Shown here: positions 1 to 40,996 of the stretch, in pieces
Layout of the letters: each line of letters opens with the position of its first letter
Numbering within the stretch: position 1 is the first letter of the stretch
Assembly: GCA_000995185.1 (NCBI GenBank)
Contig: LCET01000003.1
Location: forward strand, 70,989-111,984
Source of the DNA: Candidatus Woesebacteria bacterium GW2011_GWC1_42_9
Lineage (GTDB): Bacteria > Patescibacteriota > Microgenomatia > UBA8517
Direction of reading: 5' to 3'
Length of the DNA stretch: 40,996 nt
Position numbers and translations under genes: made by a program
The notes under the pieces: generated by a model
Told to the model about the DNA's origin: nothing
Seen by the model: only the letters and a program-made list of their open reading frames with translations
Database searches by the model: none

Positions 1-603
1 GAGTCTGGTGCTGTCCCAAGTTTTAAGATGGTTCCAGGCTATAAGTGGTCCACTTGCGTTAATATTAATGAGGGAGTTGTTCACGGGATTCCAAAGGACA
101 CTGTAATATTTAAAAAAGGGGACATTGTGAGTGTGGACGTTGGACTTTATTTTAAAGGTTTTCATGCGGACTCTGCATTTACATCTAGTATCGACGGGAC
201 TTTGGGGGACGATAAATTTTTAGAAACTGGTAAAAAAGCTTTAAATAAGGCAATTTCATCTGTGAAAGTTGGAAAAACAATCGGCGACATTTCAAAGTCG
301 ATAGAAGAAGTGATTAGAGGTGAGGGCTATAGTCCGATAGAATCTCTGACGGGGCATGGAGTGGGGCGGGAACTGCACGAAGCTCCATATGTTCCTTGTT
401 TTGTTTCAGGCTCGGAAAGCGAAAAAGTACAAATACGCGAGGGAATTGCCTTGGCGATAGAAGTAATGTATTGTTATGGTTCTCCTGAGCTCGAAATAGA
501 GGAAGATGGATGGACAATTCGAACTAAAAATGGTAAGATGGCTGCGCTTTTTGAGGAGACCGTAGCTTTGGATAGCCGCGGTCGAATTGTTTTGACAAGG
601 TAA
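1..603 (+). CDS. map: Type I methionine aminopeptidase, 5'-truncated by the window edge
   Basis: Removes the initiator methionine from nascent proteins in the cytosol. The frame is open from base 1, so the true start lies outside the window; an internal ATG at 28 is not the start. The metal-ligand pattern of type I MetAP is visible: the GVVHGIP histidine near residue 27, then the two aspartates in SVDVG and HADSAFT, GHGVG with the metal histidine, AIEVMY with its glutamate, and a final glutamate in LFEETVALD. About 200 residues are seen, against roughly 250 for the complete family. It is followed after 3 nt by infA, the usual placement of map at the end of the spc operon. Seen: motifs and frame. 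Known: enzyme family. High certainty. Confidence 0.96.
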   Translation, partial: ESGAVPSFKMVPGYKWSTCVNINEGVVHGIPKDTVIFKKGDIVSVDVGLYFKGFHADSAFTSSIDGTLGDDKFLETGKKALNKAISSVKVGKTIGDISKSIEEVIRGEGYSPIESLTGHGVGRELHEAPYVPCFVSGSESEKVQIREGIALAIEVMYCYGSPELEIEEDGWTIRTKNGKMAALFEETVALDSRGRIVLTR

Positions 604-606
604 AAT

Positions 607-825
607 ATGGTCAAAAGAGTAGAAAATACCAAGATTAATGGAGAGATCACCGAGGCTTTACCAAATACGATGTTTAGGGTCAGGCTTATTGACGGCAGGG
701 AGGTAATTGGAGTGCCATCCGGGAAAATGAGAAGGGGTTTTAGGAGGCTCTTGCCTGGGGTAGCGGTAGTTATGGAGATGACCCCTTATGATGACAAAAG
801 AGGAAGAATTATCGCTAAAAGATAA
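607..825 (+). CDS. infA: Translation initiation factor IF-1
   Basis: Small OB-fold factor that binds the A site of the 30S subunit during initiation. The 72-residue length is exactly that of the family. The core is recognisable: [16 protein letters not shown], followed by DGREVIG and the basic KMRR segment, then [21 protein letters not shown]. It starts 3 nt after the map stop and lies just before rpmJ, the conserved bacterial order map-infA-rpmJ-rpsM. No clear Shine-Dalgarno precedes the ATG, so translation is probably coupled to map. Confidence 0.97.
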
Positions 826-838
826 ACGATTAAGTTAT

Positions 839-952
839 ATGAAAGTCAGATCATCAATAAAGAAAATTTGTAAAGACTGTAAGATTGTGAGGCGCAAAAG
901 AGTGCTTCGGGTAATTTGTAAAAACCCAAAACACAAACAGCGACAGGGTTAA
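839..952 (+). CDS. rpmJ: Ribosomal protein bL36
   Basis: Very small protein (37 residues) of the large subunit. Reading from the ATG at 839 gives a lysine/arginine-rich chain beginning [11 protein letters not shown] with the zinc-ribbon ligands C11, C14, C27 and H32, so this is the zinc-binding form. The stop is at 950-952, one base before the rpsM start. The position between infA and rpsM is canonical. Length, ligand spacing and synteny all agree. Confidence 0.95.
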
Positions 953-953
953 T

Positions 954-1349
954 ATGGCAAGAATAGCAGGAGTTGAACTACCAGATAAATCCAGAATAGA
1001 CTACGCTCTTACAAAAATTAAAGGCGTAGGGTGGACTAGGTCGAGGGATATTTTAAAATCGGCGAAGATCGATAGTGCCAGGAGATTGTCAGAGCTTTCA
1101 ACCAAGGAAATTGCAAATATTGCCTCAAAACTTGAAAGTTATAAGATTGAAGGTGAGCTATTAAGAGAGACCCGCTCCGATATTCAAAGATTATTCACAA
1201 CTGGAAGCTATAGAGGGGTGAGACACTCAAGAGGACTTCCGGTGAGGGGCCAAAGAACCCGATCAAATGCCAGGACGAGGCGAGGAAAGAGAAAGACCGT
1301 GGGATCATTTAGGAAAGAAGCACTTACGCAAAAGAAAATCTTAAGTTAA
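954..1349 (+). CDS. rpsM: Ribosomal protein uS13
   Basis: Head protein of the 30S subunit that contacts the P-site tRNA and the 50S bridge. The chain begins MARIAGVELP and carries the family signature around YRGVRHSRGLPVRGQRT with the basic tail NARTRRGKRK, about 131 residues, slightly longer than usual because of an extension after the basic tail. It starts one nucleotide after the rpmJ stop and is followed after 9 nt by rpsK. No strong Shine-Dalgarno is present, so coupling within the alpha operon is likely. Confidence 0.97.
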   Translation: MARIAGVELPDKSRIDYALTKIKGVGWTRSRDILKSAKIDSARRLSELSTKEIANIASKLESYKIEGELLRETRSDIQRLFTTGSYRGVRHSRGLPVRGQRTRSNARTRRGKRKTVGSFRKEALTQKKILS

Positions 1350-1358
1350 TAAATAAAA

Positions 1359-1727
1359 ATGGCGGCAAAAAAGAAACAGATTGATAAAGGCAGGATATAT
1401 ATTTCTGCGAGTTTTAATAATACTTTGGTTACCGTTTCGGATAGAGGCGGGGATGTGGTTTGCTGGGGATCTTCCGGACTTTTGGGCTTCAAAGGGACAA
1501 GAAAGGCAACTCCTTTTGCCGCTACATCCGCGGTAGAGGGAATAGTAAAGAAGGCCCGAGATGAATTTGGGATGAAAGAAGCTGAAGTATACATTAAAGG
1601 TCCTGGACCGGGGAGGGATGCTGCTTTAAGGGCGATTAGGTCTGCTGGAGTGAAGATTAGCCAAATTGCTGATGTGACGCCAATTCCCCATGATGGACCG
1701 AGACCTAAAAAGAAAAGAAGAGTGTAA
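1359..1727 (+). CDS. rpsK: Ribosomal protein uS11
   Basis: 30S platform protein near the mRNA exit. The 122-residue chain has the lysine-rich start MAAKKKQIDKGRIYI, the NNTLVTVSD segment, GFKGTRKATPFAA and the C-terminal signature GPGPGRDAALRAIRSAG and TPIPHDGPRPKKKRRV. Sits between rpsM and rpsD in the standard order, with 2 nt to rpsD. Length and all blocks match the family. Confidence 0.98.
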   Translation: MAAKKKQIDKGRIYISASFNNTLVTVSDRGGDVVCWGSSGLLGFKGTRKATPFAATSAVEGIVKKARDEFGMKEAEVYIKGPGPGRDAALRAIRSAGVKISQIADVTPIPHDGPRPKKKRRV

Positions 1728-1729
1728 TT

Positions 1730-2332
1730 ATGGCAAGATATATCGGACCAAAAGACAGATTATCCAGGAGAGAAGGGATAGATTTATTTGGAAAAGGTAC
1801 GAGGCTAACGCGGCTGAATGTCCCTCCAGGAGTCCATGGTCCTAAGGGTCCAGGGAGAAGGCAGTCGCAATATGGTAGGCAGTTAAGAGAAAAACAAAAA
1901 GTAAAGAGGATGTATGGCTTGATGGAGAAACAATTTAGGCGATATATGACTCAGGCACTTAATACGAAGGGAAATACTGCCGATTCGTTGTTTTCTTTGT
2001 TGGAGTCAAGGCTAGATAATGTGGTCTTTCGGCTTGGATTTGCGCCTACAAGAATGATGGCGAGGCAATTAGTCTCTCATCGGCATGTATATATTGATGG
2101 CAAGAGAATTAATGTTCCTTCATATCAAATAAGCCCCGGGGAAACAATCACCTTGTCTTCGAAAGCACTTGAAATCCCGCCTGTTAAAGCAATTCTCAAA
2201 GAAAAGGGTAAAAAAGCCCCCTTATGGTTGAAAAAGAAGGCCGCAGCGGGTAAAATTGTCCGTCTTCCATTATTTGACGATGTTATAGAGCCGATAGAGG
2301 CTCAAGATATTGTAGAATTTTACTCCCGCTAA
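1730..2332 (+). CDS. rpsD: Ribosomal protein uS4 (cysteine-free form)
   Basis: Primary 16S rRNA-binding protein and, in many bacteria, the translational repressor of the alpha operon. 200 residues. The N-terminal domain (MARYIGPKDRLSRREG) has no cysteines, so this is the zinc-free form. The S4 RNA-binding domain is visible around residues 90-150 (LESRLDNVVFRLGFAPTRMMARQLVSH, given here only as a landmark of its first part) with HVYIDGKRINVPSY. The stop codon lies in the loop of a hairpin at 2325-2338 and a second hairpin follows before rpoA. Confidence 0.97.
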   Translation: MARYIGPKDRLSRREGIDLFGKGTRLTRLNVPPGVHGPKGPGRRQSQYGRQLREKQKVKRMYGLMEKQFRRYMTQALNTKGNTADSLFSLLESRLDNVVFRLGFAPTRMMARQLVSHRHVYIDGKRINVPSYQISPGETITLSSKALEIPPVKAILKEKGKKAPLWLKKKAAAGKIVRLPLFDDVIEPIEAQDIVEFYSR

Positions 2333-2358
2333 TGCGGGGGCGAAAGTTTTAACTTTCG
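2325..2358 (+). promoter_or_regulatory. Tandem stem-loops at the rpsD-rpoA junction
   Basis: Two perfect inverted repeats follow each other: CCCGC/GCGGG around the rpsD stop codon (2325-2338, loop TAAT) and an 8-bp stem CGAAAGTT/AACTTTCG with a 2-nt loop (2341-2358). They are followed by the strong ribosome binding site of rpoA, not by a T-run, so they do not look like a terminator. Possible roles are mRNA processing, stability or differential expression of rpoA; this is inference. Confidence 0.5.
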
Positions 2359-2381
2359 GGAACACTGAGGAGGTGATTATT

Positions 2382-3296
2382 ATGGAGCCAATATTTGAAA
2401 TAAAAGAAGAAAAAGGAGATAGCAAGTACGCAAAGCTCGTTATTTCTCCATTAGTTGCTGGTTTTGGGCATACAATGGGAACCGCTCTTAGAAGGGTGAT
2501 GTTGTCATCGCTTAATGGGGCGGCAATTACTCGTGTTCAAATCTCCGGCGTTAAACATCAGTTTTCAAGCCTAAAAGGGATGAAAGAGGATGTTTTGGAT
2601 TTTTTACTTAATCTTAAGAAGGTTCGTTTTGTTTACGAAGGTGATAAACCAGCCAAGGTTACTTTGTCGGTAAAGACCGCTGGGGAAGTGAAAGCGGGAG
2701 ACATTAAGACTCCTTCAGGAGTGAAAGTGGCGAACCCAGAACTTGTTTTATCTAATCTTTCGAAAGGAGCAAAGCTTGAGGCTAAAATGGAGGTAGAATC
2801 GGGAGTGGGTTATTCTCCTTCCGAAGATCGAGAGAAAGGTACCGTTGGGATGATTCCTTTGGACGCAAGCTTTTCACCTGTTCAAAGAGTGAATTTCAAG
2901 GTTGAAGAGACGCGTGTTGGCCGATTTACAAATTATGATAAATTGGTCATGGAAGTATGGACGGACGGGACTCTCTCCCCTCGCGAAGCTTTATCTAAAA
3001 GTTCAAAGATCTTATCTTCATATTTGGAACAAGTAATAAACCCTGTGAAACCAAAAAAGAAAGAGGTTCAATTAGAAAATGACGGCTTGGGAGTAGTGGG
3101 TAGTTTGTCGGTTGAAGAAATAGGATTACCTACAAGAGTAGCTAATGCCCTCGTAAAATCTGGCTTGGACACGGTAGATAAACTTGCAACTGCAAAAAGA
3201 GAAGATTTATCGAAGGTCCGTAATTTGGGAGAAAAATCGATAGATATTGTGTATAAAGTCTTAAAAGACAGAGGGGTTGAGCTAACCAATGCGTAA
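2382..3296 (+). CDS. rpoA: DNA-directed RNA polymerase subunit alpha
   Basis: Scaffold of RNA polymerase assembly; the C-terminal domain contacts UP elements and activators. 304 residues. I chose the ATG at 2382 because the strong GAGGAGG at 2367-2373 lies 8 nt upstream; a GTG at 2373 overlaps that site and is rejected. The N-terminal dimerisation domain shows PLVAGFGHTMGTALRRVMLS (about residues 24-43) and GVKHQFSSLKGMKEDV. The C-terminal domain (about 235-300) has the helix-hairpin-helix region LPTRVANALVKSGLDTV and VRNLGEKSI. It overlaps the rplQ start by 8 nt. One of the few genes here with a perfect Shine-Dalgarno, suggesting separate strong initiation inside the operon. Confidence 0.97.
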   Translation: MEPIFEIKEEKGDSKYAKLVISPLVAGFGHTMGTALRRVMLSSLNGAAITRVQISGVKHQFSSLKGMKEDVLDFLLNLKKVRFVYEGDKPAKVTLSVKTAGEVKAGDIKTPSGVKVANPELVLSNLSKGAKLEAKMEVESGVGYSPSEDREKGTVGMIPLDASFSPVQRVNFKVEETRVGRFTNYDKLVMEVWTDGTLSPREALSKSSKILSSYLEQVINPVKPKKKEVQLENDGLGVVGSLSVEEIGLPTRVANALVKSGLDTVDKLATAKREDLSKVRNLGEKSIDIVYKVLKDRGVELTNA

Positions 3297-3684
3297 AAAG
3301 ATTGCTACCAAAAAATTGAACCGAAGCGGGAGATCGAGAAGGGCGATGTATAGGTCGCTTGTTCGTTCTTTGGCAGAACATGGAAAGATCAAAACCACCA
3401 AGGCAAAAGCGAAAGCCACCCAGCCAAAGATTGATAGAATTTTAAGGTTGGTTGCACAAGGGGACCTGTCGGCGCGGCGCCAAACTTTATCGATGTTAGG
3501 GAATGACAAGGAGACTGTGCAGATATTTTTTGATAAATATAAAGAACTGGCAACCTCGAGAAGTTCTGGATTTACAAGACTGACAAAGCTTCTTCCCAGA
3601 AAAGGAGATAGTGCGGAAATGGCGATCCTTGAGCTCATAGAAACAAGCAAAAAAAATGAAAACGATTCATCCAAAAACAAATAA
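3289..3684 (+). CDS. rplQ: Ribosomal protein bL17
   Basis: Large-subunit protein near the exit tunnel. 131 residues. Begins MRKKIATKKLNRSGRSRRAM (in place of the usual MRH.....LNR.. start) followed by SLVRSLAEHGKIKTTKAKAK, which is the family core, and ends in a lysine/asparagine-rich tail. The ATG overlaps the last codons of rpoA by 8 nt, and the 3' end overlaps rplM by 29 nt, so the three genes are translationally linked. Confidence 0.95.
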   Translation: MRKKIATKKLNRSGRSRRAMYRSLVRSLAEHGKIKTTKAKAKATQPKIDRILRLVAQGDLSARRQTLSMLGNDKETVQIFFDKYKELATSRSSGFTRLTKLLPRKGDSAEMAILELIETSKKNENDSSKNK

Positions 3685-4087
3685 TATCACCCATAATTGG
3701 CATTTGATTGATGCTGATAGTCGGGTTTTAGGCCGGTTGGCAAGCGAGATTGTGCGTTTATTGATGGGTAAAAACAAGGTTCAATATTCGCCTCATGCTG
3801 ACGTTGGCGACTTTGTGGTTGTGATTAATTCAGAAAAAATTAAAGTTACAGGGAGAAAAGAATCGCAAAAGAAGTATTATAGACATTCAGGTTATCCTGG
3901 AGCGCTAAAAACAATATCTTATTCGAAGATGAAAAGTGAGCATCCTGCCAGGATAATTGAGCTTGCCGTCAGAGGGATGATGCCAAAAAATCGCCTGAGG
4001 AAGGTAAGGATGAAGCGCCTGAGGCTAGTCGTTGGGGACAAAAATCCATACGTAGGTAAATTTAATGAAAATGAAAAAGAAAACTAA
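3656..4087 (+). CDS. rplM: Ribosomal protein uL13
   Basis: Early-assembling large-subunit protein. 143 residues. Landmarks are HNWHLIDADSRVLGRLASEI near residue 13, MGKNKVQYSPHADVGDFVVV, KKYYRHSGYPG, and the C-terminal AVRGMMPKNRLRKVRMKRL. The start lies 29 nt inside rplQ and the end lies 23 nt inside rpsI, so this part of the operon is heavily overlapped. No truA gene lies between rplQ and rplM, unlike many Firmicutes. Confidence 0.97.
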   Translation: MKTIHPKTNNITHNWHLIDADSRVLGRLASEIVRLLMGKNKVQYSPHADVGDFVVVINSEKIKVTGRKESQKKYYRHSGYPGALKTISYSKMKSEHPARIIELAVRGMMPKNRLRKVRMKRLRLVVGDKNPYVGKFNENEKEN

Positions 4088-4481
4088 AAGAGATTATATC
4101 TATGCCGTAGGCCGCAGGCGGTCTGCGTCCGCAAGAGTGAGGCTCTACAAGGGGGATAAAGAGAGCCTGGTCAATGGAATATTGATTGGCAAGTATTTTC
4201 CAGGGGAATCAAGTTATAAAATATGGAGCCTGCCTTTTGAGCTGACTGGGTCACTTGGGAAGTATTTTGTGACCGTAAAAGTTGTTGGAGGCGGCAAAAG
4301 AGGCCAATTGAAAGCGGTCGTTCATGGTGTCGCAAGAGCGCTTTCCTCAGTTAATCCGGAAAAATTCCGTGTTCCCCTGAAGAGAGCAGGACTTTTGACC
4401 CGCGATCCCCGAATCCGTGAGCGTCGTAAAGTTGGGACTGGCGGCCGAGCCAGGCGAAAAAAGCAATCTCCAAAGAGGTAA
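4065..4481 (+). CDS. rpsI: Ribosomal protein uS9
   Basis: 30S head protein whose C-terminal tail reaches the P-site tRNA. 138 residues from the ATG at 4065; an ATG at 4071 is equally possible. Visible: YAVGRRRSASARVRLYKG, the glycine-rich VVGGGKRGQLKAVVHGVARA, LTRDPRIRERRKVG and the basic end RRKKQSPKR. Last gene of the ribosomal operon; its stop lies inside an 11-bp hairpin shared with the convergent surface-protein gene. Confidence 0.97.
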   Translation: MKMKKKTKRDYIYAVGRRRSASARVRLYKGDKESLVNGILIGKYFPGESSYKIWSLPFELTGSLGKYFVTVKVVGGGKRGQLKAVVHGVARALSSVNPEKFRVPLKRAGLLTRDPRIRERRKVGTGGRARRKKQSPKR

Positions 4482-4495
4482 AACTTTATCTCTTT
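4472..4495. terminator. Bidirectional terminator-like hairpin between rpsI and the surface-protein gene
   Basis: AAAGAGGTAAA (4472-4482) pairs with TTTATCTCTTT (4485-4495), 11 bp with one G-T pair and a 2-nt loop. It contains both convergent stop codons. T-rich sequence follows on the + side (CTCTTTATG), and a T6 tract follows on the - side a few bases further (4455-4463 read in reverse). Intrinsic termination in both directions is likely. Confidence 0.55.
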
Positions 4496-7400
4496 CTCTT
4501 TATGAGAAAGATAATGGCTAAAAGAAGTGAGATGCTTAATCCTCCGATTGCAGTCATTACTCGAATATCCCTGAATGGTGAGGTTGGTGATATCTGGATG
4601 GTGAATTTGAACTCTTCCACAGTATCCCCAGTGAGATTGATGTTCTGTTCTCCTTGTTGGTTGTTGTATGCAATTAATATCTGGTGTTCTCCTCCCTCTA
4701 CATTGGTAAATGCGGCAATTCCTTTTTTGTCTGTAGTTGCAGACTTCACCTCTGAATGAATCTCCACTCTGGCTCCCTCCACAGGGTTACTTTCCTCGTC
4801 TATGACCTTGACTGTGACAGCATACCCAGCTTCTTCTCCTGCTTCCTCTTCCCCAGGCAGGGTTAGCTCCCAGCCAACAACTAAATATCCGGGGTTGGTA
4901 ACCAGAGAGGGGTATTTGTCTTGGTTCAACTCAACCAGTTCCGGCCACCTGCTACCATCTCCAAGCATCTCTTCTGCTATGGAATACAAAGTATCCCCAG
5001 CCTGAACAGTGTATACCCCAGTTTCCCTCCCCACTGTCTCTATATCAATAATTTCAGTTTCCAGGTTAGTTCCAGTAGTCAAAGAAGGAATACCAAAATA
5101 TCCTCTCCCATATGTGGCAGCTGATATCTCCCCACTCCAAGGCCCAGTGGCACACCTATTCCCAGCTCTCACCCTGAAGTAGTATTTAGTCCCAGGAGAC
5201 AATTCCTGTACCAAGTAACTGGTAGTTCCCTTCCCCCCAATGCTCTCGGCTCCAAACTGATACACCCCAGACTTAGTCCCATATTCCACTGCATATTTGT
5301 CTACCGGTTCCCCAGCCTCAACCCATTGCAAAGCAATTGCGGACGAACTCTTAGCCGTGGCTGAATAAAGGTATGGTGAACCACCAGGGACGGTATCATT
5401 ACAAGATGTAGGAGAAGATGGAGGCCAAACATGGTCTGCGACTTCAAACGTTTTTGTAGAATACCCACCTGAATAATCGAAAGTAATTTGGCCAGATTGG
5501 CCTGCTATTTTCTCTGCAATTTTTTGACCATCTACTTTGATATCATAAATTGCATTAGGGTTTAGACTGCTAACCGTATGACCAGTGGTTATGCCTGCGG
5601 TTGACCCAGTTTCAGTCCATTTTTTATAATAATTTCCTGAAGTATTCCAGGTATCTATAACTACATCCACAGTTCCTGTTGAAGGAGTCAGAGTTAAATT
5701 AACCAGGCTGGTATTATTATATGGTTCGGTTGAGTAAGCAATGGAGCCTTCGGAATAAACGGTATTGGTTCTTCCAGTGTGTATACCCTCTGGGAGATAA
5801 AAAGTATGTTTTGAGTAAGTCAGAGCATTTCTTGAATGGAGGCTGGTAAATTCAGAGGAGCTACTTAACCACCCAGTATGTGGATATATCTCAACATCAA
5901 AAGGGTAACTAAAAGTAGTGAGAGTTTGCTCGGTATCTTGTTTATAGAGATATACTCTTAATTCAGAGTCTCCCACATCAACAGTAATGTTATCAGTGGG
6001 AGAATTCACTTTAACACCAATACCCATATTGCCATAAATAGCATCTGACAGTCTTACATCGTATACATTTGATCCCAAATCTGTAATACGAGGGACAGCC
6101 TGTAAAGTTATCCTATCCCATCCTGGGTAACCTGTAATTCCACTCACTGCGCTATCATCGTCGTTTATATATAAAACTCCACCACTTATTGTAACTATGC
6201 CTAAATCTTTAACATACAATTCTGTCTGTCCACTTGATGGAGCAGGCGCGACAAAATTATTCCAATTACTGTTATCAGTGGAGTAATAGTAGGTAATGTC
6301 TCCCTCTATGCGACTCCAGACATAGGCTCTTAAATAATACTGTCCGTCAGAAACAGAGAGAGGGATTGTTAAGGTGGGAACATTTTCTTCATTATCTTTG
6401 TATATCAAACTCGTTCCAGAGTCCCCGCTGTATATATTATAGTTAGTCCATTTATTGTCAGTGGTAATTAGACTGGAAACTATAGATTCTGTGGGAGTGG
6501 CGGATTCAGCCTCAACATTACTTTCTAAGCCTGTAAAGCGGGGTTTGATAGCAACATAAATATCCTTGACAGGTGCAGAGGCAGAGCCATTTGAAGCAGT
6601 ACCGGTTATTTGGAGTTTGTCGCTATCACTCCACGTTTTGAAAGTGGTGCTGTAATCAACTTTTCCGTCACTGCTACTAGCAGTATTTTGCAGAGAAGTT
6701 TCATATGAAGAGTTGCTGGGAGTAGCACTTGCGATTGTCCCATAATCAAAAGTTTGCGTATCATTGCTGTATTTCAGTGAATAGAGGAGTTGATCTTCAA
6801 AATCGTAATAAGAGTTGTGTGAACGAATGGTGTTTTGATTTTTATAAATTGGGGCATATATTGAGGTTTCGTATTGTTGTCTGTGTGAAGTTAAATTGGT
6901 GTGAGGATTTTGGGTATTTTGTCTAAGTAGGAAATAGGGCGAACTGACCAGTGCAGAAGATATGCCCGTTTTTTGGAGATAGATGTTGCTGGAGCTGTTT
7001 GTAGCTTGAAGGGTTGGGTTTTCTGTTGTAGTTGCGGTAGCGTTTTGATAATGATTTTGTGCAAAGGCAGATATATCTGTGTTGGTGGCTTCATTGGTTG
7101 TGTAATATATTGTCGTTACGGCGCGCTTATAGCCCTGCTTTATTGGTGAACCAAATGATCCGCCGCCTAAAGCAAAGTCTAGCTGATACTCATATTTCCA
7201 CTCACCAGTTTCTGCGACAGTACCTAAATGATCGTACACATCCGTAAATATTGTTCCGAAACTTACTGTCTCATCGGGGAATTGATAATTAATCCATGGG
7301 TATGTGTTGAGATTCGGGCTATGAATTTGGTGACCAACTAATCCAGACAATTGGACGGCATCTCCGTCTTTATCTGTAGCGTACCAATTGCTTGTTAAAT

Positions 7401-7961
7401 TTGGGTTTATCATCCACGCGAACTGGGATTGATTTGTGAGATATCCACTTGCATTAGTTACGGTTGCCTCGGCTTCACTTTGGAAATAGGGTTTTTTGGC
7501 CCAGAAAGTCCATGTCTCTATATAATTTGTTCCGTTATTAGTAGCCTCGGATTTTATGCGAATTTTTGAAGAAGTATTTTCTAAGATAGTTATTGAAATA
7601 GATGCTTCATCCTGTAAACCTATTGCGTTGTTTCCAGTCGCATTGCCCGATCCTTCTAAAAAACCTAATCCATACCGTGAAGTGGTAGCCGGTTCATGCA
7701 CTAAATTTTGAGATAAAGAGGTATCTTGTTTTTTGACGTATAAATATTCAATTATCCCTCTTGAATTGGAAGCGCTTGCTTTTGGTATTACAGCTTTGTA
7801 GTATTCATTTTCAATTGTGTAGTCATTTGCATTGTCGGTTAAAGTGACAGCCGCTTCGGCTGGCGATTGGAATAACAAAAGTCCAAAAACCACTAACGCA
7901 AAAACAAAGAAGAACCTCGCTAGCTTACCCAGGCAGTGTGTGTGTGTGTGTGTGTGGACAT
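4486..7961 (-). CDS. Giant anchored surface protein (FN3, LysM, CnaB-like domains), start disrupted by a (CA)n tract
   Basis: Large exported protein of unknown function, about 1135 residues from the first in-frame GTG (7893). Residue numbers below count from that GTG. A long N-terminal beta-rich region (about 1-800), rich in S, T and N, is not recognised. Then come a fibronectin type III-like domain (about 824-928), a LysM domain (961-1013, YTVQAGDTLYSIAEEMLG), a CnaB/carboxypeptidase-regulatory-like beta domain (1023-1106), a transmembrane helix (1112-1131) and a KRKR tail, so the C-terminus is membrane anchored. No LPXTG. The GTG falls inside a signal peptide whose basic n-region (GKLARFFFVFALVVFGLLLF) extends upstream. 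That frame has no ATG/GTG/TTG before a stop at 7969. The only ATG (7961-7959) is in another frame and joins the signal peptide if one CA unit is removed. Upstream on the same strand is a glycosyltransferase gene. LysM suggests peptidoglycan contact. Confidence 0.8.
7936..7956 (-). repeat. Dinucleotide (CA)n/(GT)n microsatellite, 21 nt
   Basis: Ten and a half uninterrupted GT units on the + strand. On the - strand the tract sits immediately after the candidate ATG of the giant surface protein. As sequenced, the ATG (7961-7959) reads 13 codons and stops at TAG. Loss of one unit, or gain of two, puts it in frame with the signal peptide. Tract type and position are those of slipped-strand phase-variable genes; function is inferred. 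Confidence 0.9.
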
Positions 7962-8004
7962 GTCTTACCTAGATTCTAATCCCAGGAGGGGGTGGGGTGC
8001 AAAT

Positions 8005-9621
8005 TTATTGGTTTGAAGTTTTTGACCAGAGGGTGTAAATAACTGTCTCGGCTTCGTTTGGCCGTTTGACCTCAGATAATATTTGGACATCTCCGCGATT
8101 ATGAAGATCACTCCCCTCTGAACATCCTTCAGCGTCAACCGCAAGGATATTGTCGGGTTTTTGGTTATCAAAAGCGTCTTGGGATGGACAGCGCTGAGTT
8201 GTGAAAATGTAGTTTCTATACGTCCACACTCCATGTTCCCTTTTGATCGCAGATTTGTTAAATTCATCCGGATTTAATTTATTAAAGAATGCGATCCATG
8301 GATATGGGTCGTCGGGGATGTTTGTAAGGAAGATTTGGTCGTATTTGTTTTCGACTTCATTTAATTGAAGCGCCAGTTCTTTTGAGCCGTAGCTTCTGCT
8401 GCCTGATATTTTATATACAGCGTGAGTAGAGTACATGTGCCAAAAAAATATGAAATTGGCGAGGATTGCGAAAGATAGTCCAACCGTAATTAATTTCGAG
8501 TATGGCTTGAAACTAGTCAAAAAGCTAAACCCAATTGCTTCAATTATCGAAAAGAACGGCACCATAAAAAAAGATCGGTGAAGGTTTGGCGCATCTTCGG
8601 TAGTGAGCGCAGCGGGCAAGGGCGCCGCAAGCAGTAGAAGGAGAGCAAGAAAATATTTATTTTTTCGCGAGATTGCGGCAAGGCCCACGAGCACAAGGAT
8701 AACCTCGATATAGGTTAGTACGCCTATTGCGGGGGTTCTATATCTTGCGGGCTTCCCCTCGTCGCCGATAAGGAAGTTCGCACTGAAATAACTTGTGTAC
8801 TCATTGATAAACTTCCTTGAATAAGTAAGCGGCTTGTTGTGGAAAAATCTGGCGATAAAGACTTTGTTTTCACCCTCCTCAAACGGCATTCTCATTAGTT
8901 CCTTTGCGGTATCGATATCGTTAAAGATAGAAACTTGAGAGAATCTCCCCCTTGCTTCCTTGTCAAAAGTAAACAGACCCGTGAGAAGGATCAATATTAT
9001 AGTGACGCTAACAGCATGTCTTTTACTTGTGATTGAACTATTTCGCCAAAGATAAAGAAGAGTGATCAACGCAAATGCAGGGGAAAGTAAGCGAGCTGAA
9101 TGATACAAAAGGTAGCCAATTAGGAAAGATATTATGCTGATAAATTTGTTTTTAGTAAGAAAGACTAGCCCGCCAAGAACAAAAAACATAGAAATAGCTA
9201 CTTCGCTTGTGGCCCGGCTAACTGAAATGTGCCAGGGAGAGATTGCTAAAAAGAGGCTTGCCAGGAGGGCAATACCCTTTTTATTAGTGAGAGCAAAGGT
9301 AAATAAGAATAAAGGAAAGATGGTTAGTGCCCCGAATAGCGCCGAGGGCAATCTCACGGCAAATTCATTAAGTCCCAGTATTGCAATCGAAGGAATCGTA
9401 AAGTAGATGATTCCTGTCGGTCGGAAATCGCCGAAGGTATTGTAGTACATGGCAAGTGTATTCCCCCGGTCATCCTGACCGGTTTTGAGTATAGAGTAGG
9501 CGTTCCAGCCGGCCCGTACTTCATCAGCATGGAACCCCGCGGGAAGTGAACTGAGCTTAATAGTCCTTAAAAGGAGGGCGAGAATAAAAATAATCAAAAG
9601 GCTTTTTTGAGTTTTATCCAC
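8005..9621 (-). CDS. PMT/ArnT-type membrane glycosyltransferase (GT39-like)
   Basis: Polytopic membrane protein of 538 residues, probably transferring a sugar from a lipid-phosphate carrier on the outer face of the membrane. The first transmembrane helix is followed by SLPAGFHADEVRAGWN, placing the acidic pair D33-E34 in the first external loop as in the PMT_2/ArnT family. Further signs are NEFAVRLPSALFGALTIFPLFL and SPWHISVSRATSEVAISMFF, about ten hydrophobic segments, and a soluble C-terminal part. The start is GTG (9621) because an in-frame stop lies two codons upstream. The giant surface protein begins 43 nt downstream on the same strand and could be a substrate; acceptor and donor cannot be told from sequence. 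Confidence 0.8.
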   Translation of the reverse strand: MDKTQKSLLIIFILALLLRTIKLSSLPAGFHADEVRAGWNAYSILKTGQDDRGNTLAMYYNTFGDFRPTGIIYFTIPSIAILGLNEFAVRLPSALFGALTIFPLFLFTFALTNKKGIALLASLFLAISPWHISVSRATSEVAISMFFVLGGLVFLTKNKFISIISFLIGYLLYHSARLLSPAFALITLLYLWRNSSITSKRHAVSVTIILILLTGLFTFDKEARGRFSQVSIFNDIDTAKELMRMPFEEGENKVFIARFFHNKPLTYSRKFINEYTSYFSANFLIGDEGKPARYRTPAIGVLTYIEVILVLVGLAAISRKNKYFLALLLLLAAPLPAALTTEDAPNLHRSFFMVPFFSIIEAIGFSFLTSFKPYSKLITVGLSFAILANFIFFWHMYSTHAVYKISGSRSYGSKELALQLNEVENKYDQIFLTNIPDDPYPWIAFFNKLNPDEFNKSAIKREHGVWTYRNYIFTTQRCPSQDAFDNQKPDNILAVDAEGCSEGSDLHNRGDVQILSEVKRPNEAETVIYTLWSKTSNQ

Positions 9622-9652
9622 ACTCTAAATATAACATGAATTTGATTTGAGC

Positions 9653-9681
9653 TTGACAAGTAGTGGCCACCTGGATTATTT
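9653..9681 (+). promoter_or_regulatory. Sigma70-type promoter of the 68-residue gene
   Basis: TTGACA at 9653-9658 matches the -35 consensus exactly. With a 17-nt spacer the -10 would be TTATTT (9676-9681), a moderate match. A normal leader of about 35 nt with a perfect Shine-Dalgarno follows. Confidence 0.55.
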
Positions 9682-9723
9682 TTAAGCTTGAGTGAGGCTA
9701 AGTAAAAAGGAGGTGAACCATAA

Positions 9724-9930
9724 ATGAATTCTGTTGATTTTTACGATGTTAAAAAGAGAGCAAAGGTGAGCGTTCCTGTTTCTCAGTGCAAAAAAACAAA
9801 ATACGAGAGACCGACAAAGGATGGAGGAACCCAAGTAAGATATGCCGTGAAGGCAGAAATGGATGGGTCTAGACTTACAAAATTTGTTAGCAAGGATACC
9901 TGGGACAGTTTAAGTTGCCCTGAGGCTTAA
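9724..9930 (+). CDS. Small basic protein of unknown function, strongly translated
   Basis: 68 residues, not recognised. The chain is hydrophilic (begins MNSVDFYDVKKRAKVSVPVS, ends DTWDSLSCPEA), has two cysteines, and reads as one small beta-rich domain without a membrane segment. It has the best initiation region in the window: AAAGGAGGTGA at 9706-9716, 7 nt before the ATG. It also has its own promoter and a following intrinsic terminator, so it is a single-gene unit probably made in quantity. Regular protein-like composition and dedicated signals argue that it is real. A nucleic-acid-binding role would fit its size and charge but is only a guess. Confidence 0.75.
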   Translation: MNSVDFYDVKKRAKVSVPVSQCKKTKYERPTKDGGTQVRYAVKAEMDGSRLTKFVSKDTWDSLSCPEA

Positions 9931-9952
9931 GCACCAGAAAGTATTTTTCCAG

Positions 9953-9979
9953 AAATCCCCGCGAGGCAAGGGGGTTTTT
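9953..9979 (+). terminator. Intrinsic terminator after the 68-residue gene
   Basis: AAATCCCC (9953-9960) pairs with GGGGGTTT (9970-9977), 8 bp with one T-G pair and a 9-nt loop, followed by T residues. It lies 23 nt after the stop codon and before the opposing tRNA gene. Confidence 0.7.
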
Positions 9980-9991
9980 GGTTGGGGTGAG

Positions 9992-10062
9992 TCGGGGAGC
10001 CGAGAATCGAACTCGGACTACACGGCCCCCAGCCGCGCATTCTGCCATTAAACTACTCCCCG
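9992..10062 (-). tRNA. tRNA-Pro (anticodon GGG)
   Basis: Complete 71-nt cloverleaf on the minus strand. The acceptor CGGGGAG pairs with CTCCCCG. The D-loop contains AATGGCA. The anticodon stem CGCGG/CCGTG encloses loop CTGGGGG, giving anticodon GGG (reads CCC/CCU). The T-arm is CCGAG TTCGATT CTCGG. The discriminator is A and the 3' CCA is not encoded, so it depends on the CCA-adding enzyme encoded at 21914-23251. Confidence 0.95.
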
Positions 10063-10090
10063 CCGTGTAATTTTACCATATAAATAGGTC

Positions 10091-10119
10091 TTGCACTTCA
10101 TACTAGAGGATGGTATAAG
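10091..10119 (+). promoter_or_regulatory. recA promoter, implying a leaderless mRNA
   Basis: TTGCAC (10091-10096), 17-nt spacer, TATAAG (10114-10119). The recA ATG follows after only 10 nt, so transcription should begin within about 4 nt of the start codon. No Shine-Dalgarno is present. Confidence 0.7.
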
Positions 10120-10129
10120 AATACAAATT

Positions 10130-11206
10130 ATGGCTAAAAAGAAAAAAGAAGTTATTCAACCTCAAAAGCAAGAAGGGTCAAAACAAAAGCTTCAGGCAAT
10201 AAAATTAGCGATGGAACAAATCGAAAAGCAATATGGTAAAGGATCTATTATGAGACTTGGTCAGCGTGGCGACGAAAGGATGAAAGTTCAAACTATCCCG
10301 ACTGGTTCTATTGCACTTGATCTGGCGCTAGGTGTTGGCGGCTTTCCTAAGGGAAGAATAATTGAGATTTATGGGCCAGAAGCTAGTGGAAAGACTACCC
10401 TTGGTTTGCATGTCATCGCGGAATCCCAAAAAGCGGGTGGTCAATGTGCTTTTGTGGATGCAGAGCATGCTTTGGACCCAGCTCGTGCTGAGCTGATTGG
10501 GGTCAATTTGGATGAGCTTCTTCTAAGCCAGCCGGATAGCGGCGAGCAAGCGCTTGAGATCACAGAGACATTGATCAGGTCGGGCGGGATTGATGTGATC
10601 ATCGTTGATTCTGTTGCCGCTCTTGTTCCGAGGGCTGAGCTTGAGGGAGAAATGGGTGACGCTGTGATGGGAATGCAAGCAAGACTAATGAGCCAAGCTC
10701 TAAGGAAGCTTACTGGAGCGATTTCGAAGTCTAAGACTATTCTCATTTTTACAAATCAGATCAGGCAAAAAATCGGAGTGATGTTTGGGAATCCAGAGAC
10801 AACACCAGGAGGATTAGCACTTAAATTTTATTCTTCTATTCGCATCGACATTAGAAGGATAGAGGTGCTTAAAGATGGAGATAATGTGGTTGGATCAAGG
10901 CATAGAGCGAGGGTAGTTAAAAACAAAGTGGCGCCTCCTTTAAGAGTTGCCGAGTTTGATATCATGAATGATGAAGGTATCTCAAAGACAGGCGGGATAT
11001 TGGATGTGGCGGTAGACCTTGGACTTATCACTAAGAGCGGATCATTTTTTAATTATGAAGGAAAAGTTTTAGCACAGGGAAGGGAAGCAACTAAAATGTT
11101 CTTAAAAGAAAATGAAAAACTTTCCAAAGAATTGGAGAAAAAGATTTGGGAAACGTTTGAGTCAGGGAAAAATCTTCCGAAAGAATTAGGAGAAGAGAAA
11201 GAGTAA
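10130..11206 (+). CDS. recA: Recombinase RecA
   Basis: ATP-dependent strand-exchange protein that forms filaments on ssDNA and triggers LexA cleavage where an SOS system exists. 358 residues from the ATG at 10130; an upstream TTG at 10091 is the -35 box and is rejected. Walker [10 protein letters not shown] at residues 82-90, Walker B around [10 protein letters not shown], the L1/L2 loop region with [21 protein letters not shown] and [21 protein letters not shown]. No intein. No SOS box is evident at the promoter, though I cannot judge the LexA motif of this lineage. recX begins directly after the stop codon. Confidence 0.98.
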
Positions 11207-11809
11207 GTGCCCACGATCACCTCAATAAAAAAGCAGAAGAGCTTCAATCGCGTGAATGTGTATTTGGATGGAAAGTTTGGGTTCGGGATTGATTTGGATA
11301 GCTTTGTAAAGCTCAATCTTCGTGTGGAACAAGAGCTAACAGAAGCCGAAGTAGGACAAGTTGTTAAGAAAGCAGAGTTTCAAAAAACTTATGAAAAAAT
11401 ACTGAAGTATTCTACGCTTCGCCCTCGAAGCAAAAAGGAATTAACGGATTGGTTAAAGAGGAAAAAAATACATAGAAGTATATACACAAAGCTCTTCAAT
11501 AGATTAAAGCGCTTGGAATTAATTGATGATTATAAATTTGCACAATGGTGGGTTTCCCAACGTATTCAATTTAGAGGAAAATCGACTTTGGAAATTACCC
11601 AAGAATTGCACCAGAAAGGGATAGATAGAAATATTATTAAAAAAATTTTAGGGAAAAGTAATATTAATGAGGATAAAATTATCGTAAAACTAATTAATAA
11701 AAATAAATGGCGGTGGAGTAAATATGATAAAGATCTTCGCAAGAAAAAAATGCGTGATTATCTCATGCGCCGCGGCTTTAGGTGGGACGCGGTGAAGAAA
11801 TTTATTTGA
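11207..11809 (+). CDS. recX: Regulatory protein RecX
   Basis: Binds and modulates RecA filaments. 200 residues, starting with a GTG that touches the recA TAA, so translation is coupled. The repeated three-helix RecX modules are visible, such as LRPRSKKELTDWLKRKKI, LELIDDYKFAQWWVSQRI and RGKSTLEITQELHQKGID, then a C-terminal module ending MRDYLMRRGFRWDAVKKFI. The order recA-recX and the spacing support the assignment. Confidence 0.92.
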   Translation: MPTITSIKKQKSFNRVNVYLDGKFGFGIDLDSFVKLNLRVEQELTEAEVGQVVKKAEFQKTYEKILKYSTLRPRSKKELTDWLKRKKIHRSIYTKLFNRLKRLELIDDYKFAQWWVSQRIQFRGKSTLEITQELHQKGIDRNIIKKILGKSNINEDKIIVKLINKNKWRWSKYDKDLRKKKMRDYLMRRGFRWDAVKKFI

Positions 11810-11838
11810 TTGATTTTTTGTTCACAAAAAGCTAAAAT
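11810..11838 (+). promoter_or_regulatory. Promoter of the RNase Y leader
   Basis: TTGATT (11810-11815), 17-nt spacer, TAAAAT (11833-11838). It lies just after the recX stop and drives a leader carrying a 14-codon ORF before rny. Confidence 0.55.
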
Positions 11839-11860
11839 AGCTTCGGAGTAAGGAAATAAT

Positions 11861-11905
11861 ATGAAGAAAGCTCCTATCACTGGATTCTTCACTCAGGGCC
11901 GTTAA
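11861..11905 (+). CDS. Putative 14-residue leader peptide upstream of RNase Y
   Basis: A short frame, MKKAPITGFFTQGR, with its own ATG and a Shine-Dalgarno-like AAGGAA 5-6 nt upstream, placed about 20 nt after a promoter. Its stop codon lies in the loop of a hairpin, GGGCCG (11896-11901) with CGGTCC (11911-11916). The spacing to rny is 41 nt. It could be a leader peptide controlling rny, or an independently used microprotein. No homology can be claimed and chance is possible at this length. Confidence 0.4.
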   Translation: MKKAPITGFFTQGR

Positions 11906-11946
11906 ACAATCGGTCCGGGATTTCTTTGCTTTGGATAATATTAATC

Positions 11947-13122
11947 ATGAAAGACACAAAGAAACTCAGGGAGGAATTAATTAAAAAGCTTGAAAAATCT
12001 TCGTCTTTGACTCGCGAGGAAGCAAAAAAAATGCTTTTAGATGAGCTCTCGCAAGAGCTGACAGGTGAGCGGGCCAAGCGGATTAGAAATGCTGAAGAAC
12101 GGGTAAAGCAAGAAGCAAATGAACGCGCCCGAGAAATTATTGTAGACGCGCTAAAGCATGGGGCGACTAGTTATGTGGCTGAGTACACAATTTCGACCGT
12201 AAGGGTCCCTGACGAGGAAACAAAGGGTAGGATTATCGGTAAAGAAGGTCGGAATATACGTGCATTTGAAAGGGCTTGCGGGGTAGAGCTTGAGCTAGAC
12301 GAGACGATGGAAATAAGATTGTCCTCTTTTGATCCCATTAGGCGTGAGATCGCCAAGCGTTCTCTTGAGCGGCTGATAAAAGACAGGAGAATTCAGCCAT
12401 CAAGGATTGAAGAGGTGGTAGTGGAAGTTAGAAATGATATGGATGGCGTCTTACTTGAGGAAGGGAAGAAAATTGTTGAGGAAGTAGGTGAGTATAATCT
12501 CCCCGCAGATCTTGTTAAGATGATTGGGAAATTTAAATTTAGAACTAGTTATGGCCAAAACTTAGCGCTTCACACCATTGAAGAGACAAAAATCGCCATG
12601 AGCATTGCTCGTGAGTTGGGGGCAGAGGAGGAAATAGTGAGACTTGGAGGACTTCTGCATGATATTGGAAAAGTCGATATCAGTGATGAAGGGACGCATG
12701 TTCAAAAGGGAGTAGAAATTGCTAAAAAATTTGGACTTCCAAAGAAAATTATTTCAATTATTGCGGAGCATCATGAAGATAAGTCATTCTCTTCAATCGA
12801 GTCAGTGATTGTATGGGCGGCGGATGCTATTAGCGGATCACGTCCGGGAGCAAGGTATGAACCGCACGAGCGATATATTCAACGGATGGAAAAGATCGAA
12901 GAGATTGCCAAAAGCTTTGAAGGGGTGGAAGAGGCGCTTGCGTTTCAAGCGGGTAGAGATGTAAGGGTGGTAGTAAACCCCGATAAAGTGGATGACGATC
13001 GGTTAATAGTCTTGGCCCGTGACATCACAAAAAGAATTGAAAAGGAAGCTGAGTATGCCGGCCAAGTGAAAGTGACAGTTATTCGGGAGATAAGAGCGGT
13101 AGAGACGACCGCCGCAAAGTAA
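11947..13122 (+). CDS. rny: Ribonuclease Y, soluble short form
   Basis: Endoribonuclease of mRNA decay. 391 residues from ATG 11947, against about 520 for the usual enzyme: the N-terminal membrane helix and most of the coiled coil are absent, leaving about 80 charged helical residues. Then comes the KH domain (about 82-155, GRIIGKEGRN at 94-103) and the HD domain (about 205-300, LLHDIGKVDIS with H238-D239, HHEDKS near 275), and the C-terminal AGRDVRVVVNPDKVDDD. No upstream frame encodes a membrane segment, so this is not a simple frameshift. The likely consequence is a cytosolic or peripherally bound enzyme. A TAATAT box 5 nt before the ATG could give a second, leaderless transcript. Confidence 0.93.
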   Translation: MKDTKKLREELIKKLEKSSSLTREEAKKMLLDELSQELTGERAKRIRNAEERVKQEANERAREIIVDALKHGATSYVAEYTISTVRVPDEETKGRIIGKEGRNIRAFERACGVELELDETMEIRLSSFDPIRREIAKRSLERLIKDRRIQPSRIEEVVVEVRNDMDGVLLEEGKKIVEEVGEYNLPADLVKMIGKFKFRTSYGQNLALHTIEETKIAMSIARELGAEEEIVRLGGLLHDIGKVDISDEGTHVQKGVEIAKKFGLPKKIISIIAEHHEDKSFSSIESVIVWAADAISGSRPGARYEPHERYIQRMEKIEEIAKSFEGVEEALAFQAGRDVRVVVNPDKVDDDRLIVLARDITKRIEKEAEYAGQVKVTVIREIRAVETTAAK

Positions 13123-13131
13123 AACAGTCAC

Positions 13132-13160
13132 TTGACTTTCTAAATTTGATATTTTATCCT
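13132..13160 (+). promoter_or_regulatory. hup promoter, implying a leaderless mRNA
   Basis: TTGACT (13132-13137), 17-nt spacer, TATCCT (13155-13160). The start codon follows after 7 nt, leaving essentially no room for a leader. Confidence 0.65.
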
Positions 13161-13167
13161 CTGGGCA

Positions 13168-13443
13168 ATGACAAAGAAACAATTAATCGAACAAGTCTCA
13201 AGAAAGGCTCATTTGACTAAAAAGGCGACGAATGATGTAGTGGAAACATTTCTTTCTGAGGTTGGTCGGTCTCTTTCGAAAGGGGAAAAGGTAGTCTTGT
13301 CGGGCTTTGGAACTTTCCGAGTGATCAGAATGAAGGGAAAAACTGTCAAGATCCCAAACACAGAGAAGTTTGTGACGATCAAATCTCATCGGTCTCCTCG
13401 TTTTACTCCAGGCAAGAAACTAAAGCGTCAAGTTCTTAAATAA
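13168..13443 (+). CDS. hup: HU/IHF-family DNA-binding protein
   Basis: Nucleoid protein that bends DNA as a dimer. 91 residues, normal for HU. The family pattern is clear: MTKKQLIEQVSRKAHLTKKA, then GEKVVLSGFGTFRV, and the DNA-binding arm with the proline region KIPNTEKFVTIKSHRSPRFTPGKKLK. Single gene with its own promoter 8 nt upstream; expression is probably strong. Confidence 0.96.
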   Translation: MTKKQLIEQVSRKAHLTKKATNDVVETFLSEVGRSLSKGEKVVLSGFGTFRVIRMKGKTVKIPNTEKFVTIKSHRSPRFTPGKKLKRQVLK

Positions 13444-13458
13444 TTTATACTACAGCTA

Positions 13459-14508
13459 GTGGCTAGCGAGGTAATGATCCAAAATAATATTTCTGAAATG
13501 AGGATTCTTGGGGACGATCTTGCCTTAAGGTGGAAAGATATTTTTGTTCAAGTCTCCAGTGATCTAGGCTTTGTCCCGGATTGGAATCGCCTTCGAAAAA
13601 GTGAATGGTGGAAAACTGGCAAAATAGGTGCGGTGAGTTGTCATGGAGTTATGAATGTTGATGGGCAACCTAAAAGAGCGGTGCTTAAGATTCAAGGTAC
13701 GAAGACCATGACCAGTGAGGTAGAAATGATTAAGGCTTTTGAATTTCAAAACAATAGTTCCACAATTAGGCCTCCCAAGATATATGGTAGCTTTCCGTGG
13801 GATGATGAGAAGCAGTTTGAAGTCCTTGTAATGGAAGAAGTGAATGCCGAATGTGTAATTACGAGGCACCCGGCACCAAACAGACAGCTAAGTAAATATT
13901 TTAATTTATATTCTGAATATAGAAAAAATTGTAGAAGCATCCCTTGGGTGAAAAAGCCAGATGAGTGGTCTTTTAGAAGAATGTTATTTAAGGTTTGGAT
14001 GCCTGCAGTGGAAAAACAGAGTCAGAGCGATGTTTTAAAAAATGAAAGCGACTTGAAGCTAGTTGAGAAGGGTATTCGAATCATTGAGTCAAGCCTGACC
14101 GTTGAGGATCTTGAGTTTGTGCACGGCCATTTTCAGCCTGGCGATTTGTTGGTGGTAAGCGATAAAGAAGTGGTATTATTTTCCAATTTGGCCTGGTCGT
14201 GGAGAGTGCCGTTTTATGACGCGGTTTTTGGTTACCATTGGTGGATGTTGGGCATGGAGCATGCGAAGAACTTAACGACTGACTTGTTGGAACAAGAAAG
14301 AAGAAGGTGGTTAGAAAAAATATTTAACCTTTCCGAAATAAAAGGTAATAAGAGAAATATAAGGTTGGTAAAACTCGCTTTACTTGAAAGAGCTATTCCA
14401 GCTCTCATGGTTGATCGTTATATGATGAATCCAGAAGAGCCCTCTTATGAAATAATTACTGAGTCTGCAAGAAAAGAACTGAAAAGACTAGTACAAGAAT
14501 TATTATAA
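13459..14508 (+). CDS. APH/choline-kinase-like protein with degenerate active site
   Basis: 349 residues. An aminoglycoside-phosphotransferase-like fold is suggested by VLKIQGTKTMTSEVEMIKAF in the N-lobe, VLVMEEV in the hinge, and EFVHGHFQPGDLLVV followed by a WSWRVPFYDAVF-like C-lobe. In active family members the loop reads HGDxxxxN and is followed by an aspartate. Here the catalytic aspartate is histidine (HGH), the asparagine is aspartate, and the metal aspartate position reads LFSNLAW. It may be a non-catalytic relative. Start GTG 13459 is favoured because a TATACT box (13446-13451) lies 7 nt upstream; ATG 13474 is the alternative. miaA follows directly. Function unknown. Confidence 0.6.
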   Translation: MASEVMIQNNISEMRILGDDLALRWKDIFVQVSSDLGFVPDWNRLRKSEWWKTGKIGAVSCHGVMNVDGQPKRAVLKIQGTKTMTSEVEMIKAFEFQNNSSTIRPPKIYGSFPWDDEKQFEVLVMEEVNAECVITRHPAPNRQLSKYFNLYSEYRKNCRSIPWVKKPDEWSFRRMLFKVWMPAVEKQSQSDVLKNESDLKLVEKGIRIIESSLTVEDLEFVHGHFQPGDLLVVSDKEVVLFSNLAWSWRVPFYDAVFGYHWWMLGMEHAKNLTTDLLEQERRRWLEKIFNLSEIKGNKRNIRLVKLALLERAIPALMVDRYMMNPEEPSYEIITESARKELKRLVQELL

Positions 14509-15429
14509 GTGATTATAAATAAACTTCTTGTAATTTGTGGGCCGACGGCTACCGGGAAAACAAAGTTAGCGGCAAGGCTCGCCAAAAAGCTTAACGGCGA
14601 GATAATTTCGGCCGATAGCAGACAAGTTTATCAAGGTTTTGACATAGGAACCGGAAAAGATTTTGATTTGCTCAAAGAAATGAAGTTCTGGGGGTACGAT
14701 CTGGTGGGGTCGAGGGAAGAGTATAGTGTTGCTCAATATATTAAATTTGCAAGAAAGACAGTTGAAAATATTTGTGCCCGCGGAAAATTGCCGATAATAA
14801 TCGGAGGAACGGGGCTATATATTAAAGGCCTAATTGACGGAATAGAAACTTCACGTATCAAAAAAAATCTTAATCTCAGAGTTACTTTAAGGGATAAAAG
14901 TGCTGCCGAATTATTTGATATTTTAGAGTCAGTGGATATTGCAAAAGCGAGATCTTTGAACGAAAGCGACAAAAGAAACCCACGCCGTCTTATTCGCGCG
15001 ATAGAAATATCTAAAAGCAATTTAGACTTAAGATTAAGCAATACTGAGTTGACTAAAACTAATTATGATTTATTAATGATTGGATTAGGAGCATCGAAAG
15101 GTGATCTGAATGAAAATATTAAAGAGAGAGTAATTAAGAGAGTTGATGCAGGGATTAAAGAGGAAATCAGTGGGCTACTAAAGTCAGGGGTGAGCTGGGA
15201 TGATCAATCGATGAGTTCACTTGGTTATCGGCAGTGGAAGCCGTATTTTGAGGGCAAAGTAGGCCAAAAAGAGGTGATAGATAATTGGATTCGCGCAGAA
15301 AGACAGTATGCAAAACGTCAAATGACTTGGTTTAAGCGCGACAAAAGGATTAGATGGTTTGATGTTCATGAAAATTCGTTTGAAAAACATGTGGAAGATT
15401 TGGTTCAAAAATGGTATTCTGTGAAGTGA
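14509..15429 (+). CDS. miaA: tRNA dimethylallyltransferase MiaA
   Basis: Transfers the dimethylallyl group to A37 of tRNAs reading UNN codons. 306 residues. P-loop GPTATGKT at 11-18, ISADSRQVYQGFDIGTGKD at about 32-50, IIIGGTGLYIKGLIDG, KRNPRRLIRAIEI, and C-terminal SLGYRQWKPYFEG and RQYAKRQMTWFKRD, all family signatures. The GTG start touches the stop of the preceding gene, so it is translationally coupled to the APH-like protein. Confidence 0.97.
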   Translation: MIINKLLVICGPTATGKTKLAARLAKKLNGEIISADSRQVYQGFDIGTGKDFDLLKEMKFWGYDLVGSREEYSVAQYIKFARKTVENICARGKLPIIIGGTGLYIKGLIDGIETSRIKKNLNLRVTLRDKSAAELFDILESVDIAKARSLNESDKRNPRRLIRAIEISKSNLDLRLSNTELTKTNYDLLMIGLGASKGDLNENIKERVIKRVDAGIKEEISGLLKSGVSWDDQSMSSLGYRQWKPYFEGKVGQKEVIDNWIRAERQYAKRQMTWFKRDKRIRWFDVHENSFEKHVEDLVQKWYSVK

Positions 15430-15439
15430 ATACTAATAA

Positions 15440-16429
15440 ATGCCGAGAAAAATCGAAATCTCACACCGGACGATAATTTTTACCGTTCTCTTTTTGGGAC
15501 TTTTGTGGTTTTTGTATTTTATCCGCGACATTATTTTACAGATTTTTGTTGCGCTTTTGATAATGTCTGTTTTAAACCCCTTAGTTACGAAGCTTCAAAA
15601 ATTTAGGGTACCAAGGGTCATTTCCATCGTTATCGTGTACGTCGCTGTATTTGTAGTTCTTGGTATTTCGATTGCAGTGATAGCCTCTCCATTAGTAAAT
15701 CAGACTTCAAACTTTGCCAATAGTTTGCCGAAATATTTAGAGGATTTGAATATTCCAGTAGTCATCATTGATGAGGTAACTAGGGAAGTTGCCTCGCAAA
15801 TTGGAATGCTCCCCTCGCAAGTGGTGAAAGTTGGCGTCTCACTTTTTTCAAACGTGATCACTGTTTTTACAGTATTTATTTTTGCACTTTATTTCCTTCT
15901 TGCTCAAGAATCGAGAAATAAACAAGTGGAAATGTTTTTTAATAAAAACCATTCTCAAAGAATTGTGAAGACAATTGATTTACTTGAAGGGAAATTGGGG
16001 GGATGGGCAAGAGGACAATTTGTTTTGATGCTCATGGTTGGAGTGTCGACTTATGTCGGACTATTAATTTTAGGGATACCATTTGCTCTTCCCTTGGCAC
16101 TACTCTCGGGGATTTTAGAAATTGTCCCGACGATTGGCCCGATAATCGCCGCCATACCCGTAATCATTGTCGGGTTAGTTATTTCCCCTCTCACTGGCCT
16201 TGCCGCAGGAGCGCTTGCATTTTTAATCCAGCAGATTGAGTTTTATGTATTTGTCCCGAAAGTGATGGAAAAGTCTACCGGGACAAGCCCAATTACTACT
16301 CTTCTTGCGCTTATTATCGGCGTTAGGGTTGCCGGGATTGTCGGTGCACTTCTGTCTGTTCCAATAGTATTGGCTGTACAGGTTTTTATTCAAGAATTCC
16401 TTCTCGAAAAAGATGAAGGTAAGAAATGA
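15440..16429 (+). CDS. AI-2E transporter / PerM family membrane protein
   Basis: 329 residues with about seven or eight membrane helices. Two N-terminal helices are followed by VLNPLVTKLQKFRVPRVISI, an extracytoplasmic-type helical stretch (about 95-140), and then the conserved C-terminal half with GRWARGQ-like GGWARGQFVLMLMVG, LLSGILEIVPTIGPIIAAIP, and PKVMEKSTGTSPITTLLAL. These are hallmarks of the UPF0118/AI-2E family. Substrate is unknown; members have been linked to autoinducer export and to ion antiport. It is the last gene before the opposing RNase P RNA gene. Confidence 0.88.
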   Translation: MPRKIEISHRTIIFTVLFLGLLWFLYFIRDIILQIFVALLIMSVLNPLVTKLQKFRVPRVISIVIVYVAVFVVLGISIAVIASPLVNQTSNFANSLPKYLEDLNIPVVIIDEVTREVASQIGMLPSQVVKVGVSLFSNVITVFTVFIFALYFLLAQESRNKQVEMFFNKNHSQRIVKTIDLLEGKLGGWARGQFVLMLMVGVSTYVGLLILGIPFALPLALLSGILEIVPTIGPIIAAIPVIIVGLVISPLTGLAAGALAFLIQQIEFYVFVPKVMEKSTGTSPITTLLALIIGVRVAGIVGALLSVPIVLAVQVFIQEFLLEKDEGKK

Positions 16430-16454
16430 AAAATCCCGACACCTTGGTCGGGAT
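16429..16454 (-). terminator. Intrinsic terminator of rnpB
   Basis: Stem ATCCCGAC (16433-16440) with GTCGGGAT (16447-16454), 8 bp, 6-nt loop. Read on the minus strand it ends in TTTT at 16429-16432, about 10 nt after the RNase P RNA 3' end, and it abuts the AI-2E gene stop on the other strand. Confidence 0.8.
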
Positions 16455-16463
16455 CATTCATTT

Positions 16464-16797
16464 CCTGGAGAATAGTAAGCCAGGTTCTGTTTATTGCAAT
16501 CATCTATCTAAGCCCTCACTTTAGGTCTCGGGGAAGCGTCCTCAAACGACCAATTCGGAGGTTGCAGCGGGGAGGATTGCCTCCCACTTTACATAAAGCT
16601 CCGCGGGATCCCGCTCTGCGGGACTTTTCACTCGTAGTCTTAAACCTTTAGGGTTTTTGACCCGACATAGTCTCTGTTGCTCTGACTAGCGCTTTCGCGT
16701 ATCCAGATTTAACTGGATCACCCTGCTTCCTGCTGCCTGGACTTTCCTACCCGCAAAAAAGCTTGCGCTTCTGCGGGTCGATTGCACATTCTCCAGG
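16464..16797 (-). ncRNA. rnpB: RNase P RNA (class A-like)
   Basis: Catalytic RNA that matures tRNA 5' ends. On the minus strand the ends CCTGGAGAAT and ATTCTCCAGG form a perfect 10-bp P1 helix about 334 nt apart. The P4/CR-I block is present as GTAGGAAAGTCCAGGCAGCA with GCAGGGTG after it. The 3' block ACAGAACCTGGCTTAC matches the universal CR-V region. Internal hairpins such as CCCGCAGA...TGCGGG (P3 region) are visible. Its own promoter and terminator flank it. The two tRNAs of this window are natural substrates. Confidence 0.96.
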
Positions 16798-16805
16798 ATG
16801 ATGAG

Positions 16806-16834
16806 ATTATAGCATAGATGGCCCCGTCAATCAA
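16806..16834 (-). promoter_or_regulatory. rnpB promoter
   Basis: On the minus strand TTGATT (16834-16829), 17-nt spacer, TATAAT (16811-16806), then 8 nt to the first base of the P1 helix. This fits transcription starting right at the mature 5' end and gives an internal reference for -35/-10 spacing in this organism. Confidence 0.8.
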
Positions 16835-16846
16835 TTATTATAGGAC

Positions 16847-17452
16847 ATGAAATTAATAATAAATGGGTTTTACTTAGTTTTGAAAGTACTTATTTATGTT
16901 TTTTCTGGTGTTTTTATAGTCTCAACCGGCACGTACTTGGGCTATGTTTATGGATTTAATCAAGGTGTGGACTATGCAGTTGCAGGAATTCAGAAAGACC
17001 TTGAAGGGCTTGAATTTAATACTTCCATCGAGAATCAAAATGTAGAAAATCAAGTACCTATAAATTCTCCAACTACGTTGCCAACTTGGACTGGTCCGGA
17101 GCTTTGGGAAAAAGTGAATGAGAGAAGAAGAGATTATGGGGTAAATGAACTGCTAACAAAATCGGAGCTCTGCACGATTGCTTCAATAAGACTGAACGAA
17201 CTTCTGGATTTAGGCGCGCTTGATGGTCATGAAGGATTTAGTAATTTAGCCGAGCGCAGGGAAGATCTCGCTTGGATATTTGAAAAATATAATGTTTCTG
17301 AGTTTTTACTTACTGGTGCAACAACTTCCGAGGAGGCAGTTAGTCTTTGGGAGAACACTTTGGGACACAGGAAGCTTTTAACTGGGGGCGAATTTGTGTG
17401 GGGCTGCGTTTATGCCCAATCGGGCACTGCCGTCGCCATCACAGCGTATTAG
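16847..17452 (+). CDS. Membrane-anchored CAP/SCP-domain protein
   Basis: 201 residues. One N-terminal membrane helix (about 8-32) is followed by a short linker rich in N, P and T and a CAP-like domain from about residue 80: LWEKVNERRRDYGVNELLT, SIRLNELLDLGALDGHEGF, SEEAVSLWENTLGHRKLLTG and the end VWGCVYAQSGTAVAITAY. The histidines of DGHEGF and GHRKLL correspond to the CAP cavity. Role outside the cell is unknown; CAP proteins are often secreted effectors or bind lipids. Located next to two further envelope proteins. Confidence 0.8.
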   Translation: MKLIINGFYLVLKVLIYVFSGVFIVSTGTYLGYVYGFNQGVDYAVAGIQKDLEGLEFNTSIENQNVENQVPINSPTTLPTWTGPELWEKVNERRRDYGVNELLTKSELCTIASIRLNELLDLGALDGHEGFSNLAERREDLAWIFEKYNVSEFLLTGATTSEEAVSLWENTLGHRKLLTGGEFVWGCVYAQSGTAVAITAY

Positions 17453-17481
17453 CTTGACGACTGAGTTAGAATATTACTCAA

Positions 17482-17943
17482 ATGGAGATTAATCAACAAA
17501 CTTTATTAGTTATTGTTTCATTATTAGTGTTGTGGGTTTCCTTCCTTAGCTTCCTTTTTTATTATCAGAGAAGTCATTATCTAAGACTGCTAAATCGATC
17601 CCAAGGAGGCAATTTAGTAAAAGTCTTAGATAAAATTCTTGAGTCCGAGGTTAAAAACGAAAAGGAGCTTGCAAATATTACACAGGAGATCGAAAATATA
17701 AAAAAGGATGCGGGCTTTCATATCCAGAAGATTGGACTAGTGCGCTTTAATCCTTTTAGTGAGACAGGTGGCGACCAAAGCTTTTCTTTAGCTGTACTAA
17801 ATGAGTCCAATACTGGTATAGTTATTACGGGCTTGCATACGAGGGATCGTACGCGAGTATATGCAAAACCGGTCAATCAAGGGAAAAGTAGGTATACGAT
17901 TTCGAAGGAGGAACAGCGGGCAATCAAAGAAGCTAAGAAATGA
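17482..17943 (+). CDS. DUF4446 family protein
   Basis: 153 residues with one N-terminal helix (about 8-28), a short coiled region (about 50-75) and the conserved DUF4446 core: GLVRFNPFSETGGDQSFSLA, VITGLHTRDRTRVYAKPVNQ and SKEEQRAIKEA. The family is widespread in Firmicutes and Patescibacteria and has no established function. The stop overlaps the ATG of the next gene by 4 nt, so the two are coupled. Confidence 0.9.
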   Translation: MEINQQTLLVIVSLLVLWVSFLSFLFYYQRSHYLRLLNRSQGGNLVKVLDKILESEVKNEKELANITQEIENIKKDAGFHIQKIGLVRFNPFSETGGDQSFSLAVLNESNTGIVITGLHTRDRTRVYAKPVNQGKSRYTISKEEQRAIKEAKK

Positions 17944-19136
17944 GATCAAAAAAAATTATTACTATATTAGGCTTTTTGGGACTATACTTTTTGTCTTCAG
18001 GGGTTTCATGGGCATTTTTCTCTTATTTTGGAGGTGGATCGACCACCCAGACACAGGACCAGGATGGGCTAGCTGGTGAGAGGTCTAAAATAAATTTGGA
18101 TTTGCCGCGGACTGAGGAATGCCCAATCAATGGGATGATGTATACCAAAATAGAAAAGAGTATTTGGGAAGACAGGCGCCCGATCACAACTGTGATCGAA
18201 AATCATTTGGATGCCAGGCCGACGTCTGGTCTTTCAAAAGCGGACGTAGTTTACGAAGCTGTAGCTGAAGGGGGAATCACTAGATTTTTAGGAGTTTTTT
18301 ACTGCGGTGTCTCGGCTGATGATGTGAGGATTGGTCCGGTAAGAAGCGCGAGGGTTTATTTTGTGAACTGGGCGGCTGAGTATGGAGTGGCGCCTTTGTT
18401 TGTTCATGTCGGCGGGGCAAATAATATTTGCGGCCAATGCCCCGGCGGGGTTAAACCGAAAGGGACTGTGGGGAAAGAGGTAGATGCATTTGCGATGCTG
18501 TCCGCGCTTGGGTGGAGATATTCTTCAGGAAACGATTTAGATGGCGGTACGAACGTCGGCTTCCCAGTCATGTGGAGGGATATGGAAAGAATTTCCGGAG
18601 CGGCTTATGAACATACTTTTATGGGTTCGACGGATAAGCTTTTTAATGAGGGATCGGATCGTGGATTTGGGAGCAAGGGTTGGGATGAAGGTTATCAAAG
18701 TTGGAAATTTGCCGATGATTCTCCATCGGGAAGCCCTAGTGCGGCAGATATTTCCTTTGAGTTTTGGAGCAACAAGTCTGACTATGATGTCAATTGGAAA
18801 TATGATCAGGCAAGTAATAGTTATCTACGATCAAACGGTGGCACATCTTATATTGATATGGAGTATAAAGATCTTAATGTGAGCGCGAAAAATGTGGTTA
18901 TTCAGTTTGTCGAGGAAAAGGGTCCGGTAGATCGCGAGATGCATATGTATTATGAGGTAGTCGATAGAGGTGAAGCGCTTATTTTTCAAAATGGATCGGT
19001 AATTGAGGGAACCTGGGAAAAGAAGGCTCAAACGGAGAGGACAGTGTTTTATGATGGGGAAGGTGAGGAAGTGGAGTTTGTCAGAGGCGTAGTATGGATC
19101 GAAGCAGTACCTATCGGCAACGAAATCAAATATTGA
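17940..19136 (+). CDS. DUF3048 domain protein (YerB-like), exported
   Basis: 398 residues. A signal/anchor helix (about 5-27) is followed by a linker and the DUF3048 domain: RPITTVIENHLDARPTSGLS, ADVVYEAVAEGGITRFLGVF, RIGPVRSARVYFVNWAAEYG and the C-terminal domain with WKYDQASNSYLRSNGG and MHMYYEVVDRGEALIFQNG. The family includes the Bacillus lipoprotein YerB, function unresolved. Here there is no lipobox in the signal region. The start overlaps the DUF4446 stop. Confidence 0.9.
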   Translation: MRSKKIITILGFLGLYFLSSGVSWAFFSYFGGGSTTQTQDQDGLAGERSKINLDLPRTEECPINGMMYTKIEKSIWEDRRPITTVIENHLDARPTSGLSKADVVYEAVAEGGITRFLGVFYCGVSADDVRIGPVRSARVYFVNWAAEYGVAPLFVHVGGANNICGQCPGGVKPKGTVGKEVDAFAMLSALGWRYSSGNDLDGGTNVGFPVMWRDMERISGAAYEHTFMGSTDKLFNEGSDRGFGSKGWDEGYQSWKFADDSPSGSPSAADISFEFWSNKSDYDVNWKYDQASNSYLRSNGGTSYIDMEYKDLNVSAKNVVIQFVEEKGPVDREMHMYYEVVDRGEALIFQNGSVIEGTWEKKAQTERTVFYDGEGEEVEFVRGVVWIEAVPIGNEIKY

Positions 19137-19166
19137 ACGAGTTTGGTCTGCCCGAGAATAAATAAT

Positions 19167-19748
19167 ATGGCAGATCTCGGAGACATAATTACTTCAAAGG
19201 TCAGAATTAAAATCTTGGAGTTGTTTTTTTCAAATCCAGATGAAATGTATCATGTTCGTGGCGTGGTGAGGGAAATAAAAGAGGAGATAAATGCAGTTAG
19301 ACGGGAGCTTGCTAGATTGGAAAAATCGGGGATTCTAAAAAAGGAGCCGAGAGGGAACAGAGTGTATTATTGGCCGAGAACTGACCACTTTATGTTTGGA
19401 GATATTTTGTCGGTGGTATCGAAAATGACAGGGTTGGGGTTAGCAATTAATTCTAATAAAAAGATCGGAAATCCGAGCATAATAATGTTTTCCGGCAGAT
19501 TTGCTCGTCGCAAAGAAAGAAAAAGAGAAGATGATGTGGATATTTTAATTGTCGGAGAGGTAAATCTGCCTGAGCTTGCTTCTTTGGTACGGATGGAAGA
19601 ATCAAAACGCGGTATGGAGATAAATTACACAGTCATGACAAGAGATGAATTGGAATATAGAAAGAAAAGAAGGGACCCGTTCCTTCAGGGGATATTAGCC
19701 GGTAGTAGGGTGATGATACTTGGTGATGAAGATAATCTAGTTTCTTGA
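19167..19748 (+). CDS. Winged-helix regulator fused to a nucleotidyltransferase-like domain
   Basis: 193 residues. An ArsR-like winged helix (about 1-75) shows SKVRIKILELFFSNPDEMYH, a recognition helix AVRRELARLEKSGILKKEP and the wing RGNRVYYW. After a linker, a nucleotidyltransferase-type segment has EDDVDILIVGEVNLPEL, resembling the acidic D-x-D strand, with VMTRDELEYRKKRRDPF. I chose ATG 19167 because the N-terminus fits the HTH start; a TTG at 19143 would add eight unlikely residues. Adjacent secD starts inside its stop. Regulated target unknown, possibly its own operon. Confidence 0.75.
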   Translation: MADLGDIITSKVRIKILELFFSNPDEMYHVRGVVREIKEEINAVRRELARLEKSGILKKEPRGNRVYYWPRTDHFMFGDILSVVSKMTGLGLAINSNKKIGNPSIIMFSGRFARRKERKREDDVDILIVGEVNLPELASLVRMEESKRGMEINYTVMTRDELEYRKKRRDPFLQGILAGSRVMILGDEDNLVS

Positions 19749-21049
19749 GGGTAACACTGGGTAAAAAACTGGTATTAATATTGTTATTAGTTTCTGTTGC
19801 ACTTTATGTGGCGCTGCCTCCATCGGTCAACAGGGAGGAATTAAGATTTAGCTTGGGAAGTTGGCAGTTTCGTAGAAGTTTTGATCTGTCTTTGGGGCTA
19901 GATTTGGTCGGAGGGAGTAGGTTTGTTTTTGAGATAGATAATGAAAGTTTTGATTTAGGACGGAGAGAGGAGGCCCTTGAGAGCTTGAAGAATGTAATTG
20001 AGCGCAGAGTCAATCTTTTCGGTGTATCGGAGCCGAATATCCAGCTTTCTGAATTTGAAGGCAAATCGAGAGTGATAGTTGAATTACCTGGAATTACCGA
20101 TACGAATCAAGCACTGGAATTAATTGGTAAGACTGCTCAGCTGGTTTTTGCAACCGTTATTGAGCCTTCTGTAGAAGGCGGCGAGCGGCAGATAATTACA
20201 ACAGAGCTTACGGGAGCGGACTTGAAATCGGCTTCGGTAGGCTTTGATCAGGTTAGCGGTTCACCAAACGTATTGATAGAATTTACAGATGATGGTACGA
20301 AAAAGTTTTCTATCCTCACCGAGGAAAATATCGGAAAGGTCTTGCCAATTATTTTGGATGGTGAAGTGATTTCTGCTCCGGTGGTTAACGAAAAAATTAC
20401 TACTTCCACTGCTCAAATTTCTGGTGATTTTTCAATCGAAGAAGCTAAGGGATTGGCTATTCAGCTTAATGCTGGGGCGCTCCCTGTTTCGATAAAGCTG
20501 GTTGAGGAGCGCACTGTTGGCGCGAGTTTGGGTTCTCAATCGGTTGAAAAGAGCGTAAGGGCGGGACTTATCGGTGTGGGGATAGTTTTTGTGTTTATGA
20601 TCATAATGTATGGAAGACTTGGAGTTGTCGCAGATTTAGGCTTGGTGATATTTGGTGTACTGACGATTGCTGTCTATAAAATTATCCCAGTCGTCTTGAC
20701 CCTCCCTGGGATTGCGGGATTTATTTTATCCGTTGGAATGGCTGTTGATGCCAATATCTTAATTTTTGAAAGATTTCGTGAAGAAAAAAATAAGGGTGTT
20801 AACATAATTTACGCTTTGGAAACTTCATTTGGAAGGGCGTGGGACTCTATAAGGGATGCTAATATTGCAACCTTAGTCACTGCTTTTATCTTGGCGAATC
20901 CTCTTGATTGGGAGTTTTTACAAACCTCTGGCCCGGTAAGAGGATTTGCAATTACTTTAACGATTGGAATTGCGATTAGCTTGTTTACTGGTGTGGTGGT
21001 ATCAAGGAACTTACTTAGGTTAATTATCCGCGATAATACAAAAAAATGA
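19745..21049 (+). CDS. secD: Protein translocase subunit SecD
   Basis: Membrane subunit that uses proton motive force to complete Sec-dependent export. 434 residues. It has one N-terminal helix, then a periplasmic-type domain beginning SLGLDLVGGSRFVFEI with GRVNLFGVSEPNIQ-like VNLFGVSEPNIQL, and a C-terminal bundle of five helices carrying LPGIAGFILSVGMAVDANIL and FERFREE, the RND signature. The start is the TTG at 19745, overlapping the TGA of the preceding gene; no ATG or GTG lies near. It is followed by secF with an ATGA overlap. Confidence 0.96.
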   Translation: MRVTLGKKLVLILLLVSVALYVALPPSVNREELRFSLGSWQFRRSFDLSLGLDLVGGSRFVFEIDNESFDLGRREEALESLKNVIERRVNLFGVSEPNIQLSEFEGKSRVIVELPGITDTNQALELIGKTAQLVFATVIEPSVEGGERQIITTELTGADLKSASVGFDQVSGSPNVLIEFTDDGTKKFSILTEENIGKVLPIILDGEVISAPVVNEKITTSTAQISGDFSIEEAKGLAIQLNAGALPVSIKLVEERTVGASLGSQSVEKSVRAGLIGVGIVFVFMIIMYGRLGVVADLGLVIFGVLTIAVYKIIPVVLTLPGIAGFILSVGMAVDANILIFERFREEKNKGVNIIYALETSFGRAWDSIRDANIATLVTAFILANPLDWEFLQTSGPVRGFAITLTIGIAISLFTGVVVSRNLLRLIIRDNTKK

Positions 21050-21924
21050 TTAGAAATTGGCTTAAATATAAATTACTTTACTTTGCACTTTCAGCATTAA
21101 TGATCGTGATATCTATTTATGGATTAACTAGCTGGGGATTGCCTCTTGGGATTGATTTCAAAGGCGGCGCAGAAGGAGAATATAGACTAAAGAACCAAAT
21201 AAGTAACGAATTATTAATTGCTAAATTGGAAGAAGGAGGATTCGAGGTTTCAGCAGTTCAATCGATTGGCGACTCCTCTATACTAATAAGATTTTCGAAT
21301 TTTGTAGAAGGAAGGAAATTAGATGTAATAAACATTATAAAAGAGGTTACTGGAGAAGAAGTGGAAGAGACAAGATTTGAAAATGTTGGCCCTTCGATAG
21401 GTAGGGAGTTGGTTAAGAAAACATATTATGCGATTGCAATAGCTGCAGGATTAATATTGTTATGGGTAGCTTATCAATTTAAGAGCTTTGTATTTGGGGT
21501 GTCTGCGATATTGGCGATGTTCCATGATAGTTTTATTTTAATTGGTTTCTTTTCTTTATTTGGTCATTTTTACGATGCCGAGGTTGACTTTTTGTTTGTG
21601 ACAGCGCTTCTTACCACCCTGTCGTTTTCGGTGCACGATACCATCGTTGTTTATGATCGTATTCGAGAGATAAGGAAGAAACACGGGGGAGAGATACAAA
21701 AAATTGCAAACCAAGCGTTGACGGAGACCATGAGAAGGTCAATAAATAATTCCTTAACCATAATATTTATGCTTTTGGCGCTTATTTTTTTGGGAGGAAT
21801 AACGATCCGTTGGTTTGCGGCGGCTCTTTTGATAGGGACAGTATTGGGGACCTATTCCTCGCCTTTTGTTGCCGTCCCGCTTCTTGTAACCTGGGAAGAA
21901 TTGTCTCGGATAATTAAGAAATAG
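21046..21924 (+). CDS. secF: Protein translocase subunit SecF
   Basis: Partner of SecD. 292 residues with six membrane helices. Landmarks are LPLGIDFKGGAEGEYRL after the first helix, ENVGPSIGRELVKKTYYAI, and LTTLSFSVHDTIVVYDRIRE followed by TETMRRSINNSLTIIFMLLA. The ATG overlaps the secD stop. The last 11 nt overlap the convergent cca gene, so no intrinsic terminator fits between them. Confidence 0.97.
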   Translation: MIRNWLKYKLLYFALSALMIVISIYGLTSWGLPLGIDFKGGAEGEYRLKNQISNELLIAKLEEGGFEVSAVQSIGDSSILIRFSNFVEGRKLDVINIIKEVTGEEVEETRFENVGPSIGRELVKKTYYAIAIAAGLILLWVAYQFKSFVFGVSAILAMFHDSFILIGFFSLFGHFYDAEVDFLFVTALLTTLSFSVHDTIVVYDRIREIRKKHGGEIQKIANQALTETMRRSINNSLTIIFMLLALIFLGGITIRWFAAALLIGTVLGTYSSPFVAVPLLVTWEELSRIIKK

Positions 21925-23251
21925 TTTTCAAACTTTCAAGAAGAGCTTTTTTGGTGTTTTCGGTCTTTTTGTTAACCACTTCTTTATATAGTTTTTTGAG
22001 GATTTCGCCAACTTTTGGGCCAGGTTTAATATTTAGCTCTTTCATTATCTCGTTGCCCTTTATTTTTAGATCATGCACAGTAAAGGGCTGTTTTTGCACT
22101 TCAATCAGTCTCTTTTTGAAATCCTCAGTCCTCCACGATGTTTCTCGTGCTCCGCTTCCAAGGCGATCGGCTCGTCTTAATTCGAGCATATCCTCAATGT
22201 TTTCAAGCCCAACTTTCTTAATAAACCTGCGGATTGCTTTGTCAGTTTGATGTTCATCGACGGTAAATTGGTGCTGGCGGACTAACTTAACAAGTTTTAT
22301 AGATTGCTTTTTGGAAAGTTTCAGCCGATCAGCAATCCTTCGCGCTATTTTCGCCCCAATTACTTCGTGGTTGTAAAACGTAACAACCCCACTTTCGAGT
22401 TTTTTATAAGTTAACGGCTTACCAATATCATGCAGGAGAACAGCTAGCCGAACAATAGGGTTTATACTATTGCAGTATTTAAGGCTCATTAGGCTATGTG
22501 TCCCCACGTCGTAAATATGATGCCTCTCGGGAGATTTTTGATCGACTCCAAATGTTTTTTGCAATTCCGGCAGTGTTTCTTCCATGAGACCAGAATTTTT
22601 AAACATCATCATGCCTTCATATGGGTTGGGGGATCCAAGAATTTTTAGGATCTCATCTCGTATTCGTTCTTTCGCAATTTTATTAATTAAAATGGCATTC
22701 ATCTTAATTGCTTCGAAGGTATTTTCTTCGATAACAAACCCAAGCTCACTCGCGATCCTTACTGCGCGCATCATTCTTAATGCATCCTCTCCAAACCTTT
22801 CGCTAGGTTCACCAACGGCACGGATGATTTTCTTTTTTAGATCCATTTGTCCACTAAACGGATCAGTAATTTTTAATTTGGGGTCAAGGGCAATTGCGTT
22901 AATGGTGAAATCGCGTCTTTTTAGATCTTCGCTTAATGATTTGCCCCATTTGACTTTATCCGGCCTTCTTGTGTCCGAATAGCCATATTCTGTCCTGTAG
23001 GTAGTAATGTCAAAGGGAGTCTCGACCAATTTACTCGGCAACATGACTGTACCAAATTTGTTTTCATACTTCCCGTCGGGGAATAGTCCCAGGATCGCCT
23101 CTGGAGTGGCGTTAGTGGTGAAATCCCAATCGTCTACCATCCGCTTCATGATAAGATCGCGGACCGCCCCACCGACCAAAAATATTTCTAAATTTCCTTT
23201 TTCGAATTTTGAAAAAATTTCCTTTATTTCTTCTGGCAACTTAGTGTCCAT
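21914..23251 (-). CDS. cca: CCA tRNA nucleotidyltransferase with HD domain
   Basis: Adds or repairs the 3' CCA of tRNAs; needed here because neither tRNA gene of the window encodes CCA. 445 residues from ATG 23251; an upstream start at 23266 adds five residues and would cover the -10 box. Head motif LVGGAVRD (25-32), catalytic DDWDF with D41 and D43, NKFGTVML, the RRDFTINAIA block, the neck ERFGEDALRMMRAVRIASELGF, and an HD domain LAVLLHDIGKP (about 265) typical of the bacterial class II enzyme with phosphohydrolase domain. A TATAAT box lies 6 nt upstream of the start, pointing to a leaderless mRNA. Confidence 0.93.
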   Translation of the reverse strand: MDTKLPEEIKEIFSKFEKGNLEIFLVGGAVRDLIMKRMVDDWDFTTNATPEAILGLFPDGKYENKFGTVMLPSKLVETPFDITTYRTEYGYSDTRRPDKVKWGKSLSEDLKRRDFTINAIALDPKLKITDPFSGQMDLKKKIIRAVGEPSERFGEDALRMMRAVRIASELGFVIEENTFEAIKMNAILINKIAKERIRDEILKILGSPNPYEGMMMFKNSGLMEETLPELQKTFGVDQKSPERHHIYDVGTHSLMSLKYCNSINPIVRLAVLLHDIGKPLTYKKLESGVVTFYNHEVIGAKIARRIADRLKLSKKQSIKLVKLVRQHQFTVDEHQTDKAIRRFIKKVGLENIEDMLELRRADRLGSGARETSWRTEDFKKRLIEVQKQPFTVHDLKIKGNEIMKELNIKPGPKVGEILKKLYKEVVNKKTENTKKALLESLKTIS

Positions 23252-23257
23252 ATGATT

Positions 23258-23263
23258 ATTATA
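23258..23263 (-). promoter_or_regulatory. cca -10 box next to the start codon
   Basis: On the minus strand TATAAT (23263-23258) lies 6 nt before ATG 23251. No good -35 is seen at 16-18 nt. The same bases overlap a TATACA on the + strand upstream of recJ ATG 23270, so the two divergent genes share a few bases of promoter core. Confidence 0.5.
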
Positions 23264-23269
23264 CAATGT

Positions 23270-24892
23270 ATGAAATGGAAGCTTCTTTATTCATCTAAGC
23301 TTAGCGCTTCAAATCCGAAGAGGATTATAAATATTCTTCTTGCAAATAGAGGATTAAAAGATAAAAGAGAGAAAGATGAATTTCTTAATCCCAAATATCC
23401 CTTTAAGATTTCTTTGAAAGAAGTGGCAATAAAAAAAAGCCAGGTAGATAAAGCAAAGGCGAGGATAAAAATGGCCAAAGAAAGGCGCGAAAAGGTTATT
23501 GTCTTCGGAGACTATGATGCTGACGGGATAACGGCAACAGCTATCTTGTGGGAGAATCTTTACCGTTTAGGAGTTGACGTCTTGCCGTTTATTCCTGATA
23601 GATTTTCAGAAGGTTATGGCTTGAAGGAAGAAACGGTTGATTTACTAGTCGATGCTCACAATGATCTTAAATTGATTATTACGGTGGATAATGGAATAGT
23701 GGCGCACAATGCAATTAAGCATGCCCTAAATCGTGGAATCGACACGATCGTCACTGATCATCATCAAAAAAACATAAAAAAGCTTGCTGCCCACAGCGTT
23801 ATACATACCACAAAAATTTGCGGATCGGCGATTGCATGGTTTCTATCGAGGGAACTTTGCAATAATCCCACCGGCTTAGAATTGGCAGCTATCGGAACAA
23901 TTGCTGACATGCTCCCACTCACTGGAGTTAACCGCTCAATTGCAAAATATGGATTAGTCGAGCTAAATAAGGCGACCCGTCCTGGTTTGGTATCAATGAT
24001 CAAGGAAGCAGGGATCAAGCGAGGGACGGTTGGTACGTATCAGGTGAATTTTTTGATCGCCCCAAGGATTAACTCAACAGGAAGGATTGGAAATGCCTTG
24101 GATTCCCTTCGTTTGCTTTGTACAAAAGATGTGGTGAGAAGTGAAAAATTAGCTCAGAAAATAGGGAAGCTAAACATAGAACGGCAAAATATTGTTGATG
24201 AGGTATTGGCGATGGCTCAGGAAAAGCTCCCAGAGGAAAATAATTCTGGGATTATTCTTTTGGCGCATGAAAATTATCATGAGGGAGTCATAGGACTTGC
24301 CGCCTCAAAACTAGTGGAGAAGTATTATCGGCCGTCTATTGTGATTTCTATGGGAGAGAAGGTTTCAAAGGCAAGCGCGAGGTCTATAGATGGTGTAAAC
24401 ATTATTGAGGAGATTAGAAAGCTTGAAGGGTTAATTATTGAAGGCGGTGGTCACCCTATGGCCGCAGGTTTTTCGATTTATAACGAAAAAATAGAGGAAT
24501 TCAAACAGGAGTTGGATAAACTAATTTCCCCCCAATTAACTGAAGAAGTCCTCGAAAAATCTTTGAAAGTAGATATGGCGATTGATTTTTCACAGATATC
24601 TTCTGACTTGTTGGAGAAGATAATTAGTTTAGAGCCGTATGGGCTTGGCAACCCCACCCCTTTGTTTTGTTCGGAAGTGACTGTACTGGATGCACGAACT
24701 GTGGGAGGAGAGAAGCATTTGAAATTAATCGTCGCTCAAAATGGCGTGAAATATGACGCGATCGCCTTCGGATTTGGCGAATATATAAGTGAAATCGAGC
24801 AGGGTAGTCTTTTGAATATTGCCTTCAGTTTGGAAGAAAATGTGTGGAATGGGAAGCGAAATATTCAGTTGAAAATTCGAGATATAAAGTAA
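23270..24892 (+). CDS. recJ: Single-stranded-DNA-specific exonuclease RecJ
   Basis: 5'-3' ssDNA exonuclease of recombination and mismatch repair. 540 residues. DHH-family motifs are in order: I VFGDYDADGITATAIL (about 78-93), II around ITVDNGI, III TDHHQKN, IV IGTIADMLPL, then the DHHA1 domain with RINSTGRIGNA, SKASARSIDGVNI and GGGHPMAAGFSI, and an OB-like end (LEPYGLGNPTPLF, KLIVAQNG). I prefer ATG 23270; ATG 23252 would add MIIIQC with no support and would begin at the cca start. Confidence 0.96.
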   Translation: MKWKLLYSSKLSASNPKRIINILLANRGLKDKREKDEFLNPKYPFKISLKEVAIKKSQVDKAKARIKMAKERREKVIVFGDYDADGITATAILWENLYRLGVDVLPFIPDRFSEGYGLKEETVDLLVDAHNDLKLIITVDNGIVAHNAIKHALNRGIDTIVTDHHQKNIKKLAAHSVIHTTKICGSAIAWFLSRELCNNPTGLELAAIGTIADMLPLTGVNRSIAKYGLVELNKATRPGLVSMIKEAGIKRGTVGTYQVNFLIAPRINSTGRIGNALDSLRLLCTKDVVRSEKLAQKIGKLNIERQNIVDEVLAMAQEKLPEENNSGIILLAHENYHEGVIGLAASKLVEKYYRPSIVISMGEKVSKASARSIDGVNIIEEIRKLEGLIIEGGGHPMAAGFSIYNEKIEEFKQELDKLISPQLTEEVLEKSLKVDMAIDFSQISSDLLEKIISLEPYGLGNPTPLFCSEVTVLDARTVGGEKHLKLIVAQNGVKYDAIAFGFGEYISEIEQGSLLNIAFSLEENVWNGKRNIQLKIRDIK

Positions 24893-24899
24893 AACCGCT

Positions 24900-24905
24900 T
24901 ATAAT
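24900..24905 (+). promoter_or_regulatory. relA -10 box next to the start codon
   Basis: A perfect TATAAT ends 5 nt before the relA ATG. The -35 at 17 nt is weak (TCGAGA). Together with the lack of a Shine-Dalgarno this points to a leaderless transcript. Confidence 0.55.
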
Positions 24906-24910
24906 ACTTC

Positions 24911-26410
24911 ATGACGGAAAAAGGATTAGAAAGCCAGTTTAGTTCGCTTCTCAAGGAAGCTAAGGTGTATCTCAAAAATAAAGATATTAAAACTGTTGTC
25001 AGTGCTTGGGATTTTGCCAAGAGTGCCCATGCGGGTCAGAAACGCTTGAGCGGCGATCCGTATATTATTCATCCCTTAGAGGTTGCGAAGACCTTAGTTC
25101 ACTGGAAATTGGATAGAACTTCAATTGTTGCAGGGCTATTGCACGACGTGATCGAAGATACTGAGTATAAAGAGAAAGATATCGAGAAGAAATTTGGGAA
25201 ACCAGTTGCAAATCTTGTAAACGGGGTAACAAAAGTAACCAGTTTGAGATTAAAAGGTAGTCGTGAAGAGGTGTTTATTGAGACTTTGAGGAAGATGATA
25301 CTCGTGATGGCGAAAGACTTAAGGGTGGTGCTTATTAAGTTGGCGGATAGACTGCATAATATGAAAACCTTAGGGGCGCTTCCGATTGATAAACAGAGGG
25401 AAAATGCCCTTGAAACACTGGAAATATATGCACCATTGTCTGAAAGATTGGGGATTGGAGAGATTAAAGGGCGTCTTGAGGATCTAGCTTTTCCTTATGT
25501 GTACCCAAAGGAATTTGAAAGAATTAATAAACTCTCAAAAAGATATTATGAGCAGTCTCAAAATACCGTTGAGAAGATGCAACAGCGATTAACAAAAGAA
25601 CTAGAGAAAAATGGCATCAAGGCAAAAATTACCGGACGAAGGAAACATCTGTATTCTCTCTGGAGAAAATTGGAGCGAAAAGGGATAGGTGGCGATTTTG
25701 AAAAAGTCCAGGACATAATTGCTCTTCGAATAATAGTGAACACCGACCCTGATTGTTATGGAGTATTAGGTATTGTGCATGCCATTTATAAGCCCGTTCC
25801 GAAGATTGGAGTTTCTGACTTTATCGCGCTGCCCAAGCCAAACGGCTACCAGTCAATTCACACTAAGGTATTTAGCCCAAATTCGCACATTGTCGAGGTG
25901 CAGATTAGGACTCATGCCATGCACGATCAAGCTGAACATGGGGCTTGTGCACATTGGATGTATTCGAGTGAAAAAAACAAGGGGGTAAGCGATCGAGAAC
26001 TTGAAGATAAAGGGATAAAAGTGGGGAGCAAGCTTTCTTGGGTGAAAGAGCTTGTCCGTTGGCAGGATGAGCTGGCTGATTCAAAAGAATTTTTAGAAGC
26101 GGTAAAATTTGACGCTTTAAATCATCGTAATTTTATTTTTTCCCCGAAAGGTGATGTGTACGATCTTCCCCAGGGAGCGACGCCCGTGGATTTTGCATTT
26201 GTAGTTCATACTGGTCTAGGTAAGTATATTAGAGGGGCGACGGTGAACGATAAAATAGTTTCCTTGGACCAGAAGCTCTTTAGTGGGGACGTAGTTGAAA
26301 TAATTAAGTCAAAAGAGGCTCGCCGTCCCAATCGTGATTGGCTAGAATTTGTAGTTACAACAGTTGCCAGAAGAGAGATCTTGAAGGAAGCGCGGAAAAT
26401 CAATAATTGA
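24911..26410 (+). CDS. relA: RelA/SpoT-type (p)ppGpp synthetase/hydrolase, short form
   Basis: Makes and degrades the stringent-response alarmone. 499 residues. The hydrolase HD domain is intact (HAGQKRLSGDPYIIHP, LLHDVIEDT with H78-D79, KLADRLHNMKTL). The synthetase domain has ALRIIVN, FIALPKPNGYQSIHTKVF and VEVQIRTHAMHDQAEHGACA; the usual FKDYIA block reads GVSDFIA, keeping the aspartate but losing the lysine. A TGS domain follows (about 408-470, VYDLPQGATPVDFAF). The protein ends soon after TGS, lacking the helical, zinc-finger and ACT domains that read uncharged tRNA on ribosomes in long Rel proteins. Confidence 0.93.
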   Translation: MTEKGLESQFSSLLKEAKVYLKNKDIKTVVSAWDFAKSAHAGQKRLSGDPYIIHPLEVAKTLVHWKLDRTSIVAGLLHDVIEDTEYKEKDIEKKFGKPVANLVNGVTKVTSLRLKGSREEVFIETLRKMILVMAKDLRVVLIKLADRLHNMKTLGALPIDKQRENALETLEIYAPLSERLGIGEIKGRLEDLAFPYVYPKEFERINKLSKRYYEQSQNTVEKMQQRLTKELEKNGIKAKITGRRKHLYSLWRKLERKGIGGDFEKVQDIIALRIIVNTDPDCYGVLGIVHAIYKPVPKIGVSDFIALPKPNGYQSIHTKVFSPNSHIVEVQIRTHAMHDQAEHGACAHWMYSSEKNKGVSDRELEDKGIKVGSKLSWVKELVRWQDELADSKEFLEAVKFDALNHRNFIFSPKGDVYDLPQGATPVDFAFVVHTGLGKYIRGATVNDKIVSLDQKLFSGDVVEIIKSKEARRPNRDWLEFVVTTVARREILKEARKINN

Positions 26411-26435
26411 GCTTGATGGATATCAAGGCTATAAT
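26407..26435 (+). promoter_or_regulatory. aspS promoter, implying a leaderless mRNA
   Basis: TTGAGC (26407-26412), 17-nt spacer, perfect TATAAT (26430-26435). ATG follows after 8 nt. The -35 overlaps the relA stop codon. Confidence 0.75.
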
Positions 26436-26443
26436 TATCCAGG

Positions 26444-27832
26444 ATGAAAAGGATTTTAGCGAGAAAGACTCCGAATAAGATTGGAAAAGAGGTCAGGCTT
26501 CTTGGATGGGTGAATAGTGTTCGAGATCACGGCAAGATTAGTTTTATTGATTTGCGTGACCGGACGGGGATTGTGCAATGTGTAGGGCAAAAGCTTGGTG
26601 AAATATCAAGTGAGTATGTGGTTGAGATTATAGGGAAAGTGGCCAAACGGCCAGAAAAATTGGTAAATCCAAATATCCCGACTGGCGAAGTCGAGGTTCA
26701 GATTAAATCTGTTAAAATAATTAGCAAGGCAAGCGAGCTTCCCTTGCCTATTGGTACTGATGGTCTGGAGATTGAGGAATCAGTCCGCAGTAAATACCGC
26801 TATCTTGATTTGAGGAGACCAAGGATGGCTAAAAACATTCGCCTGCGAAGCCAGACTGTAAGTTTTATCAGAGATTGGCTTACCAAACGAAGTTTCGTAG
26901 AAATAGAAACACCAATACTGACAAAGACCACTCCAGAGGGTGCCCGTGATTTCCTTGTTCCTTCGAGACTGCAGAAAGGTAAATTTTATGCGCTTCCTCA
27001 ATCCCCTCAGCAGTATAAGCAGCTTCTTATGGTTGCAGGGTTTGAGAGGTATTTCCAAATTGCGCGATGTTTTAGAGATGAGGACTCACGGGCCGATCGC
27101 GCTTACGGAGAATTTACTCAAATAGATATTGAAATGTCCTTTGTGGAGCAGGAGGATATTTTAGTTTTGACTGAGAAAATGTTTACTGAGTTAGTTAAGG
27201 AAGTTTTTCCGAACAAAAAGATTTCGCAATCTCCTTGGCCAAGGATAAGTCACAAGGAGGCAATGAGTAAATATAAAACAGATAAACCAGATTTAAGAAA
27301 GGATAAAAGTGATAAAGATGAATTGGCTTTTTCCTGGGTGGTTGATTTCCCTTTGTTTACCGCGCAATCGAGTGGGGATTATTTCCATGGGTCTGGTTCG
27401 GCCAAGCTTGCTCCTTCTCACCATATGTTTACGGCACCTCACCCTGATGATGTTGCCAAATTATTGGAGGATCCCGCAAGCGTCCGCGGCCTTCAGCACG
27501 ATCTCGTGTTAAATGGATTTGAAGTGGGCGGCGGAAGTATCAGAATTCATGACCCCGAGATTCAGTCCAAAATATTTAAATTAATCGGTTTTTCTGAGAA
27601 TCAAAAAAAAGATTTCGATCATTTACTCAAGGCTTTTGAGTATGGTGTTCCTCCCCATGGGGGAATAGCTCCGGGGCTTGACCGGTTACTTATGGCTCTA
27701 TTAGGGGAATCGAGTTTAAGGGAAGTCATGGCTTTTCCTACTCAAGCCAGTGGGGCGACATCAGTGCTAGACGCTCCAAGCAAGCCATCACAAGAACAAT
27801 TGAAAGAGTTGGGAATAAAAGTTTCTTCATAA
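26444..27832 (+). CDS. aspS: Aspartyl-tRNA synthetase, bacterial type without GAD domain
   Basis: Class II synthetase charging tRNA-Asp. 462 residues, against about 590 for the bacterial enzyme. The anticodon-binding OB domain is N-terminal (VRLLGWVNSVRDHGKISFID, residues about 18-37). Motif 2 FRDEDSRADRAYGEFTQID and motif 3 GGIAPGLDRLLMAL are present, as is the flexible loop ALPQSPQQYKQLLM typical of the bacterial type. The roughly 130-residue GAD insert that normally follows SDKPDLR is replaced by about ten residues, DKPDLRKDKSDKDELAF, which lead straight into VVDFPLF. Whether it charges tRNA-Asn as well cannot be read from sequence. Confidence 0.95.
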   Translation: MKRILARKTPNKIGKEVRLLGWVNSVRDHGKISFIDLRDRTGIVQCVGQKLGEISSEYVVEIIGKVAKRPEKLVNPNIPTGEVEVQIKSVKIISKASELPLPIGTDGLEIEESVRSKYRYLDLRRPRMAKNIRLRSQTVSFIRDWLTKRSFVEIETPILTKTTPEGARDFLVPSRLQKGKFYALPQSPQQYKQLLMVAGFERYFQIARCFRDEDSRADRAYGEFTQIDIEMSFVEQEDILVLTEKMFTELVKEVFPNKKISQSPWPRISHKEAMSKYKTDKPDLRKDKSDKDELAFSWVVDFPLFTAQSSGDYFHGSGSAKLAPSHHMFTAPHPDDVAKLLEDPASVRGLQHDLVLNGFEVGGGSIRIHDPEIQSKIFKLIGFSENQKKDFDHLLKAFEYGVPPHGGIAPGLDRLLMALLGESSLREVMAFPTQASGATSVLDAPSKPSQEQLKELGIKVSS

Positions 27833-27836
27833 TCTT

Positions 27837-28769
27837 GTGACCATTGCTCAATCGATAAATAAGAATTATATTGCCTTTTTGAGCCTGAGTTTAGTGTTTG
27901 TTGTCACTTTTACTTTAGGTCTTCTAAAAGACCCAAGGATGAAGTATCTTGGGAAAAATCAGAGTAGCGACTTAAGCCTTTTGCCGGTACTTTCAGACGT
28001 TAATTCTCTTCCCGTCTTGTCTGCTCAAGGAGTGATAGCAAAAGATATAAAATCTGGTGTGACTTTATATGAGAAGAATCCGGAGAAGGAACTCCTCCCC
28101 GCGTCAACAACCAAAATAATGACTGCCGTAGTTTCCCTTGATTACTACAGTTTAGAAGAAATAATTACAGTTGATAGGGTTATTGTTGGTGGACAAAAGA
28201 TGGGCTTAGTTAATAATGAGGAAATTAGTGTGAAAGATCTGCTCTATGGTCTTTTAGTATATTCCGCAAATGATGCGGCGGAGGTTTTAGCGAAGAATTA
28301 TCCTGGAGGGCGGGAAAATTTCATCTCGGAAATGAACAGGAAGGCTCACGAGCTATATTTAGAGAGTACTGTATTTGTGAACCCGACGGGTCTGGAGGAT
28401 CCCGGGCATATTTCGTCAGCCAAGGACTTGGTCCGCTTAAGCGAGATTGCCATGCAAGATAAGCGATTTTCTGAGATAGTGGGAACTAAAAATTGGGTGG
28501 CAAAGTCAGTCGATGGATCGCAAGTGCATTACTTGACAAATATTAATGAGTTGTTAGGTAAGGTAGATGGGGTTCTTGGAGTAAAAACTGGATGGACGGA
28601 GAATGCCCGGGAAAACTTGGTAAGTTTTATTGAAAGAGGTGATAAACAAATATTGATCGCGCTTTTGGGAAGCCAGGACAGATTTGGAGAAACGGAGGAA
28701 TTAATTAATTGGATTTTTGAAAGTTATGATTGGAAAAATATCGAGTATGTGCACTATTCAGCCCCGTAG
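27837..28769 (+). CDS. D-alanyl-D-alanine carboxypeptidase (PBP5-like, S11)
   Basis: Membrane-anchored serine peptidase that trims peptidoglycan stem peptides on the outer face of the membrane. 310 residues. An N-terminal helix (about 11-31) anchors it. The three active-site motifs are in order: STTK with nucleophile serine (near residue 90), SAN (near 142) and KTGWT (near 246). The C-terminal PBP5 beta domain and amphipathic helix are absent. Start GTG 27837, 4 nt after aspS. Its 3' end overlaps the convergent unknown gene by 16 nt. Confidence 0.93.
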   Translation: MTIAQSINKNYIAFLSLSLVFVVTFTLGLLKDPRMKYLGKNQSSDLSLLPVLSDVNSLPVLSAQGVIAKDIKSGVTLYEKNPEKELLPASTTKIMTAVVSLDYYSLEEIITVDRVIVGGQKMGLVNNEEISVKDLLYGLLVYSANDAAEVLAKNYPGGRENFISEMNRKAHELYLESTVFVNPTGLEDPGHISSAKDLVRLSEIAMQDKRFSEIVGTKNWVAKSVDGSQVHYLTNINELLGKVDGVLGVKTGWTENARENLVSFIERGDKQILIALLGSQDRFGETEELINWIFESYDWKNIEYVHYSAP

Positions 28770-29803
28770 TATTCCTGAATAACCGCTGGGACGTAGGCGA
28801 CGAAATTATTATCGCCTTCAAAGACAACGATCGGTTGAAGAAAAGTCCCGGCGTGGACAGGGTCGAAGTAAGCAAGAAATACTTTTCGTATAATTACATT
28901 TTCAGTGTTTCCCGCACTCGCGATAAATGCGTCTCCGGCAATTAAATCCTCGAGTGCTTTTTGTGAAGTTTTTAAGGGGTAAGTACTTAATTGTTCCTCA
29001 TCAACCGGAAAATGGTGGTACTCCGCGGCGATGACTTGTTTTTCTCTTTCCCTTGCGCCGCTTAAAATAAACCAGACATTAGCTTCATCGGGTGTAGAGG
29101 TAACACTGGGGTAATCCTTCCCGAGTGGCTTTCTATATAAATTGACTTTTGTAAAATCGGCTTCCGAAAGAGAAAGCGAAGGGACTAAACTTTGCCCTTG
29201 GATTTCCAAAAAGGAGTGACTTGTAGGACCCGAGAGGTCATCAGGAAGAGAGCTCGCCCGTGCGAGGATACTTTTAGCCGTATTGACAGCTATTTCCGGT
29301 GCAGGTGGCTGTGAGGAGATCGGAGATGTGTCTTGCGACAGGTCGTAGCTAATCGAAAAGTCACCAGTAATGATATTTATTTGGATCGTCGCCGGCGTTT
29401 TTGGGGAAGAAAATTGGTGGATGCTTGAAGACACCTCTGTGCCCTTCCCTGTAAACCCAAGGGTGGCGGCTTTTGAGGTGGCAGTATCAAGGGAGAATAA
29501 AGTAGGCGGAGGCTTTGGGATGAAATATACATTTGCTTGGGTCTCTAAAATTGGCAGCTCCCCGGTGGTAGTTTCAATGGAATAATTAATGTTTTTTGGG
29601 ACTTCTTGTTTGGGAAATTGAATTTTTGGTAATGGTCCGAAACTAATTGTCGGCTCTGGGGTCGGTTCTGGAACGAGATTTCGATACAGGCTAAAGGAGA
29701 AACTAAGGATGATTCTCAAAAGCAAAATAAGGACAAGAAATATCAGAGAATATCGAATTGCCTTCCTTGTTTTTATGGCGACGTCTGTAAGATTATTGGC
29801 CAT
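28754..29803 (-). CDS. Membrane-anchored protein of unknown function
   Basis: 349 residues, not recognised. One N-terminal helix (about 18-38) is followed by a proline/threonine-rich linker (VPEPTPEPTISFGPLP) and two or three beta-rich domains without cysteines, so it is probably an extracytoplasmic protein held by its N-terminus. I chose ATG 29803 because a TTGAAT-17-CATACT promoter ends 9 nt before it; an upstream start at 29863 would lie inside gltX. Divergent from gltX with interlocked promoters, convergent with the carboxypeptidase gene. A structural envelope role is a guess. Confidence 0.75.
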   Translation of the reverse strand: MANNLTDVAIKTRKAIRYSLIFLVLILLLRIILSFSFSLYRNLVPEPTPEPTISFGPLPKIQFPKQEVPKNINYSIETTTGELPILETQANVYFIPKPPPTLFSLDTATSKAATLGFTGKGTEVSSSIHQFSSPKTPATIQINIITGDFSISYDLSQDTSPISSQPPAPEIAVNTAKSILARASSLPDDLSGPTSHSFLEIQGQSLVPSLSLSEADFTKVNLYRKPLGKDYPSVTSTPDEANVWFILSGAREREKQVIAAEYHHFPVDEEQLSTYPLKTSQKALEDLIAGDAFIASAGNTENVIIRKVFLAYFDPVHAGTFLQPIVVFEGDNNFVAYVPAVIQEYYGAE

Positions 29804-29809
29804 GCTAAT

Positions 29810-29837
29810 TTGAGTATGAATTAAAGGGTGGTAAAAT
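29810..29837 (+). promoter_or_regulatory. gltX promoter, implying a leaderless mRNA
   Basis: TTGAGT (29810-29815), 16-nt spacer, TAAAAT (29832-29837), then 9 nt to ATG 29847. Confidence 0.65.
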
Positions 29838-29841
29838 TCAA
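29813..29841 (-). promoter_or_regulatory. Promoter of the anchored unknown gene, interlocked with the gltX promoter
   Basis: On the minus strand TTGAAT (29841-29836), 17-nt spacer, CATACT (29818-29813), then 9 nt to ATG 29803. It occupies the same bases as the gltX promoter, so the two RNA polymerases cannot bind together. Confidence 0.6.
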
Positions 29842-29846
29842 TTGAC

Positions 29847-31112
29847 ATGATTAGAGTGCGCATTGCTCCTTCACCAACTGGCTTGGCCCATATCGGGACT
29901 GCCTATACTGCGCTTTTTAATTATGCATTTGCCAAAAAGAACAAAGGCAGATTCGTCGTTCGCATTGAAGACACTGACCAGAAAAGACATATCAAGGAGG
30001 CGGAGAAGGCAATTTTTGAGGGACTTACTTGGCTAGGGATAGATTGGGATGAAAGCGTAAACACTAAAGGGGAATATGGTCCCTATAGGCAGTCTGAGAG
30101 ACTAAAGCTTTACGATAAAAAGGCAAAAGAGCTTCTCTCGCGAGATTTAGCTTATAAAGACAAAGGTGCGGTTAGATTTAAAAATCCAGGCATTGAGGTA
30201 GTCTGGGACGATTTAGTGAAAGGGAAAATAAGTTTTCCAGGAACTGAAATAACCGATTTTGTGATAATTAAATCTGATGGATTCCCAACATATAATTTTG
30301 CGGTAACCATAGATGATATCGAAATGAAAATTACACATGTGATTCGGGGTGAAGAGCATGTTTCAAATACTCCGAGGCAACTCGCTCTTTATAAGGCATT
30401 TGGAGTAAATCCTCCCTTTTTTGCACACCATCCGACTTTAAGGAACAAAGATCACAAAAAGCTCTCGAAAAGACGAGATCCGGTCGATATAGGAATTTAT
30501 AAAAAACAAGGGTATTTACCGGAGGCCTTGATTAATTTTTTGGCGCTTTTGGGATGGTCGCATCCGAAGGGTAAAGAAATTTTTGGACTACAGGAGTTTA
30601 TAGATAATTTTAGTTTGGAGCGGGTAAGGAAATCAGGCCCTTTCTTTAATATAGAGAAATTGGATTGGTTAAATGGACAGTATATAAAAAATATGTCGGA
30701 TTCTGAACTTTTTCACCAATTAAAAATTTATTTAGGTGAGGATTATAATCTCAAGATGGTTGAGAAGACAGTTCCTTTAGTTAGGGATCGGATAAAGAAT
30801 TTTTCCGAGTATATATCCTTGGCTGGATTTTTCTTTGAAGAGCCTGAGGCGGTTAAGGATTTATTAGGAGAAAATGCGAGAGGCCATCTTGAGGCTGCCT
30901 ATCAATTTCTTAAAGGGGTGAAAAAATGGAACAGAGAGACAATTAATAAAGGCTTATTAGAAGTGATTGCGACAAATGAATTTCATACCGGCGAGTTTTT
31001 TATGGATTTAAGGATTGCTGTCTCTGGCCAAAAAGTGACCCCTCCAATTAATGAATCAATTGCGTTATTGGGCAAGGATATAATAACTGATAGAATTAAG
31101 AAATTAATTTAG
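29847..31112 (+). CDS. gltX: Glutamyl-tRNA synthetase
   Basis: Class I synthetase. 421 residues, shorter than the usual 460-490. The N-terminal block APSPTGLAHIGTAYTALFNY has the HIGH equivalent (AHIG, H15), IEDTDQKRHIKEAEKAI follows, and the KMSKS loop is KLSKRRDPV. FVIIKSDGFPTYNFAVTIDD and HVIRGEEHVSNTPRQ are also family hallmarks. The C-terminal anticodon-binding part is compact. Discriminating or non-discriminating character cannot be judged. A further gene starts right at the stop codon. Confidence 0.96.
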   Translation: MIRVRIAPSPTGLAHIGTAYTALFNYAFAKKNKGRFVVRIEDTDQKRHIKEAEKAIFEGLTWLGIDWDESVNTKGEYGPYRQSERLKLYDKKAKELLSRDLAYKDKGAVRFKNPGIEVVWDDLVKGKISFPGTEITDFVIIKSDGFPTYNFAVTIDDIEMKITHVIRGEEHVSNTPRQLALYKAFGVNPPFFAHHPTLRNKDHKKLSKRRDPVDIGIYKKQGYLPEALINFLALLGWSHPKGKEIFGLQEFIDNFSLERVRKSGPFFNIEKLDWLNGQYIKNMSDSELFHQLKIYLGEDYNLKMVEKTVPLVRDRIKNFSEYISLAGFFFEEPEAVKDLLGENARGHLEAAYQFLKGVKKWNRETINKGLLEVIATNEFHTGEFFMDLRIAVSGQKVTPPINESIALLGKDIITDRIKKLI

Positions 31113-32039
31113 ATGCCCAAAAGAACTGTTACTGCTGAGGAGTTTCGACAAAAGCTAAAGTTAAAGCATTTAGAGACAAAAAAGAAGTTCTCCAAAAAAT
31201 ATTTTAAATTCGAGAAGAGACTAAGTAAAAAAGGGATAGAGCTTGGAAAGCTTAGGGGGCACTCCACCAAATTACTAAGCGCAGGAGCTTTGACTGGTAC
31301 GCTTCTTCTGACCCAGCCCTCTGGGTTGTCGGATCTCCCGGGACCAAGCGACCTGATCGGAAAAATAAAACCGGAGGTAAAAGTGGCCGAGGTGAAATCT
31401 CCTCGAGTGTCATTTTTGTCTTCTATCCAGTCGGTGTTGCCCGGCCAAGTGAGACCACTTATCAGTGAAGAGGAAAAACGAATCGAGCAGATTTTGGAAG
31501 AAAATTTGAATATTCCGGCAAAGGCCACGCTTGAAGGGGAACACCTAAATACAACATACGGCAGGATCGGAGCGGAACAGCACTTAAGGCGCTTCCCTGG
31601 CGATACTTTAGGAGGGCACGGAGAAGGAGGGGTCTTAAAAGAGGGGATTGCTCCCGGGCTTGGAGCTTGGGGCTATTTTGCGCCGTCAAAAGCGGAACTT
31701 AACCCTGAACTAGTTGAAACGGAGAAATGGTATGCGGTTTGCCAGACCTTATATCTTCCGGATTGGAATACTCGGACTCGGTATTTGCGTGATTGGTATA
31801 AGTATAGAAAAGTTTTAATTGTTAATACAGATAATGGGAAGGCGGTCGTGGCGGCGATTGCTGATTCCGGGCCGGCGGCATGGACTGGAAAACATTTTGG
31901 AGGAAGCCCGGAAGTGATGAACCATCTCGGGGGGCCGAGATACAAAAAAGGGCCTGTTTTGTTTTTCTTTGTTGATGATCCGGAAAATAAAATCCCATTG
32001 GGGCCTGTAGAATATGATACTCTGGGAATGAAAGTATAA
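31113..32039 (+). CDS. Exported protein with a double-psi-barrel-like C-terminal domain
   Basis: 308 residues, family not firmly recognised. A very basic N-terminal part (1-50, many K/R) precedes a weak hydrophobic stretch LLSAGALTGTLLLTQPSG (about 54-71), then a charged linker. The C-terminal domain (about 210-300) reads KVLIVNTDNGKAVVAAIADS, then GPAAWTGKHFGGSPEVMNHL and KKGPVLFFFV. This resembles the RlpA/expansin-type double-psi barrel pattern (NxxNGxxVxVxVxDxGP, then an LS..A..LG helix). It could act on or bind peptidoglycan. The ATG follows the gltX stop without a gap, so it is co-transcribed. Assignment tentative. Confidence 0.55.
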   Translation: MPKRTVTAEEFRQKLKLKHLETKKKFSKKYFKFEKRLSKKGIELGKLRGHSTKLLSAGALTGTLLLTQPSGLSDLPGPSDLIGKIKPEVKVAEVKSPRVSFLSSIQSVLPGQVRPLISEEEKRIEQILEENLNIPAKATLEGEHLNTTYGRIGAEQHLRRFPGDTLGGHGEGGVLKEGIAPGLGAWGYFAPSKAELNPELVETEKWYAVCQTLYLPDWNTRTRYLRDWYKYRKVLIVNTDNGKAVVAAIADSGPAAWTGKHFGGSPEVMNHLGGPRYKKGPVLFFFVDDPENKIPLGPVEYDTLGMKV

Positions 32040-32041
32040 AT

Positions 32042-32350
32042 ATGTCAAAGATTTTTTTTGATCACCTGGTTGAACTAGACAAGATAGAGCGCAAGATCAA
32101 AAAAATTGCGCAAACTCCTGAGGAGCGCGAGGAGATATTTCATCTCATTGATGAGATCATCCACCATAGAGTGATTGGCTGTATTTTAGATAGGCTTCCG
32201 GAAAGCGAGCATCGCAGATTTTCCAAAAAATTGGTCGAGCGGCCTTTTGATGATCGGATAATTAGCTACCTTCAGAAGAAAATCTCAGAAGATGTGGAAG
32301 AGTTTATTAAGAAGGAAATCGCTGATATCAAGGACGAACTTTTTCTTTAG
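32042..32350 (+). CDS. Small helical protein of unknown function
   Basis: 102 residues, almost entirely charged alpha-helix, no cysteine-based motif and no membrane segment. It begins MSKIFFDHLVELDKIERKIK and contains HHRVIGCILDRLPESEHRRF, a recurring look of small Patescibacterial proteins, but I cannot name a family. It starts 2 nt after the preceding gene and is probably in the gltX transcript. Its TAG shares bases with the stop of the convergent phosphoribosyltransferase gene. Confidence 0.65.
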   Translation: MSKIFFDHLVELDKIERKIKKIAQTPEEREEIFHLIDEIIHHRVIGCILDRLPESEHRRFSKKLVERPFDDRIISYLQKKISEDVEEFIKKEIADIKDELFL

Positions 32351-32952
32351 TCGGGAATTATATATGGCGTTTCAGGAATGGGTGCTGAATTAGATTGTCT
32401 GTACCGCACATTTCCTCCTTGTCTCCCCTTCTCCCCAGTGTCAAGCCCGCATCCCTCTACCCAACATCTACCCGGAATAATAAACCCAACCTTTATAGGG
32501 ATCCCCACTTCTACTTCTCTATTTTCTCTTTTATCTAGTAAGGTTAACATCTGAATCGACTCGGCTCCTCCTTTTTTTAAATACTCTATTGCACATTTAG
32601 CTGACCAGCCCTTATCTATAATGTCGTCGACGATAAGCACATGACGGCCTTTGATTGTATTTGTGGGGTCTAGCCATATTTTTGGATCTTTGCCGGTAGA
32701 TTGGCCATTAGAATTGCTTATACCTATAATGTCAAATTCTATGTCTGACAAGGTAGACCTTCTCATCAATTCACTCCCAACAAATATTCCTCCTTTTAGT
32801 ACGACAACGACGAGGACATTTTTATCTTGATATTCTTGCTCAACCCATTTTGATAAATGGTCTAATCTCTCGCTGACTATACCTTCTGGTATAAGTTCGA
32901 CTTCTCGATAGACAGGAGTCTCATTAATAAGCCCTTCTTGGAGTATTCCCAC
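32347..32952 (-). CDS. hpt: Purine (hypoxanthine-guanine-type) phosphoribosyltransferase
   Basis: Salvages purine bases to nucleotides using PRPP. 201 residues. The PRPP-binding loop VLIVDDIIDKGWSA, the upstream VLVVVVLKGGIFVGSELMRR and the C-terminal IPGRCWVEGCGLDTGEKGR resemble Hpt (FVVGYGLDYxExYR), with changes in the last motif. Xanthine or guanine preference is open. Start GTG 32952 is supported by a TAGACA-17-TATAAC promoter ending 7 nt upstream. Together with the adenosine deaminase at 33841 it suggests nucleoside/base scavenging from other cells. Confidence 0.75.
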   Translation of the reverse strand: MGILQEGLINETPVYREVELIPEGIVSERLDHLSKWVEQEYQDKNVLVVVVLKGGIFVGSELMRRSTLSDIEFDIIGISNSNGQSTGKDPKIWLDPTNTIKGRHVLIVDDIIDKGWSAKCAIEYLKKGGAESIQMLTLLDKRENREVEVGIPIKVGFIIPGRCWVEGCGLDTGEKGRQGGNVRYRQSNSAPIPETPYIIPD

Positions 32953-32959
32953 AATAAAG

Positions 32960-32988
32960 GTTATAACATTTGATATATAATTTGTCTA
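32960..32988 (-). promoter_or_regulatory. hpt promoter, implying a leaderless mRNA with GTG start
   Basis: On the minus strand TAGACA (32988-32983), 17-nt spacer, TATAAC (32965-32960), then 7 nt to GTG 32952. The -35 touches the ATG of the divergent DUF4258-like gene. Confidence 0.6.
32976..32981 (+). promoter_or_regulatory. -10 box of the DUF4258-like gene
   Basis: Perfect TATAAT ending 6 nt before ATG 32988, lying inside the spacer of the opposing hpt promoter. The -35 is weak. Confidence 0.5.
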
Positions 32989-33302
32989 TGGATAAGCATT
33001 TTGGCGGAGTAATTTGGACAGTACACGCCCTTGATCGTCTTCGTGAGCGGGGGATCAAGCAAGGGGACGCCTGGGCAACGTGGAGAAGGCCTGACCAATC
33101 CCGGTATGCGGAGTCCAAAGGGGCGTGGGTATATTACAAGACTTACGGCAACCGGAGGATTGAGGTTGTCGCGAAAAAGAATGAACGCAATGAGTGGATT
33201 ATCCTCTCAGTTTGGTCCAAGCAAGTCTATGACAAACCAAAATCCTCCAGTAAACCGCTTTTTTCACTTCTTAAAGATTATCTTTTAAAGAAAAAAGCTT
33301 AA
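32988..33302 (+). CDS. DUF4258-like small protein
   Basis: 104 residues. The N-terminus WTVHALDRLRERGIKQGDAW has the H-A-x-x-R-x-x-x-R-G-I pattern of DUF4258. It is followed by a beta hairpin YYKTYGNRRIEVVAKKNERN and ILSVWSKQ, as in small RNase-like folds related to toxins of the RelE/BrnT type. No antitoxin gene adjoins it, and the opposing hpt promoter overlaps its start. ATG 32988 is chosen because of the TATAAT 6 nt before it. Function unknown. Confidence 0.65.
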   Translation: MDKHFGGVIWTVHALDRLRERGIKQGDAWATWRRPDQSRYAESKGAWVYYKTYGNRRIEVVAKKNERNEWIILSVWSKQVYDKPKSSSKPLFSLLKDYLLKKKA

Positions 33303-33310
33303 TCTCTGCC

Positions 33311-33745
33311 TTACCAAGCTCTATACACTCCGTCTTGGATTTGCAATGAAAGAGATTTGATTCTTTGCCAATTGCCAGCACCGTCTTGATATGTGTATGC
33401 AACGGTGTAAGTTCCTGGTGCCAATTGGTAGGTGGGAGCATTAAACTCCACGGCCCAATTATTTCCATTATGGGAATCTAAATTTACTTTCAAACAACCC
33501 AAGTGAGTGCCATTTCCGTTTGCTTGGTTATAAGCAGTTACACAGACGAGAGTAGATACTGGCATAGGGGCGAAATTGTCGACCCTTGCTTTCATCCAGC
33601 CTGTTTCTGAAACGGTAGTTGGTTTGTAAGCGTGCCTTAAGGCCGCTCCGCTTTCTGCGTATACGTCGTGAGCGGAGGCGTTGCCCGCCGCAATAAATCC
33701 AAATACTACGAAAGCAAACAAAAATATAGTCACTTTTTTAATCAT
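33311..33745 (-). CDS. Small exported protein of unknown function
   Basis: 144 residues. Classic signal peptide MIKKVTIFLFAFVVFGFIAA, with predicted cleavage after GNASA. The mature part is a single beta-sandwich-like domain with two cysteines (VCVTAYN and GCLKVNL) that could form a disulfide, and APGTYTVAYTYQDGAGNW, typical of carbohydrate- or surface-binding modules. Start at ATG 33745 is fixed by the signal peptide and by AAAGGGGGTG, 5-6 nt upstream. A promoter with TTGACA is 30 nt further. One of the minority of genes with an ordinary leader. Family not recognised. Confidence 0.75.
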   Translation of the reverse strand: MIKKVTIFLFAFVVFGFIAAGNASAHDVYAESGAALRHAYKPTTVSETGWMKARVDNFAPMPVSTLVCVTAYNQANGNGTHLGCLKVNLDSHNGNNWAVEFNAPTYQLAPGTYTVAYTYQDGAGNWQRIKSLSLQIQDGVYRAW

Positions 33746-33776
33746 TATTTTCACCCCCTTTCCAAAAACTATATCC

Positions 33777-33805
33777 AAAATAATGAGAAGCTAGGTGATT
33801 GTCAA
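33777..33805 (-). promoter_or_regulatory. Promoter of the small exported protein
   Basis: On the minus strand TTGACA (33805-33800), 17-nt spacer, TATTTT (33782-33777). A normal leader of about 25 nt with a Shine-Dalgarno follows. Confidence 0.65.
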
Positions 33806-33840
33806 GGATCGCGTTCTTTGTAAATGATAAGATCAAATCT

Positions 33841-34815
33841 ATGTGCGGAAAATTTAATAAAATCGAAAGTCTTAAAAAAGCTGATTTACACCGGCATATT
33901 GAGGGGGCGGTCGCTCCAGAAGCTATTTACAAGCTTTATAGAAAAAGTAACAACGGCCAAAAGGTTAAATATTTTAGGAAAAAAATGGTTTTAACAAGAA
34001 GAGCTAAATCGCTTGATAAGTTTATTGATAAATTAGGGACACGCTTTATGAAAAAGTATGCCGCCACGATTGACGATTTGATTTTTGTTTTCAAACAAGG
34101 GATTAGAGATGCGGCTCTCGATAATGTTAATTATTTGGAATTAAGGTTTGCCTTGAGTAATTTTCTTGATTTAGAAACTAATCCAGCAGTTTTAGTAAAA
34201 AAAATTAATCTCGCGATAGAAGAGGAATCTAAAAAGCAGGGAATTATAACTAAACTTCTTATAACCCTGAAAAGGGATGACGACAAGTCAATTAATTTTA
34301 AAATAGTTAAATTAGCCAAGGGGCTTTATAAGTCTGGGGATATTGCCGGTTTGGATTTGGCTGGTAATGAGCACTTTTACCCCAATAACCTTTTTGTTGA
34401 GATGGCAAAAGAAATTAAAAAGGCAGAAATCCCACTGACTGTTCACGCTGGGGAGGTTACTAATGCAGAAAGTGTGGCCACGGCAGTTAACCATCTTTTT
34501 GCCCGAAGAATTGGCCATGGCACAAGAGCGGCATTTGACAAGTCGGTGATGGAACTTCTGGTTAGGAAAAATATTCTTTTGGAAGTTTGCCCCACGTCAA
34601 ACTTGGACACTTCGGCGTATAAAACTTATGAGGAGGTGCCGATCCGCACTCTTTTAGACAATAAAGTCCCGATAATAATTTGTACCGACGATCCCGTGAC
34701 CAGCAATATCAATCTTTCCTGGGAAGTTAATAACCTAATTAAGCGAAAAATTATTACACCGGAAGAATACGAGAGAATGCTCATCTCTGCCCAAAGCTTT
34801 TATTTCAATCCCTAG
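33841..34815 (+). CDS. add: Adenosine deaminase
   Basis: Zinc hydrolase converting adenosine to inosine (or a related adenine deaminase). 324 residues. Zinc ligands HRH in KADLHRHIEG (residues 17-19), the catalytic block VHAGEVTNAESV, RRIGHGTRA, the LEVCPTSN region and the final ICTDDPVTSN with the metal aspartate. A TAAGAT box lies 7 nt before ATG 33841. Its TAG and the stop of the GIY-YIG gene overlap in the palindrome CTAG. With hpt this forms a purine-salvage pair within 2 kb. Confidence 0.92.
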   Translation: MCGKFNKIESLKKADLHRHIEGAVAPEAIYKLYRKSNNGQKVKYFRKKMVLTRRAKSLDKFIDKLGTRFMKKYAATIDDLIFVFKQGIRDAALDNVNYLELRFALSNFLDLETNPAVLVKKINLAIEEESKKQGIITKLLITLKRDDDKSINFKIVKLAKGLYKSGDIAGLDLAGNEHFYPNNLFVEMAKEIKKAEIPLTVHAGEVTNAESVATAVNHLFARRIGHGTRAAFDKSVMELLVRKNILLEVCPTSNLDTSAYKTYEEVPIRTLLDNKVPIIICTDDPVTSNINLSWEVNNLIKRKIITPEEYERMLISAQSFYFNP

Positions 34816-35060
34816 CCATGGACCAAAGATTCTTTATTTGCTCTGGGCCATTTCTTGAGCTGAATTTCCCTTTGCATAGCCTCTTTTCTGGTTTTATATT
34901 TTTCTGAATAAACTAACTTGAAAGAGGTGAAATAACGAATGTATTTGGCGGATTTTGCAGTTTTATTTTTATGTTCCTTGATCCTTTTTTCTAAATCATT
35001 GGTTTGACCGATATAAAGTGTGTTGGCGGAAGTGCGGAGAATATAAACAAAATATGGCAT
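34812..35060 (-). CDS. GIY-YIG domain protein (UPF0213/YhbQ-like)
   Basis: 82 residues, a stand-alone GIY-YIG nuclease-type domain. YFVYILRTSANTLYIGQTND gives the VYIL...LYIG variant of the motif, DLEKRIKEH carries the catalytic arginine, and YKTRKEAMQREIQLKKW has the conserved glutamate. Small proteins of this family are abundant in Patescibacteria; substrates are mostly unknown. Last gene of the cupredoxin operon, starting right at the stop of the membrane protein. Confidence 0.9.
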   Translation of the reverse strand: MPYFVYILRTSANTLYIGQTNDLEKRIKEHKNKTAKSAKYIRYFTSFKLVYSEKYKTRKEAMQREIQLKKWPRANKESLVHG

Positions 35061-35420
35061 TTAAGATTTGTGCCAATTAATTAGAAATAAAATTCCTATA
35101 AAAAATGCAGGGCCGGCAATTATCACAGACCAAGACAACATGTACCATTCAAAATTAGAACTTGTTGCCAGCAGTAGAATATAGAGAAACCCGGCAAGAA
35201 TAAATGCAATTCCCCCAACAACCTCACGTTTCCAAGAGACGACCAGAATAAGCAGGAGAAATAGCGCGGGGATATTGTGAATAAATAAGCCGATTGCAAT
35301 TTGAGAGGCGGTTCGTCCCGGTTCAAAAACATCGAGCGAGAACGTCATCAAGAAGATAACAAACACCACGCCCAACATCCTCGGCGCCCAGAAGATATAT
35401 TTATTTGTCTTTCTCTTCAT
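35061..35420 (-). CDS. Four-helix membrane protein of unknown function
   Basis: 119 residues, four hydrophobic helices (about 8-28, 39-60, 66-84, 92-114), basic N-terminus MKRKTNKYIFWAPRM, no conserved metal or heme ligands recognised. The start at 35420 overlaps the stop of the cupredoxin gene (ATGA), which rules out the longer frame beginning at 35465. Translational coupling with the cupredoxin suggests a related role in the membrane, but this is only context. Confidence 0.75.
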   Translation of the reverse strand: MKRKTNKYIFWAPRMLGVVFVIFLMTFSLDVFEPGRTASQIAIGLFIHNIPALFLLLILVVSWKREVVGGIAFILAGFLYILLLATSSNFEWYMLSWSVIIAGPAFFIGILFLINWHKS

Positions 35421-35773
35421 TCTTCCACCACCAAAACCCCCGTCATGCTTGGATGCGCTGAACAATGAAATGAATACTCTCCAGCCACAGCTGGCGCTGT
35501 AAAAGCCTTTGTCGCATCTTTACTAATAAGTCCAGTGTCAAACAATCCTTCCTCGTCGCTTGTCACGCTATGGCTTGTAATCTCGCGGTTGGCAACTGTC
35601 ACCTCTGCTCCTGCCTTTATGGTGAGTCTATTGGGGTTATGTTTAAAATCTTTAATTTCAATTTGAGCTAATGCAGTTTTTCCATTTGAGGTTTGGGATC
35701 TATTAATGAAAACAAAATAGCCGCCAGCTCCCAAAATTGCCAAAACAACTATTCCAATAATTAATTTATTCAT
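35417..35773 (-). CDS. Membrane-anchored cupredoxin (plastocyanin-like)
   Basis: 118 residues. An N-terminal helix (about 4-22) anchors a single cupredoxin domain outside the cell membrane. The type-1 copper ligands are all visible: the histidine of EITSHSVTS, then the cysteine, histidine and methionine of FHCSAHPSM. It should be a small electron carrier or copper-binding protein. Start ATG 35773 is preceded by AGGGGGTGG and overlaps the end of the propeller gene by 8 nt. Cupredoxins are unexpected in reduced fermentative genomes, so the partner is of interest. Confidence 0.9.
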   Translation of the reverse strand: MNKLIIGIVVLAILGAGGYFVFINRSQTSNGKTALAQIEIKDFKHNPNRLTIKAGAEVTVANREITSHSVTSDEEGLFDTGLISKDATKAFTAPAVAGEYSFHCSAHPSMTGVLVVEE

Positions 35774-36917
35774 TATTACCACCCCCTATTACTTGATAAA
35801 GCCTTCCTTCCAGTATATCAGCAAAAAAGAAATCACCTGTTTGGGGATCAATTTCTAAACCAATTGGATTACCCAGTTTCCCTTCAGCTGCCTGCACTCG
35901 TCTAATGATCGGGCTAAAGGCAATCCGTGGTTGGCCAGACAGGTTAGTTAGCTTTCCCAGCCAGATCTCTTTCCCGGGGGAATTCTGCGAAGAGCCAGTT
36001 TGACCAAACGCAACTGCCAAAACATCATTGCTGTTGGGAATAAATTTAAGGCCAGTAAATGTTCTTGTCTGAAGAAGACGGTATATCACCAAGTCCTTAA
36101 CTTGCGGGTTATTGGGATCGGGGATTGGTTCCTTTAATTTTTCCTGGCCGCCATTCCAGTTGAAATTGAGTTTTGCTCCGTTTGCTAACTGGGTATAGAT
36201 AAGCCTGTCATATTTGTCCGGTCCGGTATCGCCAATTAAATATTTTCCTGGGTCATTTGGATTACTGGCAATGACATAAGCATTACGAATACCTAAGGCT
36301 TCAACTTTAGGATTCTCAAACGGCCGAGTACCAAGCGGATTGCTCCCGTCTTCTCTAATAATAATGACCTTACCCGCTTCTAATTTGGGGTCCTGGGCTC
36401 GCTCGCCATGAAACCCCTCCCCGATTAAAAACATGATGTGAGGCTCATTCTCTATAGTCAGACCAATGCCGTCAGTGATTTGATGAGAGCCTGTACCCGC
36501 TATATTAGCCTGATAAATTAGTTTTGGTTTGGTACCAACCAACTTTCCCGATTTTTCTTTGATTTGACTGACACTAATTCTATTTTGAGTATTACCATCC
36601 TTGTCTTTGTAGGTGTAGAGCAAAAAGAGCTTTCCATTCTGGGGAAAATTACTGGATAGGACAATCCCCGTTAGTCCCGCTTCGTCGGGCGGGAAACCAG
36701 GGAATTTAGTCTCAACTCGGGTAACTAAATTGGGTATATCGCTCCACGAGCCATCCATGCGGTCAAAAGTCATCACTTCACCAGTAATTTGACTGACTAA
36801 TAGATGACGATTATCTGGGGTAATCAGGATGCGTGTTGGCGAAACAAGCTTGTCTGAAATAAGACTAACCCTGTATTTGTTTCCTACCCCTTCATAACTA
36901 ATGCCTTGGTACCTCAC
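35766..36917 (-). CDS. Glucose/sorbosone dehydrogenase-like beta-propeller
   Basis: 383 residues resembling soluble PQQ-type sugar dehydrogenases (GSDH family). Aligned blocks are RILITPDNRHLLVSQITGEV, the histidine of GTGSHQITDGIGLTIE at the position of the catalytic HNGG region, AQDPKLEAGKVIIIREDGSN, EALGIRNAYVIASNPNDPGK and a final GLEIDPQTGDFFFAD. The exact HNGG motif is absent, so catalysis is uncertain. No signal peptide is seen; the frame upstream of GTG 36917 is not hydrophobic, which is odd for the family. TACACT lies 6 nt before the GTG. First gene of a four-gene operon with the cupredoxin. Confidence 0.72.
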   Translation of the reverse strand: MRYQGISYEGVGNKYRVSLISDKLVSPTRILITPDNRHLLVSQITGEVMTFDRMDGSWSDIPNLVTRVETKFPGFPPDEAGLTGIVLSSNFPQNGKLFLLYTYKDKDGNTQNRISVSQIKEKSGKLVGTKPKLIYQANIAGTGSHQITDGIGLTIENEPHIMFLIGEGFHGERAQDPKLEAGKVIIIREDGSNPLGTRPFENPKVEALGIRNAYVIASNPNDPGKYLIGDTGPDKYDRLIYTQLANGAKLNFNWNGGQEKLKEPIPDPNNPQVKDLVIYRLLQTRTFTGLKFIPNSNDVLAVAFGQTGSSQNSPGKEIWLGKLTNLSGQPRIAFSPIIRRVQAAEGKLGNPIGLEIDPQTGDFFFADILEGRLYQVIGGGNNE

Positions 36918-37016
36918 TGTCTCAGTGTAGCAAAATAATGAATTGATCCGAAGTGCTGCCGCATACGATTTGCAACTACAGCCTCGGCGTCTAGAATTTT
37001 CCCTACGATTTTGCGG

Positions 37017-37022
37017 TATAAT
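37017..37022 (+). promoter_or_regulatory. -10 box of the membrane-protein gene
   Basis: Perfect TATAAT ending 8 nt before ATG 37031. The -35 is not clear. Confidence 0.5.
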
Positions 37023-37030
37023 TATTTAGG

Positions 37031-37597
37031 ATGAGTGTAAACCGTGGAATTCACTGGAAATATAAAAATCTAACAATAGTTCTTATGGGTATCTTGTTGG
37101 CGGTAGTCCTCTCTCGAAATAGTACTTTCCATTCATTTTTATTACATCTGGGTGGCTTCGGATATGTTGGTGCGTTTTTGGCGGGAATTCTCTTTGTTTC
37201 GACCTTTACGGTAGCCACGAGCGCTTTGGTATTACTGACTCTTGCCGAGACACTGTCCCCAATAGAAATCGGGTTAATTGCGGGGATTGGCGCAGTTGTA
37301 GGTGACATGATGATTTTTCGTTTGATTAAAGACAATTTGGCTAACGAAATTGAGGATATCTATAATCACATAGATACAGAAAAACATTTAAAGAAACTAT
37401 TTCACTCCAAATATTTTAGCTGGACCCTCCCTGTTTTTGGAGCCATTATTATTGCATCTCCTTTGCCGGACGAGATGGGAATAAGCCTCATTAATCTCTC
37501 AAAAATGAGTACTTTTAAGTTTGTCCTTCTTTCTTATATCCTTAACTCAATAGGCATTTTTTTAATCGTGTCGGCATCGATAGTTATAAAGCTGTAG
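37031..37597 (+). CDS. Polytopic membrane protein, possibly VTT/DedA-like
   Basis: 188 residues with about five helices. The segment GGFGYVGAFLAGILFVSTFT, the small-residue-rich GLIAGIGAVVGDMMIFRLIK and ASPLPDEMGISLINLS near the C-terminus resemble the re-entrant regions of VTT/DedA proteins, which have been linked to lipid scrambling. No full signature can be confirmed. Single gene with a leaderless-type promoter. Faces the accessory genes at 37709-39568. Confidence 0.6.
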   Translation: MSVNRGIHWKYKNLTIVLMGILLAVVLSRNSTFHSFLLHLGGFGYVGAFLAGILFVSTFTVATSALVLLTLAETLSPIEIGLIAGIGAVVGDMMIFRLIKDNLANEIEDIYNHIDTEKHLKKLFHSKYFSWTLPVFGAIIIASPLPDEMGISLINLSKMSTFKFVLLSYILNSIGIFLIVSASIVIKL

Positions 37598-37649
37598 TCT
37601 GCTTTAAAACCAAGATATCTATGTTCCCAAATGAATCAGGGTTTTCAAA

Positions 37650-37706
37650 GTCACTAGGAGTGCATATGCTGGCTGAGCATCTTGGTCTAGGCCCATTTAG
37701 ACCCAT
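37650..37706 (-). repeat. 57-bp repeat element, copy A
   Basis: On the minus strand it begins 2 nt after the stop codon of the gene at 37709-38470. It shares with copy B a 57-nt alignment, including GACCANGATGCTCAGCCA. It folds as GGTCTA...TAGACC followed by ATGCT-CAGCC-AGCAT. In copy B the first stem changes compensatorily, so the structure may be selected. Confidence 0.55.
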
Positions 37707-37708
37707 AA

Positions 37709-38470
37709 CTACTCAAGCTTGGCTATCACTTTGCCTCCACATTTAAGCTCATTCTCCTTAAGGGTATAGCGATTTCTCCAATCTCGATTCTTCTTAGAGA
37801 AAGTTAAATTTATATTTAGTGAATTTGTCGATGGCGAAATCTGTAAACGAGTTTCATCTGATTTTTCAATATCGCGAGTAGAATTTTCTAATGCTTTTTC
37901 GATTGCTTTTCTCCAATTTGTAAACGAATATATTTTTGGAGTGTTTATTTTACTAGAACGCCCATATTCGTCAAATTCCTCAACCTTTTGGTAACGTCTT
38001 GGTAAATAAAGGGCTAAAATTTCTCTTCTCAGTTGGGATTGAATATAAATTTGTGCACTCTTTGTTATTTTGTCTCCGGCCAACTTCACATAATAATTAA
38101 TCTCTTCCAGCATACCGTCACTTGCCCAAGTCCTCGCATAGTTAAAGGCAAACTTGTAAATGACGGCAAGGTCGTTTTTGGACGGCAAGTTTCTTGCTAG
38201 ACGCTTGGTAGGATTCCCTTTTCTTTTTCCTTGCTCACCCTTCAATCCAGATTCAACTTTGATTTCCCAAAATATATTTTTCATCTTCTTGAAGGTCTTA
38301 AGAGAAAACAAGACGATTGCGGAAACTGGCACAATAATAAAAGCCATCTTAATCACTATGTGTTGATGGATATACCAATTATACGGAATAATTAGGACAC
38401 CGGCCCAGAAACCGATGTTTGGTGCATTCTCAAAAACAAATTTAAAAGTCTCCCAAGAAATTCTAATCAT
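37709..38470 (-). CDS. Accessory membrane protein of unknown function
   Basis: 253 residues. Two N-terminal helices (about 18-34 and 41-58) precede a basic linker GEQGKRKGNPTKR and a cytoplasmic helical domain with KLAGDKITKSAQIYIQSQLR, then a beta-rich end FSKKNRDWRNRYTLKENELK. No family recognised. The ATG overlaps the TGA of a 25-codon frame (38467-38544) beginning in repeat copy B. Lies between the two repeat copies and downstream of an Abi-like gene, so it is likely part of an accessory unit. Confidence 0.65.
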   Translation of the reverse strand: MIRISWETFKFVFENAPNIGFWAGVLIIPYNWYIHQHIVIKMAFIIVPVSAIVLFSLKTFKKMKNIFWEIKVESGLKGEQGKRKGNPTKRLARNLPSKNDLAVIYKFAFNYARTWASDGMLEEINYYVKLAGDKITKSAQIYIQSQLRREILALYLPRRYQKVEEFDEYGRSSKINTPKIYSFTNWRKAIEKALENSTRDIEKSDETRLQISPSTNSLNINLTFSKKNRDWRNRYTLKENELKCGGKVIAKLE

Positions 38471-38514
38471 AAATAGAGTTTTGAATCAGAAATTAGGCCT
38501 TCCAGAGCATCTCG

Positions 38515-38570
38515 GTCACTGGGTTGCCCTGTTTGGCTGAGCATCCTGGTCTGCCCCCCTTCAGCACCAT
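38515..38570 (-). repeat. 57-bp repeat element, copy B
   Basis: On the minus strand it begins 8 nt after the stop of the Abi-like gene. Aligned to copy A it is about 70% identical over 56-57 nt, with the best block GACCA(A/G)GATGCTCAGCCA. The hairpin is GGT(g)CTG...CAGACC. No match to a tRNA T-arm is seen. Confidence 0.55.
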
Positions 38571-38578
38571 AGTTCCAA

Positions 38579-39568
38579 CTAGTCTTTTTGAATACAGTGT
38601 TGAATAAACACCATAACTAAATTCAGAACTATTCTTGCCGATTTTTCGTCTGCTTTTTCAACTTTCGGATGGACACCGGTCTTTTTTTGTCGTTCTCTTG
38701 CAAAAATAGATTCTATGTTATTAAAGATTGTTTTTGAAAACACATCATTGGGAATAATTGATTGAGACTGGCCTTTTGAAATAAGTTCTGCAATGTTTCC
38801 TTTACCAATCTTTCCATTTACAGAGATTTGCAAAAAAGCTTGAACTGCAGAGACGGAATTACTCATAGAGCTGCCATAATCCCCAGTTTGAAAATATTTG
38901 AAGGAATCGGAAAGATGCTCATTTACTTTTTCCCATCTAGTATCCGACAGAAATTCAAGAACTGGTTCGTATACAGTCTCTGTTATTTTCGGGTCCTGTC
39001 TTGGTATAAATCCACTTCGAGTTAAATAGACATTAACACCAAAAGCTTCAAGAACTTCGTTAAATTTTTTTGCAAAATCATCAAAATCGTTATACCGCCA
39101 TTCTTTAGTTCTTTTCTCAAAATCTTTTTCCGATTCGCCTTCATCTTTATATGGCTTTTCCTTGCTTCTTTCCGAAATTAAGGCACGGCAGTAAAAAGAC
39201 AGGAGCTCAAATACGACACTTTCGTTTTTATTGATAAAAATGTCATAAAAATCGACAGACGCGGATTCAAGACTTGGTTCACCCAAGAAAGTTGGGGCAA
39301 AGTTTTGTGCTTTATATGAATCATTGAGTACATCTATCGATAGAAAGATTCTCTTTTTTTTGTTTTCGACTTCAGGGTAACCACCGAAAAATTTGAAATA
39401 TCCACTTTCTCTATCATAATTATCTGTTTTGTCAAAAAAGTACCATTCCATGTGTTGCCACATAATACTTTTCTCTCCAACACCTAAATCACTCCACGGT
39501 CTTAGACCTAGGTTTGGTTTAAGTTCTTTCCTAGCCCCCTTTTTGATCTCGCTCCAAAGTTTGAACAT
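38579..39568 (-). CDS. Abortive-infection-like protein with HEPN-type C-terminus
   Basis: 329 residues. The N-terminal part (1-200) is charged and not recognised. The C-terminal part (about 215-325) resembles Abi-C/HEPN domains: SDSFKYFQTGDYGSSMSNSV followed by SAVQAFLQISVNGK, a helical spacer, then ARERQKKTGVHPKVEKADEK, where arginine and a following histidine are spaced like the RN...H motif of HEPN ribonucleases (R-x4-6-H type not exact), and a final hydrophobic helix VLNLVMVFIQHC. It may be a phage-defence effector. The gene lies 31 nt from the 3' end of tRNA-Gln, a common place for accessory DNA. Confidence 0.5.
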   Translation of the reverse strand: MFKLWSEIKKGARKELKPNLGLRPWSDLGVGEKSIMWQHMEWYFFDKTDNYDRESGYFKFFGGYPEVENKKKRIFLSIDVLNDSYKAQNFAPTFLGEPSLESASVDFYDIFINKNESVVFELLSFYCRALISERSKEKPYKDEGESEKDFEKRTKEWRYNDFDDFAKKFNEVLEAFGVNVYLTRSGFIPRQDPKITETVYEPVLEFLSDTRWEKVNEHLSDSFKYFQTGDYGSSMSNSVSAVQAFLQISVNGKIGKGNIAELISKGQSQSIIPNDVFSKTIFNNIESIFARERQKKTGVHPKVEKADEKSARIVLNLVMVFIQHCIQKD

Positions 39569-39599
39569 AACTAAAATATTTGCCCGGTGCCAGTCTTGG

Positions 39600-39670
39600 C
39601 TGCGGGACAGGGATTTGAACCCCGATTTCTGCTTCCAGAGAGCAGCGTGCTACCATTACACCATCCCGCA
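39600..39670 (-). tRNA. tRNA-Gln (anticodon CTG)
   Basis: 71-nt cloverleaf on the minus strand. Acceptor TGCGGGA/TCCCGCA, D-arm GTGT...GCAC with loop AATGGTA, anticodon stem CTGCT/AGCAG around CTCTGGA giving anticodon CTG (reads CAG), T-arm CGGGG TTCAAAT CCCTG, discriminator G as expected for Gln. CCA is not encoded. Confidence 0.94.
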
Positions 39671-39716
39671 ATATCGCCCTATTTTACTACATTTACAACA
39701 CTATTTCGATTTATGA

Positions 39717-39722
39717 TATACT
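39717..39722 (+). promoter_or_regulatory. -10 box of the SurA-N-like gene
   Basis: TATACT ending 8 nt before ATG 39731. A TTTACA lies 19 nt upstream of it. Confidence 0.5.
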
Positions 39723-39730
39723 TGGGCGCG

Positions 39731-40381
39731 ATGGCAAAGAAGCAAAATAAAAAACCGCGAGGGGTACATATTTTTTTGGCGAGATTCGTTGGGAAGGTTC
39801 TTCGACCTTGGGTAAGTCTTTCAAGGAAATTTAAGATTGCGATTATCTCCTTGATTATTTTTGCTCTCCTCTATCAATTTAAGGGAATTTTCTTTGTCGC
39901 TACGGTCAACGGAGAGCCGATTGGCCGCATCCAAGTTTTGAAGGAACTTGAGAGATCTCAAGGGAAGACAGTACTTGACGGTTTGATCACGGAGTCTTTG
40001 ATCAGCCAAGCGGCTCAAAAGCAGGGGATAAAGATTAGTGATGTAGTGGTGGAAGAGGAATTGAAAAAAATTGAGGAAAGCATTTCTTCCCAAGGCCAGA
40101 ATTTGAATGATATTTTGGAGCTTCAGGGGATCAGTATTTCTGATCTGAAAAAAGACATAGAATTCCAAAAAATTATTGAGCAATTGGTGGCGGACCAGAT
40201 TACAGTAACTGATGAGGAAACAGCAACCTACAAGGTGGAAAACAAAGATTATCTCCAAGAGGGTGTGACTGATGATGAAGTCAGAGCGCAAATTGTAAGG
40301 CAAAAAGTATCGGAGGCGTTTCAAGAATGGATAACAAAGGCTAAAGAGGAAGCCAAGATCAATTACTGGAAGGAGTATTAG
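39731..40381 (+). CDS. Membrane-anchored SurA N-terminal-like chaperone without PPIase domain
   Basis: 216 residues. A basic cytoplasmic start (MAKKQNKKPRG), one helix (about 35-57), then an extracytoplasmic helical domain of the SurA_N/PrsA type: ATVNGEPIGRIQVLKELERS, LDGLITESLISQAAQKQGIK, and EFQKIIEQLVADQITVTDEE, with a C-terminal return helix QKVSEAFQEWITKAKEEAKI. The parvulin domain that normally sits between the two helical parts is missing, so only holdase activity is expected. Start at ATG 39731 is supported by TATACT 8 nt upstream; an earlier frame start lies in tRNA-Gln and is rejected. Confidence 0.85.
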   Translation: MAKKQNKKPRGVHIFLARFVGKVLRPWVSLSRKFKIAIISLIIFALLYQFKGIFFVATVNGEPIGRIQVLKELERSQGKTVLDGLITESLISQAAQKQGIKISDVVVEEELKKIEESISSQGQNLNDILELQGISISDLKKDIEFQKIIEQLVADQITVTDEETATYKVENKDYLQEGVTDDEVRAQIVRQKVSEAFQEWITKAKEEAKINYWKEY

Positions 40382-40384
40382 TCC

Positions 40385-40996
40385 TTATTTTTGAACGAAT
40401 AATATCGCGTTCGGGATATTTCTCCCCGGCCCGACCCTGTAACCCCCGCTCCAGAGGGCAGTTGATCCTCCACTATCTAAATTGAGGGCATTTTCCATGC
40501 CCAAGGCATGGAGAGTATGCGCGGACTCGACCACGGTAGCCCCGTGGACCACGCCGATATAGACAGTATTCCCTTTATTTCCCACAAAGCTTCTTCCTGC
40601 CCTGCTTCCTTTTTTGGGATCTTCATCTCCTCCAAAAGTAATATTATTCCCTTGGATAAGTAGGGGTTGATTGGAGATCATGCTGTCGATCCCTGTATCT
40701 CGGCCCCATTCAAGCGATCTGGAAACAAATCGTATCCACCCACTTCCAAAGATTACTGCAGGGACATTGCTGTAGGTATTGTTATCGGAATTGAAATATA
40801 CTTTATTTTTATTCATTAGGAGCGTGTCAAAGCTATTTGTCTTTCCTGCGCAAGATGGATATTCAGCTGGACAAAAATAGGACCCATTTATTCCTGCAAA
40901 TGCTCCATTTCGCGAGACATAGTCTCCCAGAGGGAGAACAGGGCAACCATCGCGGCAATCTCCCTCTGATGCCGTGTCCACGATTACTTTAGTGCT
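40385..40996 (-). CDS. Phosphodiester glycosidase (NAGPA) domain protein, 5'-truncated by the window edge
   Basis: About 203 residues are visible and the frame stays open to the last base, so the N-terminus lies outside. The NAGPA fold is marked by NGAFAGINGSYFCP near the start, SNQPLLIQGN, SRAGRSFVGNKGNTVYIGVV and HALGMENALNLDSGGSTALW. In this family the final block carries the conserved D-x-G-G-S motif. Four cysteines in the first 45 residues (DCRDGC, YFCPAEYPSC) may form disulfides, consistent with an exported protein. A role in cleaving or editing exopolysaccharide or wall glycan is likely. Stop lies 4 nt from the preceding convergent gene stop. Confidence 0.88.
   Translation of the reverse strand, partial: STKVIVDTASEGDCRDGCPVLPLGDYVSRNGAFAGINGSYFCPAEYPSCAGKTNSFDTLLMNKNKVYFNSDNNTYSNVPAVIFGSGWIRFVSRSLEWGRDTGIDSMISNQPLLIQGNNITFGGDEDPKKGSRAGRSFVGNKGNTVYIGVVHGATVVESAHTLHALGMENALNLDSGGSTALWSGGYRVGPGRNIPNAILFVQK

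What the first reader, a model, noticed from the sequence alone, without database searches (positions are those of the whole stretch)
7891..7971. Phase-variable switch at the start of a giant surface protein
A 21-nt (CA)n tract lies between the only plausible ATG (7961) and the signal peptide of a ~1140-residue anchored surface protein. In the frame of the signal peptide there is no start codon other than a GTG buried in the hydrophobic core. ATG 7961 is out of frame and dies after 13 codons. Removing one CA unit (or adding two) joins MSTHTHTH to CLGKLARFFFVFALVVFGLL, a perfect signal peptide. This is the architecture of slipped-strand phase variation and the sequenced copy would be OFF. It would be a rare contingency locus in a reduced (probable CPR) genome, plausible for an organism living on other cells.
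Basis: partly seen in the sequence, partly recalled or inferred. Interest (0 to 1): 0.78.

Follow-up and report, generated by a model that had tools for sequence, protein, structure and literature searches.

The report
Repeat-length ON/OFF switch for surface protein
A stretch of ten and a half CA repeats sits between the start codon and the export signal of a very large surface protein in a tiny-genome bacterium, most likely letting cells switch the protein on or off by gaining or losing repeats; similar switches sit at the starts of surface, pilus and diversity-generating genes across its relatives, where I found no earlier report of them.

Summary
On the minus strand, ATG 7961 (AGGT 5 nt upstream) is followed by a perfect 21-nt (CA)10C tract (7956-7936). 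The signal-peptide frame of a ~1,150-codon intact surface-protein ORF lies in another frame with no ATG/GTG/TTG before a GTG in the hydrophobic core. The sequenced length is therefore OFF.

The phase-variation reading is supported, indirectly but strongly. (i) Only two C-initiated (CA)>=5 tracts exist in the 894-kb assembly; both directly follow a start codon, and the other is a >=67-nt tract on which the contig breaks. (ii) Among relatives, long dinucleotide tracts are rare but concentrated just after ATGs: 19/24 CA and 11/16 GA tracts versus 13% by random placement. The genes are signal-peptide or Tat proteins, type IV prepilins and, most often, Avd of diversity-generating retroelements; phases are mixed. 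(iii) Two congeneric prepilin orthologues differ by two GA units, OFF in one and ON in the other. (iv) Avd orthologues carry different units (CA, CT, AG, AGGAC, C10) at the same place. (v) This genome and 176 of 186 genomes searched lack MutS. (vi) Tract-less homologues start normally.

Not shown: length variation within this population, or expression.

The parts
7973..7978 (-). TAGAAT, -10-like hexamer just upstream of ATG (possible near-leaderless transcript; no good -35)
   Evidence: read; the promoter scan found no full sigma-70 match here; inference only
7967..7970 (-). AGGT, Shine-Dalgarno-like, 5 nt before ATG 7961
   Evidence: none before CTG 7932 or GTG 7893
7959..7961 (-). ATG, presumed start codon
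7936..7956 (-). (CA)10C tract, 21 nt, the presumed slippage switch
   Evidence: one of only two such tracts in the assembly
7920..7961 (-). OFF-phase mini-ORF MSTHTHTHTAWVS-stop produced at the sequenced length
7849..7935 (-). signal peptide coding region in the ORF frame (CLGKLARFFFVFALVVFGLLLFQSPAEAA)
   Evidence: signal peptide judged by eye (basic n-region, hydrophobic core, AEA-A)
7930..7932 (-). CTG in the ORF frame, rival non-canonical start
7891..7893 (-). GTG inside hydrophobic core, first canonical start codon in the ORF frame
4486..7935 (-). ORF of the surface protein (about 1,149 codons after the tract), no internal stop
5122..5376 (-). fibronectin type III domain
   Evidence: PF00041 E=8.3e-13
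4855..5013 (-). LysM domain (peptidoglycan/glycan binding)
   Evidence: PF01476 E=1e-5, above cut-off; PDB LysM tail protein match
4597..4818 (-). carboxypeptidase-regulatory-like Ig domain
   Evidence: PF13620 E=3.2e-7, slightly below the curated cut-off
4501..4554 (-). C-terminal hydrophobic anchor followed by KRKR
   Evidence: sequence
8005..9621 (-). upstream co-directional gene, PMT-like membrane glycosyltransferase, ends 43 nt before ATG 7961
   Evidence: PF02366 E=3.5e-5

Best explanation
This is a simple-sequence contingency locus. Slipped-strand mispairing at the (CA)n tract between the start codon and the signal peptide adds or removes 2-bp units, so about one third of tract lengths place the signal peptide and the 1,100-residue surface protein in frame (ON). 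The other two thirds end after about 13 codons (OFF). In the ON state the protein begins MST(HT)n and is exported by its signal peptide, held by its C-terminal anchor, with LysM and fibronectin-like domains outside. The sequenced majority is OFF. Shown: the tract, the frames, the intact ORF, its rarity, and the recurrence of the same arrangement with mixed phases in relatives. Inferred: that the length varies in this population, that ATG 7961 is the start, and the biological advantage (heterogeneous surface on a cell that probably lives on others).
For: Anatomy. AGGT before ATG 7961 only. Only two C-initiated (CA)>=5 sites in 894 kb; the second is a >=67-nt tract after ATGCCAAAACACAATCCAGTAAAGATATT on which contig C3 ends, as expected of a long or length-mixed array. 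In relatives, (CA)>=8 occurs in 14 of 374 and 8 of 380 genomes; 19/24 CA tracts and 11/16 GA tracts meet a start-site criterion that 13% of random reinsertions meet (p about 6e-13 and 6e-7). Phases 0/1/2 all occur. Prepilin orthologues L093/L094 in one genus, 90.6% identical over 235 bp, have (GA)10G OFF and (GA)8G ON. Avd orthologues show different repeat units at the same spot, with about 6 of 21 tract-bearing genes in frame. No MutS_I domain in this genome; only 10 of 186 genomes searched have it, while 11 of 14 control genomes do. Nearest homologues without the tract (L011, L014, L015, L020) have ordinary ATG + signal peptide.
Against: No second genome of the same genus is held and no reads were available, so length variation at this very locus is not shown. 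Phase variation was not seen in any expression data. The 13% null is computed in 3-kb loci centred on the tracts. Loss of mismatch repair also makes tracts grow without selection.
Confidence: 0.8

Rival explanations
1. The tract length is a consensus or sequencing error and the gene is in frame and constitutive in the living population.
For: Short tandem repeats are the commonest place for consensus errors; no reads were available.
Against: Many intact long genes in the same window (RecA, RpoA, L13, S9, RNase Y) show no general indel problem. A 21-nt tract is well inside a short read. Even if the consensus were wrong by one unit, a long CA tract between ATG and signal peptide would remain, as in the relatives, where three phases occur.
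Confidence: 0.08
2. Translation starts downstream of the tract at CTG 7932 (MGKLARFFFVFALVV...), and the CA tract is an untranslated spacer.
For: It would give a textbook signal peptide.
Against: CTG starts are very rare; no Shine-Dalgarno-like sequence precedes it while one precedes ATG 7961. In the Avd orthologues there is usually no ATG/GTG/TTG soon after the tract, so a common downstream-start explanation fails.
Confidence: 0.05
3. The gene is a pseudogene frozen in an out-of-frame state.
For: The sequenced state is out of frame.
Against: About 1,150 codons without a stop, with intact signal peptide, domains and anchor, imply selection for translation until very recently; the same out-of-frame appearance recurs in about two thirds of tract-bearing relatives, as random phase predicts.
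Confidence: 0.05
4. The ribosome slips on the CA tract (programmed frameshifting), giving constant low expression rather than switching.
For: A frameshift is needed in the sequenced state.
Against: Orthologous and analogous loci need shifts of 0, +1 and -1, and some are in frame; CACACA is not a known slippery motif and the tract type varies (CA, GA, AGGAC, C10).
Confidence: 0.02

Closest known systems
Helicobacter pylori oipA and related outer-membrane adhesin genes (CT dinucleotide repeats in the signal-peptide region; PMC10564699)
   Same: Dinucleotide tract at the 5' coding end of a surface-protein gene; unit changes shift the frame into or out of the signal peptide; slipped-strand mechanism.
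   Different: The proteins are unrelated (here fn3/LysM protein with C-terminal anchor, not an outer-membrane beta-barrel); the tract is CA, lies before rather than inside the signal peptide, and the host is a reduced-genome candidate-phylum bacterium lacking MutS.
Tetra- and pentanucleotide contingency loci of Haemophilus (lic1A) and Neisseria (opa) (general knowledge)
   Same: Translational ON/OFF by repeat number close to the start codon or in the leader of surface determinants.
   Different: Repeat unit and genes differ; those are established experimentally, this one is inferred.
Diversity-generating retroelements of candidate phyla
   Same: Another way to vary surface proteins in the same lineages; the accessory gene avd in relatives carries the same kind of switch.
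   Different: The window's genome has no Avd or reverse transcriptase match, so the window gene is not part of a DGR.

Membership tests
Simple-sequence (slipped-strand) contingency locus | Perfect tandem repeat tract far longer than the genome background | tested here: met
   21 nt; only two C-initiated (CA)>=5 sites in 894 kb
Simple-sequence (slipped-strand) contingency locus | Tract placed so that unit gain or loss toggles translation of an intact gene | tested here: met
Simple-sequence (slipped-strand) contingency locus | Reversible length variation at this locus among cells or strains | not testable with these tools
   no reads and no second genome of the genus; genome and viral scans found no close orthologue
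Simple-sequence (slipped-strand) contingency locus | Length and phase variation at comparable loci of relatives | tested here: met
   L093/L094 orthologues; mixed phases in 30 loci and in Avd orthologues
Simple-sequence (slipped-strand) contingency locus | ON/OFF phenotype demonstrated | not testable with these tools
   needs expression data
Simple-sequence (slipped-strand) contingency locus | Mismatch repair absent or permissive for 2-nt loops (supporting feature) | tested here: met
   no MutS_I match in own genome; 10 of 186 genomes searched have it; 11 of 14 controls have it
H. pylori Hop/OipA family | Homology to Hop outer-membrane proteins | tested here: not met
   Pfam: fn3, LysM, carboxypeptidase-regulatory only
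Diversity-generating retroelement | Reverse transcriptase and Avd in the genome | tested here: not met
   (genome 96% complete)

The most novel reading that the evidence does not exclude
Bacteria of this candidate-phylum lineage use repeat-length contingency loci as a shared strategy. Several kinds of repeat (CA, CT, GA, AGGAC, C10) have arisen independently right after the start codon of genes that shape or diversify the cell surface: exported and anchored proteins, type IV prepilins, FkbM methyltransferases (there in mid-gene) and, most often, avd. Because Avd is needed for retroelement-guided mutagenesis (general knowledge, from the Bordetella phage system), phase-variable avd would make targeted hypermutation itself a heritable ON/OFF state, a layer of control over DGRs for which I found no report.
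Probability: 0.7. Interest if true: 0.85.

Novelty: new member of a known kind. Interest (0 to 1): 0.72.

Why it matters
Phase variation is known mainly from host-associated pathogens; in the full-text library searched, no paper joins it with Patescibacteria/CPR in a relevant way, nor slipped-strand switching with diversity-generating retroelements. If these tiny-genome, probably cell-attached bacteria switch surface proteins, pili and even their DGRs by repeat slippage, this gives a directly testable account of how organisms with few regulators create cell-to-cell variety. It also means that many such surface and avd genes may be missed or mis-started in annotation because the sequenced state is OFF. 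The test is cheap: count repeat lengths in existing metagenome reads.

Tried and rejected
Searching for an orthologue of the whole gene: none in 186 relatives (C-terminal domains only), one partial match in GTDB contigs (L040, residues 723-836), none in viral contigs. Idea that the window gene is a DGR target or part of a DGR: rejected, no RT/Avd in the genome. Idea that CA tracts alone are special: rejected, GA tracts (meant as a control) show the same placement, as do pentamers and C10 before avd. Programmed frameshift: rejected, no constant offset. Looking for the missing partner of the contig-end tract at other contig ends: no CA repeat at any other contig end. A first, looser placement null gave 24%, because insertions in mid-gene passed; the stricter version is the one quoted. 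Structure prediction of the N-terminal 800 residues from a single sequence failed (pLDDT 32 and 33), so that region stays unassigned.

Full report
WHAT WAS CLAIMED. A (CA)n tract between ATG 7961 and the signal peptide of a giant surface protein, out of frame as sequenced, was read as a slipped-strand phase-variation switch.

OBSERVATION. It is correct to the base. The tract is (CA)10C at 7956-7936 of the minus strand, two bases after ATG 7961. The ATG frame stops after 13 codons. The signal-peptide frame continues without a stop to 4486 and has no canonical start codon before GTG 7893, which lies inside the hydrophobic core. ATG 7961 has AGGT at 5 nt; neither CTG 7932 nor GTG 7893 has any such sequence. 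An AT-rich TAGAAT lies 11 nt upstream of ATG, so a near-leaderless transcript is possible (inference; the promoter scan gave no full match).

THE PROTEIN. About 1,150 codons: signal peptide, a long unassigned N-terminal region, fn3, LysM and a carboxypeptidase-regulatory-like domain (the last slightly below its Pfam cut-off), then a C-terminal hydrophobic helix and KRKR. It lies 43 nt after a PMT-like glycosyltransferase gene on the same strand. Its C-terminal part has relatives in many genomes of the lineage; the closest (L011, 68% over 308 residues) and others (L014, L015, L020) begin with an ordinary ATG and signal peptide and no tract. The N-terminal region has no detectable full-length orthologue in the collections searched and could not be folded from a single sequence.

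IS THE TRACT SPECIAL IN ITS GENOME? Yes. In the 894-kb assembly a C-initiated (CA) run of five or more units occurs at two places only: this one, and the very start of the same contig, where at least 67 nt of (CA)n follow ATGCCAAAACACAATCCAGTAAAGATATT and the assembly stops. Both directly follow a start codon. The second could not be extended, since no other contig end carries the repeat.

RELATIVES. (CA)>=8 tracts are rare: 14 of 374 genomes of the class and 8 of 380 of the phylum have one. Read on the CA strand, most follow an ATG by 5-48 nt and precede an open frame. The genes are Avd of diversity-generating retroelements (NCBIfam NF033474, several above the cut-off, and Pfam bAvd), a reverse transcriptase (RVT_1; L045), a signal-peptide protein (L065), a Tat-signal protein (L081) and type IV prepilins (L083, L088, L087; N_methyl). 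An FkbM methyltransferase carries a tract in mid-gene (L066), and in one case (L078) the tract is the spacer between TTGACA and TATAAT. I ran (GA)>=8 as a control motif; it turned out to be placed in the same way, before avd, prepilins and signal-peptide proteins. Against random reinsertion of each tract into its own locus, 19/24 CA and 11/16 GA tracts meet a start-site criterion met by 13% of random positions (p about 6e-13 and 6e-7). This null is drawn from the 3-kb loci around the tracts, not from whole genomes.

PHASE. The ATG frame and the ORF frame differ by 0, 1 or 2 in different loci, with the minority in frame, as expected of free slippage and unlike programmed frameshifting. The best single comparison is a prepilin gene in two species of one genus: 90.6% identical over 235 bp including the leader, with (GA)10G and out of frame in one (L093), and (GA)8G and in frame in the other (L094).

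AVD AS A NATURAL EXPERIMENT. A profile of Avd found it in 67 of 281 genomes. Of the 30 best loci, 21 carry a repeat just after the start: CA, CT, AG, AGGAC pentamers or C10. About six of these are in frame, near one third. Loci without a repeat (L251-L256) have a normal in-frame ATG. Different repeat units at the same position of one gene family point to repeated selection for a repeat there. Caveat: the profile was built from (CA)n-bearing genes, so the fraction is biased upward; the variety of units is not.

MISMATCH REPAIR. No MutS mismatch-recognition domain is found in this genome, and only 10 of 186 genomes searched have one, against 11 of 14 control genomes. Two-base loops would then go largely uncorrected, which favours switching; it also means that tracts could grow by mutation alone, so placement and phase, not mere presence, carry the argument.

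HOW IT MOST LIKELY WORKS. Replication slippage changes n; one length class in three joins ATG to the signal peptide (ON), the others stop early (OFF). Shown: anatomy, rarity, placement and phase pattern in relatives. Inferred: variation in this population, the start codon, and the benefit. The closest known arrangement is the CT-repeat control of H. pylori oipA (PMC10564699): the same principle in an unrelated protein and host.

LITERATURE. Searches for phase variation or contingency loci with Patescibacteria, CPR or Saccharibacteria, and for slipped-strand switching or repeat tracts with DGR/Avd, gave nothing relevant. A 2025 review of phase variation does not mention these phyla. The library holds open-licence papers only, so absence there is not proof of novelty.

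VERDICT. Observation confirmed, interpretation supported. The locus itself is a new member of a known kind. The wider pattern it belongs to, repeat switches on surface genes and on the DGR accessory gene in bacteria with tiny genomes, is the more interesting result.

Noticed in passing
L067-L074, L079, L082, L084, L085 (CA); L092, L095, L098, L106 (CT); L230, L233, L247 (AGGAC/CAGGA); L239, L240, L243 (C10): avd genes of diversity-generating retroelements carry hypermutable repeats directly after the start codon, of different unit types and mixed phase; the RT runs divergently and, where inspected (L079, L082), its start codon overlaps avd's in CATATG, so RT would not be affected. Suggests phase-variable DGRs.
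   Followed up: partly
L093 (G187) and L094 (G337): Orthologous prepilin genes in one genus, 90.6% identical around the start, with (GA)10G out of frame and (GA)8G in frame.
   Followed up: yes
G000 contig C3:1-67 (locus L009/L077, outside the window): Second (CA)n tract of the same genome, at least 67 nt, after ATGCCAAAACACAATCCAGTAAAGATATT; the contig ends inside it, next to a disrupted gene that looks like a BRO/antirepressor. The gene beyond is unknown.
   Followed up: partly
L078 / G026:C4:33569-33585: (CA)9 run forms the 20-bp spacer between TTGACA and TATAAT upstream of a small gene (MKIVILDDENK...): candidate transcriptional phase variation.
   Followed up: no
L066 and L101: FkbM-type methyltransferase genes with CA or GA tracts in mid-gene, one out of frame and one in frame.
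   Followed up: no
L136 (IMG/VR contig 3300042876_001093): A (GA)19G tract precedes an avd gene on a contig classed as viral.
   Followed up: no
upstream of tracts: window 7957-7970, L067, L077, L081, L045, L079: Several unrelated tracts are preceded by a similar GGTAAAGATATC-like sequence; may be coincidence, a shared N-terminal peptide or a DNA feature.
   Followed up: no
window 24911, 26444, 37031 (starts): TATAAT-like boxes lie directly upstream of several start codons, suggesting frequent leaderless transcripts in this genome.
   Followed up: no
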